Below are positions 1-64,000 of a stretch of DNA of 64,000 bases, one piece after another. Position 1 is the first letter of the stretch. The number at the start of each line of letters is the position of its first letter. This DNA comes from Thermophilibacter mediterraneus (lineage in GTDB: Bacteria > Actinomycetota > Coriobacteriia > Coriobacteriales > Atopobiaceae). The position numbers and the translations under genes were made by a program. The DNA is taken from assembly GCF_900119385.1 (NCBI RefSeq), contig NZ_FPKO01000009.1, positions 395,405-459,404 on the forward strand, written 5' to 3'. The notes beneath the pieces were generated by a model. That model saw only the letters and a program-made list of their open reading frames with translations. It had not been told where the DNA came from and ran no database searches.

Positions 1-522
1 CCCGGACAGTATCCCGGCATCACCAAGGTTGAGGTCATCGAGGAGGGCTCGCCCGAGGACGCCGAGAAGTACGCCGAGCTCGCCGCGCAGCTCTGGCAGC
101 CCAAGGACCCCTCCGAGCCGGCAATCGCCACGCTCGAGTACCGCACCGAGGAGGCCTCCGTCTCGCTGCTCCCGCTCGCCAACGCCTGGACGTGGTCCTA
201 CGAGCAGAACGGAGAGGCGGTGACTGTCTCCAACGACGCGCCCGCTGCCAACCAGATCGACGTAACCGACCTCCCCGAGGCCACCGCCGGGAAGGCCGTC
301 GAGGTCACCATGACCTTCGACCTGCCGCCGGTCGAGTCGGACGACTCCCGCTGGCCCGAGGTGGTGCGCTACCCCGAGAGCAACCTCGAGGCTGGCGCCG
401 AGGCGGTGGACGCTGCGCTCTCTGGCGGAGCGCTCGAGTTCGCCGTTGAGCCCGGCTGGCGCTATCGGGTCGACGTCGCGTTCGATGCCGGGCAGGTCAG
501 CTACGTCTTCACGGTCGCGTAG
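1..522 (+). CDS. C-terminal part of an uncharacterised protein (5' end outside window)
   Basis: The frame is open from base 1 to a TAG at 520-522, giving 173 residues with no start in view. I do not recognise the family. Its last 100 residues resemble the end of the next gene: both have an aromatic stretch (ANAWTWSYEQ here, GNYAWSFMDG there), then a GGALEF/DGALTF turn, EPGWRYR/EPGRRYA and a final VFTV. This shared C-terminal module suggests paralogous exported proteins; the neighbour is a lipoprotein. The stop codon is directly followed by palindromic repeat R1, so the true C-terminus may have been set by repeat insertion. Function unknown. Confidence 0.7.
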   Translation, partial: PGQYPGITKVEVIEEGSPEDAEKYAELAAQLWQPKDPSEPAIATLEYRTEEASVSLLPLANAWTWSYEQNGEAVTVSNDAPAANQIDVTDLPEATAGKAVEVTMTFDLPPVESDDSRWPEVVRYPESNLEAGAEAVDAALSGGALEFAVEPGWRYRVDVAFDAGQVSYVFTVA

Positions 523-551
523 CGTGCAAAGGGGACAGTCACTTTTGCACG
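523..551. repeat. REP-like palindrome R1
   Basis: 29-bp imperfect palindrome: outer arms CGTGCAAA/TTTTGCACG around the core GGGGACAGTCAC. It starts one base after the TAG stop of the upstream gene. The core reads GGGACAG on the plus strand (called F). With R2 it brackets the lipoprotein gene in inverted orientation. Confidence 0.9.
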
Positions 552-592
552 GCCTTCCCCCTTAGCCCACATTGGCGGCAGGTGGTGCGGAC

Positions 593-1171
593 ATGAAGCC
601 CACGACATCTCGCGGCATCGCGATAGCAGCGATTCTGGCCCTCTTGGTTGTCACCCTTGTATCCTGCGTGGCGTTCCCACATGATGGCGGGCACGGCCCC
701 GAGGCCAACGTCCCCGGGGCATGGGCGCTGACATCCGGGGAGGACGGCGCCGTCGCGCTCACCCTGGGCAACTACGCCTGGAGCTTCATGGACGGCAGCG
801 AGAGACGCGTCGAGGAGCTTCGGCAGATAGACCCCCAGAAGCGGCGCGTCGACGAGCTGGCCCAGGTGTCGGTTGCCGAGGAACCAACCATCACCGTGCT
901 CTTTGACGAGAGGCCGCTCTGGGCATACGCGCGGAGCTGGGACGAGGAGGAGCTCGCCGTCGGCTCGACAACGGACTCGTCCCTCTTCTGGCGTCTGCGC
1001 ACGCCGCTCGACACGGTCAGCTCGGTGGGCGACGAGGCCCCCTCGACCTTCGAGGACGGCGCCCTCACGTTTGACGCCGAACCCGGGCGCCGCTATGCGA
1101 TCAGCACGATCTACGAGCGGGGCTTCTCAGGCAACGACCGCATCGAGTACGTCTTCACCGTGCAAAAGTGA
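593..1171 (+). CDS. Putative secreted lipoprotein, unknown function
   Basis: 192 residues. I chose the ATG at 593 over the upstream TTG at 572 because it opens directly onto a lipoprotein signal peptide: basic N-terminus, hydrophobic stretch, then lipobox LVSC with Cys at residue 25. The mature protein would be tethered to the outside of the membrane. It has no recognised domain, but its C-terminal part resembles the preceding truncated gene (DGALTFDAEPGRRYA, ending VFTV). The last codons GTG CAA AAG TGA are the left arm of repeat R2, so the terminal V-Q-K and the stop are repeat-encoded. The gene lies exactly between inverted repeats R1 and R2, as the RAYT gene does between R3 and R4. Confidence 0.7.
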   Translation: MKPTTSRGIAIAAILALLVVTLVSCVAFPHDGGHGPEANVPGAWALTSGEDGAVALTLGNYAWSFMDGSERRVEELRQIDPQKRRVDELAQVSVAEEPTITVLFDERPLWAYARSWDEEELAVGSTTDSSLFWRLRTPLDTVSSVGDEAPSTFEDGALTFDAEPGRRYAISTIYERGFSGNDRIEYVFTVQK

Positions 1172-1187
1172 CTGTCCCCTTTGCACG
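1159..1187. repeat. REP-like palindrome R2
   Basis: 29-bp copy with core GTGACTGTCCCC on the plus strand (orientation R, inverted relative to R1). It supplies the TGA stop of the lipoprotein gene on the plus strand, and the adjoining bases 1188-1190 are the TAG stop of nadE on the minus strand. Confidence 0.9.
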
Positions 1188-3128
1188 CTACAGCGTTTCG
1201 AGCTCGGCGAGCCAGAGCGTCGCGCAGGCGTCCGACGGCATGCGCAGGTCACCGCGCGGGCTCACGGCCGCCGAGCCCACCTTGGGTCCGTCGGGCAGGC
1301 AGCTGCGCTTGAACTGCTGCGCGAAGTAGCGCCGGTAGAAGACCTTGAGCCAGGAGAGGATCGTCGCATCGTCGTACTTCTCGCCCAGGGCGTAGCGGGC
1401 CAGACGGTAGACCTTGCGGGGGCTAGATCCGCGGCGAAGCACCTCGTAGAGGAAGAAGTCGTGCAGCTCGTAGGGGCCCACGAGGTCCTCGGTCCTCTGC
1501 GCAATCGTGCCGTCGCCGGTGGCGGGCAGAAGCTCCGGAGAGACCGGTGTGTCAAGCACGTCGAGAAGAACGCGCGCCTCGGCATCGTCCCCGCAGGTGT
1601 CGGCCACGTAGCGCACGAGGTGGCGCACGAGCGTCTTGGGCACGCCGGCGTTCACGGCATACATGGACATGTGGTCGCCGTTGTAGGTGGCCCAACCGAG
1701 CGCCAGCTCGGAAAGGTCGCCGGTGCCGATGACGAGCCCGCCCTCCTGGTTGGCCACGTCCATGAGAATCTGCGTGCGCTCGCGCGCCTGGGAGTTCTCG
1801 TAGGTAACGTCATGGACGGACTCGTCGTGCCCGATGTCCGCGAAGTGCTGGCGCACCGCGGCCGCGATGCCGATCTCGCGCAGCTCCGCGCCAACGGTGC
1901 GGGCGAGCTCGCAGGCGTTGTTGTAGGTCCGGTCGGTGGTGCCGAAGCCCGGCATGGTCACCGCGATGACGCCGTCGCGCGGCAGCGCCAGCAGGTCAAA
2001 GGCGCGCACGGCCACGAGCAGGGCGAGCGTGGAGTCGAGCCCTCCCGAAAGCCCGATCACCGCGCGGCGCGAGCGCGTGTGCGCGAGGCGCTTGGCGAGG
2101 CCGTGAGCCTGGATGGAGAAGACGTCCTCGCAGCGCTCCGCGCGCCGCCCGGCGTCCGAGGGCACGAAGGGGTGCGGGTCGACCCAGCGGGTGAGCGTCG
2201 TCTCGCGCGCAGACGCGTCCGCGCCCAGCGAGAACGACGCCACGGCATAGCCGGCCGCCTCGGGAGAGGGCGCGACCTCGAAGGTGGACATGCGCGTGCG
2301 CTCCTGGGCGAGCAGGCGCACGTCGACCTCCGAGACGGCGCGGCCGCAGCCGAAGGGCCTGCCCTCCGCGAGCAGGCGACCGTTCTCGGCCACGAGGTCG
2401 TGCCCGGAGAAGACGAGGTCCTGCGTGGACTCGCCGGTGCCCGCGCTCGCGTAGACGTAGCCGCAGACGAGGCGGGCGCTCTGGCCGGACACGAGGCTGC
2501 GGCGGTAGTCCGCCTTGCCCACAATGGCGTTGGACGCGCTGAGGTTGCAGATCAGCGTGGCGCCGGCCTGCGCGTGGGCAGTGGACGGCGGGTTGGGAAC
2601 CCAGAGGTCCTCGCAGACCTCTGCCGCCACCACGAGCTCGGGCAGCTCCTCGCAGGCAAAGAGCAGGTTCGTGCCAAAGAGGGTGTCCTGGTTGCCGGCA
2701 AACGAGACGAGCGTGGCGTCGGAGGGGCCGGGGACGAAGTGACGACCCTCGTAGAACTCGTTGTAGGTGGGGATGTGCGTCTTGGGCACGAGACCGAGGA
2801 CCTCGCCGCGGGAGACGGCGGCGGCGCAGTTGTAGAGCTTTCCGCCGGCGCGCACGGGCACGCCCACGAGGATGAGGGCGGGAAGGTCCTCGGTGCGCTC
2901 GGCAAACTCGGCGAGGCCCGCCTCGGCGGCGCGGACGAGCGAGTCCTGCCAGAAGAGGTCCTCGCAGGTGTAGCCGGTAATCGCGAGCTCGGGGAGCACG
3001 ATCACGGCAGCGCCGTCCTTCTCGGCCGCCTCGCGCGCGGCTGCCACGCAGGCCTCCACGTTAAAGGCGACGTCCGCCACGCGCACCTCCGGCGTCACCG
3101 CCGCAACCTTGACGAACCCGTCGATCAT
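1188..3128 (-). CDS. nadE: Glutamine-dependent NAD+ synthetase
   Basis: 646 residues, normal for the two-domain enzyme. It amidates nicotinic acid adenine dinucleotide to NAD+ with ATP, using ammonia from glutamine. The N-terminal nitrilase-like amidase domain (about 1-290) shows the full catalytic triad: Glu47 (LPELAITGY), Lys116 (PKTHIP) and Cys172 (AEVCEDLW). The C-terminal synthetase domain carries the PP-loop SGGLDS and a TGDLSE motif. Start ATG 3128 is preceded by a GGAGG-type ribosome site in the gap shared with repeat R3. The TAG stop is fused to repeat R2. Convergent with the lipoprotein gene. Confidence 0.96.
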
Positions 3129-3140
3129 CCCAGCCTCCTC

Positions 3141-3169
3141 CGTGCAAAAGGGACAGTCACTTTTGCACG
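3141..3169. repeat. REP-like palindrome R3
   Basis: 29-bp copy with perfect 10-base arms CGTGCAAAAG/CTTTTGCACG and core GGGACAGTCAC (orientation F). It sits between the nadE start and the RAYT stop; bases 3170-3172 are the TAG stop of the RAYT gene. With R4 it flanks the RAYT gene in inverted orientation. Confidence 0.92.
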
Positions 3170-3913
3170 CTACGTCGTTGCCCTCGTGATGGTGCCGCGG
3201 CCAATGCCCGTAAGCCTCTCGACCTGCCTCACGGACAGACCCGCCTCCCGCAACTCACAGAGTAGCGCATTGCGCCGAGCCTTCTCCTGGCTCTTAAGCT
3301 CCGGTGCCGTCAGCGGCCCCAAAACCTCGCGCGCAACTTCCTCCGCCGCGGAGTCGGCGAGCCTCGGTCGCGCCGGCGGGCGGTAGCGGACGCGCTCGGA
3401 AGAGCTGGAGAACCTGGCGAACGCCTCGCGGCCACCGAGCATCTCGAGCAGCAGCCCGGTGTCGGCGTACTCGGAGGCGCCGACGTACTCATGGTAGCTG
3501 CTCCACGGATAGTCCGCCGCCGCGCAGATGCCGGCTTTCGCCGGGTTGTTGTGGATGTAGCGCATGGCCTCAAGAAGATAGGATTCGCCCTCGACGGGGC
3601 TGCTGTAGAACCGCCCCTGGAACACATGGCCGACGTGGCCCCCTCGCCTGTTGAAGCGCTGGGCGTAGCGAGTGGCGAGGGAGCGCATCAGCTCGCTCAG
3701 GCAGTCGCTCGGATCCTCGAGAAGCAGGTGGACGTGATTTGCCATGAGACACCATGCCAGAATGCTTGCACCATGCTTGCGCGCAGCTGCCGCGAACATG
3801 TCAAGAAAAGCCAAACGGTCGGCATCGTCCTCAAAGAGGTTCTGCCGACCGTTTGCGTAGAGAACTACGTGGTAAAAGCCAGATTCTGCAACACGTCTTG
3901 GCAATCTGGGCAT
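3170..3913 (-). CDS. REP-associated tyrosine transposase (RAYT, Y1_Tnp family)
   Basis: 247 residues. A single-domain HUH endonuclease of the IS200-like/TnpA_REP type: the His-hydrophobe-His metal site is H60-V61-H62 in MANHVHLLLE, and a candidate catalytic Tyr is Y119 in RYIHNNPAKAGI. The basic SLATRYAQRFNRR and HVFQGRFYS blocks are family signatures. Residues about 205-247 form a C-terminal helix-turn-helix (LSVRQVERLTGIGRGTITRA). Such proteins nick and join single-stranded REP hairpins and are thought to spread them. Inverted palindromes flank the gene: R3 touches its stop codon and R4 lies 58 bp upstream of its start. All nine copies found lie within about 5 kb of it, so it is the likely driver of the local repeats. 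Confidence 0.93.
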   Translation of the reverse strand: MPRLPRRVAESGFYHVVLYANGRQNLFEDDADRLAFLDMFAAAARKHGASILAWCLMANHVHLLLEDPSDCLSELMRSLATRYAQRFNRRGGHVGHVFQGRFYSSPVEGESYLLEAMRYIHNNPAKAGICAAADYPWSSYHEYVGASEYADTGLLLEMLGGREAFARFSSSSERVRYRPPARPRLADSAAEEVAREVLGPLTAPELKSQEKARRNALLCELREAGLSVRQVERLTGIGRGTITRATT

Positions 3914-3971
3914 AGCTCCTCCCCTCCCCTTGTTGGTGAGAGATGTTATACCCCTTCAGACCTCCGTCCGG

Positions 3972-4000
3972 CGTGCAGAAGTGCCTGTCCCTTTTGCACG
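3972..4000. repeat. REP-like palindrome R4
   Basis: 29-bp copy with core GTGCCTGTCCC (orientation R) and one arm mismatch (CGTGCAGAAG). Bases 4001-4003 are the TAG stop of the ABC ATPase gene. It lies 58 bp upstream of the RAYT start. Confidence 0.9.
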
Positions 4001-4768
4001 CTACCCTTCGAGGTAGCGGGCGAGGAACTCGCGGGTGCGCGGGTGCTCGGGCGCCGAGAAGATCTTCTCCGGAGCGCCCTTCTCTGCGATGACGCCCTTG
4101 TCCATGAAGACGACCTCGTCGGAGACGTTCTTCGCAAAGGCCATCTCGTGCGTGACCACGACCATCGTCATGCCCTCGGCAGCCAGGCGACGCATGACCT
4201 CGAGGACCTCGCCCACGATCTCCGGGTCGAGCGCGCTCGTCGGCTCGTCGAAGAGCATGAGGTCCGGGCTCATGCACAGCGCCCGCGCGATGGCGACGCG
4301 CTGCTTCTGGCCGCCGGAGAGGTTGTTGACGTCGGCGTGCGCGAAGTCCGCGAGGCCCACAGAGTCCAGGTGACCCATCGCCACGCGCTCGGCCTCGGCC
4401 CTGTCCATCTTCTTGAGCGTCACGGGGGCGAGCGTGCAGTTGTCGAGCACGTTCATGTTGTTGAACAGGTTGAAGCCCTGGAAAACCATGCCGATCTTCT
4501 CGCGCAGGCGGTTCACGTCCACGTGCTCGGCGGCGAGGTCCGCCCCGTGGAACCACACGTGGCCGGCGTCGGGCGTCTCGAGCAGGTTGATGCAGCGCAA
4601 AAGCGTCGACTTGCCCGACCCCGAGGCGCCGATGATCGTCACCACCTGGCCGGGCATGACGTCGAGGTTGATGTCACGCAGGACCTCGAGGTCGCCGAAG
4701 GACTTGCGCAGCCCCTCGATGCGAACCATCGGCTCTGCGGAGGCGCTCGATACGGAAGCGTTTCTCAT
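4001..4768 (-). CDS. Polar amino-acid ABC transporter, ATP-binding protein (GlnQ-like)
   Basis: 255 residues, full length. Walker A is GASGSGKST, the signature is [15 protein letters not shown] and Walker B is [14 protein letters not shown], followed by the switch His in [10 protein letters not shown]. The protein energises amino-acid import with the permease 6 bp upstream and the binding protein beyond it. The substrate cannot be read from the ATPase. The neighbouring cysteine-desulfidase-like gene makes cysteine or cystine one option. Its stop codon abuts repeat R4. Confidence 0.95.
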
Positions 4769-4774
4769 GATGTC

Positions 4775-6052
4775 CTACCTCCCCTGGCCCCAGCCGCGAC
4801 GATGCTTCTTGCCGTCCCGCAGGGGCACGGCGCTGACCTCTTCGGTCTTGACGGGCGTGTCAGACGTGCTGCCCATGACCTCAGCGCTCACGTTGAAGCG
4901 GTGCGCAAAGCGCCCGAGCAGCCACGTGGCAACCATCGTGAGGATGAGGTAGGCGACCGTGGAGATGAGCGCCGTCTGGAACTGCTGATAGTAGATGCCC
5001 GCCACGGTCGTGGTGGCAAACATCAGGTCGAAGGTGCCGATGACCGAGAGCACCGACGAGTCCTTGATGTTGATGACGAGCTCGTTGGAGAGGCCGGGGA
5101 TCGCGTACTTGATTCCCTGCGGGAAGACGACCTTGGCCATCGCCTGCCACTGCGACAGGCCCAGGGAGCGCGCCGCCTCGGTCTGACCCTTGTCGACCGA
5201 CTCGATGCCGCCGCGCAGCACCTCCATCATGTACGCGGTCGAGTTGAGCGTGATGGTCACAAGGCCCGCGAGAAACGTCGTCCAGATGCCGTTGATCTGG
5301 GTGGTGGTGAGCGCGGTCATGCGCAGGATGCCAAAGACGCCGTAGTAGATAATCATGGCCTGGACCATCATCGGCGTGCCGCGGACCACCGTGGAGTAGA
5401 GCTTGGCAAAGCCCGAGCCAACGACCTTCCAGAAGCGCACGAAGTCATTGTCCGGCCGGTCGATGGTCTGGATGCGTGCGAAGACGAGCAGCAGCGCCAG
5501 GAAAAACGCGATCACGGTACCAAAGACCGCCAGCTCGACGGTGGTGACAAGGCCGGTGAAGAACGTGTCACGCCCCTGGTAGAGGATGTAGCACATGCTC
5601 TCGAGCATGGGCTCGGGGCGGCGCGGGTCCGCCGAGTTTGCGGCCTCAACGGCAACGCCCCACGCCGACGCCACGCCCATGACCACGCGGTCGACGAAGA
5701 GCACGAGCACGATCGCCCAGATCACGTACGAGGCGAGGCGCAGCACGCGACGGACGCCCGAGCGGGCGAAGAGCGCGGACTCGGCGTAGGTCTTCCAGTG
5801 CGTGAGCTTGAACAGCAGCGCGACGCCGCTCACCACGAGCCACGCCACGAGCACGTAGTACATCACGAGCTCGACGGTGAACGCGTGGGCGAGGAAGCTC
5901 ATCGCGGGGCGCGGTGAGCTCGAGAGCAGCATGCCAACGAGGGCGACCACGCTCGTGCCCAGAAGCACGTAGCGATGGTCGTCGAGGAGGAGCGAGGCGA
6001 CGCGGCCGCGCGTTCTTCTCGGCATCTGCTCGCCGGAGGGAGCGGAGCTCAT
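4775..6052 (-). CDS. Polar amino-acid ABC transporter permease with N-terminal extension
   Basis: 425 residues, about twice the usual 215-230. Residues about 190-400 are the normal His/Glu/Gln permease domain: FFTGLVTTVELAVFGTVIAFF, the early VVRGTPMMVQA, and the ATPase-contact loop around EAARSLGLSQWQAMAKVVFPQ. The first 185 residues add three predicted membrane helices (YVLLGTSVVALVGML, YYVLVAWLVVSGVALLF, VIWAIVLVLFVDRVVMG) of unknown role. Middle gene of the minus-strand operon between the binding protein and the ATPase. Repeat R5 lies in the gap upstream, which could lower its expression relative to the binding protein. Confidence 0.93.
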   Translation of the reverse strand: MSSAPSGEQMPRRTRGRVASLLLDDHRYVLLGTSVVALVGMLLSSSPRPAMSFLAHAFTVELVMYYVLVAWLVVSGVALLFKLTHWKTYAESALFARSGVRRVLRLASYVIWAIVLVLFVDRVVMGVASAWGVAVEAANSADPRRPEPMLESMCYILYQGRDTFFTGLVTTVELAVFGTVIAFFLALLLVFARIQTIDRPDNDFVRFWKVVGSGFAKLYSTVVRGTPMMVQAMIIYYGVFGILRMTALTTTQINGIWTTFLAGLVTITLNSTAYMMEVLRGGIESVDKGQTEAARSLGLSQWQAMAKVVFPQGIKYAIPGLSNELVINIKDSSVLSVIGTFDLMFATTTVAGIYYQQFQTALISTVAYLILTMVATWLLGRFAHRFNVSAEVMGSTSDTPVKTEEVSAVPLRDGKKHRRGWGQGR

Positions 6053-6125
6053 TTTGTATCTCCTTCGTTTTTCATGCGTGCGGGCGCGCGCCCTCGTCTG
6101 CGGCGCGCGCCCCTATCTTACGCGA

Positions 6126-6154
6126 TGTGCAAAAGTGCCTGTCCCCTTTGCACG
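6126..6154. repeat. REP-like palindrome R5 (within the ABC transporter operon)
   Basis: 29-bp copy with core GTGCCTGTCCCC (orientation R). It lies between the binding-protein gene, whose TAG stop is 6155-6157, and the permease gene. Its position recalls REP elements between the first and second genes of binding-protein operons elsewhere. It is the only copy without an inverted partner nearby. Confidence 0.9.
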
Positions 6155-7078
6155 CTACGCCGGCTGGCGATCCATGCAGTCGTTCCACATCTGCTGGCGC
6201 TCGTCCTCGGGGATGGCGTTGATGACCTCGTTGATCTGCTCGAGGATGGCGTCCTGGCCCTTGGCGATGGCCGCGTTGTCCGGCATGACGGAGCCCTCGA
6301 ACTTGTCCTCCATCTCGAGCTCCACGAAGTTGGGGTAGGTCTCGAGCAGCTTGGGCACCGAGAGCATGGAATAGGTGATGACGTCGCTCGTCCCGGAGGC
6401 GAGGCTCTCGACCACGATGGGCACGGTCTCGCCCGGCGTCATGTGGTTGATGTCGGGGATCTGGTCGATGACCGTGTCGTACATGGTGGCCGCCTGGCCC
6501 ATGACCGAGGCGCCCGCGAGGTCGGCGAAGGTCGTGGCGCCCGCGTAGGGAGAGTCCTGCGTGGTGATCATCACGATGTCGTCGTCGATGTAGGAGTCGG
6601 AGAAGTCGGCGGACTGCGCGCGGTCCGGGTCAACGGACATGCCGGCGCAGACGATGTCGATCTGGCCGTTGTTGAGCGCGTCGATCAGGCCGGCAAAGTC
6701 GAGCTTCACGGCAACGGGCTCCATGCCCAGGGCCTCGGCGATCATCTTGGCCACCTGCACGTCATAGCCGTCGGCGTAGGCGCCGGAGACGTTCTCGATG
6801 GGGATGGTGTACTCGGACTCCTCGGAGACCTGCCAGTTGTAGGGGGCGTAGGCCGCCTCCATGCCCACGCGCAGCGTGGTGCCGTCGCCGAGCGTGGCGG
6901 CCTCGGTCGAGGCGTCGTCGGTCGCGTCGGTGGCGTCGTCGGTGGTGGCGTCCTGCGCGGCGGGGCCGCAGCCGGAAAGGACCATCACGCCTCCCATGCC
7001 CGCCACGAGGCTCGAGAGCTTGAGGAAGTCGCGGCGAGAGACTCTGTCAGATACGTACACGTGCGGGGTGGCCTTCAT
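6155..7078 (-). CDS. Amino-acid ABC transporter substrate-binding lipoprotein (family 3)
   Basis: 307 residues from the ATG at 7078, chosen over an upstream frame start because AAAGGA precedes it and a signal peptide follows at once. The signal has a twin-arginine motif (SRRDFLKL, R15-R16) and lipobox LSGC with Cys37, so it is probably a Tat-exported lipoprotein. An acidic Thr/Ala/Asp-rich linker follows, then a periplasmic-binding-protein fold (ALNNGQIDIVCAGMSVDPDR, VESLASGTSDVI). First gene of the transporter operon. Ligand unknown; polar or sulphur amino acids are plausible. The TAG stop is fused to repeat R5. Confidence 0.93.
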   Translation of the reverse strand: MKATPHVYVSDRVSRRDFLKLSSLVAGMGGVMVLSGCGPAAQDATTDDATDATDDASTEAATLGDGTTLRVGMEAAYAPYNWQVSEESEYTIPIENVSGAYADGYDVQVAKMIAEALGMEPVAVKLDFAGLIDALNNGQIDIVCAGMSVDPDRAQSADFSDSYIDDDIVMITTQDSPYAGATTFADLAGASVMGQAATMYDTVIDQIPDINHMTPGETVPIVVESLASGTSDVITYSMLSVPKLLETYPNFVELEMEDKFEGSVMPDNAAIAKGQDAILEQINEVINAIPEDERQQMWNDCMDRQPA

Positions 7079-7257
7079 GGTGGATCCTTTCCCTGTTTTT
7101 TGGTAATCCCCTTCCGTGCGACGCAACCGGAGGGGACCCATTCCCCTCCCCCTTGCAACTTAATGCGAGAAAGTTACGCGCACGGCATGGGAGGATAGCG
7201 CGCCGAGCACCGACGCGCGAGCTGATAGTATGCTGAGAAACACCGTCGTAACGGGTG

Positions 7258-7329
7258 AGCGCGCAAGGGGGACAGGCACTTTTGCACGGTCCCGGGACCG
7301 TGCAAAAGTGCCTGTCCCCCTTGCACGCT
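7258..7329. repeat. 72-bp palindrome formed by an R6/R7 repeat doublet
   Basis: Two complete REP copies head to head (R6 7260-7288 orientation F, R7 7299-7327 orientation R) joined by GGTCCCGGGACC. The two 36-base halves are perfectly complementary except for one base (C at 7262 against T). It can form a long cruciform or RNA hairpin. It lies 15 bp before the ATG of the cysteine-desulfidase-like gene, so it would be in the transcript leader if the promoter is upstream. Confidence 0.93.
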
Positions 7330-7344
7330 TCGAGAGGAGACGCT

Positions 7345-8628
7345 ATGGAGCAGGAAGTCTACGACGCCTACGTCGCCATCCTCGAGGAGGAGCTCGTCTG
7401 CGCGATGGGCTGCACCGAGCCAATCGCCGTGGCATACTGCGCCGCGCTCGCGCGCGAGGCGCTCGGCACGCTCCCCGAGAGCCTGAGCGTCACCGCCTCC
7501 GCCAACATCATCAAGAACGTCAAGAGCGTCGTCGTGCCCAACACGGGCGGGGCGCGCGGCATCGAGGCCGCCGCGGTTGCCGGGGCGCTCGCGGGCAACG
7601 CCGACGCCAAGCTCGAGGTGCTTGCCGGCGTGACCGGCGAGCAGGTCAGCGAGATGCGCGAGTATCTCGCCGCGCACGAGGTCGTCGTGACGCCGAGCGA
7701 GCGCCCGTGGGTCTTCGACATCCAGGTGCGCGCGGAGGCCGCCGGTCACGCGTCGCTCTGCGAGATCGCGGGGTCCCACACCAACGTCATTCGCATCGAA
7801 CGCGACGGCGAGGCCCTTCTCGACAGGCCGTTCGAGGAGGGTGTCGAGGACGAGACGAACTGCACGGACCGAGGCTGCCTCTCCATCGAGAAGATCGTGC
7901 AGTTTGCCGACGAGGTCGACCTGAACGACGTCAAGCAGGTCCTTGGCCGGCAGATCGCCTGCAACACCGAGATCGCGCACGAGGGGCTGAGGCGCAGCTG
8001 GGGAGCCAACGTCGGCAGCGTGCTCCTGGAGGCGTACGGCGACGGCGTGGCCAACCGCGCCAAGGCGTGGGCCGCGGCCGGCTCCGACGCGCGCATGGGC
8101 GGCTGCGAGCTGCCGGTGGTCATCAACTCCGGAAGCGGCAACCAGGGCATCACGGCGAGCGTGCCCGTCATCGTGTACGCGCGCGAGCTGGGCTCATCGC
8201 ACGAGGAGCTGCTGCGCGCGCTCGTGGTGTCAAACCTGGTGACCATCCACCTCAAGACCGGCATCGGGAGGCTCTCCGCCTACTGCGGCGCCACGAGCGC
8301 GGGCGCGGGCGCGGCGGCCGGCATCACCTACCTGCACGGCGGGCGCTACAGCGAGGTGGCGCACACCGTGGTGAACGCGCTCGCCATCGACTCGGGCATG
8401 GTGTGCGACGGCGCCAAGGCGAGCTGCGCGGCCAAGATCGCGAGCGCGGTCGAGGCGGGCCTTCTGGGCATGCAGATGCAGCAGCGCGGGAGCCAGTTCT
8501 ACGGCGGCGACGGCATCGTGGTCAAGGGCGTGGAGAACACCATCCGCAACGTGGGCGTGCTCGCGTCGCGCGGCATGCGCGAGACCGACCGGACGATCGT
8601 CGAGCTCATGTGCGGCGGCGGGTGCTAG
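7345..8628 (+). CDS. L-cysteine desulfidase-like protein (UPF0597 / CdsB-CyuA family)
   Basis: 427 residues from the ATG at 7345, which has a GAGGAGA ribosome site. An in-frame start at 7255 would be encoded by the R6/R7 palindrome and is rejected. The family shares the serine-dehydratase alpha fold and holds an iron-sulphur cluster. The CAMGCTEPIA motif near the N-terminus, DETNCTDRGCLS, and the C-terminal VCDGAKASCAAKIASA and GIVVKGVENTIRNVG blocks are present. Characterised relatives split L-cysteine to sulfide, ammonia and pyruvate. The divergent amino-acid ABC transporter may feed it. The TAG stop is fused to repeat R8. The assignment is by family motifs; serine as substrate cannot be excluded. 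Confidence 0.88.
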   Translation: MEQEVYDAYVAILEEELVCAMGCTEPIAVAYCAALAREALGTLPESLSVTASANIIKNVKSVVVPNTGGARGIEAAAVAGALAGNADAKLEVLAGVTGEQVSEMREYLAAHEVVVTPSERPWVFDIQVRAEAAGHASLCEIAGSHTNVIRIERDGEALLDRPFEEGVEDETNCTDRGCLSIEKIVQFADEVDLNDVKQVLGRQIACNTEIAHEGLRRSWGANVGSVLLEAYGDGVANRAKAWAAAGSDARMGGCELPVVINSGSGNQGITASVPVIVYARELGSSHEELLRALVVSNLVTIHLKTGIGRLSAYCGATSAGAGAAAGITYLHGGRYSEVAHTVVNALAIDSGMVCDGAKASCAAKIASAVEAGLLGMQMQQRGSQFYGGDGIVVKGVENTIRNVGVLASRGMRETDRTIVELMCGGGC

Positions 8629-8657
8629 CGTGCAAAAGGGACAGGCACTTTTGCACG
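8629..8657. repeat. REP-like palindrome R8
   Basis: 29-bp copy with perfect arms and core GGGACAGGCAC (orientation F), directly after the TAG stop 8626-8628. It forms an inverted doublet with R9 (34 bp apart) between two convergent genes. Confidence 0.92.
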
Positions 8658-8691
8658 GTTTCCGGGAGCCCCGAGCTACGCTTGATCTGAG

Positions 8692-8720
8692 CGTGCAAAA
8701 GTGCCTGTCCCTTACGCACG
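8692..8720. repeat. REP-like palindrome R9
   Basis: 29-bp copy, orientation R, with a diverged right arm (CTTACGCACG instead of CTTTTGCACG). On the minus strand the changed bases create the TAA stop (8712-8714) of the tsaBD fusion gene, whose last residues E-R-A run into the repeat. Confidence 0.88.
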
Positions 8721-11186
8721 CTCCCACGTGGGAGGCACCGGCGCGTCCGGCGTGGACCAGGCGCCGAGCGGCGCGTTGGGGTCAGCGTCCAGCGTGAGGG
8801 GCGAGAAGGACCCGGCGCGGTAGCTCCTCAGCGCCGCGATGCCGATCATCGCCGCGTTGTCGCCGCAGGCTCGCATCGGCGGCACCGTCACGCGCACGCC
8901 GCGCTTCTCGAAGGCCTTGCGGTAGGCCGCGCGCAGGCCCGGATTTGCCGCCACGCCGCCGCCGACGCAGAAGTCGCTCACGCCCGTCTGCTCCACCGCG
9001 GTCACGGCCTTGGCAACCTGCACGTCGATGACAGCGGCCTCGAAGCTCGCCGCCAGGTCGGGCAGGTTGATCGCCCGCCCCGCGCGGTTCTCGCCCTCGA
9101 TGTAGGTAATGACCGCGGTCTTGAGGCCGGAGAGGCTGAAGGAGTAGTCCCCGCTGTGCATCATCGCGCGCGGGAAGTGGATGGCCTTGGGGTTGCCCTG
9201 TGCGGAGAGCTTGGAGATCACGGGGCCGCCGGGATATCCCAGCCCGAGCGCCTTGGCCACCTTGTCGAAGGCCTCGCCCACCGCGTCGTCGATGGTGGAT
9301 CCCAAGATCTCGTAGTCACCCCAGGCGCGCACGTGCACGAGCATGGTGTTGCCGCCGGAGACGAGGCTCGCCACGAAGGGCGGCTGCAGGCCCGGCGTCT
9401 CGAAGAGGTTGGCCATGAGGTGGCCCTCAAGGTGGTGCACGGCAATGAGCGGCAGGTCAGCGGCCGCGCAGAGCCCCTTGGCAAAGGCCACGCCCACCAC
9501 GAGCGCGCCCACGAGCCCCGGGCCGGCCGTCACGCCCACCGCCGCGAGGTCCGCCGGCGTCAGCGTGTCCACGCCGAAGTGCTCGCCGGCGCGCGCAAGC
9601 GTCTCCTCGAAGACGCCCACGATCGCCTCGGTGTGCTTGCGGGAGGCGATCTCGGGCACCACGCCGCCAAAGCGCGCGTGGAAGTCGATCTGCGTGGCCA
9701 CCACGTTGGCGCAGACCACGCCGCTCCCGTCCGTCACGGCCATGGCGGTCTCGTCGCAGGAGGACTCGATGGTGAGGACGAGCGGGCCGGCGGCCGCAAT
9801 CGCCGCCTCGGCCTCCTCGCTGCGCGGGGCGCACTCGATGGGCCACGGGCGGATGGAGGGCGCGGGCTCGGGGTGGTCGTCGGAGCCGCCCACGGCCTCG
9901 GCGGCCAGCGGCAGCGGCGCGCGCAGGATCAGCGCGTCGTGGGCGGGCTCGCCCGCGCCGGCCGGATAGTAGCCGGGGCGGCGACCCTCCTCCACCAGGC
10001 CGAGCGCGGCATAGAGCGCACGGGCCGCCGCGTTCTTCTCGTCCACCTCGAGGGAGAGCGTGTGAGCGCCGAGCATCTGCGCGTCGTAGGCCACGCGCGC
10101 GACGAGACGACGCGCGATGCCCTCGCGTCGGCGCGCCGCGTCCACGACGACCTCCTCGACCTCGAAGTCCGCCCCGGCGAGCACGCCGCCCGCAAAGCCG
10201 ATGATCTGGCCCTGGTCGTGTGCGACCCACCAGCTGCGACCGGGCTGCGTGAGCTCCTCGTAGAACATGCGCTCCGTCCACGGCGTGTGGGCCGAGCCCT
10301 CGTAGGTCGCGACCTCGAGCGCGGCGACGGCCGTGGTGTCGTTGACGGTCATGGGACGCAGCTGCAGGTGGATGCCAGCAAGGGCGTCATCGACGCCGGT
10401 GAGCTCAACCGTTGCCGGCGCCCTGAGCCCCAGGCGGGTGCGCTCGGCCTCCTCGGCGTCGGAGAGGCGCGTGTAGATGGGCAGCACGAGCGCCGGGTCG
10501 CCGGACTGTGCAGCGGGCCCGGAAAAGGCGCCGGCCTCCGCGGCGGCGCGCAGCAGCCCCTCGCCCGTTGGATACCACGCCTCCTCATGCGAGAAGCGCG
10601 AGAAGCCCGCGGCCTCGAAGCGCGCACGGTACTTGGCCAGACCGTTGCCCGTGAGCGTGAGCTCGGACGCGTCCGCGCGCGCCGCCCAGGCGCTCACGCA
10701 GGCATCCGCCTTGACGACGGTCTCGGCGGCGAAGGTGCGGTGCGCGCCAGCGTCGTCGAGCTCGTAGATGCCGGGGTACACCTCGCCGCGCATGGCGTCT
10801 CCGGCCACGGCGAGCGTCCCGCGGACGCCGCAGCCCCACGCCGACCAGGCCATCGCGTCGAGCGCGGAGGTGCCGAAGAGCGGACGGCCCAGCCCGCAGG
10901 CCAGGCCCTTCGCCGTTGCCACGCCAATCCGCACGCCCGTGAACGAGCCCGGGCCGCGGCCAGTGAGAACAGCGTCGACGTCGGCCATCGAGAGGCCGGC
11001 ATCTGCGAGCGCCTGACGCACGGTCTCCACAAGCTCGACGTTTGCCCGGCGACGACACAGGTGATCGCGCGCGGCCAGCACGGCAACGGAGCCGTCCGCG
11101 GCCACGCGCGCGACGGCGCACGCCAGCATGTCGGTGGAGGTGTCAACGGCAAGGACGGTCTTCTCGACGGGGTTCTTCTCGCTCAT
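8712..11186 (-). CDS. TsaB-RimI-TsaD fusion protein (tRNA t6A synthesis plus ribosomal-protein acetyltransferase)
   Basis: 824 residues with three domains. Residues about 8-265 are TsaB, the inactive partner (VLAVDTSTDM, TGRGPGSFTGVRIG). About 273-425 are a GNAT acetyltransferase of the RimI type (VVVDAARRREGIARRL, ALGLVEEGRRPGYY). About 467-824 are TsaD, the threonylcarbamoyl transferase (VLTIESSCDETAMAV, GGVVPEIASRKHTE, metal site HHLEGH at 584-589). The product puts t6A on A37 of ANN-decoding tRNAs and may acetylate S18. These are normally three adjacent genes. TsaE is in another operon at 13.1-13.6 kb. The stop codon lies inside repeat R9. Confidence 0.95.
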   Translation of the reverse strand: MSEKNPVEKTVLAVDTSTDMLACAVARVAADGSVAVLAARDHLCRRRANVELVETVRQALADAGLSMADVDAVLTGRGPGSFTGVRIGVATAKGLACGLGRPLFGTSALDAMAWSAWGCGVRGTLAVAGDAMRGEVYPGIYELDDAGAHRTFAAETVVKADACVSAWAARADASELTLTGNGLAKYRARFEAAGFSRFSHEEAWYPTGEGLLRAAAEAGAFSGPAAQSGDPALVLPIYTRLSDAEEAERTRLGLRAPATVELTGVDDALAGIHLQLRPMTVNDTTAVAALEVATYEGSAHTPWTERMFYEELTQPGRSWWVAHDQGQIIGFAGGVLAGADFEVEEVVVDAARRREGIARRLVARVAYDAQMLGAHTLSLEVDEKNAAARALYAALGLVEEGRRPGYYPAGAGEPAHDALILRAPLPLAAEAVGGSDDHPEPAPSIRPWPIECAPRSEEAEAAIAAAGPLVLTIESSCDETAMAVTDGSGVVCANVVATQIDFHARFGGVVPEIASRKHTEAIVGVFEETLARAGEHFGVDTLTPADLAAVGVTAGPGLVGALVVGVAFAKGLCAAADLPLIAVHHLEGHLMANLFETPGLQPPFVASLVSGGNTMLVHVRAWGDYEILGSTIDDAVGEAFDKVAKALGLGYPGGPVISKLSAQGNPKAIHFPRAMMHSGDYSFSLSGLKTAVITYIEGENRAGRAINLPDLAASFEAAVIDVQVAKAVTAVEQTGVSDFCVGGGVAANPGLRAAYRKAFEKRGVRVTVPPMRACGDNAAMIGIAALRSYRAGSFSPLTLDADPNAPLGAWSTPDAPVPPTWERA

Positions 11187-11504
11187 GCGCGGCTCTTCTC
11201 GCTCGGGTCTTCAACTCGTCTAGTGTAGCGCGACGGGCGCCGCAGAACCCGAGGCGGCTCGTCGCGAGACGGCCCGCCGCTGCCGTGCCCCCCCTGCCCC
11301 GCCCCAAGCGCACGCCTCGACACGTCAAAGCGTGCCCGACGCGCGGACTACCCGGGCGACCGCCGCCATGACCCGCGCCGGACGCACGCTCCGGGCCGCA
11401 AAACCGTGCCAAACGCGCGGAGTTCCGGGACGGAGCCCGGAGGATCCCCAGGACGGAACCCGCGCGGTCGCCAGGACTGCGCCGCGAGACCCGCCGCGCG
11501 AGCC
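11187..11504. other. Intergenic region with an imperfect 30-bp direct repeat
   Basis: 318 bp of GC-rich DNA between the start of the tsaBD gene and the end of the DUF3783 gene, with no convincing ORF. Two similar stretches occur 74 bp apart: near 11326-11356 (GCGTGCCCGACGCGCGGACT) and 11399-11430 (CCGTGCCAAACGCGCGGAGT), both preceded by CAAA. I see no clear terminator for the upstream operon. Confidence 0.5.
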
Positions 11505-11933
11505 TCACGCGCTCGAGGCGTGCTCGACGCGCACCGCCTCGATAAGCCGAAAGAGCGGCCAGGCGCGGTTGGCCTTGGTGAGCAAGGCCTTGGGGCCGAC
11601 GACGCAGCCCGCCTCGCGCGATCGCGCCAGAAACTCGCCCACCTGCGCATCGGTGAGGCCGCACAGCAGCAGGAACTCTCCCTCGGGCGCCGGACCCGCG
11701 TAGTCGACCGGAGCCGGCCGGAACCCCACGAGTCGCGCAAAGGCGCCCGCCGGGTCCCCGAGACGCTCGTACGTCGCCGTCCTAGCGACCACGCCCATCT
11801 CGCGGAGGACGGCACGCACCGCAGCGCCCTTCTCGCCAGACGGGTCAAGCCCCCAGAGCACCGCGCATGCCGCGGGCCCCGAGGGCTTGACCTTCTTCGA
11901 TCCGGCGGCCTTCTTCTTGGGCCGACCAGCCAT
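11505..11933 (-). CDS. DUF3783 domain-containing protein
   Basis: 142 residues. The N-terminus is basic and low-complexity ([16 protein letters not shown]). The C-terminal half fits DUF3783: EFLLLCGLTDAQVGEFLARSREAG, then KALLTKANRAWPLFRLIEAV. The biochemical role of this family is unknown. The ATG shares a base with the stop of the rubrerythrin gene (TAATG), so the two are translationally coupled and probably co-regulated from the perR-rubrerythrin region, hinting at a link to oxidative stress. Confidence 0.75.
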   Translation of the reverse strand: MAGRPKKKAAGSKKVKPSGPAACAVLWGLDPSGEKGAAVRAVLREMGVVARTATYERLGDPAGAFARLVGFRPAPVDYAGPAPEGEFLLLCGLTDAQVGEFLARSREAGCVVGPKALLTKANRAWPLFRLIEAVRVEHASSA

Positions 11934-12520
11934 TAGCCGAAGTAGCGCTCGAGCAGGCCCTTGAGAGCCTTGCCGTGGCGAGCCTCGTCACGAGCCATCT
12001 CGTGAACGGTGTCGTGGATGGCGTCGAGGCCGTTCTTCTTGGCGCAGGCGGCGAGCTCCGTCTTGCCGGCGGTGGCGCCGAACTCGCAGTCGACGCGCCA
12101 GGCGAGGTTGGCCTTGGTGTCGGCCTTCATGTTGGGCTCGAGCTCCTCGCCGAGCAGCTCGGCGAACTTGGAAGCGTGCTCGGCCTCCTCGTAGGCGGCC
12201 TTCTCCCAGTACAGGCCGATCTCGGGATAGCCCTCGCGGTGGGCGATGCGCGCCATGCAGAGGTACATGCCGACCTCGGAGCACTCGCCGGTGAAGTTGG
12301 CCTTGAGCTGCTCAAGGATGTAGGCCTTGTCCTCGTCGGAGATGTCGGCGTTGTCCTTGACGGTCTTGGCGTAGATGCCGTACTCGTGCTCGGCGGCGAG
12401 CTTCAGCTCACCCTCGACCTTCTCGAACTGGCTGGCCGGCGCCTTGCAGACGGGGCACTCGGCAGGCGGCTCGGCGCCCTCGTAGATGTAACCGCAGACC
12501 TTGCAGACCCACTTGTCCAT
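11933..12520 (-). CDS. Reverse rubrerythrin (N-terminal rubredoxin, C-terminal diiron domain)
   Basis: 195 residues from the ATG at 12520, preceded by GGAGGT. The rubredoxin centre is at the N-terminus ([17 protein letters not shown]) and the ferritin-like diiron domain follows ([20 protein letters not shown]), the reverse of classical rubrerythrin order. Such proteins reduce hydrogen peroxide in anaerobes with electrons from NADH via rubredoxin. It lies 72 bp downstream of a Fur/PerR-type regulator, the usual partner, and overlaps the DUF3783 gene. Confidence 0.93.
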
Positions 12521-12592
12521 GGTGACCTCCTGTTGCTGTCGTGGTGTGCGGCGAGGCCCCTCGGCCCCGCCGCCCTCTCCTATGCACACGGC

Positions 12593-12991
12593 CTAGGCCG
12601 TAGATGCCTCGCTTCGCTGGCACGCGGGGCAGACCCCGTCAAACTGCAGCGTGTGGCCGCACACCCGATACCCGGTGGCGCGCTCCGCCCGCTCGTCAAT
12701 CCCCTCGACCAGCGGGATCATCACGTCATCGACCCGGCCGCAGACGGTGCAGCGCACGTGATAGTGCGCAAACGACCGATGGTCGAAGCGGTCGGCACCG
12801 TTGTTGATGCGCACCCGACCGATCGTGCCTTCGTCCGCGAGGCGGTTGAGCGTTCGATAGACGGTTGCGCGGCTGATGCTCGGGTGCTCCGCGTGGACGC
12901 CCTCGTAGACGTCATCGGCTGTGGGGTGGTTCGCATGACGCCGCAGCTCGTCCTCGATGATCGATCGCTGGATGGTGTTTCTGCTCGTCAT
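12593..12991 (-). CDS. Fur-family transcriptional regulator, PerR-like
   Basis: 132 residues, typical Fur/PerR size. The winged helix is at about 5-70 (HPTADDVYEGVHAEHPSISRATVYRTLNRLADEG). The metal-sensing region has HYHVRCTVCGRVDDV, and the structural zinc site is two Cys-x-x-Cys pairs (CTVC and CPAC). Directly upstream of the rubrerythrin gene on the same strand, so a peroxide-sensing repressor is more likely than an iron or zinc one. A palindrome 51 bp upstream is a candidate autoregulatory operator. Confidence 0.9.
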   Translation of the reverse strand: MTSRNTIQRSIIEDELRRHANHPTADDVYEGVHAEHPSISRATVYRTLNRLADEGTIGRVRINNGADRFDHRSFAHYHVRCTVCGRVDDVMIPLVEGIDERAERATGYRVCGHTLQFDGVCPACQRSEASTA

Positions 12992-13041
12992 GTCCCCTCC
13001 CCTCGCGGCTCGCCCCCTCGTGCTGTCACCACTCTACCATA

Positions 13042-13058
13042 TTGATACAGAGTATCAA
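13042..13058. promoter_or_regulatory. Candidate PerR/Fur operator
   Basis: Perfect inverted repeat TTGATAC-AGA-GTATCAA in a short AT-rich gap (13030-13080) in otherwise GC-rich DNA, between the end of tsaE and the start of the PerR-like gene. Spacing and composition fit a Fur-family box. Assigned by position; not proven. Confidence 0.6.
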
Positions 13059-13076
13059 CTGATAATTTCTACCAAT

Positions 13077-13556
13077 TTATAGAGCGCCGAGAAGTTCCTC
13101 GCCCCGCGCGTCATGAGCGACCAGGCGAACCTCGCGCGGGGGCTCCGTCCCGGCCTCCGCCCGGTCGTCGAGGCGCGTCACGAAGACGTCAACGCGCGCG
13201 TCCCCCAGCTCCTCGGCGAACTGCTCGCCCCACTCGATGGCGCAGACGCCATCGGCTCCGAGCACGTCGAAGATGCCCGTGTCCTCGAGCTGGTCCGCGT
13301 CGTCGAGGCGATAGAGGTCGAAGTGGCACAGGGGCATGTCCGCCCCCTCGTAGACCATCTCGATGGTGAAGGTGGGGCTCGTCACGTCCTCCGTCACGCC
13401 CATCCCCGCCGCGATTCCCTTGGTGAGCTGGGTCTTCCCAGCGCCGAGGTCACCGGTCAGCACGAGCACGTCGCCCGGGGCGAGCAGGCGCCCGAGGCGC
13501 TCTCCGAGCGCGATCGTCTCGTCGCGGCTCTCCGTCACGAAGCTTCTCTCGCTCAC
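13077..13556 (-). CDS. tsaE: tRNA threonylcarbamoyladenosine biosynthesis ATPase TsaE
   Basis: 159 residues from a GTG at 13556. This start was chosen because GGAGG lies just upstream and it overlaps the preceding stop as GTGA. The P-loop is [36 protein letters not shown] and CAIEWGEQF are the family blocks. TsaE hydrolyses ATP to cycle the TsaB-TsaD complex that makes t6A. Its partners are encoded as a fusion 2 kb away. The last gene of the long glmM-to-tsaE run. Confidence 0.94.
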
Positions 13557-14170
13557 TGCTCCTCCCTCTCCTCCGGGTGCTCCGACAGCCATGCGCCGAC
13601 CATCCGAAGGTCGTCCTCGAGCAGCGGCTGCCACTCCGAGTGGTAGATGCAGGCAGCGGGGTGAAACGTCGGGCACACCACGAAGTGCCCGGTCTGATAG
13701 AGCTGTCCGCGCAGCGACGTCACGCCCTTGTTCGTGCGCAGCACGAACTGCGAGGCGAAGTTGCCGAGGCACACGATGACATCGGGCCAGATCGAGCGAA
13801 TCTGCTCGCGCAGGAACGGGGAGCACGCCTCGATCTCCTCGGGCCTGGGGTTGCGGTTTCCCGGCGGCCTGCACTTGACGACGTTGGCGATGTAGATCTC
13901 GTCACGCGTGAGGCCCGCGCAGGAGAGCAGCGCGTCGAGCTTGTGGCCGGCCGCGCCCACGAACGGTTCCCCCTGGAGGTCCTCGTTTCGGCCGGGCCCC
14001 TCGCCCACGAACATGACGCGCGCCCGGGGGTTGCCCACGCCAAAGACGAGATTGGTGCGCGTGGCGCCGAGCGGGCACAGCTGGCAGTCTCCCATGAGGT
14101 CACGAATCTCCTGGAGCGCGACCTCGCGGGGCCGCTGGTGCTCGTGACCGGGAATGTGCATGACGGACAT
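13553..14170 (-). CDS. Family 4 uracil-DNA glycosylase
   Basis: 205 residues from the ATG at 14170. A longer reading frame upstream has no family similarity and low-quality sequence; AGGGGG precedes the chosen ATG. Iron-sulphur Cys residues include CQLCPLGA and the later [10 protein letters not shown] and [22 protein letters not shown] and [12 protein letters not shown] are the uracil-recognition and catalytic motifs. It removes uracil from DNA in base-excision repair. It overlaps tsaE by four bases. Confidence 0.93.
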
Positions 14171-14249
14171 GAGGTCGAGCCCCCTTCTTTGCGCGGCGCT
14201 GGCGCGGCCGCGCCGACCGGGGCGGGCCGTGGCGGCGCCGTCCCACTCG

Positions 14250-15410
14250 CTAGGTGTAGATCTTCTCAAGACGCATCCCAAAGTCGCAGACCACCTCGTA
14301 GTTAATCGTGTTGCGCAGCGACGCCATCTCGTCCGCCCCGATGCGCTCGTCACCGTCCTCGCCGATGACGGTGACCACGTCGCCGTACTCGACGGGACGG
14401 GAGGGCCGGTAGGCTCGCGCGCTGTTCACGTCCACCGCGAACATGAACTGGTCCATGCAGATGTTGCCGACCTGGCGGCAGCGCGCGCCCCCCACGAGCA
14501 CGTCCATGCTGTTCGAGAGCTCTCGCGCGAGCCCGTCGGCATAGCCGATGGGCACCGTGGCGACCTGAATGTTCTTCTTTGGCACTCGATAGGTGAGGCC
14601 GTAGCCGACCCCGTCGCCCACGTTGGGGTAGATCACGCGGACCACGCGACCCCGCACGCTCATGACCGGCTCGAGGTCAATCATCGGGCGGGTCGCGTCG
14701 GCGGGGTGCAGGCCGTAGAGCCCGACCCCCACGCGACACATGTCGAAGTGGCACTCGGGGTGCAGGACGGTGCCCGGGGTGTTGTCGCAGTGCACGAGAC
14801 CCGTGTCGAGCCCCGCCCCGCGCAGCGCCGCCACCACCTCGCGGAAGCGGTTGAGCTGCAGGGCAAAGTCCCAGTCGTCGAGCGTGTCGGCCGTCGCAAA
14901 GTGCGTGAAGGTGCCCGCGCACTCGAGGCCGCGGTGGAAGTCGATCGTACGCCGCAGCTCGACGGCGTCCTGGCGCCGCACGCCGATGCGCGTCATGCCC
15001 GTGTCGACGGCAAGGTGGTAGCGCGCGACCCTTCCCCTCGCCGCCGCGGCCTCGCCAAGGGCGAGGGCGAAGTCGGCGGTGTAGACCGCCGGCATGAGAT
15101 CGTGCTCCACGAGGGTCCCCACGCAGTCGACGGGAGGCTCCGAGAGCACGAGAACGGGCCACTCGATGCCCGCCTCGCGCAGCGCGACCCCCTCGGAGAC
15201 CGTCGCCACGGCGAACTGGCTCGCCCCCGCGGCGTGCATGGTCTTTGCGCAGGGGACGGCGCCATGCCCGTACGCGTCGGCCTTGATGACGCACATCATC
15301 TGCACGCCGCGCCCGAGCCGGCGCCTGAACGCCGACGTGTTCCTTCTCAGCGCGGCGAGGTTGACCTCGACCCAGGACCACCTTGTCGCGGGGCTCGTGA
15401 CCCTGTCCAT
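14250..15410 (-). CDS. alr: Alanine racemase
   Basis: 386 residues, full length. Supplies D-alanine for peptidoglycan. Lys43 in VIKADAYGHG binds pyridoxal phosphate. The second-subunit Tyr is in GVGYGLTYRV, and the CRVGVGLYG and PIGYADG blocks are intact. It lies 18 bp after nnrE-nnrD and 79 bp before the uracil-DNA glycosylase. Its position after glmM, glmS and acpS fits a cell-envelope precursor cluster. Confidence 0.96.
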   Translation of the reverse strand: MDRVTSPATRWSWVEVNLAALRRNTSAFRRRLGRGVQMMCVIKADAYGHGAVPCAKTMHAAGASQFAVATVSEGVALREAGIEWPVLVLSEPPVDCVGTLVEHDLMPAVYTADFALALGEAAAARGRVARYHLAVDTGMTRIGVRRQDAVELRRTIDFHRGLECAGTFTHFATADTLDDWDFALQLNRFREVVAALRGAGLDTGLVHCDNTPGTVLHPECHFDMCRVGVGLYGLHPADATRPMIDLEPVMSVRGRVVRVIYPNVGDGVGYGLTYRVPKKNIQVATVPIGYADGLARELSNSMDVLVGGARCRQVGNICMDQFMFAVDVNSARAYRPSRPVEYGDVVTVIGEDGDERIGADEMASLRNTINYEVVCDFGMRLEKIYT

Positions 15411-15428
15411 TGCAGCCTCCCTGCCCGA

Positions 15429-17042
15429 CTAGTCGCGACCAGCCTCATCGGAATACATCACGTGCTCCTCCACGGCGTCCGCGGCGAGGCCGATCACGTC
15501 GATGACGTCCGTCGCCATGACCGCGCGCGAGCCGACGCGCTCCGCGGCGAGCGAGCCCGCATAGCCGTGCACCTCGCACACATAGGATGCGAGAAGGGCG
15601 AGGTCGGCCTCCTCCCCGGCACGCTGCGCCAGCGCCGACGCCATCATGCCGGCGAGCACGTCGCCGGAGCCCGCCGTCGCGAGCGAAGCGGGGCCGGGCT
15701 TGGGCAGGATGGCGCGCTCGACGCTCACGCAGCCCGTTGCCGTCCCCTTGGAGACCACCACGAGCTCGGACCCCCCGTCGGACCACACGATCCTGCGCGC
15801 GGCCTCGAGCTGCGCGACGAGCGAGTCGGGCGCCGCGTCCGCGGCCCCGACCAGTCGACCGAGCTCGTGGCGGTGCGGGGTGAGCACGAGGGGCATGCGC
15901 CTGCGGGTGATCTCGGGGAAGTCGGGCAGCGACCCGTTGGTGAGGCGCGAGAGGCAGTTGAGGCCGTCGGCGTCGACGACGAGGGGAACGTCGGCCTCGA
16001 GCAGCGCCGAGACGATGGAGGCGGTCCCGCCCGTGACGCGCATCCCCGGCCCCACGAGCACGGCGGACGCCCGCTCGGCGAGCCTGAGGACCACGTCGCG
16101 CGCCTCCGCCGAGAACGCGCCCTCCGCGTCCTCGGGCAGCGGGACCACGGGTACCTCGAGGAGGTGGGCCTGTGCGGCGTATGCCGCCGATGCGGGGACG
16201 GCGAGCGTCACGTAGCCGGCCCCCATGCGCGCCGCCGCGCGCGCCGCCATGACCGCGGCGCCCGGGAAGCGGCGCGAGCCGCCGACCACGAGCACCGAGC
16301 CGCGGGTGAACTTGTCGACCGCCTGGCTCGCGGGACGCAGCGCCCCGAGGTAGTCGGCGAGGTCCGTGCGCCACGCGACGGGATCCGCGTCCACCACGAG
16401 ACGCTCGGTCTGCTCGGCGAGCGGGGCCACGACGATGGCGCCGCAGACGTCGCGCCCGTCGTCGGCGAGGAGGCCCGGCTTGAGCGCAAGCATGGTGACG
16501 GTCATGTCCGCGACCGCGCAGTCCTTGGCGGCGTGCCCGGTCTGCGCGGAGAGTCCGCTCGGGACGTCAACGGAGATCACCTGCGCGGAGCAGGCGTTCA
16601 CGCACTGGATCCAGATGTCGAACGGCGCGCGAACCTCGCCGTGGAAGCCCGTCCCCAGCATGCAGTCGAGCACGACGTCTGAGGTGGCGAGCAGGCACTC
16701 GAGCTCGTCGCGCGCGGGGCCGACCACGGGGTCGATGCCTGAACGGACCGCGCTCTGCGCCACCTGCCGCGCAAGGTCGCCCGCGATCTCGTCGGGGCTC
16801 ACCGGCGTCACCACGGTGACGTTGGCGCCGTGGGTCTTGAGGGCCTCGGCGGCAACCCATCCGTCGCCGCCGTTGTTGCCAAGCCCCGCGAGCACCACGA
16901 CGTTGTCGACGTCACCGAGCTCGAGCACCTCCTGCGCGGCGGCACAGCCGGCACGGTGCATGAGCTCGGAGACGCTCACCCCCTCGCGGGTGAGGGCCAC
17001 CTCGACGCACTTGACGTCTTCGATGTTGAGTACGGGCTGCAT
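15429..17042 (-). CDS. Bifunctional NAD(P)H-hydrate epimerase / ADP- or ATP-dependent dehydratase
   Basis: 537 residues, the usual fusion. Residues about 1-215 are the epimerase (NnrE; VVLAGLGNNGGDGWVAAEAL, DCMLGTGFHG, SVDVPSGLSAQTG). About 230-525 are the dehydratase (NnrD; VLVVGGSRRFPGAAVMAARAA, LTPHRHELGRL, PASLATAGSGDVLAGMMA). The protein repairs hydrated NADH and NADPH. It starts 3 bp after the acpS stop. In related genomes this gene often sits with alr, tsaE and acpS, as here. Confidence 0.95.
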   Translation of the reverse strand: MQPVLNIEDVKCVEVALTREGVSVSELMHRAGCAAAQEVLELGDVDNVVVLAGLGNNGGDGWVAAEALKTHGANVTVVTPVSPDEIAGDLARQVAQSAVRSGIDPVVGPARDELECLLATSDVVLDCMLGTGFHGEVRAPFDIWIQCVNACSAQVISVDVPSGLSAQTGHAAKDCAVADMTVTMLALKPGLLADDGRDVCGAIVVAPLAEQTERLVVDADPVAWRTDLADYLGALRPASQAVDKFTRGSVLVVGGSRRFPGAAVMAARAAARMGAGYVTLAVPASAAYAAQAHLLEVPVVPLPEDAEGAFSAEARDVVLRLAERASAVLVGPGMRVTGGTASIVSALLEADVPLVVDADGLNCLSRLTNGSLPDFPEITRRRMPLVLTPHRHELGRLVGAADAAPDSLVAQLEAARRIVWSDGGSELVVVSKGTATGCVSVERAILPKPGPASLATAGSGDVLAGMMASALAQRAGEEADLALLASYVCEVHGYAGSLAAERVGSRAVMATDVIDVIGLAADAVEEHVMYSDEAGRD

Positions 17043-17045
17043 CTT

Positions 17046-17585
17046 CTACTCCTTAGCGGATGATTTGCTGACATCGTATGCGGAGAGGCCGTCGAGCTCC
17101 GCCTCCTGGACGCGCTCGAGCTCGTCAAGCACCGCCCGCGCCTCCTTGAACGACACGGCGAGGGCGCGCGCGGCGTCGTCGCGCGTCGCGGGCGCGGGGC
17201 GCACGTCATCGGTGACGGCCAGGGCGTTCGCCACGGCGACCTCGCGCGTGTGCGAGATGGAGAGCGCGATCTCGCGCACCCCACGCTCTCGCGCAATCTG
17301 GGCCGCGCGACCCGTGAGCAGCGCCTGCGGCCTGCCGGCGGCGTCACGGGTGACCGACACGTCCCGCAGGCCCACGCCCCCCGAGAACCCCGTCCCGAGC
17401 GCCTTGAGCACCGCCTCGCGCGCCGCGAAGCGCGCGGCGTAGTGCTCGGCCGGCCGGGCACTCGCGTCACAGTAGGCGCGCTCCTCCTCCGTGAACACCC
17501 TTCGGACGAAGTTGGGGCGCCGTCGCATCACCTGCTCCATGCGCTCGATCTCGAGCATGTCCACGCCGATTCCCGCAGTTCCCAT
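17046..17585 (-). CDS. acpS: Holo-[acyl-carrier-protein] synthase with C-terminal extension
   Basis: 179 residues from the ATG at 17585, 2 bp after the glmS stop. The AcpS core (about 1-125) has GIGVDMLEIERM, FTEEERAYC, RFAAREAVLKALGTG and IALSISHTREVAVA. It transfers phosphopantetheine from CoA to acyl carrier protein. Normal AcpS is 120-130 residues; here about 50 further residues follow, helical and acidic (SFKEARAVLDELERVQEAELDG). Their role is unknown. Confidence 0.93.
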   Translation of the reverse strand: MGTAGIGVDMLEIERMEQVMRRRPNFVRRVFTEEERAYCDASARPAEHYAARFAAREAVLKALGTGFSGGVGLRDVSVTRDAAGRPQALLTGRAAQIARERGVREIALSISHTREVAVANALAVTDDVRPAPATRDDAARALAVSFKEARAVLDELERVQEAELDGLSAYDVSKSSAKE

Positions 17586-17587
17586 GG

Positions 17588-19438
<1,851 letters not shown>

Positions 19439-19490
19439 GCGGACCTCCTCGAGACTGGTGCGTTTGAGCTGTGCGAAGTCACGTGCCCTG

Positions 19491-19496
19491 ATTGTA
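19491..19496 (-). promoter_or_regulatory. Candidate glmS promoter (extended -10)
   Basis: Minus strand reads TGCTACAAT, an extended -10 (TGnTACAAT) about 53 bp before the glmS start. No good -35 is visible in the GC-rich upstream sequence, as is usual for extended -10 promoters. Confidence 0.4.
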
Positions 19497-19525
19497 GCAG
19501 TGCACCCGCGCGGGGCCGGGCGCGG

Positions 19526-19564
19526 CCCCGCCGAGCCGCGACGCGTCGTAGCGGCTCGGCGGGG
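19526..19564. other. Strong hairpin between glmM and glmS
   Basis: Perfect 14-bp inverted repeat CCCCGCCGAGCCGC/GCGGCTCGGCGGGG with an 11-base loop, just after the glmM stop (19581). There is no T-run on the minus strand, so an intrinsic terminator is not supported. It could protect glmM mRNA 3' ends or pause transcription. Confidence 0.5.
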
Positions 19565-19580
19565 CGCCGCGGCCGGGGCC

Positions 19581-20918
19581 CTAGGCCCGGTGCGGCTCGA
19601 GCGCCCTGAGGACGAAGGCGTTCGCCTCGCGGCAGAGCTCCTCGGTGGGCGCCTCGGCGAGCGTCCTGACGAGCGGCTCGGTGCCCGAGGCGCGCACGAG
19701 GACGCGCCCGCGGCCGGCGAGGAACTCCTCCGCCTGCCGGGCGGCGGCGAGCACCGCCTCGTCGGACATGGCGGCATCCTTGTCCCCCACGCGAACGTTG
19801 ACGAGCTCCTGCGGGTAGAGCTTGACCGGGGCGCACAGCTGTGAGAGCGTCTCGCGCTCCGCCCGGATGACCTCCATGACGCGCAGGGACGTCATGATGC
19901 CGTCTCCGGTGCACTCGATGTCGCCAAAGATGACGTGCCCCGACTGCTCCCCGCCGAGGCTGTAGCCGTTCTCGCGCATGCAGGCATAGACGTTCTTGTC
20001 GCCCACGGCGGTCGTCTCGTAGGAGAGGCGGGCGTCGTCGAAGGCCTTGAACAGCCCGTAGTTGCTCATGACCGTCGGCACCACCGTGCCCGCCGTGAGG
20101 CGTCCGTGCTTGTTGAGGTAGACGCCGCAGACGTAGAGGATGAGGTCGCCATCGACCACGTTACCGCGCTCGTCCACCGCGATGCAGCGGTCGGCGTCGC
20201 CGTCATAGGCGAACCCGACGTCAAGCCCCTGCTCGACCACGTGGCGGCGCAGGCGGTCGATGTGGGTCGAGCCGCAGTCGACGTTGATGTTGAAGCCGTT
20301 GGGGCTGTTGTTGATCACGCGCACGTCGGCGCCGAGGGCGTCGAACACGGGCTTCGCCACGGAGGACGCCGCCCCGTTGGCGCAGTCGAGGCCGACCTTG
20401 ACGCCCTGGAGGGAGAAGTTCGCGCTCGCGATGAGGTGGGCGATGTAGCGATTGCGGCCCTGCATGTAGTCGACCGTGCAGCCGATGGCGTCACCCGTGG
20501 CGAGCGGCACCTCCGTCTTTCCGTCGATGTAGTCCTCGATGAGCTCGAGGACGTCCTCGTCCATCTTGTAGCCCTCGCTGTTGACGAGCTTGATCCCGTT
20601 GTCGGTGTAGGGGTTGTGGGACGCGGTGATCATGACTCCGCAGTCAAACGCGCCGTCGACGACCTCGTAGGAGACGCCGGGCGTGGGGATGACGTGAAGC
20701 ATGTACGCGTCCGCGCCCGAGGCCACGAGACCCGAGACGAGGGCGGACTCGAACATGTAGCTCGAGCGGCGCGTGTCCTTGCCAATGATCACGCGCGCCT
20801 TCCTCTGCTGGCGGGCGCCGTAGTACCAGCCGACAAACCGCCCGATCTTGAACGCGTGCTCGACGTTGAGGCCCTCGTTGGCCACTCCGCGGAAGCCGTC
20901 GGTGCCAAAGTACTTCAT
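19581..20918 (-). CDS. glmM: Phosphoglucosamine mutase
   Basis: 445 residues from the ATG at 20918, the family length. Starts MKYFGTDGFRGVAN. The phosphoserine loop is ITASHNPYTDNGIK, the metal site is YDGDADRCI, the sugar loop is GGEQSGHVIF and the phosphate loop is VRASGTEPLVRTL. Converts glucosamine-6-phosphate to glucosamine-1-phosphate for UDP-GlcNAc. First gene of the run to glmS and acpS. Contrast its intact active site with the altered loop of the paralogue at 59.5 kb. Confidence 0.97.
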   Translation of the reverse strand: MKYFGTDGFRGVANEGLNVEHAFKIGRFVGWYYGARQQRKARVIIGKDTRRSSYMFESALVSGLVASGADAYMLHVIPTPGVSYEVVDGAFDCGVMITASHNPYTDNGIKLVNSEGYKMDEDVLELIEDYIDGKTEVPLATGDAIGCTVDYMQGRNRYIAHLIASANFSLQGVKVGLDCANGAASSVAKPVFDALGADVRVINNSPNGFNINVDCGSTHIDRLRRHVVEQGLDVGFAYDGDADRCIAVDERGNVVDGDLILYVCGVYLNKHGRLTAGTVVPTVMSNYGLFKAFDDARLSYETTAVGDKNVYACMRENGYSLGGEQSGHVIFGDIECTGDGIMTSLRVMEVIRAERETLSQLCAPVKLYPQELVNVRVGDKDAAMSDEAVLAAARQAEEFLAGRGRVLVRASGTEPLVRTLAEAPTEELCREANAFVLRALEPHRA

Positions 20919-21007
20919 GCGTGTCCCCTTCTCGCGAGTGCGTGTGAGCGGCATACGCATTCATCCTACTCTCGCCCGCATTTCATCGCGCCAGGCGTTA
21001 CCCATTT

Positions 21008-21039
21008 ACAAAAAAGAACCCGCCGGCGGGGCCGACGGG
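21008..21039 (-). terminator. Intrinsic terminator after rplM-rpsI
   Basis: On the minus strand CCCGTCGGC-CCC-GCCGGCGGG (one G-T wobble) is followed by TTCTTTTTTG. It lies 25 bp after the rpsI stop. Confidence 0.85.
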
Positions 21040-21064
21040 CTCGAGGGTGCCATGTGGCGAGCGA

Positions 21065-21460
<396 letters not shown>

Positions 21461-21463
21461 CGG

Positions 21464-21904
21464 TTAGGCCCTCCAATCGATCTGGACGGGGTTCTGGGCC
21501 GTGTGCGGGTGCTCGGGGCCGGCGTAGACCTTGAGCTTGGTGCCCTGCTTGCGGCCGAGGGTGGTCTTGGGGAGCATGCCCTTGATGGCGTGCTCGACGA
21601 CGCGCTCGGGGTGCTTCTCCATAGCCTCGCGGAAGCTCTCGAGCTTGAGGCCTCCGAGGTAGCCGGAGTAGCGCCAGTACTGCTTGTGGTCGGCCTTGAC
21701 GCCCGTCAGGACGACCTTGTCGGCGTTGATGACGACCACGAAGTCGCCGGTGTCGGCATTGGGGGTGAACTGCGGCTTGTTCTTGCCACGCAGAATCATG
21801 GCAGCCGTGGTGGCAAGGCGGCCGAGCGTGGCGCCCTCAGCGTCGATGAGCACCCACTTGCGCTCGATCTCGCCGGCCTTGGCGAACTGAGTCGACTTCT
21901 TCAC
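21464..21904 (-). CDS. rplM: 50S ribosomal protein L13
   Basis: 146 residues, full length. Diagnostic stretches are [29 protein letters not shown] and [26 protein letters not shown]. First gene of the rplM-rpsI operon. The AGGAGG-type ribosome site lies in a structured leader that may mediate autoregulation, as L13 does in other bacteria. Confidence 0.98.
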
Positions 21905-22005
21905 TTGACTCCTCCTACGTACCTACGTGATGGCGGCTTCTGGACAAACCGCCGCGCTTTTGTATCAGAGATTACGGGGCTCTGTGGAAAAGCTGTAAGA
22001 GTATA
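21905..22005 (-). promoter_or_regulatory. rplM leader with candidate promoter and L13-leader-like hairpin
   Basis: A -10 TATACT lies at 22000-22005 on the minus strand. Downstream, GGCGG at 21949-21953 pairs with CCGCC at 21932-21936 around TTTGTCCAGAAG, giving a compact hairpin before the ribosome site. An L13-binding leader is inferred from position and shape only. Confidence 0.45.
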
Positions 22006-22104
22006 GCTCATCACTCCCGCGCTGAGCTGGTGAATTTTTCTTCCACAAGCCGTTCAAATGCAGCCGTGCCCCTCGCCCCGCGCCGGGGCCTGCCGAGAAG
22101 GGCG

Positions 22105-24975
22105 TCAGGCCCAAAGGGTCACCTCCTGCGCACCTTCCCCCACGTCCGAGCGCGCAAAGCGGACGCTCACGCGCGGAGCGCCGTGGACGCCGGCCACCAT
22201 CGAGGCCAGCGCGCGCTCCTCGGTCGGCGCAAAGGTCTCGATCGAGGGAGCCTCCTCGAAGAGCCACACGGCCTCGCCCTCCGCCGGCTCCTCGGCGAGA
22301 AACGCCGCGCGGGATGCCACCTCGCGCGCTGCAAGCGCGCGCCCGGCGCAGCGTGCCTCCACGGTCGCGGGGCGTGCCTCCACCCGCGCGCGCATGGTCG
22401 TCACCCTGAGCGCGTCGTAGCCCTCGTAGCCGCCCGTCGACGCCTCGGCGAGAAGGACCAGCCGCCCCGGCTCCCGACGCATACGGAAGACGGTCTCGAC
22501 ATGGCCGCCGTAGGAGACGTCGTCCATGAGGCCGTAGCCCTCGACCCACCTCGCGCGGTTCTCGATCGAGGACCCGCCGTCCTCGTAGAGCACGTAGCGG
22601 CTCTCGCGGGCGCCGCCGTCCGGGGCGGGGCCCTCCGGCCAGAAGTCAATCACGCGACGCGTCCTGTCGAGCCCGCGCGGGTTCTTCTCGCCGGGCGGCA
22701 TGGGGTTGTTGTGCGCCTCGTAGCACGGAACGATCGCACCTCCGCGCACGAAGAGGGGCAGCTTCCAGAGCGGCGCGTCAAAGCCGTCGAGCGTCTGCCC
22801 GCCAGCGTGGCGCTCCCCGGTGAAGTAGTCGAACCAGACGTCCTTCTCGCCGCCAGGCAGGTAGATACCGTCACGGACGTCGTTGCCGAGCTCGTCCGCG
22901 CGCGTGCTTCGCCACACCGGGGCCACGAGCAGGGCGTCACCGAGAAGGAACTCGTAGTTTGCCGCCTCGGGCGCCAGGTCCTCGCAGCCCGCGAGCGCAA
23001 GCGGCCGCACCATGGGCAGCCACGCGTCGCCGTTGGCGTCCGAGAGGCCCGCCGCCGCAGCCGCGCAGGTGTAGGCGTAGGGCATGAGCTCGCTCTTGAG
23101 CTTGAGGTACATGCGGCAGATGCCCGTGTGGGGATCGCCGTTCGCGTAGGGTAGCTTGGCGTAGGTGCCCCAGCCGTCCATGTCCAGGACGACGGGCGTG
23201 AGCGCCTTCCACTGGAAGTCGCGCGTGGCCACGACCGGGTCCCCGCCGAAGATGCCGTCCAGATCCGACGCCACGTTGGGGTTGCCCGACATCCCCTGCC
23301 CCAGGTAGGTGGGGATGTGCATGCGGACGTACTCCCAGTCCGTGCCGTCCTGGTCACCAGACCACACCGCGCCAAAGCGCTGCGTGGCGGCCCAACCGTC
23401 GAGCGTGAGGACGAAGGGGCGCCGGCGCGCGTCCAGGCTCAGGATGTCGTAGGCCTGCTTGGTGCCGGAGAGGGCGAAGGAGTAGCCCAGGCCCACCCAC
23501 TCCTCGTCGGTCTTGAGGGCGCTGACCCCGCCGCGCGTGGTCTCGGCGGCGAAGTCACGCAGGTTGTGCCAGGTCACGTCCGGGTTTGCGTCCGGCGTGA
23601 TCTTGGACTGGGCCCACAGGCCCGTGGCCACGCCGCGCTCCGCCGCGTAGGTGGAGAAGGCGGCGAGGTTGTCGACGTTTGCCGCCACCGCCGCAAGGCG
23701 CTCCGGCGAGCTGGCGCCGCCCGCGTCCACGCCGCCCGTCATCTCGTAGCCGTTGTGCCCGTAGCCCGAGCCGTAGCCGTCGTTGGGCAGAAACCAGCCG
23801 AGCGGCATGTCGTGGGCGGCGTGCTCGTCGATCACCGCGCGCGCCGAGAACTCGTACGGCGTCTCGCAGGAGAACCCGCCGGCAGACTCGCGGAGCACCT
23901 CGTCCGGACCGTTGAGGGACTCGGCGACGCCGCGCCCCGGCAGCACGTAGCCGCGCACGCGCCCGTACTCGTAGCGCACGCGCCCCGCGCCGCCCGCTGG
24001 CCCGGAGCCGTGGACGACCCAGGCCTTGCCCTCGGCCGCGGGGCTCCCCGCCACGGTGCCGCGCGCCTCCTCCGCCAGCGGCTCGACAGACCACGCGTCA
24101 CGGTTGTAGGCGTTGAGGTGCCCCAGGTAGAAGGCGTACTCGGGGAGAAGGACCGGCGCGCCCGTCACGCGGTAGTAGGCACGCAGCACGTCGCGCGCCG
24201 TCTCGGCGAGGCCGGCCGCGGGAACGCCGGCGCGCCCCGCCACAAGGAGGTACGCGTCAAAGAGCCCCTCCTGGTGCGTCGCGCGCACGTCCGGACCCGT
24301 GGCGGCAAAGTCGTAGACCCCGCGCGCGAAGGTGTTTCTCAGCACGCCGTAGCCCGCGCTCGACCAGAAGAAGGGGCTCGGCGAGGCCACGTCGCCGTCC
24401 TGCCACTCGTTGCCGTTGACCGGCGCGCTCACGATTCTCACGATCGAGCCCGCGTGCTCGGCGCGGCCGTTCTGCGTGCCGCCGCCAAAGAACTTCTCGC
24501 CGGGGACGCACGCCAGGACCTGCGTGGTTGAGTCCGCGCCCATCTGCAGGGGCGCCGTCTCGCGCAGGGCCACGCGCCCGTTGCGGCGCACGCTCAGCAG
24601 TGCGCCCGATCTGCCGAGAAGGACCTCGGTGCCTCCGGCGGCCACCACGAAGGCGCCACCCTCCTCGCACACGCGCACCGCGGGACGCGCGTAGCGCCGC
24701 GAATCGTCCGGCTGGGCCGGGATGCGCGCCGCGTGCTCCGGCGAGACGGGCTTCGCGTACGGCGCGAACGCGCCGGCGGGGTCAACCGTGTAGCGCACGA
24801 CCCCCTCGTCGAGAAACGCGATGCGCCCCTCCACAACACGCGGAGCTGCGGGCGCGCCGCTCTTCTCGCCAGCCGCCCCGCCCCGCTCGAGGGCGGAAAA
24901 CGTGACGACGGCCACGTTGGGCCGCAGCGGGTCCGGCGCGACCGAGGTCACGCCCGTCAGGGTGATGCCGCTCAT
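22105..24975 (-). CDS. Glycoside hydrolase family 31 protein
   Basis: 956 residues, no signal peptide, so probably cytoplasmic. An N-terminal beta-sandwich (about 1-300; GEKFFGGGTQNGR) precedes the GH31 barrel. GWFLPNDGYGSGYG, the candidate nucleophile Asp in ALKTDEEWVGLGY and the candidate acid/base Asp in WSGDQDGTDWEYV are visible, followed by C-terminal sandwich domains. GH31 enzymes act on alpha-glucosides, alpha-galactosides or alpha-N-acetylgalactosaminides. The specificity cannot be fixed here; the divergent barrel makes plain maltase activity less certain. It starts 10 bp after the patatin-like gene, so the two are co-transcribed. Confidence 0.88.
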   Translation of the reverse strand: MSGITLTGVTSVAPDPLRPNVAVVTFSALERGGAAGEKSGAPAAPRVVEGRIAFLDEGVVRYTVDPAGAFAPYAKPVSPEHAARIPAQPDDSRRYARPAVRVCEEGGAFVVAAGGTEVLLGRSGALLSVRRNGRVALRETAPLQMGADSTTQVLACVPGEKFFGGGTQNGRAEHAGSIVRIVSAPVNGNEWQDGDVASPSPFFWSSAGYGVLRNTFARGVYDFAATGPDVRATHQEGLFDAYLLVAGRAGVPAAGLAETARDVLRAYYRVTGAPVLLPEYAFYLGHLNAYNRDAWSVEPLAEEARGTVAGSPAAEGKAWVVHGSGPAGGAGRVRYEYGRVRGYVLPGRGVAESLNGPDEVLRESAGGFSCETPYEFSARAVIDEHAAHDMPLGWFLPNDGYGSGYGHNGYEMTGGVDAGGASSPERLAAVAANVDNLAAFSTYAAERGVATGLWAQSKITPDANPDVTWHNLRDFAAETTRGGVSALKTDEEWVGLGYSFALSGTKQAYDILSLDARRRPFVLTLDGWAATQRFGAVWSGDQDGTDWEYVRMHIPTYLGQGMSGNPNVASDLDGIFGGDPVVATRDFQWKALTPVVLDMDGWGTYAKLPYANGDPHTGICRMYLKLKSELMPYAYTCAAAAAGLSDANGDAWLPMVRPLALAGCEDLAPEAANYEFLLGDALLVAPVWRSTRADELGNDVRDGIYLPGGEKDVWFDYFTGERHAGGQTLDGFDAPLWKLPLFVRGGAIVPCYEAHNNPMPPGEKNPRGLDRTRRVIDFWPEGPAPDGGARESRYVLYEDGGSSIENRARWVEGYGLMDDVSYGGHVETVFRMRREPGRLVLLAEASTGGYEGYDALRVTTMRARVEARPATVEARCAGRALAAREVASRAAFLAEEPAEGEAVWLFEEAPSIETFAPTEERALASMVAGVHGAPRVSVRFARSDVGEGAQEVTLWA

Positions 24976-24984
24976 GGGTGTCCC

Positions 24985-25887
24985 CTATTCTGCGCAGAGA
25001 AACGCGTCGATCTCCGCCAGGCGCGCCTCGGCCTGACGGCGGCCGGCAACGTAGAGCTTGAGGAGCGGCTCGCCCGAGCGCTCCGAGTTGCTGATGGTCA
25101 CCGGCTCCTCCGGGGCGATGACGAGGCAGCGCCCCTCGGCCTCGAGCCCCCAGAGGAGCTCGCGCTGGGCGTTGTAGCGCTCGCCGCGCGTGGCAAGCGC
25201 CTCGAGGTAGTACGGGTAGGCGTCATAGAGGTGGGACTTCAGCGCAATGGCCTCGCTGCCGGCACCGCGCACGAAGCCACGGTCCTGCGTGAGCACCACG
25301 AGGGCGCGCTCCGCCGGGACGTGCCCCTCGACCTCGCGCGCTCCGGGCAGGCCCATCGCCGTCTCGAAGGGGATGGAGTCCGTGGTACCCCCGTCGAGGT
25401 AGCGCTTGCCGTCGATCTCCACGATGCGCGAGACCATGGGCAGGGAGGCCGACGCGCGGACGCGGTCGATGTCGTCGGGGAAGCGGTGCACGGGCAGGTA
25501 GTCGGGCGTGCCAAAGGTCACGTCGGACACCACCGCGTACATGGGCAGGTCGCTTGCGTTGAAGGTCTCCACGTCGCAGGGATCGATGTGGTTCTGGACC
25601 TCGTCATACATGAAGTCCGCGCCCGCCATGTTGCCCGTCGTGGCGAGCGACCACAGAGACATGAAGCGCTTGTCGTCGCGAAAGGCGAGCATGTCACGCA
25701 TGGTACGGCCAATCTGACGCGAGCGGAAGTTGGACGCGTTGATGGCGCCGGCCGAGACGCCCCACACGCTGGAGAAGTCGTACATCCCGCGCTCCTGGAG
25801 CACGTCGAGCACGCCCGCCGTGAACAGGCCCCTGAACCCGCCGCCCTCGAGCACGAGCGCCGGCACGTTGGTCTTCTCGGTTGACAT
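24985..25887 (-). CDS. Patatin-like phospholipase (YjjU-type)
   Basis: 300 residues. Oxyanion loop EGGGFRG, nucleophile elbow GVSAGA and the catalytic Asp in DGGTTDSIP make a complete Ser-Asp dyad. No signal peptide. Relatives are cytoplasmic acyl hydrolases of poorly known substrate. TAGGAG precedes the ATG. Only about 30 bp separate the start from the left end of the IS110 element, so the native promoter has probably been displaced. Confidence 0.9.
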   Translation of the reverse strand: MSTEKTNVPALVLEGGGFRGLFTAGVLDVLQERGMYDFSSVWGVSAGAINASNFRSRQIGRTMRDMLAFRDDKRFMSLWSLATTGNMAGADFMYDEVQNHIDPCDVETFNASDLPMYAVVSDVTFGTPDYLPVHRFPDDIDRVRASASLPMVSRIVEIDGKRYLDGGTTDSIPFETAMGLPGAREVEGHVPAERALVVLTQDRGFVRGAGSEAIALKSHLYDAYPYYLEALATRGERYNAQRELLWGLEAEGRCLVIAPEEPVTISNSERSGEPLLKLYVAGRRQAEARLAEIDAFLCAE

Positions 25888-25917
25888 GGTGGCTCCTATC
25901 TTTAAGTCGTTGCATCT

Positions 25918-25940
25918 GAGAGCCGGTTACCGGATGCTTT
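25918..25940 (+). repeat. IS110 left inverted repeat
   Basis: Starts GAGAGCCGGTTACC and ends GGATGCTTT. Matches the complement of the right repeat at 20 of 23 positions. Confidence 0.75.
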
Positions 25941-26158
25941 GGTGCAATGCAGACTCTGGCGGGCAGGGACGCCGACATGGCAGTTGGGGCGCCGCGCGCG
26001 ACCCCGCAGGGGAGAGTGGCGTCCCGCCCCACCCGGGCATTTCCGCGGATCAGCTGGATGAGGGGCCATGCGCCACCTCGGATCTCTTCTAGGAGGCTGC
26101 GGTCCCGGGTGACGCGGGCAGGCGGCCCGCCGCCCTGCGGCGGAGAGGAGGGGCGGAC
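25941..26158 (+). ncRNA. Candidate bridge-RNA region of the IS110 element
   Basis: 218 bp without an ORF between the left end and the transposase. GGGACGCC (25966-25973) pairs perfectly with GGCGTCCC (26018-26025), enclosing an inner hairpin CCCC-GCA-GGGG. In characterised IS110-group elements this interval is transcribed into a bridge RNA with target- and donor-binding loops. Here it is inferred from position and structure. Confidence 0.4.
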
Positions 26159-27418
26159 ATGGTGTACGCCGGTGTGGACATCGCCAAGGTGGACCACGTG
26201 ATAGGGGCCGTGGACGAGCGCGGCGAGGAGCAGGGCAAGCGGATGCCCTTCAAGAACAGCGCCGCCGGCTTCGAGCGGTGCGAGGCCTGGCTCGAGGGGG
26301 TGGCCGAGAGGCCCTCGGACGTCCTCGTCGGCATGGAGGCCACCGGGCACTACTGGATGGCGCTCTACGCCTTCCTGGTCTCGAGGGGCTACTCGGTCGC
26401 GGTGATCGACCCCGTGCAGGTGCGCGCCGTGCGCAGGCTGAAGGGGCTCGACAGGGTGAAGAACGACCGCGTGGACGCGGGCCTCATCGCCGAGACGCTG
26501 CGCATCGGCCAGTACGACCCGACGAGGCTCGCCACCGACGAGGTCCAGTCGCTGCGCTCGCTCACGCGATACCGGCAGTCGCTCAAGGCCGAGCTCGCCG
26601 AGGCGAAGACGCAGTGCCTGTGCCTGCTGGACTCCTACTTCCCGGAGCTCCCCGGGGCGTTCTCCGACGTGTTCGGGGCCGCCGGGCGCGCCGTGCTCTC
26701 CAGGAGCCCGCTGCCCTCCGAGCTCGCGCGCAGGCGCACGGACTCGCTGCAGCGCGACATCTCCGAGGCCGCGCGCGGCAGCAGGCGCATGGACGGCAAG
26801 GCCGCCGAGCTCAGGGCGCTCGCGAAGGGCTCCGTCGGCATCAGGCTCGGCGAGGCGGCGGCGTCGATGCAGGTGAGGTCGCTCGTGCGCCAGATGGACT
26901 TCCTCGACGCGGAGTGCGCCAAGTTCGACGCGCTCATCAGGGAGCTGCTGGAGAGGGTGGAGCCGCTCGTGCTCACCATCCCCGGCGTCTCCTACGCCAC
27001 CGGCGCCCAGATCGTCGCCGAGATAGGCGACATCTCGCGCTTCCGCAACGCCCCCGCGCTCGTGAGCTACGCCGGGCTGAACTCCGGGGTGAACCAGTCC
27101 GGGAAGTTCGACAGCGGGGGCGGGCCCATCACCAAGCACGGGTCGCCCTACCTGAGGAGGGCCCTCTGGCTCGCGGCCAGCAGGGCCCGGCAGTACGACC
27201 CGTCCCTGCGCGCCTTCTACGAGAGGAAGCGCGCGGAGGGCAAGTGCCACCGGGTGGCCGTGACCGCCGTGGCGCGCAAGCTATGCCACATCGTGTTCGC
27301 GGTGATGCGGGACGGGGTCCCGTACGACCCGGCGAGGCCGGGCAGGGACCCCTCAAAGCATTCGGTATCCGGTTCTCAAGGTGCTGGTTCCGATGAATCT
27401 GGAAACGAGAAAAGCTAG
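26159..27418 (+). CDS. IS110-family transposase (DEDD recombinase)
   Basis: 419 residues with GAGGAGGGG before the ATG. The RuvC-like N-domain keeps all four acidic residues: Asp7 (AGVDIAK), Glu60 (GMEATGHYW), Asp103 and Asp106 (KNDRVDAGLIAE). The C-terminal Tnp_20 domain has IPGVSYATGAQIVAEIGD, LVSYAGLNSGVNQSG, ITKHGSPYLRRAL and KLCHIVFAVMRDG. It uses a guide RNA in studied relatives. The reading frame crosses the right inverted repeat, so about the last 20 residues (from HSVSGSQGAG) are encoded by the IS end and flanking DNA. Confidence 0.94.
   Translation: MVYAGVDIAKVDHVIGAVDERGEEQGKRMPFKNSAAGFERCEAWLEGVAERPSDVLVGMEATGHYWMALYAFLVSRGYSVAVIDPVQVRAVRRLKGLDRVKNDRVDAGLIAETLRIGQYDPTRLATDEVQSLRSLTRYRQSLKAELAEAKTQCLCLLDSYFPELPGAFSDVFGAAGRAVLSRSPLPSELARRRTDSLQRDISEAARGSRRMDGKAAELRALAKGSVGIRLGEAAASMQVRSLVRQMDFLDAECAKFDALIRELLERVEPLVLTIPGVSYATGAQIVAEIGDISRFRNAPALVSYAGLNSGVNQSGKFDSGGGPITKHGSPYLRRALWLAASRARQYDPSLRAFYERKRAEGKCHRVAVTAVARKLCHIVFAVMRDGVPYDPARPGRDPSKHSVSGSQGAGSDESGNEKS
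27355..27377 (+). repeat. IS110 right inverted repeat
   Basis: Starts AAAGCATTCGG and ends CCGGTTCTC. Lies inside the transposase reading frame. GTATCCGGTTCTCAAGGT (27365-27382) at its edge also occurs in both rRNA leaders. Confidence 0.75.
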
Positions 27419-27600
27419 CCCTCGGGTCTTGACTTCATATAGCTGGTCTCCCCTCGTCCGCGTTTTTCTCGGCACATTGTCGCACGGCCGGAGCGCTCGG
27501 AGCGAGGTGTGGCGCCCTTCGCCTCGTTTTCATGCAGAATCCTATTGCACTCCATGTAAGCAAGGAGGCAGAGCGGGGCTTTTCGGTTTTTGCGCGCTAG

Positions 27601-27891
27601 TCACTGGCGACGCGCCCGGCGGAGCCCCCTCACGTATCGGACGAGAGAGATTGCCGAAAGGGCAGTGGAGGTGGCCATCAGCGCCGCCCCTCCAACAAAC
27701 CACCCGTTCGCAGTATCAAGAATTGATGAGACGTCAACTCGGGTATTCGACCACAGGATGAAGAGGAAGCAGAGGGACGAGAGGAAGAAACTCAGAGCAA
27801 CAAGCAACATAGAGCGCTCTGACGGCCTCATCACGGCGGCAGCCAAGGCAAAGGCTATCGAGGCGATCCCCAGATACAGGGCAAGAACCAT
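27601..27891 (-). CDS. Small membrane protein, unknown function
   Basis: 96 residues from the ATG at 27891 (GGAGG upstream). Three predicted membrane helices: MVLALYLGIASIAFALAAAVM, SMLLVALSFFLSSLCFLFILW and a third around GGAALMATSTALSAISLV, then a basic tail RYVRGLRRARRQ. I do not recognise the family. It lies between the IS110 element and the tmRNA gene in a region of lower GC, with no partner gene, so it may be recently acquired. Confidence 0.55.
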   Translation of the reverse strand: MVLALYLGIASIAFALAAAVMRPSERSMLLVALSFFLSSLCFLFILWSNTRVDVSSILDTANGWFVGGAALMATSTALSAISLVRYVRGLRRARRQ

Positions 27892-27947
27892 TGTCCAACC
27901 TCCGCTTCTCCGGCCGACCCACTTCTCACTCGCTGACGTTCTTCCGC

Positions 27948-28133
27948 CTAGGCAATCCTCTCGTACGCGCAGCTTAACTCGCGCATCTTCTCCGGAGCCA
28001 GATCGATCTCCCCGCCCGCCCAGCACACGACACCGTGAACAATCTCAAAGCGCGAAAAGGTCTCGCCCTCTTCCAAGGGGGCAAAGACGGGCATCTCCAG
28101 AAGGGGAGCCTCCCGGGAAAGCAAAGATGACAT
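27948..28133 (-). pseudogene. DUF2442-like C-terminal remnant
   Basis: The frame encodes PLLEMPVFAPLEEGETF, then FEIVHGVVCWAGGEIDLAP, which matches the second half of DUF2442 proteins (often antitoxin-like). The N-terminal half is missing: the frame begins at an ATG touching the T-run of the tmRNA terminator. I read it as a gene truncated by an event at the 3' end of ssrA. A short functional protein cannot be ruled out. Confidence 0.5.
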
Positions 28134-28162
28134 AAAAAGCCGGGGCCCATTCGGACCCCGGC
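28134..28162 (-). terminator. Intrinsic terminator of ssrA
   Basis: Minus strand: GCCGGGGTCC-GAAT-GGGCCCCGGC (one G-T pair) followed by TTTTTA. Starts about 12 bp after the tmRNA 3' end. Confidence 0.88.
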
Positions 28163-28173
28163 ACATGCGCGCA

Positions 28174-28540
28174 GGTGGAGGTGCGGAGAATCGAACTCCG
28201 GTCCAAAGCAGATCCCTGACAGGTGTCTCCAGGCTCAGTCGCCGGTTGGGTCTCGGAGGCCGCGCACCCGGTGACCCGCGCTTGGCCTCCCAGCCGGTTC
28301 GGTCTTAGCGCGCGGCATACCGGCTACGTCCGCGCGCGCATCTCCCTGAAATGACGTCGCCCCGGGAACGGGAGCGATCCCCGGTTTGACGCGCCGCTAT
28401 CTAATTAAGCAGCGAGAGCCAGCTGAGGCTCGTAAGAGTTGTTGTCGTCAATTCAATTTGACGGTACCCCTGTTTAGCGTGGCGAGGAGACCACGGCCTG
28501 CTGCCCATCTCAGACCCACCCTGTCGAAACCAGTCACCCC
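28174..28540 (-). ncRNA. ssrA: Transfer-messenger RNA
   Basis: About 367 nt. The 5' end GGGGGTGACTGGTTTCGACA and the 3' end (TTCGATTCTCCGCACCTCC then A-C-C) form the tRNA-like acceptor and T-arm: GGGGGUG pairs with CACCUCC with one G-U. The terminal A of CCA is not encoded. The tag frame (28394-28438 on the minus strand) reads DDNNSYEPQLALAA then TAA. The codon before the first GAC is ATT and before that TGA, so the resume codon is probably GAC rather than the usual GCN. It rescues stalled ribosomes with SmpB, encoded 1 kb upstream. 3' ends of ssrA are common integration sites. Confidence 0.94.
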
Positions 28541-28545
28541 CGGGT

Positions 28546-28578
28546 GGAATGGGAAGACTGCCACCATGCGGCTGTCAA
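28546..28578 (-). promoter_or_regulatory. Candidate ssrA promoter
   Basis: A perfect -35 TTGACA (28578-28573, minus strand) lies 33-38 bp before the tmRNA 5' end. The expected -10 position holds only CATTCC, a weak match. Confidence 0.45.
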
Positions 28579-28646
28579 CGTACGGGCCGCTCACGCGACC
28601 GTGGGGTCATTCTACCCGTTTTTCTTGACGTCTAGGCACGGCGCGC

Positions 28647-28678
28647 AAAAGGGGCGGCCTCCCGCGGGAGACCGCCCC
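28647..28678 (-). terminator. Intrinsic terminator after the rubredoxin gene
   Basis: Minus strand: GGGGCGGTCTCCC-GC-GGGAGGCCGCCCC (one T-G wobble) followed by TTTTG, 24 bp after the rubredoxin stop. Confidence 0.85.
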
Positions 28679-28702
28679 GTGTACCGCTCCTGGCGAGAAG
28701 GA

Positions 28703-28843
28703 CTACTCCTCGACGAGCTCGAACATGTCGGGGCCGACGCCGCAGACCTCGCAGACGAAGTCCTCGGGCAGCTCGGGGGTGTCGACGGTGACCTCCCAGC
28801 CGCAGACGGTGCAGCGGAACGTGTACTTCTTCTCATCTGCCAT
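28703..28843 (-). CDS. Rubredoxin-type protein
   Basis: 46 residues, starting MADEKKYTFRCTVCGWEV and ending FELVEE, with GAGGAG before the ATG. Two Cys-x-x-Cys pairs (CTVCG at 11-15, CEVCG at 31-35) bind a single iron, the rubredoxin fold. It carries electrons in the cytoplasm. The flavin reductase 87 bp upstream on the same strand is a natural electron donor. Confidence 0.9.
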   Translation of the reverse strand: MADEKKYTFRCTVCGWEVTVDTPELPEDFVCEVCGVGPDMFELVEE

Positions 28844-28930
28844 GTGGTGCTCCTCTCACTGGTCCAACGATCCTGCCGAGAAATGCTATCACAACGGTGG
28901 CGTTTATCGCCCCGCGTTGCGCCGTACGAG

Positions 28931-29443
28931 TCAGCTCTGGCCGGGGACGAAGGAGGACGCCTTGGGCGGCGTCTTCCCCTTGAGGGTCCCGTGGTAGTAC
29001 GCGTACGTCATCGGGGGCACGTCCGAGAGATTGCCCGCGTCCGCCACTTCGCCCACAAACGTGAGGTGCGTCCCGACGTCAACGGTTTGCACCACGTTGC
29101 ACGCCACGTAGGAGCACACGTGCTCGGTGGGGTACGGGTCCCCCGTCGCGGCGCGCTCGCTTGGAATTCCGTCGAACTTGTCCTCGACGGCCGACGTCCT
29201 GAAACCGAATCGCCCCACGAACAGCATGTCAGCCGACTCGTCGACGACGGCAAGCGAGAAGTGCCCCGCGCGCTGAATCACGCCACAGGTATGGTTCTCC
29301 TTGTTCACGGTCACAGAGACCTGGAGGGGGCTCGCGGTCACCTGAAGCCCGGTGTTGACGAGACAGGCCCCGGGGCGCTCCCCGTCGTCTGCCGCCACCA
29401 CGTAGAGTCCTGACGAGAACTTGAACAGTGCGGTCGCGTCCAT
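28931..29443 (-). CDS. Flavin reductase-like FMN-binding protein
   Basis: 170 residues. FKFSSGLYVVAADDGERPGACLVNTGLQVTASPLQVSVTVNK is the FMN-binding domain of flavoredoxin/flavin reductases; GHFSLAVVDE and THLTFVGEVADA follow. In some anaerobes this domain is fused to rubredoxin; here the rubredoxin is the next gene. Probably passes electrons from a reduced nicotinamide or ferredoxin to rubredoxin, for example for oxygen or peroxide reduction with the reverse rubrerythrin encoded elsewhere in this window (inference). Confidence 0.88.
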   Translation of the reverse strand: MDATALFKFSSGLYVVAADDGERPGACLVNTGLQVTASPLQVSVTVNKENHTCGVIQRAGHFSLAVVDESADMLFVGRFGFRTSAVEDKFDGIPSERAATGDPYPTEHVCSYVACNVVQTVDVGTHLTFVGEVADAGNLSDVPPMTYAYYHGTLKGKTPPKASSFVPGQS

Positions 29444-29481
29444 GCCCTTCTCCTCTCCTGGGCCCGAGGCCCGGTCGCGGT

Positions 29482-29991
29482 CTATCGGCTCATCTCCTTG
29501 AGCGCGCGGGCGATCTCGCGGTCGGAGTCGCGTCTCGCCATATCGGCGCGCTTGTCATAGAGCTTCTTGCCGCGGGCCAGCCCGATGGCGAGCTTGACCC
29601 GGTTGTGCTCGTCGAAGTAGATCTCGAGCGGAACGAGCGCGAGGCCCTTCTGACGCAGCTTCGCGTCCAGGTAGTCTATCTGGTGGCGGTGCAGCAGCAG
29701 GCGCCTCTTGCGGTCCGGGTCCACGTTCCACACGCCCCCGTTGGAGTAGGGGTGGATGTGGACGCCGTGCAGCCACGCCTCGCGGCCGCGGATGAGGCAG
29801 AACGCGTCCGTGAGCTGGCAGGCACGCTCGCGCAGGCTCTTGACCTCGGTGCCCGTGAGCTCGATGCCCGCCTCGAAGGTCTCGTCGATGAAGTACTCGT
29901 GACGGGCGGAGCGGTTCTTCGCGATGGTGCGCCTGCCCGGCTTGTCCCGCCTGGACGCCGCAGTCTGGCGCAGCACCTTACTCTTTACCAT
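29482..29991 (-). CDS. smpB: SsrA-binding protein
   Basis: 169 residues from the ATG at 29991, slightly longer than usual because of a basic N-terminal tail (MVKSKVLRQTAASRRDKPGRR). Core motifs: IAKNRSARHEYFIDETFEAGIEL, GTEVKSLRE, REAWLHGVHIHPY, RKRRLLLHR and the tail ARGKKLYDKRADMARRD that enters the mRNA channel. Binds tmRNA for trans-translation. It overlaps the upstream TPR gene by 14 bp. Confidence 0.97.
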   Translation of the reverse strand: MVKSKVLRQTAASRRDKPGRRTIAKNRSARHEYFIDETFEAGIELTGTEVKSLRERACQLTDAFCLIRGREAWLHGVHIHPYSNGGVWNVDPDRKRRLLLHRHQIDYLDAKLRQKGLALVPLEIYFDEHNRVKLAIGLARGKKLYDKRADMARRDSDREIARALKEMSR

Positions 29992-30829
29992 CCGCAACCT
30001 CCTCGTCGCTCTGGTGGATGAGCTCGAGCAGCGCCCGCGCCGCGGGCTCGCCCACCAGGTCTCGGGCGCGCAGGGTGAGGCTGGTCGCCACGTCACGAGC
30101 GCCGACGGCGGCAGCGTCGCCCGCGCACATGAGCAGGCACACCGCAATCTCGGCGTTGGCGCCGTCGGGCAGCCCCTCCGCGGCGAGGAGCTCCTCCATC
30201 TGCGCGTCGTCCACGAGGTCGGGATCTCGCTCAGTGCCCGCAGCCTGCTCGAGCGCCGCGTCGAGCGTGGCGTCCGTGACCCCGAGCGCCCGCGCGGCAC
30301 GCAGGGCCGCCGCGGCGACGCGGGGCTTGTCGGACGAGGCAAACCACCCGGAGAAGTTTACGAACGCGCGCGCGAGGTGGCGCGCGTCGCTTGCGCGCTC
30401 GAAGACGCTGTAAGTGAGCGCGAGGTACTCCTGGACGTCGCCCGACACCCGGAACAGGTCCGCCAGGTTGAGGCGATAGCCACAGTCCATGGGATTCCAG
30501 CGAACCGCCTGCTTGAGCGCCTCCATCGCCTCGTCGTAGTCCCCGTCGTGCACGCATGCGAGGGCGAGGTCGTTGTAGAGGCGGTCGAGCGGCTCGCCGA
30601 CGTCGCGCAGCTCCCGAGGATCGCGCTCGACGCGGCGATACGCAAGCCGCTCGAAGATGGTCGGGAAGCTGAACCACTGGACGTCATCGGTGGTTGGGCA
30701 GTTTCTGTCGACGTACTCCTCGGCATCCTCGGCAAGGCGGGCGAGCAGCTCGCGCGCGAGCTCCGCCCGCCCCTGAAGCAGCAGGCCCTCGGCCCGTTCG
30801 AGCTCGTCCGTCAGTTCGGTGTGGTCCAT
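29978..30829 (-). CDS. Tetratricopeptide-repeat protein, unknown function
   Basis: 283 residues, mostly helical. One clear TPR-like unit is YNDLALACVHDGDYDEAMEALKQAVRWNPMD, followed by YRLNLADLFRVSGDVQEYLALTYSVFERA. No signal peptide or catalytic motif. Sits between rnr and smpB and overlaps smpB, so it is co-translated with RNA-quality-control genes; a role there is inference only. Confidence 0.75.
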   Translation of the reverse strand: MDHTELTDELERAEGLLLQGRAELARELLARLAEDAEEYVDRNCPTTDDVQWFSFPTIFERLAYRRVERDPRELRDVGEPLDRLYNDLALACVHDGDYDEAMEALKQAVRWNPMDCGYRLNLADLFRVSGDVQEYLALTYSVFERASDARHLARAFVNFSGWFASSDKPRVAAAALRAARALGVTDATLDAALEQAAGTERDPDLVDDAQMEELLAAEGLPDGANAEIAVCLLMCAGDAAAVGARDVATSLTLRARDLVGEPAARALLELIHQSDEEVADGKE

Positions 30830-30898
30830 CTGTCCTCCCGGCGGCCCCCGCCGCGTACATGATACCTAGACGTTCAGTGTTCCCATTATCGCGCAGCG

Positions 30899-32956
30899 CT
30901 AACGGGTGGACGAGGGGGCGCCCTGCGAACGGTCCGAGGGCGCGAGCGAGAAGTCGATCTGGCCGCGCGCCGGATTCGCCGACGCAACCTCGACGACCAC
31001 CCGCCTTCCGAGTCGCCAGACCTCGCCGGTCTCCTCCCCCGTGAGCGTCATGCGCCCGTCGTCGAAGGTAAACCACTCGTCGCCGAGCGACCGCACGGGA
31101 ACGAGGCCCTCGGCGCACGTCTCGTCGAGCGTGACGAACACGCCGTAGCCCGCGCACCCCGAGACTGTCCCCGATGCCCGCTGGCCGACGAGCCCCAGGT
31201 AGAGCTCCGCCATCTTAACCCTCTGCGACATCCTGCCCGCGGCGTCGGCGGCGCGCTCCCGCTCCGAGCACGTCCGGCAGAGCTGGGGAAGCGCCGCGGC
31301 CTGCCTGCGCATCTCGGGGCCGTCCGGGCGGCCGGCGAGCGCCGCCTTGAGCGCGCGGTGCACGAGCACGTCGGGGTAGCGCCTGATCGGAGAGGTGAAG
31401 TGGCAGTACGCGGTCGCCCCGAGCGCATAGTGGCCCTCGTTGAAGGGGAGGTAGACGGCGCGCCGCTGCGCGCGCAGCAAGAGGGCGCTTGCTGCCTGCG
31501 CCGCATCCGTCCCACGGGCGCGCTCAAGAACGCCCCTGATCGCAAACGGGCTTCCCGAGAGCAGCTCCGAGGTCGCCGCGCCGTCGAGCAGCCCGAGCTC
31601 GCGTAGCGGCTGCACGCACGAGCGCAGGTCCTCCTCGAGAGGAGGCTCGTGAACGCGAAACGCCGCCGGCGCCCCGGAGCGCTCCAGGAGCTGCGCGACG
31701 CACTCGTTTGCGAGCAGCATCGCCTCCTCGATGAGCCCGGTCGCCCTCGTCCGGCGGCGGACCGAGACCCCCGTCGGGCGTCCCTCCTCGTCAAGGCGGA
31801 CCCTTGCCTCGACGCTCTCGAAGTCTATGGCGCCCCGTGAGCGCCGCTCGAGATCTCGAAGCCCGCGGATCTCGTCGAGCGTCTCGAGCATGAGGAAGAC
31901 ACGCTCGACGTCCCCGGGGGCGCAGGGAAGCTCCTCGGGGCGGCTCGCGCCCGAGAGCACGGCGTCGACCGCGTCGTAGTCGAGTCGGGCTGCGGACCGA
32001 ATCGCCGACGGTGTGGCGCTGAAGCCCCTGACGCGACCGCGCTCGTCAAGACGCATGAGGACGCTCATCGCGAGGCGGTCCTCCCCGGGCACGAGGGAGC
32101 ACACCTCGTTCGAGAGGCGCTCCGGAAGCATCGGGATGACGCGGTCGACGAGATAGGCGGAACACGTTCTTCTCTTCGCCTCGTTGTCGACGGGCGAGTC
32201 CGGGGAGACGTAGTGGGTGACGTCCGCGATGTGGACGTCGAGCTCGTAGCCGCCCCCCTCCAGGCGCCGCGCCCCCACCGCGTCGTCGAAGTCGCGCGCG
32301 TCGACCGGGTCGACGGTCACGCAGAGGCGCCCGCGGAGGTCGCGCCTCGACGCATCCGCGACGAGGGCCCGCTCGACGCCGAGCTCGATTGCCGCAGCCT
32401 GCTCGAGCACGGAGCGAGAAAAGTCGCCCGGAAGCCCAAACGTCGCGACGACAGACTCGACGTTGAGGTCGACCTCGTCGCGGGCGCCGACGCGCCGCTC
32501 TATCGTCACGACCGCCGAGCTTCGGCGCGTCGGGTACTCGCTGATGCGGGCGACGACCACGTCCCCCTCGCTCACGCCCAGCCGAGAGGGGCTCGAATCC
32601 TCGGGGACCACGAAGAAGTCCCTGCCCAGGCGGGCGTCGAGCGGCGTCACCGCACCGAGCGGCCCAGCCCAGGAGAAGCTTCCCAGAAACGTCTCGACGG
32701 AGCGCTCGATGACCGAGCGGACCACGGCGCGCGGCGCGCGCCCGCGCATCTCGACGAGCGCGACCTCGACCACGTCGCCGTTCATGGCCTCGCGCTGACC
32801 GTGCCGGACAAGCTCGAAGTCACCCTCGGCGGTCTCAACGCGCGCAACGCCGGGGAGCGAGACCACGAGCTCCCCCGTCAGCGTCCGCGCGCGCGTGCGC
32901 GCCCCGCCCGTCCTTCCTCGCCTGCGGCTGCCATGATGTGCCCTCTTGCGACCCAT
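30899..32956 (-). CDS. rnr: Ribonuclease R (RNase II family 3'-5' exoribonuclease)
   Basis: 685 residues. A basic N-terminal tail (MGRKRAHHGSRRRGRTGG) and cold-shock-like domains lead to the RNB catalytic domain: VTVDPVDARDFDDAVGARRL, HIADVTHYVSPDSPVDNEA, FTSPIRRYPDVLVHR. A C-terminal S1 domain (ASGTVSGCAGYGVFVTLDE) ends near residue 670. It degrades structured RNA and, in other bacteria, mRNAs released by tmRNA. Its location upstream of smpB and ssrA is the classic arrangement. Confidence 0.95.
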   Translation of the reverse strand: MGRKRAHHGSRRRGRTGGARTRARTLTGELVVSLPGVARVETAEGDFELVRHGQREAMNGDVVEVALVEMRGRAPRAVVRSVIERSVETFLGSFSWAGPLGAVTPLDARLGRDFFVVPEDSSPSRLGVSEGDVVVARISEYPTRRSSAVVTIERRVGARDEVDLNVESVVATFGLPGDFSRSVLEQAAAIELGVERALVADASRRDLRGRLCVTVDPVDARDFDDAVGARRLEGGGYELDVHIADVTHYVSPDSPVDNEAKRRTCSAYLVDRVIPMLPERLSNEVCSLVPGEDRLAMSVLMRLDERGRVRGFSATPSAIRSAARLDYDAVDAVLSGASRPEELPCAPGDVERVFLMLETLDEIRGLRDLERRSRGAIDFESVEARVRLDEEGRPTGVSVRRRTRATGLIEEAMLLANECVAQLLERSGAPAAFRVHEPPLEEDLRSCVQPLRELGLLDGAATSELLSGSPFAIRGVLERARGTDAAQAASALLLRAQRRAVYLPFNEGHYALGATAYCHFTSPIRRYPDVLVHRALKAALAGRPDGPEMRRQAAALPQLCRTCSERERAADAAGRMSQRVKMAELYLGLVGQRASGTVSGCAGYGVFVTLDETCAEGLVPVRSLGDEWFTFDDGRMTLTGEETGEVWRLGRRVVVEVASANPARGQIDFSLAPSDRSQGAPSSTR

Positions 32957-33020
32957 GTCACCCCATCCAATCGGTTTTCGGCTCCATCATACCCGGCGGA
33001 GCATGGTCGCCTCGCGCGCA

Positions 33021-33078
33021 AAAAAGCCCCCGGGCCGCGCGGGAGGCGATACGCCTCGTTCCGCGCGACCCGGGGGCG
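33021..33078 (-). terminator. Intrinsic terminator after ftsEX
   Basis: Long hairpin: GCCCCCGGGTCGCGCGG on one side pairs with CCGCGCGGCCCGGGGGC, followed on the minus strand by TTTTTT. It lies 20 bp after the ftsX stop. Confidence 0.9.
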
Positions 33079-33098
33079 GTCGTCTTGGTCTGGCTCGC

Positions 33099-34025
33099 CT
33101 ACACCTTGAGGTAGCGCCTCATGGCGATGGCGGAGCCGAACAGGCCGATCACCACGCCGACGCCGAGCAGCCCGGCATACGTGGCGTAGAGAGTCACCTG
33201 CGGAATCTCGAACGAGAGGAACGAGAGGCTCTCCTGCAGGCTCGGGAGCAGCGTGTGGACGCCGGCAACGAGCGCGATGATGGCGAGCAGCGCGCCGAGA
33301 ATGGCCTCGATCGTGCCCTCCATGATGAAGGGCCCGCGAATGAACCCGTTGGACGCACCGACCAGCCTCATGATGCCGATCTCGCGGCGACGGGCCGTGA
33401 TGGCAAGTCGAATCGTGTTGTTGATGAACACAAACGCGACGAAGGTCAGCAGCGCGACGAGGGCGACGGCAGCGACACGGATGTAGTCGGAGACGCTGAG
33501 GAGGCGCTCGACCGTGCCCTGGCCATACTGGACGTCACCGGACGGATTCTCCGGATCATCGCAGATCTCCGCGAAGAGGGGATCCTCCATGATGCGCTGC
33601 GCCGTGGCCTCAACCTGCTGGGGGTCGACCATCCTGATCACGAGGGACGCGGGCAGCGGGTTCTCACCGTCGAGCGCGGTCACGGCATCGGCGGCGTTGC
33701 GGTTCGACATGGAGGTGCGGAACTCCTCGAGCGCCTCGTCCTTGGTCTTATAGGTCACGGACTCGACGTTGTCCCAGCCCTCAACCTGCGCCTGGTATGC
33801 GTCGACCGCGTCCTGGTCCGCATCGTCGGAGAGGAAGGCCTGGATGGTCACCTGATCCTCGACGCCGCCGATCATGCTGTTGAGCACGGCGGAGCCCAGG
33901 ACGAAGAGGCCGATGATAAACAGCGAGAGGAAGATGGTGACGACGGCGCCGAGCACGGTCGTCCAGTTGCGGCGGAAGTGGTGTCCGCACTCCCTCAGGG
34001 AGTATCCGATGTTAGAGGGCGCCAT
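33099..34025 (-). CDS. ftsX: Cell division protein FtsX
   Basis: 308 residues from the ATG at 34025. Topology is typical: an N-terminal helix (WTTVLGAVVTIFLSLFIIGLFVLG), a large extracytoplasmic domain (about 55-190), then three C-terminal helices (VAAVALVALLTFVAFVF, GALLAIIALVAGVHTLL, YAGLLGVGVVIGLFGSAIAM). With FtsE it controls peptidoglycan hydrolases at the septum. The start overlaps the ftsE stop by 14 bp. A terminator follows. Confidence 0.95.
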   Translation of the reverse strand: MAPSNIGYSLRECGHHFRRNWTTVLGAVVTIFLSLFIIGLFVLGSAVLNSMIGGVEDQVTIQAFLSDDADQDAVDAYQAQVEGWDNVESVTYKTKDEALEEFRTSMSNRNAADAVTALDGENPLPASLVIRMVDPQQVEATAQRIMEDPLFAEICDDPENPSGDVQYGQGTVERLLSVSDYIRVAAVALVALLTFVAFVFINNTIRLAITARRREIGIMRLVGASNGFIRGPFIMEGTIEAILGALLAIIALVAGVHTLLPSLQESLSFLSFEIPQVTLYATYAGLLGVGVVIGLFGSAIAMRRYLKV

Positions 34026-35013
34026 AGTAGCCGTAGCCTCCCCTCTCCTGGTCACGGACGACGTGTCCGGCCTCGAGCGCGATGACGCGCTTGCGCATGG
34101 AGTCCACCATCTCACGGTCGTGCGTCGCCATGACGACGGTGGTGCCGGCGCGGTTGATGCGATCGAGCAGCTTCATGATGCCAAGCGAGATGGCCGGGTC
34201 GAGGTTGCCCGTCGGCTCGTCGCAGACGAGCAGGGGCGGGCGGTTGACCATGGCGCGCGCCACGGAGACGCGCTGCTGCTCGCCACCGGAGAGCTGATCG
34301 GGGAAGTGCTTCATGCGCTCTCCCAGGCCCACCAGTCGGAGCACCTCGGGGACCTGGGCCTTGATGACGGAGCGGGGCTTGCCGATGCACTCGAGGGCAA
34401 ACGCGACGTTCTCGTAGACCGTCTTGTCCGGGAGCAGCTTGAAGTCCTGGTACACGGTGCCGATCTGACGGCGCAGATACGGGACCTTGCGGTTGCGCAT
34501 CTTGGTGAGGTCCTGGCCGGCGACGATCACCTGGCCCTTCGAGGCGCGCAGCTCGCGCGTGATCAGGCGCAGGAGGGACGACTTGCCGGATCCGGAGTGT
34601 CCGACGACAAAGACGAACTCACCGGGGTAGATGTCGAGGCTGACGTCGTCGAGTGCGGGCTTGTTTGGCTGGGCCGGGTAGATGAGTGTGACGTTTTTGA
34701 ACGAGACGGTCGGGGTACCGGTGCGCGAGACCGCAGGCGCGTCGTCGCTCGCCAGGGGGGCGAAGACGCTCGTGAAGCCCGGCTGCTCGGTAGGATCCGC
34801 GGGCTCGCTGGCGGTCACCACATGAACCTCCTCGAGAGCCTCCATCACGGGCGCCGCTTCAGCGGGCGCCTGGGCGACCTCAGGCTCGTTGAGGGGGGCA
34901 TCGGTGACGATGGCCTCGGGGGCCGGCGCCTGCGGAGCCACGTCGGCGATGACGTCAAGACGCTCGTCACCCTCCGACCCCTGTCGCTCAGTGCTGCGAA
35001 AATGACTGGCCAC
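34012..35013 (-). CDS. ftsE: Cell division ATP-binding protein FtsE with long N-terminal extension
   Basis: 333 residues from a GTG at 35013 (AGGAG five bases upstream); canonical FtsE is about 230. Residues about 102-325 are the ABC ATPase: Walker A GHSGSGKSS (138-146), LSGGEQQRVSVARAM, LLVCDEPTGNLD. Residues 1-100 are an Ala/Pro/Glu-rich, acidic, probably disordered extension without known domain. Even if a later start were used, the frame stays open and coding-like through this segment. It pairs with FtsX. Confidence 0.93.
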   Translation of the reverse strand: MASHFRSTERQGSEGDERLDVIADVAPQAPAPEAIVTDAPLNEPEVAQAPAEAAPVMEALEEVHVVTASEPADPTEQPGFTSVFAPLASDDAPAVSRTGTPTVSFKNVTLIYPAQPNKPALDDVSLDIYPGEFVFVVGHSGSGKSSLLRLITRELRASKGQVIVAGQDLTKMRNRKVPYLRRQIGTVYQDFKLLPDKTVYENVAFALECIGKPRSVIKAQVPEVLRLVGLGERMKHFPDQLSGGEQQRVSVARAMVNRPPLLVCDEPTGNLDPAISLGIMKLLDRINRAGTTVVMATHDREMVDSMRKRVIALEAGHVVRDQERGGYGYYGAL

Positions 35014-35065
35014 AGAAGCTCCTTTTCCTTTGCTCAGAACGGACAAATACGCGCTACAGTCTAGC

Positions 35066-35103
35066 AAAGCCCCAGCTCTCCTCATACGAAGGAGGGCTGG
35101 GGC
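35066..35103 (-). terminator. Intrinsic terminator after the transketolase genes
   Basis: Minus strand: GCCCCAGCCCTCCT, loop TCGTATG, AGGAGAGCTGGGGC (one C-A mismatch), then TTTG. Lies 36 bp after the transketolase C-half stop and about 55 bp before the ftsE start. Confidence 0.8.
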
Positions 35104-35139
35104 CCATAAATTGCAGAAGCTCCCCACAGGAGCGGAGGG

Positions 35140-36069
35140 CTAGGCGCGAACGAAGTCCTCGACGACGCGCTCGATGCCCGCGGCATCGAGGCCGAAGTGA
35201 GAGAGAAGGACATCGCCGGGGGCAGAGGTGCCAAAGCCCGTCATACCCACGAAGCGCATGGGGGTGGGACACTTCTCGGCAAGGAGCTCGGCCACGGCGG
35301 AGCCCATGCCGCCGTAGATCATGTGCTCCTCGCACGTCACCACGCGCCCGGTCTTGGAGGCGCTCGCCACGATCGTCTCCTCGTCGAGCGGCTTCACGGA
35401 GTAAACGTCGATGACCTCCGCGGAGATGCCGCGCTCGGAGAGTCGCTCTGCCGCGAGAAGGGCGTGGGCAACCTCGACGCCGCACGCGCAGATCGTGACA
35501 TCAGAGCCCTCGCGGAGCACGTTTGAGCCGCCGAGCCTGAAGGTCTCGGAGCCATCGTAGACCTCAGGCACCTTGTGGCGCCCCATGCGCACGTAGAACG
35601 GCCCGTGAGTCGTCGCCGCAATCCTAACCGCGGCGCGAGAGGCCTGGTAGTCGGCGGGAACGAGCACGCGCATGTTGGGGAGCACGCGCATGAGCGTGAT
35701 GTCCTCGAGCATCTGGTGGGTGGCGCCGTCCTCGCCCACCGTCACGCCAGCGTGCGTCGGGCAGATCTTCACGTTGAGGCCCGCGTCGCAGACGGTGTTC
35801 CTGATCTGGTCGTAGCATCGCCCCGTGCCGAATACGGCGAAGGAGGCGGTGAAGGCGACGCGCCCCGTGAGGGAGAGGCCGGCAGCAACGCCGACCATGT
35901 CCTGCTCGGCGATGCCGGCGTCGAAGGCGCGATCGGGATAGGCCGCCGCCAGCTTGCCCGTGGTGGTCGAACCGGCCAGGTCGGCGTCGACGGCGACGAC
36001 GTTCACGCCCTCGCCCACGAGCTCGACGAGCGTCTCGCCGAAGGCCTCGCGCGTAGCCCTGTTAGCCAT
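35140..36069 (-). CDS. Transketolase, C-terminal subunit
   Basis: 309 residues. Contains the pyrimidine-binding and C-terminal domains: VDADLAGSTTTGKL, FDAGIAEQDMVGVAAGLSLTG, THAGVTVGEDGATHQMLED, and the C-terminal DVYSVKPLDEETI. The transferred-glycolaldehyde chemistry needs the N-terminal subunit encoded just upstream; the two frames overlap by 8 bp. Split transketolases are common in actinobacteria and other anaerobes. Acts in the non-oxidative pentose phosphate pathway. Confidence 0.95.
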   Translation of the reverse strand: MANRATREAFGETLVELVGEGVNVVAVDADLAGSTTTGKLAAAYPDRAFDAGIAEQDMVGVAAGLSLTGRVAFTASFAVFGTGRCYDQIRNTVCDAGLNVKICPTHAGVTVGEDGATHQMLEDITLMRVLPNMRVLVPADYQASRAAVRIAATTHGPFYVRMGRHKVPEVYDGSETFRLGGSNVLREGSDVTICACGVEVAHALLAAERLSERGISAEVIDVYSVKPLDEETIVASASKTGRVVTCEEHMIYGGMGSAVAELLAEKCPTPMRFVGMTGFGTSAPGDVLLSHFGLDAAGIERVVEDFVRA

Positions 36070-36961
36070 TGATGTCCTCCTTCTCGAGCGCGGCGCGCGC
36101 GGCGTCCAGCTCGGCGATCGCGGCCGCAGCCTGCTCGGCGTCAGGCGCCACGCCGTGCCAGCCGCACGCATCCTCCATGAAGGAGACGCCCTTGCCCTTG
36201 ATGGTCTCGCAGATGATGACGGAGGGCCTGCCGGACCCGAGCTCCCCCTTGGCCCAGCGCAGCGCCTCGATGAGGGCGGAGACGTCGTGGCCGCCCACGC
36301 GACGCACGTTCCAGCCGAACGAGGCGAACTTCGCGTCGATGTCGCCAAGGGAGCACACGTCGGTCACGTGGCCGTCAATCTGCAGGTTGTTGAGGTCGAG
36401 AATCGCGACGAGGTTGTCGAGGCGATGGTGGGAGGCAAACATCATCGCCTCCCAGTTGGACCCCTCCTGCATCTCCCCATCACCGAGGAGACAGTACACG
36501 CGGCGCTTCTCGGCCGCCTCGCGATCGTCGATCGAGAGGCCCAGGGCGACGCCCGCAGAAATCGAGAGCCCCTGGCCGAGCGAGCCGGAGCACACCTCGA
36601 GCCCGCTCATGGCATGGCAGTCGGGGTGTCCCTGGAGCCTGCTGCCAAGATGGCGAAGCGTCGCGAGCTCTTCGTCAGCGATCCAGCCGAGCTGGTGGAA
36701 GACGGCGTAGAGCGCCGGAGCCGCATGCCCCTTCGAGAGGAAGAAGCGGTCGGCGTCGTGATTGTCCGGGTCGCTGGGGTCGTAGCCCATCTCCCCGGAG
36801 AAGAACAGGGTGGCCAGGATGTCCGCAGCGGAGAGCGACCCGCCGGGGTGTCCCGACCCGGCCGCCTCGAGCATGCGGATCATATCGTGGCGCATGTCGT
36901 TTGCGGTCAGCTCGATTCTGTGGGCCAGGGCGGCCTCGGACGCCGCTATGGTGTTGCTCAT
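36062..36961 (-). CDS. Transketolase, N-terminal (thiamine-diphosphate-binding) subunit
   Basis: 299 residues from the ATG at 36961, preferred because AAGGAG lies seven bases upstream; an ATG at 36985 is the alternative. Motifs: AGSGHPGGSLSAADILATL, SKGHAAPALYAVF, and the thiamine diphosphate motif GDGEMQEGSNWEAMMFASHHRLDNLVAILDLNNLQ (start and end of the block). Overlaps its partner by 8 bp. Confidence 0.95.
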   Translation of the reverse strand: MSNTIAASEAALAHRIELTANDMRHDMIRMLEAAGSGHPGGSLSAADILATLFFSGEMGYDPSDPDNHDADRFFLSKGHAAPALYAVFHQLGWIADEELATLRHLGSRLQGHPDCHAMSGLEVCSGSLGQGLSISAGVALGLSIDDREAAEKRRVYCLLGDGEMQEGSNWEAMMFASHHRLDNLVAILDLNNLQIDGHVTDVCSLGDIDAKFASFGWNVRRVGGHDVSALIEALRWAKGELGSGRPSVIICETIKGKGVSFMEDACGWHGVAPDAEQAAAAIAELDAARAALEKEDING

Positions 36962-37064
36962 GGGACTCCTTGTCTCGACGTTCATCGCACTTCTCCCCCA
37001 CGCATGTCTCACGATACACGCACGGGACCCCCGTTCGCCATCTCACGGGGCGAATCTTCCTTTT

Positions 37065-37946
37065 TTACGCGTCGCCCTCAATTTGTCTGAAGCCCTCGCC
37101 AAAGACCTCGTGCACCTCGGAGATGATGACGATGGCATCTGGGTCGGCATCGGCCACGATCTGCTTGAGCCTCATGCTCTCGGCCCGGCTCAGGACGCAC
37201 ATGAGGACCGGTCGCGCGGCGCCGCTCCAGACCCCACGTGCCTGCAGCTCGGTGCAGCCGCGGTTGAGGGTATAGAGGATCTCGTTGGCTATCCGCTCGT
37301 GCTCCGCCGAGATGATGTACGCGGCGCGCGCCGACCGGGGCCCATCCACCACGGCATCGATGACCTTCCCGCAGATGAACATGGCGACCGCGGCGTAAAG
37401 GGCCTGCTCGACCGTGAAGACCGTCGCCGAGAAGGCGATGATGACGCCGTCGACGATGATCACCGCCGTGCCCACGGGCAGCGCGAACTTGCGAGCGACC
37501 AGCTGGGAGACAATGTCGGTTCCGCCCGTGTTGCCCCCCGTCCGGAAGACGAGACCGAGCCCGATGCCGGTCACGACGCCTCCCCAGAGCGCACACAGCA
37601 GGAGGTCCTTCTCGCCGCTGAGCACGGGAAGCACGGGTGCCAGAAGATCCGTCAGCAGGCCGCACGCAACGATGCCCCCAGCGGTGCGAGCGATGTAGCG
37701 CCTGTCGCCGGAGCGGATGACGAGCGCGAGCAGGGCCACGTTCATCACGATGGTCTGAAGGCCGACGGGGAGGTAGAAGCCCGCCGCGTCGGCCATCGCG
37801 TAGAAGACCGTCGCGAGGCCCGTCACCCCGCCCGCGGCAAGGCCGTTGGGAATCTCGAACGTGTCCACGCCGACGGCAAAGATGAGCGAGCCCACGACGA
37901 TGAGCGCGGCGTCGTGGACGACGGTTCGCCAGAACGACCCGCTCAC
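37065..37946 (-). CDS. YitT-family membrane protein (DUF161/DUF2179)
   Basis: 293 residues from a GTG at 37946, which overlaps the prfB stop as GTGA and has GAGGAGG upstream. Five or six membrane helices, including ALIVVGSLIFAVGVDTFEIP and a glycine-rich GVVTGIGLGLVFRTGGNTGGTDIVSQL, then a C-terminal cytoplasmic DUF2179 domain (AAYIISAEHERIANEILYTL). Transport function is suspected for the family but not established. Coupled to prfB without evident functional link. Confidence 0.9.
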   Translation of the reverse strand: MSGSFWRTVVHDAALIVVGSLIFAVGVDTFEIPNGLAAGGVTGLATVFYAMADAAGFYLPVGLQTIVMNVALLALVIRSGDRRYIARTAGGIVACGLLTDLLAPVLPVLSGEKDLLLCALWGGVVTGIGLGLVFRTGGNTGGTDIVSQLVARKFALPVGTAVIIVDGVIIAFSATVFTVEQALYAAVAMFICGKVIDAVVDGPRSARAAYIISAEHERIANEILYTLNRGCTELQARGVWSGAARPVLMCVLSRAESMRLKQIVADADPDAIVIISEVHEVFGEGFRQIEGDA

Positions 37947-39055
37947 GAGGCCTCCTCGCCCACGACCCACCTGTGATAGCCGACCACGAACGCGTCGAGG
38001 TCGCCATCCTTGAGCACCGCGTCGACGTTGCTCGTCTCCACTCCCGTCCTCAGGTCCTTGACGAGCTGGTAGGGATAGAGCACGTAGCTTCTAATCTGAT
38101 TGCCAAAGCCGATGTCGCGCTTCGGACCACGTAGCTCGTCGAGCTCCTCCGCGCGCCGCTCGAGCTCCATCTCATAGAGACGGCTCCTGAGGACGCCCAT
38201 TGCGAACGCCTTGTTCTGAAGCTGGCTGCGCTCGTTCTGGCACGTGACGACGATACCGGTGGGCAGGTGGGTGATGCGCACGGCGGAGTCGGTGGTGTTC
38301 ACTCCCTGCCCGCCGTGGCCGGAGGCGTGGTAGACGTCGATTCGCAGGTCGTTCGGGTCGATCTCCACCTCGATGTCGTCGGGGAGGACCGGAAGGACCT
38401 CAACGCCCGCAAAGGTCGTCTGTCGGCGCTTCTTCGCGTCGGTCGGAGAGATGCGCACGAGCCTGTGAACGCCCTGCTCGGCGCGCAGCATGCCGTACGC
38501 GTTGCGCCCGCTCACGGTGAACGTCGCGCGGTCGAGGCCGATCGCCTCGCCCGGCTCCGCGTCGTTGACCGTGACGCTCCAGCCGCGGCGGTCGCAGTAG
38601 CGCTGGTACATGCGAAAGAGCATCTCGCACCAGTCCTGCGCCTCGAGACCGCCCTGGCCGGGAGTCACCGTCACGATGGCGTCACCGTGGTCGAGCTCGT
38701 CGGTGAACCAGCTCGAGAGCTCGAGCTCCGAGAGGTCCGCCTCGAGCGAGCTCACGAGGGAGCCCGCCTCGGCAAGAAGGTCGTCGTCGCCCGTCTCCTG
38801 GCCGAGCTCGTAGGCGGCGCGCGCGTCCTCGAGCTTCGAGCGCGCGCCCTCCAGCCCGCTCACGTCATCGCGTGCCGCTGAGAGACACTCCATGGTCGAC
38901 CGCGCCGCATCTGGGTCGGCCCAGAAGTCGGGGTCCGCGCTCCTCGCCTCAAGCTCTTGGATGACCCCGCGCTTCTCCTCGATGTGAAGGTACCCCTCGA
39001 CCTCGGTCAGGCGGCTCTCCAGGGCATCGAAGCCCTGTGGCGTGACATCTGCCAT
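37943..39055 (-). CDS. prfB: Peptide chain release factor 2
   Basis: 370 residues in one continuous frame. The catalytic loop is ASGHGGQGVNTTDSAVRITH. The segment where many bacteria place the programmed +1 frameshift reads GYLHIEEKRG with no stop, so autoregulation by frameshift is absent. The tripeptide that reads the stop codon, SPF in well-studied RF2, is SPT here (LVRISPTDAKKRRQTTF). The overall domain order matches RF2 rather than RF1. The ATG follows directly on the secA TAG. Confidence 0.94.
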   Translation of the reverse strand: MADVTPQGFDALESRLTEVEGYLHIEEKRGVIQELEARSADPDFWADPDAARSTMECLSAARDDVSGLEGARSKLEDARAAYELGQETGDDDLLAEAGSLVSSLEADLSELELSSWFTDELDHGDAIVTVTPGQGGLEAQDWCEMLFRMYQRYCDRRGWSVTVNDAEPGEAIGLDRATFTVSGRNAYGMLRAEQGVHRLVRISPTDAKKRRQTTFAGVEVLPVLPDDIEVEIDPNDLRIDVYHASGHGGQGVNTTDSAVRITHLPTGIVVTCQNERSQLQNKAFAMGVLRSRLYEMELERRAEELDELRGPKRDIGFGNQIRSYVLYPYQLVKDLRTGVETSNVDAVLKDGDLDAFVVGYHRWVVGEEAS

Positions 39056-41815
39056 CTACAGGTTCCTGCCGTGGCAGTTCTTGAACTTCTTGTTGCTGCC
39101 GCACGGGCAGGGATCGTTCCTGCCGACGTTCGCGTAGGGGTCGGGGTCCTCGGACTTTCGATAGGTGAGCGGCTTTCCGGCACCGGGGTTTGCGCCCCTC
39201 GCCTCCGTGGCGGCAGCCTGACCGCCCATCGCGATGCGAGCGCCGCGCGTGCCGTCCGTCTCCGCGGGACCCGAGTAGCGCGCGCCGCGAAGCTGGTCGG
39301 GGACCTCGTCCACCTGCTCGGACTGGACGACGGGCTTCACGACAACCTCGATGTGCAGGATCATGCGCAGGAAGTCCTCGTACATGGTCGAGACGAGCTC
39401 GGAGAACGCCGCGTACGCCTCGCTCTTGTACTCGACGAGAGGATCGCGCTGACCGAAGCCACGCAGCCCGATGCCCGTCTTCAGGTAGTCCATCTCCTGG
39501 AGGTACGACATCCACCTCGTGTCGATCACGCGTAGCATCACCTGGGCCGCGAGCGACTGCATGGCCTCGTCGCCCAGCTGACGGGACTTCTCCTCAAAGC
39601 ACGTGCCGACGAAGTCGACCACGGTCTGGATGACGTCCTCGGGCTCGGGGTCCTCCTCCGCATCGACCGTCGGGATGTCCTTGCGACCCGTGAGCTCGCC
39701 AAGCCACAGAGAGAAGCCGCGGGAGTCCCACGCCTCGTCATGGTCCTGGGGGGCAAAGCCGAGGACCTCACGCTGGACCGTGTCGTGCGTGACCTCATCG
39801 ATGTGGGCCATCAGGTCCTTGCCGTCGAGAATCTTGTTGCGCTCCTCGTAGATGACCTGGCGCTGGGTGTTCATGACGTTGTCGTAGTCGAGAACGTTCT
39901 TGCGCATGGCGAAGTTGACCTCCTCGACCTTGCGCTGGGCGCTCTCAACTGCCTTGGTGACCATCTTGGCCTGGATCGGCATGTCGTCGGGCATCTCGTA
40001 CTTCTGCATCATCGCAGAGATGCGATCCATGCGGTCCCCGCCGAAAAGGCGCATGAGGTCGTCCTCGAGCGAGAGGTAGAACTGCGTCTCGCCCGGATCG
40101 CCCTGACGGCCGGAGCGGCCTCGAAGCTGGTTGTCGATGCGGCGGCTCTCGTGTCGCTCGGTGCCGATCACGCACAGACCGCCGGCCTTGAGGACCTCCT
40201 CCTTCTCCTCGGCGCACATCGCCTTCGCGCGGGCCAGAGCCTCGTCGAGCTGCTCCTTCGTGGCCTCCTCGGGGTCGATGCCGTCGGCGCGCAGATAGTC
40301 GTTCGCGATGAGCTCGGGGTTGCCTCCGAGCAGAATGTCGGTGCCTCGGCCAGCCATGTTGGTCGCGATGGTAACCGCGCCCTTCCGTCCTGCCTGAGCG
40401 ACAATCTGAGCCTCCCGCTCGTGGTGCTTGGCGTTGAGGACGTTGTGCTTGATGCCACGCTTGTCCAGCAGGCGGGAAAGGCGCTCTGAGTTCTCGATGG
40501 AGACGGTGCCCACCAGGACGGGCTGGTTCTTCGCGTGGCGCTCCACCACGTCGTCGGCAACAGCCTTGAACTTGGCGTCGATCGTGCGATAGACGAGGTC
40601 GTCGTGATCGATGCGCGCAACGGGCTTGTTGGGCGGGATGACCTGGACGGGAATGTGGTAGACCTCGCGGAACTCGGCGTCCTCGGTCATGGCGGTGCCC
40701 GTCATGCCCGAGAGCTTGTCATACATGAGGAAGTAGTTCTGGAGCGTGATGGTCGCGAGGGTCTGGTTCTCCTCGCGGACGATCACGCCCTCCTTGGCCT
40801 CGATGGCCTGGTGGAGTCCCTCGGAGTAGCGCCTGCCCTCCATGATGCGACCCGTGAACTCGTCGACGATCTTGACCTCGCCGTCGATGACCACGTACTG
40901 CTGATCGCGATGGAACATGTACTCGGCCTTGAGCGCCTGCTGGAGGTGGTTTACAAGCTGACCGGAGACGTCGGCGTAGAGATCGTCAATCCCGAGGGAG
41001 CGCTCGACCTTCTCGAGGCCCTCGTCCGTCGTCGCGATGGTGTGCTTTGCCTCGTCCATCGTGAAGTCGACCTCAGGCGTGAGGCCGCGAACAGCACGGG
41101 CGAAGTCCTTGTAGGTGCTCGCAGACTTGCTGCCCGCACCAGAGATGATAAGCGGCGTGCGCGCCTCGTCGATCAGGATCGAGTCCGCCTCGTCGACGAT
41201 GGCGTAGTGATGACCGCGCTGCACACGCATGCTCGCCCGGGTGACCATGTTGTCGCGCAGATAGTCGAAGCCGAACTCGGAGTTGGTGCCGTAGGTGACG
41301 TCCGCCTCGTAGGCGGGCTTCTTGAGCTGGGGGCGCATGCCGTTCTGAATCAGTCCGACGGACATCCCCAGGTAGCGATAGATCTGCCCCATCCACTCGC
41401 TGTCACGCTTGGCAAGATAGTCGTTGACGGTAACGATGTGGACGCCCTCGCCGGGGATGGCGTTAAGGTATCCCGCCAGCGTTGAGACCAGGGTCTTTCC
41501 CTCGCCCGTCTTCATCTCGGCAATCGTTCCGCGGTGAAGCGCGATGGCGCCGATAATCTGAACGTCGAAGTGGCGGAGCCCGATGGTGCGGCGAGAGGCC
41601 TCGCGCACAGCGGCAAACGCCTCAGGGAGAAGGTCGTCGAGCGACTCGCCGTTCGCATAGCGCTCGCGGAACGCCGCAGTGCACCCGCGGAGCTCCTCCT
41701 CGCTCATGGCGGTGAACTGAGGCTCTATCTCATTCACACGCGCCGTGATGCGCTCAAACTCCTTGAGGTCCTTGTCAGAACCCATCGAAAGCAGTTTGGA
41801 GAGAAAGTTAGGCAT
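39056..41815 (-). CDS. secA: Protein translocase ATPase SecA
   Basis: 919 residues from the ATG at 41815 (GGGGAG upstream). Walker A is MKTGEGKTLVSTLAGYL and the DEAD box VDEADSILIDEARTPLIISG. NMAGRGTDILLGGNPE and GRSGRQGDPGETQFYLSLEDDLMRLFGG are the second motor domain. The C-terminal SEC-C zinc site CPCGSNKKFKNCHGRNL is intact, so it is the housekeeping SecA1 type. Drives export through SecYEG. prfB follows with no gap. Confidence 0.98.
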   Translation of the reverse strand: MPNFLSKLLSMGSDKDLKEFERITARVNEIEPQFTAMSEEELRGCTAAFRERYANGESLDDLLPEAFAAVREASRRTIGLRHFDVQIIGAIALHRGTIAEMKTGEGKTLVSTLAGYLNAIPGEGVHIVTVNDYLAKRDSEWMGQIYRYLGMSVGLIQNGMRPQLKKPAYEADVTYGTNSEFGFDYLRDNMVTRASMRVQRGHHYAIVDEADSILIDEARTPLIISGAGSKSASTYKDFARAVRGLTPEVDFTMDEAKHTIATTDEGLEKVERSLGIDDLYADVSGQLVNHLQQALKAEYMFHRDQQYVVIDGEVKIVDEFTGRIMEGRRYSEGLHQAIEAKEGVIVREENQTLATITLQNYFLMYDKLSGMTGTAMTEDAEFREVYHIPVQVIPPNKPVARIDHDDLVYRTIDAKFKAVADDVVERHAKNQPVLVGTVSIENSERLSRLLDKRGIKHNVLNAKHHEREAQIVAQAGRKGAVTIATNMAGRGTDILLGGNPELIANDYLRADGIDPEEATKEQLDEALARAKAMCAEEKEEVLKAGGLCVIGTERHESRRIDNQLRGRSGRQGDPGETQFYLSLEDDLMRLFGGDRMDRISAMMQKYEMPDDMPIQAKMVTKAVESAQRKVEEVNFAMRKNVLDYDNVMNTQRQVIYEERNKILDGKDLMAHIDEVTHDTVQREVLGFAPQDHDEAWDSRGFSLWLGELTGRKDIPTVDAEEDPEPEDVIQTVVDFVGTCFEEKSRQLGDEAMQSLAAQVMLRVIDTRWMSYLQEMDYLKTGIGLRGFGQRDPLVEYKSEAYAAFSELVSTMYEDFLRMILHIEVVVKPVVQSEQVDEVPDQLRGARYSGPAETDGTRGARIAMGGQAAATEARGANPGAGKPLTYRKSEDPDPYANVGRNDPCPCGSNKKFKNCHGRNL

Positions 41816-41948
41816 GTGACTCCCCTGTACGTCCATAGCGGCCCCAATGGCACACTCATGTCCACCACTTTACTCGTTGGTTCCAGGAGGGAAGCTTGGA
41901 GGCTGACCTCTCACCAAAAGCGCACTCTCGCACGACGTCGCACAGCGA

Positions 41949-44882
41949 CTATCCCCTGTTCACCTCGCCCCGATCCTCCATGAGGTCGCGCAGCCTCTTC
42001 GAGGGCGCAACGCCGAGCGCCTGCCGCAGCCTTCGCTCGTAGCGCCGGTACTGACGCTCCGCCTCCACCGCGCGGCCACTCGCCTTGAGCGACCGCACAA
42101 GAACGATGAGCGCATCCTCCCTCAGGTCATCGGCGGCAACCGCGCTGAACGACATCCTCGTTGCCGTCTTCAGTCGACCAAGACGCAACGACGACTCCGC
42201 CCCCGACGTCATGGCGTCGGCGTAGAGCTCTCGCAGCTCGTCCCGAACGAGGGCGACATAGCCCGTCGCATCCATCGCCGGCTCGTAAAGGTCCCCAGCG
42301 TAGAGCTGCTCTACGCGACGTGCCATGCGAATCGCCTTCTCGTCGCTCTGGGCGTCCGACGCCTCTCGAGCGCACTCGCGAAACTCGTCGACGTCACAGC
42401 ACACGAGCGACGTGTCCATGGAAATGGTCTTTGAGGCCCGGCCCACGACGAACGGGTCGAGGCTGTCATCAATCTCGGCAATGGCGGCACGAAGGGCGCT
42501 CGTCGCCTGATACGCCCTGTTAAACCCAGCAGCGTAGTCGCACCCGGGCCAGAGCTGGTCAACAACCTGATGTCTCTTCGCCGTCATCGCACGACACAGC
42601 GCTAGATAGGTCAGCATCGACTTGACGCCCCTCTGCTCGAGCTGCCCGTCAAGAATCCTCACACCGTTGACGGATATCGCAAACCCTCCCAGAAGCGAGA
42701 TCCTAATCGGAGCACGGTGCGCCGAGGGCCCATCCCGCCAGCTGTCGTCGGACGGCACGCCACGGTCATGCGTCTCTTTCCCGGGCGCGCATCGCGTAAG
42801 GTTGGCACGCGCCACCTTGAGCGCCCTCCACCAGGTTACGGGCATGGCCTTTGAGAGAAGGGGCGAGAACTCGCCAATTCCCTCACAGAGCACCACCAAC
42901 ATCCACAGCGCTTCGTGTGGGGGCTCCTCGCACGCGTCGCCCTCTGGGGCGACGCCGTCCATGCTGGAGAGCATTGCACCGCACACAAAGCGCTCGACTA
43001 CCGCGAGGTCGTCATTGGCCTCCTCGTTCCGCTCGGGGTCCGGCCCCTCTCCGAGGCAGAAGCGCGCGACTGTGCCAAGCAGCCGTACCGCGCGCGCAAT
43101 GTAATCGAGCCCGGCCCTCGAAGCAATCGCGGAGGCGAGCAGAGACCTGACGTTTGCCCTCGCGAGTGCCCCTGCCCTGAGGTCGAGCACGCACCCCGCC
43201 GTCAAGGCGAGCACCTGGACAACAACGTCCCCGACTCTCTCGGCGCGCGACACCGAAGCTGCCACCCGGGCCTGCTTGATGTCGCCCGAGAGCACGCCCT
43301 CGAGCATCTCGGCACATTCAACATAGCCAACGAGCCCCTTTGCCCCAGAGGAGCAGAGCAGCCTCTTCGCCGCCTCATACGCGACCTCGTCCGAGGCCTC
43401 CCTATCACAGAGCAACAGCCTTGCGATCTCGCCGTCGATCCTCAGAATCGCCATCGAGACCGACGCGGAGCAGTCGCCGTCCTCGGGGTTCGCGACGAGA
43501 ACCCGGGTTGCCGCCCGAAGCTTGCCGCGAAGCAGGAGGTCCGCCACCTCGCGATGCGCGAGCAGCCTCCGACCCAGCTCGCTCCATCGCTCTCCCGCAT
43601 ACGAGATCAGCGCCGGCTCACCGCGAAGCACGCCACCCGCGTCTATCAGTGCAAGAGCATCGCGTTCCAGCTCATCTGCAAGGGGACCGCGATACGAGAT
43701 CATTGAAGCGAGCTCATCGCTGCTCGGCGCCTCGCCAAGCAGGGTCCGCGCCGCGCCGGAGAGGAGGCTCTCGTAGGGCGCCTCAGCTCGCTGGACGCCC
43801 AAGGCCCGCTCAACCAGGCGAGCGCCTCCGGCATCAACGACGCAGGGCCCCGACCTGAGCAGCTCCCTGAGGGCGTCCCCTCCGTTCGGCAGGGCGCAGA
43901 CGCGAACAGCCCTGCCGTATTCCCCCCTATCGAGAAGGACTCTCACGCATCCAGCGACAACGTCGGGAAACATGATGCACGTATCCTCCAGCAGAGGGGC
44001 CCCGCATGAGAGCAGGTGATCGTCGGCATAGCCAATAGAGGAGAACGAGTCCTCCTGCACGTTGAAGGAAAAGAGGGGCACATCATCCCTAAGCTCACAA
44101 AGCAGATCGGCCGAGACGCGCCCGAGGGCGAGCTCGACGTCGCAACGCGACCCCCGTCCAAGCAGCAAAAGGCAGAGCCTCAGGCGCAGCTCCTCGTCGG
44201 AGAGGCTTCGACGGAACAGTCCCGACACAACACATCGAAGCGCCTCCTCATAGGCATAACCGAGTTCGGAATCCGAACCAAAGGACGCTGCGTCCTGCCT
44301 GAACGCGCGAACAAGCGTAGGAATGCCATGGGTCATCCCCCACGTATTGCACGAGAAGCCCGGCTGAGTCGTAGAGGCAACATTGGCGAAGAGCAAATCG
44401 CGAGAACTCAGAACACGACATTCAGGAAGAAGCTCAAGGAGCGCCCGTCCCTCGGGAGCAAGGGAGAAAACCGTCGGAATGCCCGCCTCCCACAAGCGCC
44501 TAAGGGAACGCGCCTGCCGGCGAACGAACGACTCGTCAGAAGGAGGAACGTCATCAAAGGCAACGACGGACTGGCGCTCCGCTCTTGCCGCAGACCGGGC
44601 CGCCCTAGCCATCGTGCGAGAAGCGGACTCCGCGTCCGACCACTCAAAACCGTGTCGTATGACGACGCGCCCCTTTGCAGCGGAGGCTGCGAGAACTTCA
44701 GTGATGAGATCACGCTGACCCATCTCAGGCTCAGCGCACAAAGCGACGAGCATCAGATTGGCTGAAGAGCCAAAGCGTGCCAGCTCAAGAGATGCGAGAC
44801 TCGGCCCGAGCGTGTCGAGAAAGGTCTCATTTGAAGAATGATTGTTAATGCTATGCGTGCTGAGATCAATGCACCCTTTCAT
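41949..44882 (-). CDS. Very large SARP/BTAD-type transcriptional regulator
   Basis: 977 residues from the ATG at 44882 (GGGGG upstream; a second ATG at 44888 is possible). The C-terminal 252 residues are a winged helix of the OmpR/SARP type (IRISLLGGFAISVNGVRIL, residues about 726-825) followed by a bacterial transcriptional activation domain (LYAGDLYEPAMDATGYVALVRDELRELY, EAERQYRRYERRLRQALG). Residues 1-720 look like a degenerate signal-transduction ATPase region: no Walker A is present where expected (LVALCAEPEMGQRDL). Unusually, the DNA-binding part is at the C-terminus. Monocistronic, target unknown; the large intergenic AT-rich leader before it suggests regulation. Confidence 0.85.
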   Translation of the reverse strand: MKGCIDLSTHSINNHSSNETFLDTLGPSLASLELARFGSSANLMLVALCAEPEMGQRDLITEVLAASAAKGRVVIRHGFEWSDAESASRTMARAARSAARAERQSVVAFDDVPPSDESFVRRQARSLRRLWEAGIPTVFSLAPEGRALLELLPECRVLSSRDLLFANVASTTQPGFSCNTWGMTHGIPTLVRAFRQDAASFGSDSELGYAYEEALRCVVSGLFRRSLSDEELRLRLCLLLLGRGSRCDVELALGRVSADLLCELRDDVPLFSFNVQEDSFSSIGYADDHLLSCGAPLLEDTCIMFPDVVAGCVRVLLDRGEYGRAVRVCALPNGGDALRELLRSGPCVVDAGGARLVERALGVQRAEAPYESLLSGAARTLLGEAPSSDELASMISYRGPLADELERDALALIDAGGVLRGEPALISYAGERWSELGRRLLAHREVADLLLRGKLRAATRVLVANPEDGDCSASVSMAILRIDGEIARLLLCDREASDEVAYEAAKRLLCSSGAKGLVGYVECAEMLEGVLSGDIKQARVAASVSRAERVGDVVVQVLALTAGCVLDLRAGALARANVRSLLASAIASRAGLDYIARAVRLLGTVARFCLGEGPDPERNEEANDDLAVVERFVCGAMLSSMDGVAPEGDACEEPPHEALWMLVVLCEGIGEFSPLLSKAMPVTWWRALKVARANLTRCAPGKETHDRGVPSDDSWRDGPSAHRAPIRISLLGGFAISVNGVRILDGQLEQRGVKSMLTYLALCRAMTAKRHQVVDQLWPGCDYAAGFNRAYQATSALRAAIAEIDDSLDPFVVGRASKTISMDTSLVCCDVDEFRECAREASDAQSDEKAIRMARRVEQLYAGDLYEPAMDATGYVALVRDELRELYADAMTSGAESSLRLGRLKTATRMSFSAVAADDLREDALIVLVRSLKASGRAVEAERQYRRYERRLRQALGVAPSKRLRDLMEDRGEVNRG

Positions 44883-45062
44883 ATACATAACCCCCAATCA
44901 CTAAATCCAACACCAGACGCGCGCAAGAACTAAGTTAGCACGCGATAAGAGGTGTACTTAACCTTTTCCGTGAAAGGCAGTTTTTCGTGGGTTAATGTTT
45001 TATGGAAGGTTGGTGACAGGAAGCCGCAAGTGTGCCCCCGCGACGCAGAAATGCCCCTTGTT

Positions 45063-45180
45063 GGTCAGCGACGTCCTGCTCTCCCACGGACTCGCTCCGC
45101 AGTACCATCGGCGCTCGGGGGCTTAACTTCCGGGTTCGGAATGGGACCGGGTGTGCCTCCCCTGCCATGGTCGCTGACCA
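45063..45180 (-). rRNA. 5S ribosomal RNA, copy 1
   Basis: Recognised by CCGAACCCGGAAGTTAAG and the flanking helix. The mature ends are inside a longer stem: ATGCCCCTTGTTGGTCAGCG near 45051-45070 is complementary to the stretch ending in GGGGCATT near 45192, a precursor processing stem. Ends are approximate. Confidence 0.93.
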
Positions 45181-45277
45181 ACAAGGGGCATTCCAGGGGT
45201 ACGGCCGAGCCGTGCCCTCAGGGCCGCACAGCGTGACGTCCGACGGGCCTCGCGGCCCCCTCGGGATCGCATGTATG

Positions 45278-49960
<4,683 letters not shown>

Positions 49961-50177
49961 CAGTGAGCGCCGGCCGAAGCCGGCGCCGATGCTCTGCTCG
50001 GCGGTCCGTCCCGTCTAAGATCCCGCTGATCTCGGATTCGCTGAAATTGACGTCTCTGTGTGTCAGAGATTCGAATTTCGCTGGTCTGTCTTCGTCGATC
50101 TCTCGATCGCAGTATCCGGTTCTCAAGGTACCCCCGCGCCGGGCCGCGGCCGTGGCCGCTCCGTCGCGCGGGGAATA

Positions 50178-50183
50178 ACTATA
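50178..50183 (-). promoter_or_regulatory. Candidate rRNA promoter -10, copy 1
   Basis: TATAGT on the minus strand, followed by a GC-rich discriminator, about 220 bp before the 16S 5' end. No consensus -35 at 17 bp. The leader downstream holds ACCTTGAGAACCGGATAC. Confidence 0.4.
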
Positions 50184-50246
50184 CGCACCCCGGGCGCCCG
50201 CGCGGGCGAGAAAGTCGCCGTCCACGTTTTCTGCACAATTCGGGGG

Positions 50247-51130
50247 GGGCGGGTGCTCGACTCGAGGCGCGGCGCATCGTTTTTACGATATGAGTGAGCC
50301 CATCCGTGCATTGGCGAGCGGACCGACCAAGCATTGAGGAGCGGCCGGATCTAGAAGGTCGGGCCTGTCCGAGGGGTCCGAAGCCCCTCTCTCCGCACGC
50401 TATCAAGCCAGGTCGCCTTGGCGAGGAATTTGCTTGAGGGTGATATGGTGACCACGCCTCCCGAGCGTTTGGAAAGGCGCATCGACGATGAGCGCTAGGG
50501 CCCTGCGGGTTGAAGCTGCAAATACGCCCAAATTCAACAGGAGAAACGTTGCAAAGCACGCAAGCACGGAGTGCATGCTGCTTGGGCTTGGCCACATCGA
50601 CGGGTCGCGCCTGACGATCAATCACAGCGCCAACCTTATAGGCACCTACCCGAGGCAAACATCGTTGCTCCACACGCGCATCGAAGCAGGGGGCAATGAG
50701 CGGCTCACTGAGCAGAGAGGTCACGGAGGCGATGCACAGCCACCGGCGCAGAGCATGCCGGGGAACTCGCTAGACAATGCGAATGGGCGAGGCGCACCCC
50801 AAGCAGTCCAAGGCTCACAGCATGGCCAAAGCAGGCTACATCAACTTAGCGGTCGAATCACCAGAGGGCCGCCGAACACATAGCTTCCCGCCATTGCTTC
50901 GACGCAACCAGCGCTCAGCGCGCCTTCGCGAGAATGTCACAGTGCGCGAGGTGCAGGAAAGCGGGCTCGCATCGACGTCTCTGCCCAGCACTCGCTGTTG
51001 GGTGGTCGTCAGGCGCTGCAAACATGCGTCGGAACGAAGGGGCATGGCAGAGACCACCATCGGATTCCTGGGAAGGGCCTCACACCCTGTTGATGCGCAA
51101 TAAGAAATGGTCCGAATGAGCACCGGTTTC
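50247..51130. other. Unrecognised DNA between rRNA operon 1 and the IS21 element
   Basis: 884 bp of lower GC than the genome. Short frames exist on both strands but none has a convincing start, codon bias or family motif. A hairpin GAGGGG/CCCCTC lies near 50371-50388. It may be decayed former coding DNA. Confidence 0.5.
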
Positions 51131-51174
51131 TGAGCAACGCGTGCACCGAAAAATGAGCAGTTTGAGCATGAGGG
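51131..51174 (+). repeat. IS21 left end with two TGAGC repeats
   Basis: TGAGCAACGCGTGCACCG, then TGAGCAGTTTGAGCAT. Aligns with the complement of the right end with about 12 differences over 43 bases. Confidence 0.7.
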
Positions 51175-51255
51175 CCGCGCCCCCTTGGACCAGGGGCGCG
51201 GCCCCCGCCGTATGGTTGTCCCGGGCGCGTGCTTTGGCGAGACCGCCCGGGAAGG

Positions 51256-52734
51256 ATGGAGGAGATGACCGTGCCCCTGGATGTGAGAAATGATATACGC
51301 TCGATGGATGCGGAGGGGGTGCCGCGGGCCGAGATAGCCCGCAGGCTCCGGCTCAGCCGCAACACCGTCGCCAAGTACGCCGACATGGAGGACCTGTCGC
51401 CGGAGCCCCCCGCGCCCGCAGACAGGCCGCACCCGGCGATCGACCCGCACGCCGCCTGGATCGACGGGGTGCTCGAAGCCGACCTGGGCGCCCCGCGCAA
51501 GCAGCGCCACACCGCCAAGAGAATCTACGACCGGCTCGTCGAGGAGAGGCGCTACGAGGGCTCCTACTCCGCCGTGCAGCGCCACGTGCGCGAGTGGCGG
51601 CTCGCGCGGGCGGCGGGCGCGGGGGACGGCTACCTCGAGCTCGAGTGGGCGCCCGGCACCGCCCAGGCGGACTACGGCAACTTCGAGGCGGTGGTCTCCG
51701 GGGAGAGGCTGCGCCTGAAGCTCCTCGTCGTCTGCCTGCCCCACTCGAACGCGCGCTACGCCGTCGCCGGCATGTCCCAGCGCGCCGAGTGCATGTGCGC
51801 GGGGCTGGCCGGCGTCTTCGGGTGGATCGGGCGGGCGCCCCGCGAGCTCGTGCTCGACAACGCCACCGAGGCCGGGAGGCGCCTGCGCGGCGAGGTGACC
51901 GAATCCCACCTCTTCTCGCTGTTCCGCGCCCACTACCGAATGGGCAGCCGCTACTGCAACCCGTACTCGGGCAACGAGAAGGGGTCGGTGGAGAACGCGG
52001 TCGGGTTCATCCGCCGCAACCTGCTCGTCCCCGTGCCCGCGGTCGGCTCGCTCGCCGAGCTGAACGACCTGCTCAGGGACGGATGCGACCGCTTGAACGC
52101 CGCCTCGCGGGCGCGGGACGGCCGCCCGACCCCGGAGGTGCTCGCCGAGGACCTGGCCGCCATGCTCGCGCTGCCGTCGTCGCCCTTCGACGCCGTGCGC
52201 TGGGCGAGGTGCCGCGCCGACAAGCGCGGCGTGGTGACCATCGACGGCCGGGGCTACCTCGCCGGTCCCGCCTGGCACTCCCGGGAGCTCCTCTGCGGCG
52301 TCCGGGCGGACACGGTGGAGATCCTGGCGGACCGCGGGCGGCGGGTCGCGGTGCTCGAGCGCGCGTTCGGCGACGGGCCCGTCGTGCGCAACCCGCTCTC
52401 CCTCGTGCCGGCGCTCGTGGCGCGGCCCCGCGCCTTCGGCGAGTCCGTGATCAGGCGCGACATACCCGAGGCCCTCGTCCGGGCAATAGACTCCCTCGAT
52501 GCGGCCGGCCGCCGCCGCGTGCTCAGGTCGATCGAGCGAGCGGCCGGCCCGTCCGGCTTCGACGCCGCCTGCTCCGCGGCGCAGATGGTGATCGAGGGCG
52601 GCCGGATCCCAGACGACGCGACCGTCGACGTGCTGGCCCGCAGGATGGCGGCCGGCGGCCCGGCCGCGGAGGGCGGCGCCGACCTGTCCGTGTACGACGG
52701 CTTCCTGAGAGGGGGCGAGGCCCATGCCTGCTAG
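51256..52734 (+). CDS. istA: IS21-family transposase IstA
   Basis: 492 residues from the ATG at 51256; an ATG at 51265 is also possible. N-terminal helix-turn-helix (EGVPRAEIARRLRLSRNTVAKYAD). The DDE catalytic core is complete: Asp in AQADYGNFEAV, Asp in ELVLDNATEA, Glu in GNEKGSVENAVGFIRR. It performs cut and strand transfer; overlaps istB by 11 bp, the usual coupling. The gene appears intact. Confidence 0.95.
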   Translation: MEEMTVPLDVRNDIRSMDAEGVPRAEIARRLRLSRNTVAKYADMEDLSPEPPAPADRPHPAIDPHAAWIDGVLEADLGAPRKQRHTAKRIYDRLVEERRYEGSYSAVQRHVREWRLARAAGAGDGYLELEWAPGTAQADYGNFEAVVSGERLRLKLLVVCLPHSNARYAVAGMSQRAECMCAGLAGVFGWIGRAPRELVLDNATEAGRRLRGEVTESHLFSLFRAHYRMGSRYCNPYSGNEKGSVENAVGFIRRNLLVPVPAVGSLAELNDLLRDGCDRLNAASRARDGRPTPEVLAEDLAAMLALPSSPFDAVRWARCRADKRGVVTIDGRGYLAGPAWHSRELLCGVRADTVEILADRGRRVAVLERAFGDGPVVRNPLSLVPALVARPRAFGESVIRRDIPEALVRAIDSLDAAGRRRVLRSIERAAGPSGFDAACSAAQMVIEGGRIPDDATVDVLARRMAAGGPAAEGGADLSVYDGFLRGGEAHAC

Positions 52735-53467
52735 CGGCGAGCTCGCGCGCAGGATCATGGAGGCGGGCAGGAGGTGCTCGCTCACGACCTCCGTGCTCGG
52801 CGAATGGGCGGCGGCGGGCAGTCCGAAGCAGGTCGAGTACCTCGCCTCGTACCTCGAGGCCGAGGCCGCCAGCCGCGGCGCCTCGAAGCGCGCGTCGCTG
52901 CTTCGGCGCTGCGGCCTTCCGGCGCCGAAGACCTTCGACGGCTACGACTGGTCGGCGGTGTCGTGGCCGGAGGGGCTCGGCCGGGAGGACCTGCTGTCGC
53001 TCGCCTTCCTGGACCGCCGCGAGGACCTGGTGCTGATGGGCGACGTGGGCACGGGCAAGACGCACATGGCGAGCGCGCTGTGCCAGCTCGCGTGCGACAG
53101 GCGGCTCGAGGCGCGCTTCTTCACCGCCTCGTCGCTCGTGATGCGCCTGAGGCGCGCCCGCGAGGAGGGCAGGCTCGACCGCGAGATGTCGCAGATCGCG
53201 CGGACCCGCCTGCTCGTGATCGACGAGCTGGGGTTCCTGCCGCTCGACGCCGACGGCGCGCGCCTCGTGTTCCAGGTGTTCGCCGACGCCTACGAGAGGC
53301 AGAGCGTCGTCATCACCACGAACCTCGAGTTCTCCCGCTGGGGAGGGGTCTTCGGGGACGACCAGATGGCCGCCGCCGTCATCGACCGCGTCGTGCACCA
53401 CGGCAGGCTCGTCCAGTTCCGCGGCGAGTCGTACCGCGTGAGGCACGCGCTCATGCAGGACGGGTAG
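52724..53467 (+). CDS. istB: IS21-family AAA+ helper ATPase IstB
   Basis: 247 residues. Walker A GDVGTGKTH, Walker B RLLVIDELGFLPLD, sensor region VVITTNLEFSRWG and the family end ID RVVHHGRLVQFRGESYR. Oligomerises on target DNA and recruits IstA. Intact, so the element may still be active. Confidence 0.95.
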   Translation: MPASGELARRIMEAGRRCSLTTSVLGEWAAAGSPKQVEYLASYLEAEAASRGASKRASLLRRCGLPAPKTFDGYDWSAVSWPEGLGREDLLSLAFLDRREDLVLMGDVGTGKTHMASALCQLACDRRLEARFFTASSLVMRLRRAREEGRLDREMSQIARTRLLVIDELGFLPLDADGARLVFQVFADAYERQSVVITTNLEFSRWGGVFGDDQMAAAVIDRVVHHGRLVQFRGESYRVRHALMQDG

Positions 53468-53489
53468 GTGCTCAAAAACCACCGCTCAG

Positions 53490-53533
53490 GCCGCGAGCTC
53501 ATACTGCTCAATTCCCGATGCACATTCTGCTCA
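53490..53533 (+). repeat. IS21 right end
   Basis: Contains CTCATACTGCTCAATTCCCG and ends ATTCTGCTCA. Inverted relative to the left end. Confidence 0.7.
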
Positions 53534-54200
53534 AAACTACTTGACTAAGCACAACACCCGAACTAACTCCCCAAATGAGCAGAGTGCGGCGATACACAAG
53601 ACAAGGGGAAAGGCTCCTCGTTTTGCAAGGGAGACAGATATCCGACGCCTAGGACGCTCGCAAAGGGCGTAGCTGATCCGCGCAAGCCGTCGCCATCCCC
53701 AACGAATCGTTCACATGAGTCGACGGCCGACAAATATGGTGCGTAACGATTACGGACGCAAAAGCATCGTGGAACTAGCCAAACACTCCATGAAGCAGCA
53801 TACGAAGCATGCGCCAGAACAATCGAAATACTGGCGAACCGCAGAGAGCGCACTACCCCCGCGCGTCTTCGGCAGTGAACTCGCCACAAGAAGCCCGCCC
53901 TCACCGTGCCCACACCGGCATCTCAAACGCCAGCGCACAGCGTCAGAGCACGGCGATCCACCACACTCGCGTACATCCTGGACCGCCAAGCGAGTCCCAA
54001 GCCCTTTCGCCTTCATAGGTCAGGAAATGCACCAGAGAAAGCTTGGAGGTTTGGGCCGGCACACGCCGACAACATACTCTCACAGAGGATCCGAGATCTG
54101 GGGAAGCACTTGCTCAGAAGCTTTGTGCTCAGTAGGCGATCGGGGCCCGGCGAGAGCCGAGCCGCCGCAACGCAAATCTCCACCCAATCCTCGGCGACGG
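53534..54200. other. Unrecognised DNA between the IS21 element and rRNA operon 2
   Basis: 667 bp, lower GC, no ORF with family motifs on either strand, no tRNA and no clear terminator for rRNA operon 2 seen. Confidence 0.5.
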
Positions 54201-54238
54201 CGCAAGTGTGCCCCCGCGACGCAGAAATGCCCCTTGTT

Positions 54239-54356
54239 GGTCAGCGACGTCCTGCTCTCCCACGGACTCGCTCCGCAGTACCATCGGCGCTCGGGGGCTT
54301 AACTTCCGGGTTCGGAATGGGACCGGGTGTGCCTCCCCTGCCATGGTCGCTGACCA
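54239..54356 (-). rRNA. 5S ribosomal RNA, copy 2
   Basis: Identical to copy 1, including the extended processing stem on both sides. Confidence 0.93.
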
Positions 54357-54453
54357 ACAAGGGGCATTCCAGGGGTACGGCCGAGCCGTGCCCTCAGGGC
54401 CGCACAGCGTGACGTCCGACGGGCCTCGCGGCCCCCTCGGGATCGCATGTATG

Positions 54454-59136
<4,683 letters not shown>

Positions 59137-59353
59137 CAGTGAGCGCCGGCCGAAGCCGGCGCCGATGCTCTGCTCGGCGGTCCGTCCCGTCTAAGATCCC
59201 GCTGATCTCGGATTCGCTGAAATTGACGTCTCTGTGTGTCAGAGATTCGAATTTCGCTGGTCTGTCTTCGTCGATCTCTCGATCGCAGTATCCGGTTCTC
59301 AAGGTCCCCCCGCGCCGGGCCGCGGCCGTGGCCGCTCCGTCGCGCGGGGAATA

Positions 59354-59359
59354 ACTATA
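59354..59359 (-). promoter_or_regulatory. Candidate rRNA promoter -10, copy 2
   Basis: TATAGT on the minus strand, same context as copy 1. It lies only about 100 bp downstream of the phosphohexomutase stop. Confidence 0.4.
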
Positions 59360-59452
59360 CGCACCCCGGGCGCCCGCGCGGGCGAGAAAGTCGCCGTCCA
59401 CGTTTTCTGCACAATTCGGGGGCGGGGGGCGGCCTCTTCTTATATATGTGTT

Positions 59453-60838
59453 CTAGAAGCCCTCGCGCACGAGTTCGCACGCGGCACTAAGCAAGTCGTC
59501 TCGGTCACGCGCCGTCGCCGCCTCCGCGTAGACCCTCACGACGGCACTCGTCCTCGAAGGCCTTACAAGCGCCCAGGAGTCATCGTCGAACTGGACCCTG
59601 AGGCCGTCCGCGTGCGAGACCTCGATCGGAGCCTTGCCTGCGAGTTTCGCGGGATTCAGGCCGGGGAGCACGTTTCGGAACGCTTGACTCGCCGCAGGGT
59701 CGAGGCGAATGTCCCTGCGCGCATAGGACATGCAGCCGATTGCGGACTCGAGCTCGCCCGTCATGGTTGAGAGCGACTTTCCTGACTTTGCGAGCATCTC
59801 GACTGCGAGCAGGCATACCAGCAGGCCGTCGCGCTCCTTGAGATGGGAAGGGACGCATACGCCCCCGTACTCCTCCACCCCCATGATCACGTCAGTATCG
59901 AGCATCTCACGATAAATCCGAGAGAACCCGACCGGCACCGATGTCGTCTCGCATCCGAGCCGCTCCGCCTCGCGCTCGATGCACGCCGAGCACGTAAGCG
60001 TCGTGACCACTCGTCCGTGGGCCCCGTGACCCATCACGAGGTTGCCGAGCACCATGGGCACCAGTACGCGAGCGGGGAGCAGGTTGCCCAGCTCGTCCAC
60101 TACTGCAGCTCGGTCGGCGTCACCGTCGAGCAGCAGCCCCATATCAGCCTCGTGTGCGACGACTGCCTGCTCGCACGCATCCGCCCAGGGGTCGCGCGGG
60201 TCGGGATGAATGCCGCCGAAGTCCTCGCGCTTCTCGACATGAATCTCGATGACCTCGCAGCCGAGCTCCCCGAGCAGCCGGGCCAGGCATGCCGTCCCCG
60301 ACCCGTACATGGCGTCGACGACGATTCGGGGCCGACGAGCCGCGATCACCCCACGGTCGACGAGACTCGCAAGGTGCTCGAGGTAGGGCCCGACGAGGTC
60401 GCACTCCTCGAACGCGCCTCGCTCGCTCGAGGGCTTGAGCGAGATGGCCTGCTCGACCTCGTCCAGGAAGTCCCGCGAGACGGGGCCTCCGTCGAAGCCG
60501 CGCACCAGCACTCCTCCGTACTCGCAGGAGCGCTCGCTCGCCGTGAGGATGACCGCGCCGTACGCAGCATCGTCCTGGGCGCATGCCCAGGCCACGGCGG
60601 GAGTCGGGCAGGGGGCGTCCGACATCTTGACGACGAGCCCGTATGCAGCGAGGATTCCGGCGACGAGGCGCGCACCATCGGCAGACCCGTGACGCGTGTC
60701 GTACCCGACGTAGATCGTCGAATCGGGCGCCGAGTCGGCCCACATGACGCCAAGGGCGTCGGCAACGCGCGCCAGGTTCTCGGAGTCAAAGCCGTCGTCG
60801 AAACGCGCGCGCCAGCCGTCGTAGCCGAAGCGAATCAT
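59453..60838 (-). CDS. Phosphoglucomutase/phosphomannomutase-family protein with altered active-site loop
   Basis: 461 residues from the ATG at 60838 (AGAGGAG upstream). Alpha-D-phosphohexomutase fold in four domains. Metal site LLLDGDADRA (DGDADR at 238-243) is intact. The phosphoserine loop, normally TASHNPxxxNG, reads TASERSCEYGG (Ser101 kept, His-Asn-Pro lost). The N-terminal motif FGTDGxRG is FGYDGWRA and the sugar loop is GVEEYGG. The phosphate loop is VRPSRTSAVVRVY instead of RPSGTEP. It probably acts on a sugar phosphate that GalU, encoded 13 bp upstream, then activates; altered specificity or activity is inferred. Confidence 0.85.
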   Translation of the reverse strand: MIRFGYDGWRARFDDGFDSENLARVADALGVMWADSAPDSTIYVGYDTRHGSADGARLVAGILAAYGLVVKMSDAPCPTPAVAWACAQDDAAYGAVILTASERSCEYGGVLVRGFDGGPVSRDFLDEVEQAISLKPSSERGAFEECDLVGPYLEHLASLVDRGVIAARRPRIVVDAMYGSGTACLARLLGELGCEVIEIHVEKREDFGGIHPDPRDPWADACEQAVVAHEADMGLLLDGDADRAAVVDELGNLLPARVLVPMVLGNLVMGHGAHGRVVTTLTCSACIEREAERLGCETTSVPVGFSRIYREMLDTDVIMGVEEYGGVCVPSHLKERDGLLVCLLAVEMLAKSGKSLSTMTGELESAIGCMSYARRDIRLDPAASQAFRNVLPGLNPAKLAGKAPIEVSHADGLRVQFDDDSWALVRPSRTSAVVRVYAEAATARDRDDLLSAACELVREGF

Positions 60839-60851
60839 GTCTCCTCTCTTG

Positions 60852-61757
60852 CTATCCAAGGAGACGCTCGCCCCTCTCGCCCAGGGCCTCGCGGAAGGCC
60901 TCGACCTGCGCGGGGTCGTCGAGCGCCATGCGCGCGTTCGTTGCGGCCCAAGCGGCGGGCGTACCGGTGTCGCAGCCCTCGGAGGGGTCAACCACGAGGG
61001 CGTACATCTCCTCCTCCGCAAGCAGGCGCTCCATCGCGTCAGTGAGCTGAATCTCGTTGCCCGCGCCGGGCCCCTGAGTTGCCAGCAGGTCCATGATGCG
61101 CGGGGAGAGCAGGTAGCGACCCACTATGAAGAGGTGCGAGGGCGCGTCCTCGGGGGCCGGCTTCTCGACGAGGCCCGTAACCTTCCAGACGGCGCCCTCC
61201 TGCTCACCGACGGCATCGGTGCCGGGATAGCTCCCGACGCACGTGCCCGCGATGATGCCGTACCGGCTCACCTGGTCCGCCGGAACGGGCGCCACGGCGA
61301 TGACCGAGGCGCCCCCGTGCTCCCGGGACACCTCTGCCATGCGAACGCACATCTGGCGTCCGGGCACAAAGTAATCGCCTAGAAGAACGAAGAACGGGTC
61401 GTCATCGACCTCGCCCGCCGCCTGGAGCACCGCGTGCCCGAGCCCGCGGGCCTCGTCCTGGTACACGAAGGAAACGGGAAGCGTGGACGCAGCGTGCACA
61501 CGGGCGGCCTCCTCGGCCTTGCCACGTGAGCGCAGCATCGACTCGAAGACGTGGTCGACCGAGAAGTAGGACTCGATCTGCGGCTTCTCGTGCGAGTTGA
61601 TGATGACGACGCCGTCGACCCCCTCGGGCTCGAGCGCCTCCTCAACGACATACTGGATGACGGGCTTGTCAAGAACCGGCAGCAGCTCCTTGGGGGTGCA
61701 CTTGGTTGCCGGGAGAAAGCGCGTGCCGAGTCCGGCGGCAGGAATGATTGCCTTCAT
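60852..61757 (-). CDS. galU: UTP-glucose-1-phosphate uridylyltransferase
   Basis: 301 residues from the ATG at 61757. MKAIIPAAGLGTRFLPATKCTPKELLPV is the nucleotide-binding signature (start of it shown: AAGLGTRFLP); VIINSHEKPQIESYF, LLGDYFVPG and GLVEKPAPEDAPSHLFIVGRYLL follow. Makes UDP-glucose for envelope polysaccharides and glycolipids. Shares an operon with the phosphohexomutase. Confidence 0.95.
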   Translation of the reverse strand: MKAIIPAAGLGTRFLPATKCTPKELLPVLDKPVIQYVVEEALEPEGVDGVVIINSHEKPQIESYFSVDHVFESMLRSRGKAEEAARVHAASTLPVSFVYQDEARGLGHAVLQAAGEVDDDPFFVLLGDYFVPGRQMCVRMAEVSREHGGASVIAVAPVPADQVSRYGIIAGTCVGSYPGTDAVGEQEGAVWKVTGLVEKPAPEDAPSHLFIVGRYLLSPRIMDLLATQGPGAGNEIQLTDAMERLLAEEEMYALVVDPSEGCDTGTPAAWAATNARMALDDPAQVEAFREALGERGERLLG

Positions 61758-61864
61758 CTGAGATTCCTTCGCTTCGGTTTTCCAGAGGCCGCCCTCGATG
61801 CTCAGCGGCACCCAAAAGATACCCCAACGTCTCGTCCGTCATTCGCCTATACCCGCCAGCGGAC

Positions 61865-61897
61865 GAAGAAGCGCGCCCTCCGTTGCGAAGGGCGCGC
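61865..61897 (-). terminator. Terminator after the DtxR-like gene
   Basis: Minus strand GCGCGCCCT, loop TCGCAACGG, AGGGCGCGC, then TTCTTC. A perfect 9-bp stem with a weak T-run, 32 bp after the regulator stop. Confidence 0.7.
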
Positions 61898-61929
61898 CTC
61901 GTCACCGTACGTTCACATGGGCCGTCAAG

Positions 61930-62355
61930 CTACTCGGGAATCCTGAGACCCTGTCGCTCGAGGTAGCCGATGAGCCGTCCCATCGTGTCCTCGGACAGGA
62001 CGTGCTCCATGAGGCACGCCTCGCGATCGGCAACGTCGGGGTCCACGCCGAGATCCGTCTCGAGGAAGAGTCGCAGCGCCCGGTGCGCGCGCCACACCAG
62101 CGCAGCGTAGTCTCGGCCGCGCGAGGTGAGCGTCACCCTGCCGTAGCGGCTCTGCTCGACCATGCCGGTCTCCTTGAGCGTGGAGAGAGCCTTGTTGACG
62201 CTCGCCTTCGAAACGCCGAGCTGCTCCGCGACATCGACCGAGCGGACCGTCCCGTCCGCCACCTGATCGTGGAGCGAAAGACGGTAGATTGCCTCGAGGT
62301 AGTCCTCGCTCGCCTTGGTCAGGACGTGGTCGTCGTGATTCTCTGCTCCGGGCAC
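61930..62355 (-). CDS. DtxR/MntR-family metal-dependent regulator
   Basis: 141 residues from a GTG at 62355 with GAGGAGG upstream. Winged helix at about 10-70 (SEDYLEAIYRLSLHD, VRSVDVAEQLGVSKASVNKALSTLKETGMV) and a dimerisation/metal domain (LFLETDLGVDPDVADREACLMEHVLSEDTMGRL). No SH3-like third domain, so closer to MntR than DtxR. Probably senses manganese or iron. Follows murA by 34 bp; its targets are not visible here. Confidence 0.9.
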   Translation of the reverse strand: MPGAENHDDHVLTKASEDYLEAIYRLSLHDQVADGTVRSVDVAEQLGVSKASVNKALSTLKETGMVEQSRYGRVTLTSRGRDYAALVWRAHRALRLFLETDLGVDPDVADREACLMEHVLSEDTMGRLIGYLERQGLRIPE

Positions 62356-62389
62356 GTCGCCTCCTCTCGTCGCGTCGTCGGGAACGACG

Positions 62390-63676
62390 CTACATGGTGA
62401 TGTCGTCGTCCTCGTCGGCAACGGTCGTGCGCTCGATGCGCGCGCCGAGCGAGGAAAGCTTCTCGACGAAGCCCTCGTAGCCCCTGTCGATGTGATGAAT
62501 GTCAGAGACGGTGGTCACACCATCCGCGACGAGGCCCGCCATGACAAGCGCCGCGCCGCCGCGCAGGTCCGGGGATCGAACCTGCGCGCCCGAGAACCCC
62601 TCGACGCCGTGAACAATGGCGTGATGGCCCTCGATGACGATGTCCGCACCCATGCGCGAGAGCTCGCTGGCAAACATGAACCGGTTCTCAAAGACGTTCT
62701 CGGTGATGACGCAGCTTCCCTTTGCGAGCGCGAGCAGGCACATCGTCTGGGCCTGCATGTCCGTGGGGAAGCCGGGGAACGGCAGCGTCTGAATGTCCGT
62801 GGGGGCCAGGGGCCGATCGCGCCAGACGGTGCAGGCGCGTGCCTCACGCTCTACGGAGGCACCCATCTGCTCAAACTTCTTGAGAACGAGGCCGAGATGC
62901 GTGGGGTTGAAACCGCGCACCGTCACTGGACTGCCAGTCAGAGCGCCGATGGCCAGGAAGGTGCCCGCCTCGATGCGGTCACCGACGACCTCGTGCGTGA
63001 CCGGGTGGAGCTCGGACACGCCCTCGACCTCGATGACCGGCGATCCGGCGCCCGACACCTTCGCGCCCATCTCGTTGAGCATATTGGCGAGGTCCACGAT
63101 CTCCGGCTCGCGCGCCGCATTGTCGATTGTGGTGGTGCCCCGGGCAAAGACCGAGGCCATCATGAGGTTCTCGGTGGCCCCCACGCTCGCAAAGGAGAGC
63201 GTGACGGTGTCGCCGACAAGGCCGTGCGGCGCGCTCGCATAGATGTTGCCGTGATCGACCTTGAACTCGACCCCAAGGGCCTCGAGTCCCAGGATGTGCA
63301 TGTCGATCTTGCGGGCGCCGATGTTGCAGCCCCCCGGCATCGCGACGACCGCCTTGCCGAAACGCGAGAGCAGCGGTCCAAGCACTGCGGTCGAGGCGCG
63401 CATCTGGGCCACGAGATGATAGGGGGTCTCCCAGGAGTCAACGCCAGAGGTGTCGATCTTGAGCTCGTGCTCGTTTACGACCTCGATCTTGGCGCCGATG
63501 TTCTTGAGCACCTTTCCCATCACGTGGACGTCCGCGATGTTGGGAACGTTCGTGAGCGTGGTGGTACCCGAGGCCATGATGGTCGCTGCCATGAGCTTGA
63601 GCGCGGAGTTCTTTGCCCCCTCCACGCGCACCTCGCCCGTGACGTCGTGACCGCCCTCTACCCGTATGACGTCCAT
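62390..63676 (-). CDS. murA: UDP-N-acetylglucosamine 1-carboxyvinyltransferase
   Basis: 428 residues. Catalytic Cys117 lies in MPGGCNIGARKIDMH (so fosfomycin-sensitive type), with VEGAKNSALKLMAA at the N-terminus and the C-terminal DLRGGAALVMAGL and IDRGYEGFVEKL. First committed step of peptidoglycan synthesis, using UDP-GlcNAc from the GlmS-GlmM pathway encoded 40 kb away. Follows atpC by 12 bp, an ATP synthase-murA order seen in many Gram-positive bacteria. Confidence 0.97.
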   Translation of the reverse strand: MDVIRVEGGHDVTGEVRVEGAKNSALKLMAATIMASGTTTLTNVPNIADVHVMGKVLKNIGAKIEVVNEHELKIDTSGVDSWETPYHLVAQMRASTAVLGPLLSRFGKAVVAMPGGCNIGARKIDMHILGLEALGVEFKVDHGNIYASAPHGLVGDTVTLSFASVGATENLMMASVFARGTTTIDNAAREPEIVDLANMLNEMGAKVSGAGSPVIEVEGVSELHPVTHEVVGDRIEAGTFLAIGALTGSPVTVRGFNPTHLGLVLKKFEQMGASVEREARACTVWRDRPLAPTDIQTLPFPGFPTDMQAQTMCLLALAKGSCVITENVFENRFMFASELSRMGADIVIEGHHAIVHGVEGFSGAQVRSPDLRGGAALVMAGLVADGVTTVSDIHHIDRGYEGFVEKLSSLGARIERTTVADEDDDITM

Positions 63677-63688
63677 GCAACCTCCGTG

Positions 63689-64000
63689 CTAGTGGGAAGT
63701 CGGCGCGGCGCTCCCCGTGACCTGCTTGAGCAGAAGGTTACACCACCTTATCTTCCCTTCATAATAAGCGCGCCTGTGGTCGCCCTCGTCAATCTGGTCG
63801 AGGTGCTCGATTGCCTCGTCGCGCGTCTCGCGAACCGTGTCCGGGTCGATGTCATCGGCGCGGCGCGCATGATCGGCGAGGATAATGACCTCGTCGTTGT
63901 CGATTTCGGCATAGCCTCCGGAGACGATGACGTCGTACTCGCCGCCGCCTTCCTGGGCGCGGCGGGTGATGCGAACCACGCCGTCGCCCAGGGCCACGAT
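63689..64000 (-). CDS. atpC: ATP synthase epsilon subunit (N-terminus outside window)
   Basis: The last 104 codons are present. ALGDGVVRITRR, GGYAEIDNDEVIILADHA are the end of the beta-sandwich, followed by the two-helix C-terminal domain (IDPDTVRETRDEAIEHL, HRRAYYEGKIRWCNLLLKQV). The frame is open to base 64000, so the GTG at 63997 is an internal Val. The rest of the atp operon should lie beyond the window. Confidence 0.92.
   Translation of the reverse strand: MVALGDGVVRITRRAQEGGGEYDVIVSGGYAEIDNDEVIILADHARRADDIDPDTVRETRDEAIEHLDQIDEGDHRRAYYEGKIRWCNLLLKQVTGSAAPTSH

Follow-up and report, generated by a model that had tools for sequence, protein, structure and literature searches.

The window, that is, the whole 64,000-nt stretch of Thermophilibacter mediterraneus DNA analyzed in this study, contains a gene for a 461-aa protein, P0001, that lies directly downstream of galU, with 13 bases between the galU stop codon and the mutase ATG. 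A DtxR/MntR-like regulator gene and a murA-like gene are located further upstream, and an rRNA operon follows the mutase (Table 1). The names murA, dtxR and that of a methyltransferase-like gene found before the mutase in another family (see below) were given by reading and are presumptive. The gene coordinates of the original prediction were borne out, with the minus strand being the coding one. A promoter scan from galU to the rRNA operon detected no sigma-70-type site.

Table 1. Positions of the genes and active-site loops in the window
Feature	Coordinates	Strand	Remarks
Putative pseudo-phosphohexomutase gene (P0001)	59453..60838	-	translation, 461 aa
Loop 0, FGYDGWRA, residues 4-11	60806..60829	-	Thr6 and Arg10 places variable in Atopobiaceae
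Loop 1, TASERSCEYGG, residues 99-109	60512..60544	-	Ser101 kept; His, Asn and Pro replaced
Leu111 codon	60506..60508	-	fixed Lys in canonical orthologues (34/34), Lys in 1/126 Atopobiaceae
Loop 2, metal site DGDADR, residues 238-243	60110..60127	-	three Asp and Arg present
Loop 3, GVEEYGG, residues 320-326	59861..59881	-	sugar-binding Ser replaced by Tyr324
Loop 4, RPSRTSA, residues 426-432	59543..59563	-	phosphate-binding Arg, Ser and Thr retained; Arg429 in place of Gly
galU, UTP-glucose-1-phosphate uridylyltransferase	60852..61811	-	longest ORF; named by reading and homology
DtxR/MntR-like regulator gene	61930..62421	-	neighbor in relatives' loci too
murA-like gene	62390..63676	-	upstream neighbor
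16S rRNA gene	57627..59138	-	first of the rRNA operon; starts about 315 bases past the mutase end
23S rRNA gene	54453..57391		same operon, downstream of the mutase
5S rRNA gene	54239..54354		same operon, downstream of the mutase
glmM	19581..20960	-	canonical comparator: FGTDGFRG, TASHNP, DGDADR, GEQSG, RASGTEP

P0001 Has a Phosphohexomutase Fold With Altered Active-Site Loops

All four PGM_PMM Pfam domains (I–IV) scored above cut-off in P0001, and these, an AlphaFold2 model (mean pLDDT 86.2, pTM 0.87) and whole-length fold matches indicated a complete four-domain α-D-phosphohexomutase fold. The closest solved structure by fold was Thermococcus kodakarensis 9du5 (Z 43.9, 2.5 Å over 431 residues), with Thermus thermophilus 1tuo at Z 43.3 and likewise Foldseek matches, while 1tuo was the closest by sequence (E 7.8e-57). 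GlmM–CdaA structures also appeared among the fold matches. Residues 6–13 (loop 0), 102–106 (loop 1) and 204–217 of the model had pLDDT values below 50. P0001 matched seven NCBIfam equivalog families (GlmM, PgmG and others), none above the cut-off, the best being TIGR03990 with 258.3 vs. a cut-off of 439; however, a canonical orthologue (genome G053) is likewise under all NCBIfam cut-offs, so this failure does not separate P0001 from the canonical type.

The three altered loops described in the original prediction were all present, and so were the metal site, with its three Asp and Arg, and Ser101, the putative catalytic phosphoserine. The His that follows the phosphoserine in TASH, SASH or TPSH loops is Glu102 in P0001. 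Loop 0 had been compared with FGTDGxRG, which is the motif of GlmM; orthologues of P0001 have FGTDGWRA, so that only the replacement of Thr, by Tyr6, stands. In the sugar loop, E322 is kept and the Ser is replaced, whereas the phosphate-loop Arg, Ser, Thr and second Arg are all present (R426, S428, T430, R435). Beyond the changes noticed originally, Leu111 replaces the loop-1 Lys, Ser306 the domain-3 Lys of canonical orthologues, and Tyr324 the sugar-loop Ser. In PaPMM numbering, the counterpart sites are H109, K118 and R20, of which K118 has an essential role in PaPMM. According to PMC7761743, PMC6443537 and PMC5570346, the His and loop-0 Arg are the proposed acids in α-phosphohexomutases, the loop-3 Glu and Ser bind sugar hydroxyls, and the loop-4 Arg pair binds phosphate.

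Catalytic Residues Are Lost Throughout Atopobiaceae

To place these changes, 179 orthologues were compared, comprising 126 from Atopobiaceae (assigned from record titles and taxonomy), 17 from what we take to be Coriobacteriaceae, and 36 from other families. After G046 and G047 were set apart from the latter, the remaining 34 rows served as the canonical set; the 53 orthologues outside Atopobiaceae were hand-chosen rather than a random sample. The frame-broken G091 was excluded from loop-1 counts, leaving 125 readable Atopobiaceae rows.

The Ser-His pair was found in 0/125 readable Atopobiaceae rows vs. 51/53 sampled orthologues of other families (34/34 canonical and 17/17 Coriobacteriaceae), demonstrating that the absence of His-Asn-Pro from the phosphoserine loop, first noticed in the window protein, is real and family-wide. 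The alignment with relatives that the original prediction proposed as a check thereby gave a divided answer, with canonical loops absent inside Atopobiaceae and present in the orthologues of other families. Only G046 and G047 deviated outside Atopobiaceae: G046 has lost Ser and the metal ligands, clusters inside Atopobiaceae on the tree and also lies behind galU, and G047 is a 168-aa fragment with TSGQDP. Eleven Atopobiaceae rows keep a His at that place, every one without the Ser. In PMC7761743, only two sequences with Arg at the His place of the phosphoserine loop are reported among 20,000.

Ser, His and loop-1 Lys were each found in all 34 canonical rows. In Atopobiaceae, place 111 is Lys in 1/126 rows and Arg in 17, the sugar-loop Ser is kept in 3/124, with Tyr in 84, and the loop-0 Arg (R10), kept in P0001, in 41/125, including 7/30 in the window's genus. 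For the phosphoserine, 93/125 rows retain it and 32/125 lack it; for the metal triad, the figures are 89/126 and 37/126, respectively. The phosphate-loop residues are nearly constant (R426 in 119/124, S428 and R435 each in 121/124), as are R336 (124/124), D47 and R49 (both 125/125). In total, 131 columns are fixed in the canonical set, of which 34 drop below half in Atopobiaceae, many of them in catalytic loops. Coriobacteriaceae are intermediate, combining the Ser-His pair in 17/17 with Asn in only 5/17 and the sugar-loop Ser in 1/17.

Outside the catalytic loops, P0001 carries LPGLNP at residues 391–396, of which 391, 392, 393, 395 and 396 are nearly fixed in Atopobiaceae, and H409 was found in 124/124 Atopobiaceae, 17/17 Coriobacteriaceae and 2/33 canonical rows. 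One record titled Candidatus Butyricicoccus stercorigallinarum (L037) has an Olsenella-type mutase (78%) and is probably a contaminated or mislabeled bin. A sequencing or assembly artefact was ruled out as the source of the altered loop, as 30 genomes of the genus share the loop and named records show it too (5 of 20 checked directly).

The Mutase Lies Behind galU in Atopobiaceae

The vicinity of galU noticed in the window proved to be a conserved adjacency, with galU directly upstream of the mutase in 123/126 Atopobiaceae, vs. 0/17 Coriobacteriaceae and 0/34 canonical loci. Among loci with 7 kb readable, murA occurs at most 7 kb upstream in 75/77 Atopobiaceae, 15/17 Coriobacteriaceae and 0/26 canonical loci, and among loci with at least 1 kb readable, a 16S gene occurs within 1 kb downstream in 35/45, 5/6 and 0/33, respectively. 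In Atopobiaceae, murA, the dtxR-like gene, galU, the mutase and the rRNA operon run in one direction. The Coriobacteriaceae loci read have the murA and rRNA ends, with the methyltransferase-like gene where Atopobiaceae have galU.

galU is present in 136/140 Atopobiaceae genomes. It persists in g27, G084 and G092, which have lost the mutase, down to a remnant in the last, and in G110 and G111 the mutase is kept with galU elsewhere. In g47, which has no galU next to the mutase, a second galU of more distant type (about 65%) was found, and G113 has such a gene as an additional copy. Some long open frames among the homologue matches could represent galU fusions. A mirror-tree analysis of 85 genomes gave no galU-specific signal (partial correlations: mutase–galU 0.43, mutase–murA 0.44, galU–murA 0.36), and co-evolution with GalU was dropped as an explanation because that signal is unspecific.

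Canonical Mutases Coexist With P0001

The window genome carries three members of the α-D-phosphohexomutase superfamily. The window GlmM shares superfamily and fold with P0001 but is a separate paralogue, with about 26% identity over residues 3–360; as predicted, it has all the canonical motifs, and it passes TIGR01455 (516.5 vs. 447.55 bits), whereas P0001 neither has the full canonical set nor passes an NCBIfam cut-off. A PGM2-like mutase (578 aa) with canonical motifs is encoded elsewhere in the genome.

When PGM2-like mutases were searched in 246 genomes of the class (E 1e-60), they were present in 60/60 mutase-bearing Atopobiaceae genomes tested. In the family taken as Eggerthellaceae, 30 genomes have the orthologous mutase, 30 have PGM2 and none has both, and this mutual exclusion of the canonical and PGM2-like mutases resembles a natural phosphoglucomutase swap. 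In the families other than Atopobiaceae, Eggerthellaceae and Coriobacteriaceae, the mutase occurs in 59 genomes, PGM2 in two and both in none. The two therefore substitute for each other outside Atopobiaceae and Coriobacteriaceae, which fits the canonical orthologue being a phosphoglucomutase. In Coriobacteriaceae, both mutases occur in 32/45 mutase-bearing genomes. Since 16 of the 17 aligned Coriobacteriaceae rows come from PGM2-bearing genomes and all 17 keep Ser-His, redundancy would permit the loss but is insufficient alone.

The Gene Is Maintained by Selection

Parsimony was applied to a 133-row tree, made by a quick method with active-site columns omitted and SH-aLRT support only, and having several weak forks and long branches. 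It gave one change for the Ser-His pair, 12 for the phosphoserine and 10 for the metal triad, counts that do not distinguish loss from gain. The NG86 estimates of dN/dS, from hand-picked pairs some of which have dS >1, were 0.025–0.307 for the mutase (24 of 26 Atopobiaceae species pairs yielding a value), and nine of these pairs, from serine-less lineages (those with Thr in place included), likewise span 0.025–0.307. The highest values were in g30, where galU and murA are equally raised. Canonical pairs (n = 3) gave 0.093–0.142 and Coriobacteriaceae pairs (n = 2) 0.038 and 0.113. The Atopobiaceae mutase is comparable to galU and to canonical mutases. Purifying selection has thus been maintained despite the lost catalytic residues, as expected of a pseudoenzyme, and the low values, serine-less lineages included, indicate that the gene is in use even where the normal reaction cannot run.

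The open frame is full-length in nearly all 126 Atopobiaceae; G135 and G162 end at contig edges, and the G091 mutase (L150) is split over two frames (pieces 1–161 and 231–460) by a frameshift in the assembly or the gene. Fourteen Atopobiaceae genomes had no mutase match at E 1e-60, and nine of them, all but G015, G063, G088, G159 and G161, were examined. No recognizable mutase was found behind galU in G060 (just 642 bases readable), G061, G062 and G084. All that is left behind galU in G092 is an N-terminal remnant of the mutase overlapped by another gene (L222, 5015 to about 4683), G065 has a divergent mutase (best E 8e-55), and the sequence stops at a contig edge in G103, G126 and G150.

A Probable Phosphosugar-Binding Non-Enzyme

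At the level of sequence, the comparisons established the catalytic losses, the retention of the gene, its neighborhood, the selection on it and the coexisting mutase. The reading that we favor as probable on these grounds is that an ancestral mutase, once redundant, ceased to transfer phosphoryl groups and has been kept as a non-enzyme that binds phosphosugar, with mutase activity absent, phosphosugar still bound and a regulatory or scaffold role. The original suggestion of an inactive regulator would accordingly fare differently in its two parts, inactivity in the ordinary mutase reaction being well supported by comparison and the regulatory role being conjectural. GalU would be the first candidate partner, as suggested by the neighborhood, which has the counter-examples given above. 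It is conceivable, and we propose it only tentatively, that the former phosphoglucomutase senses glucose-1-phosphate or glucose-1,6-bisphosphate and tunes GalU, hence the supply of UDP-glucose for the cell envelope.

In the proposed course of events, the canonical Coriobacteriia enzyme of the phosphoglucomutase type would be the forerunner of P0001. The Atopobiaceae ancestor would have belonged to a clade having the PGM2-like enzyme as a second canonical mutase; there, the gene would have sat in the murA–dtxR–rrn locus and gained galU as its upstream neighbor. The Ser-His pair, the loop-1 Lys and the sugar-loop Ser may have been lost first, and the phosphoserine and metal ligands themselves later, in several lineages, while the fold and the phosphate-binding loop would have remained under selection. 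The domain-4 loop (R426, S428, R435) may still grip a sugar phosphate, with Tyr324 and Arg429 reshaping the cleft, and the open/closed movement could signal or scaffold at the glucose-1-phosphate/UDP-glucose node.

The counterpoint comes from the window's genus, in which Ser101 and the metal triad are conserved in 30/30 and Glu102 in 29/30. Loop 1 follows a strict motif of its own in this genus, and E106, Y107, G108, G109, Y324 and R429 are invariant among 21 aligned sequences. Such conservation could point to changed catalysis and not to its absence. The protein would then be a phosphotransferase whose chemistry is altered or whose substrate is new, in which Ser101 is phosphorylated, Glu102 acts as acid/base, and Tyr324 and Arg429 remodel the sugar site. 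The invariance of R336, which occupies the place proposed for the general base (PMC7761743), is also consistent with this, and the mutase with new specificity of the original prediction stands for this genus as a less probable reading. However, sister lineages with the same gene at the same place and under the same selection have lost the Ser or the metal triad, so a function shared with them cannot need phosphoserine; in addition, place 111, where the loop-1 Lys would be, is hydrophobic throughout the genus, and loops 0 and 1 were modeled at low confidence. It appears unlikely that P0001 is instead an ordinary but slow phosphoglucomutase, or a glucose-1,6-bisphosphate synthase like Slr1334 (cd05800), tolerating the changed loops. 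The Ser, the metal site and the phosphate-loop Arg, Ser and Thr would allow it, cd05800 members occur in Eggerthella and Slr1334 has glucose-1,6-bisphosphate synthase activity (PMC9426568), and mutation of the His in Pseudomonas aeruginosa PMM/PGM left some activity rather than abolishing it (PMC7761743), a result that also weighs against the favored reading. But the His, the loop-1 Lys, the sugar-loop Ser, the domain-3 Lys and often the loop-0 Arg are altered together, P0001 is under every NCBIfam cut-off, and the reaction is already provided by the PGM2-like paralogue, whose motifs are canonical.

The many catalytic losses, the lack of the gene next to galU in g27 as well as G084, and the remnant in G092 would also be expected of a pseudogene decaying after replacement by PGM2. 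This is very improbable and was rejected on the full-length frames and a dN/dS as low as that of galU; in addition, new residues have become fixed family-wide, such as G393 and H409, the latter in Coriobacteriaceae too.

Few features of the ancient α-D-phosphohexomutase superfamily are as constant as the His of the phosphoserine loop. A family-wide clade whose intact genes remain under selection, while every catalytic element has been lost step by step, forms a natural series in which to ask what residues are really required for the reaction and what the mutase fold does without catalysis. T. mediterraneus itself encodes both active paralogues, GlmM and the PGM2-like mutase, so the function should be cleanly separable. 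No description of such a bacterial protein was found in the open-licence papers searched.

Comparison With Known Phosphohexomutases

The solved structures nearest to P0001, 9du5 and 1tuo, carry a TASHN-type loop, unlike P0001. The canonical Coriobacteriia orthologue has the same fold and 35–49% sequence identity to P0001, and is its likely ancestor; it differs in having canonical loops (34/34) and in lying neither behind galU nor at the rRNA locus, and it possibly belongs to cd05800, the group of the glucose-1,6-bisphosphate synthase Slr1334. Vertebrate PGM5 (aciculin) is like P0001 in having the α-phosphohexomutase fold, and it is described in PMC7761743 as keeping the substrate-binding residues with no known mutase activity, herring PGM5 being inactive with substrate binding intact. 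However, PGM5 is a eukaryotic muscle protein that keeps nearly all catalytic residues and shares only 20–22% identity with P0001 in the structural alignment, whereas the P0001 family has lost the Ser-His pair, the loop-1 Lys and the sugar Ser and, in some Atopobiaceae lineages, also the Ser or the metal ligands.
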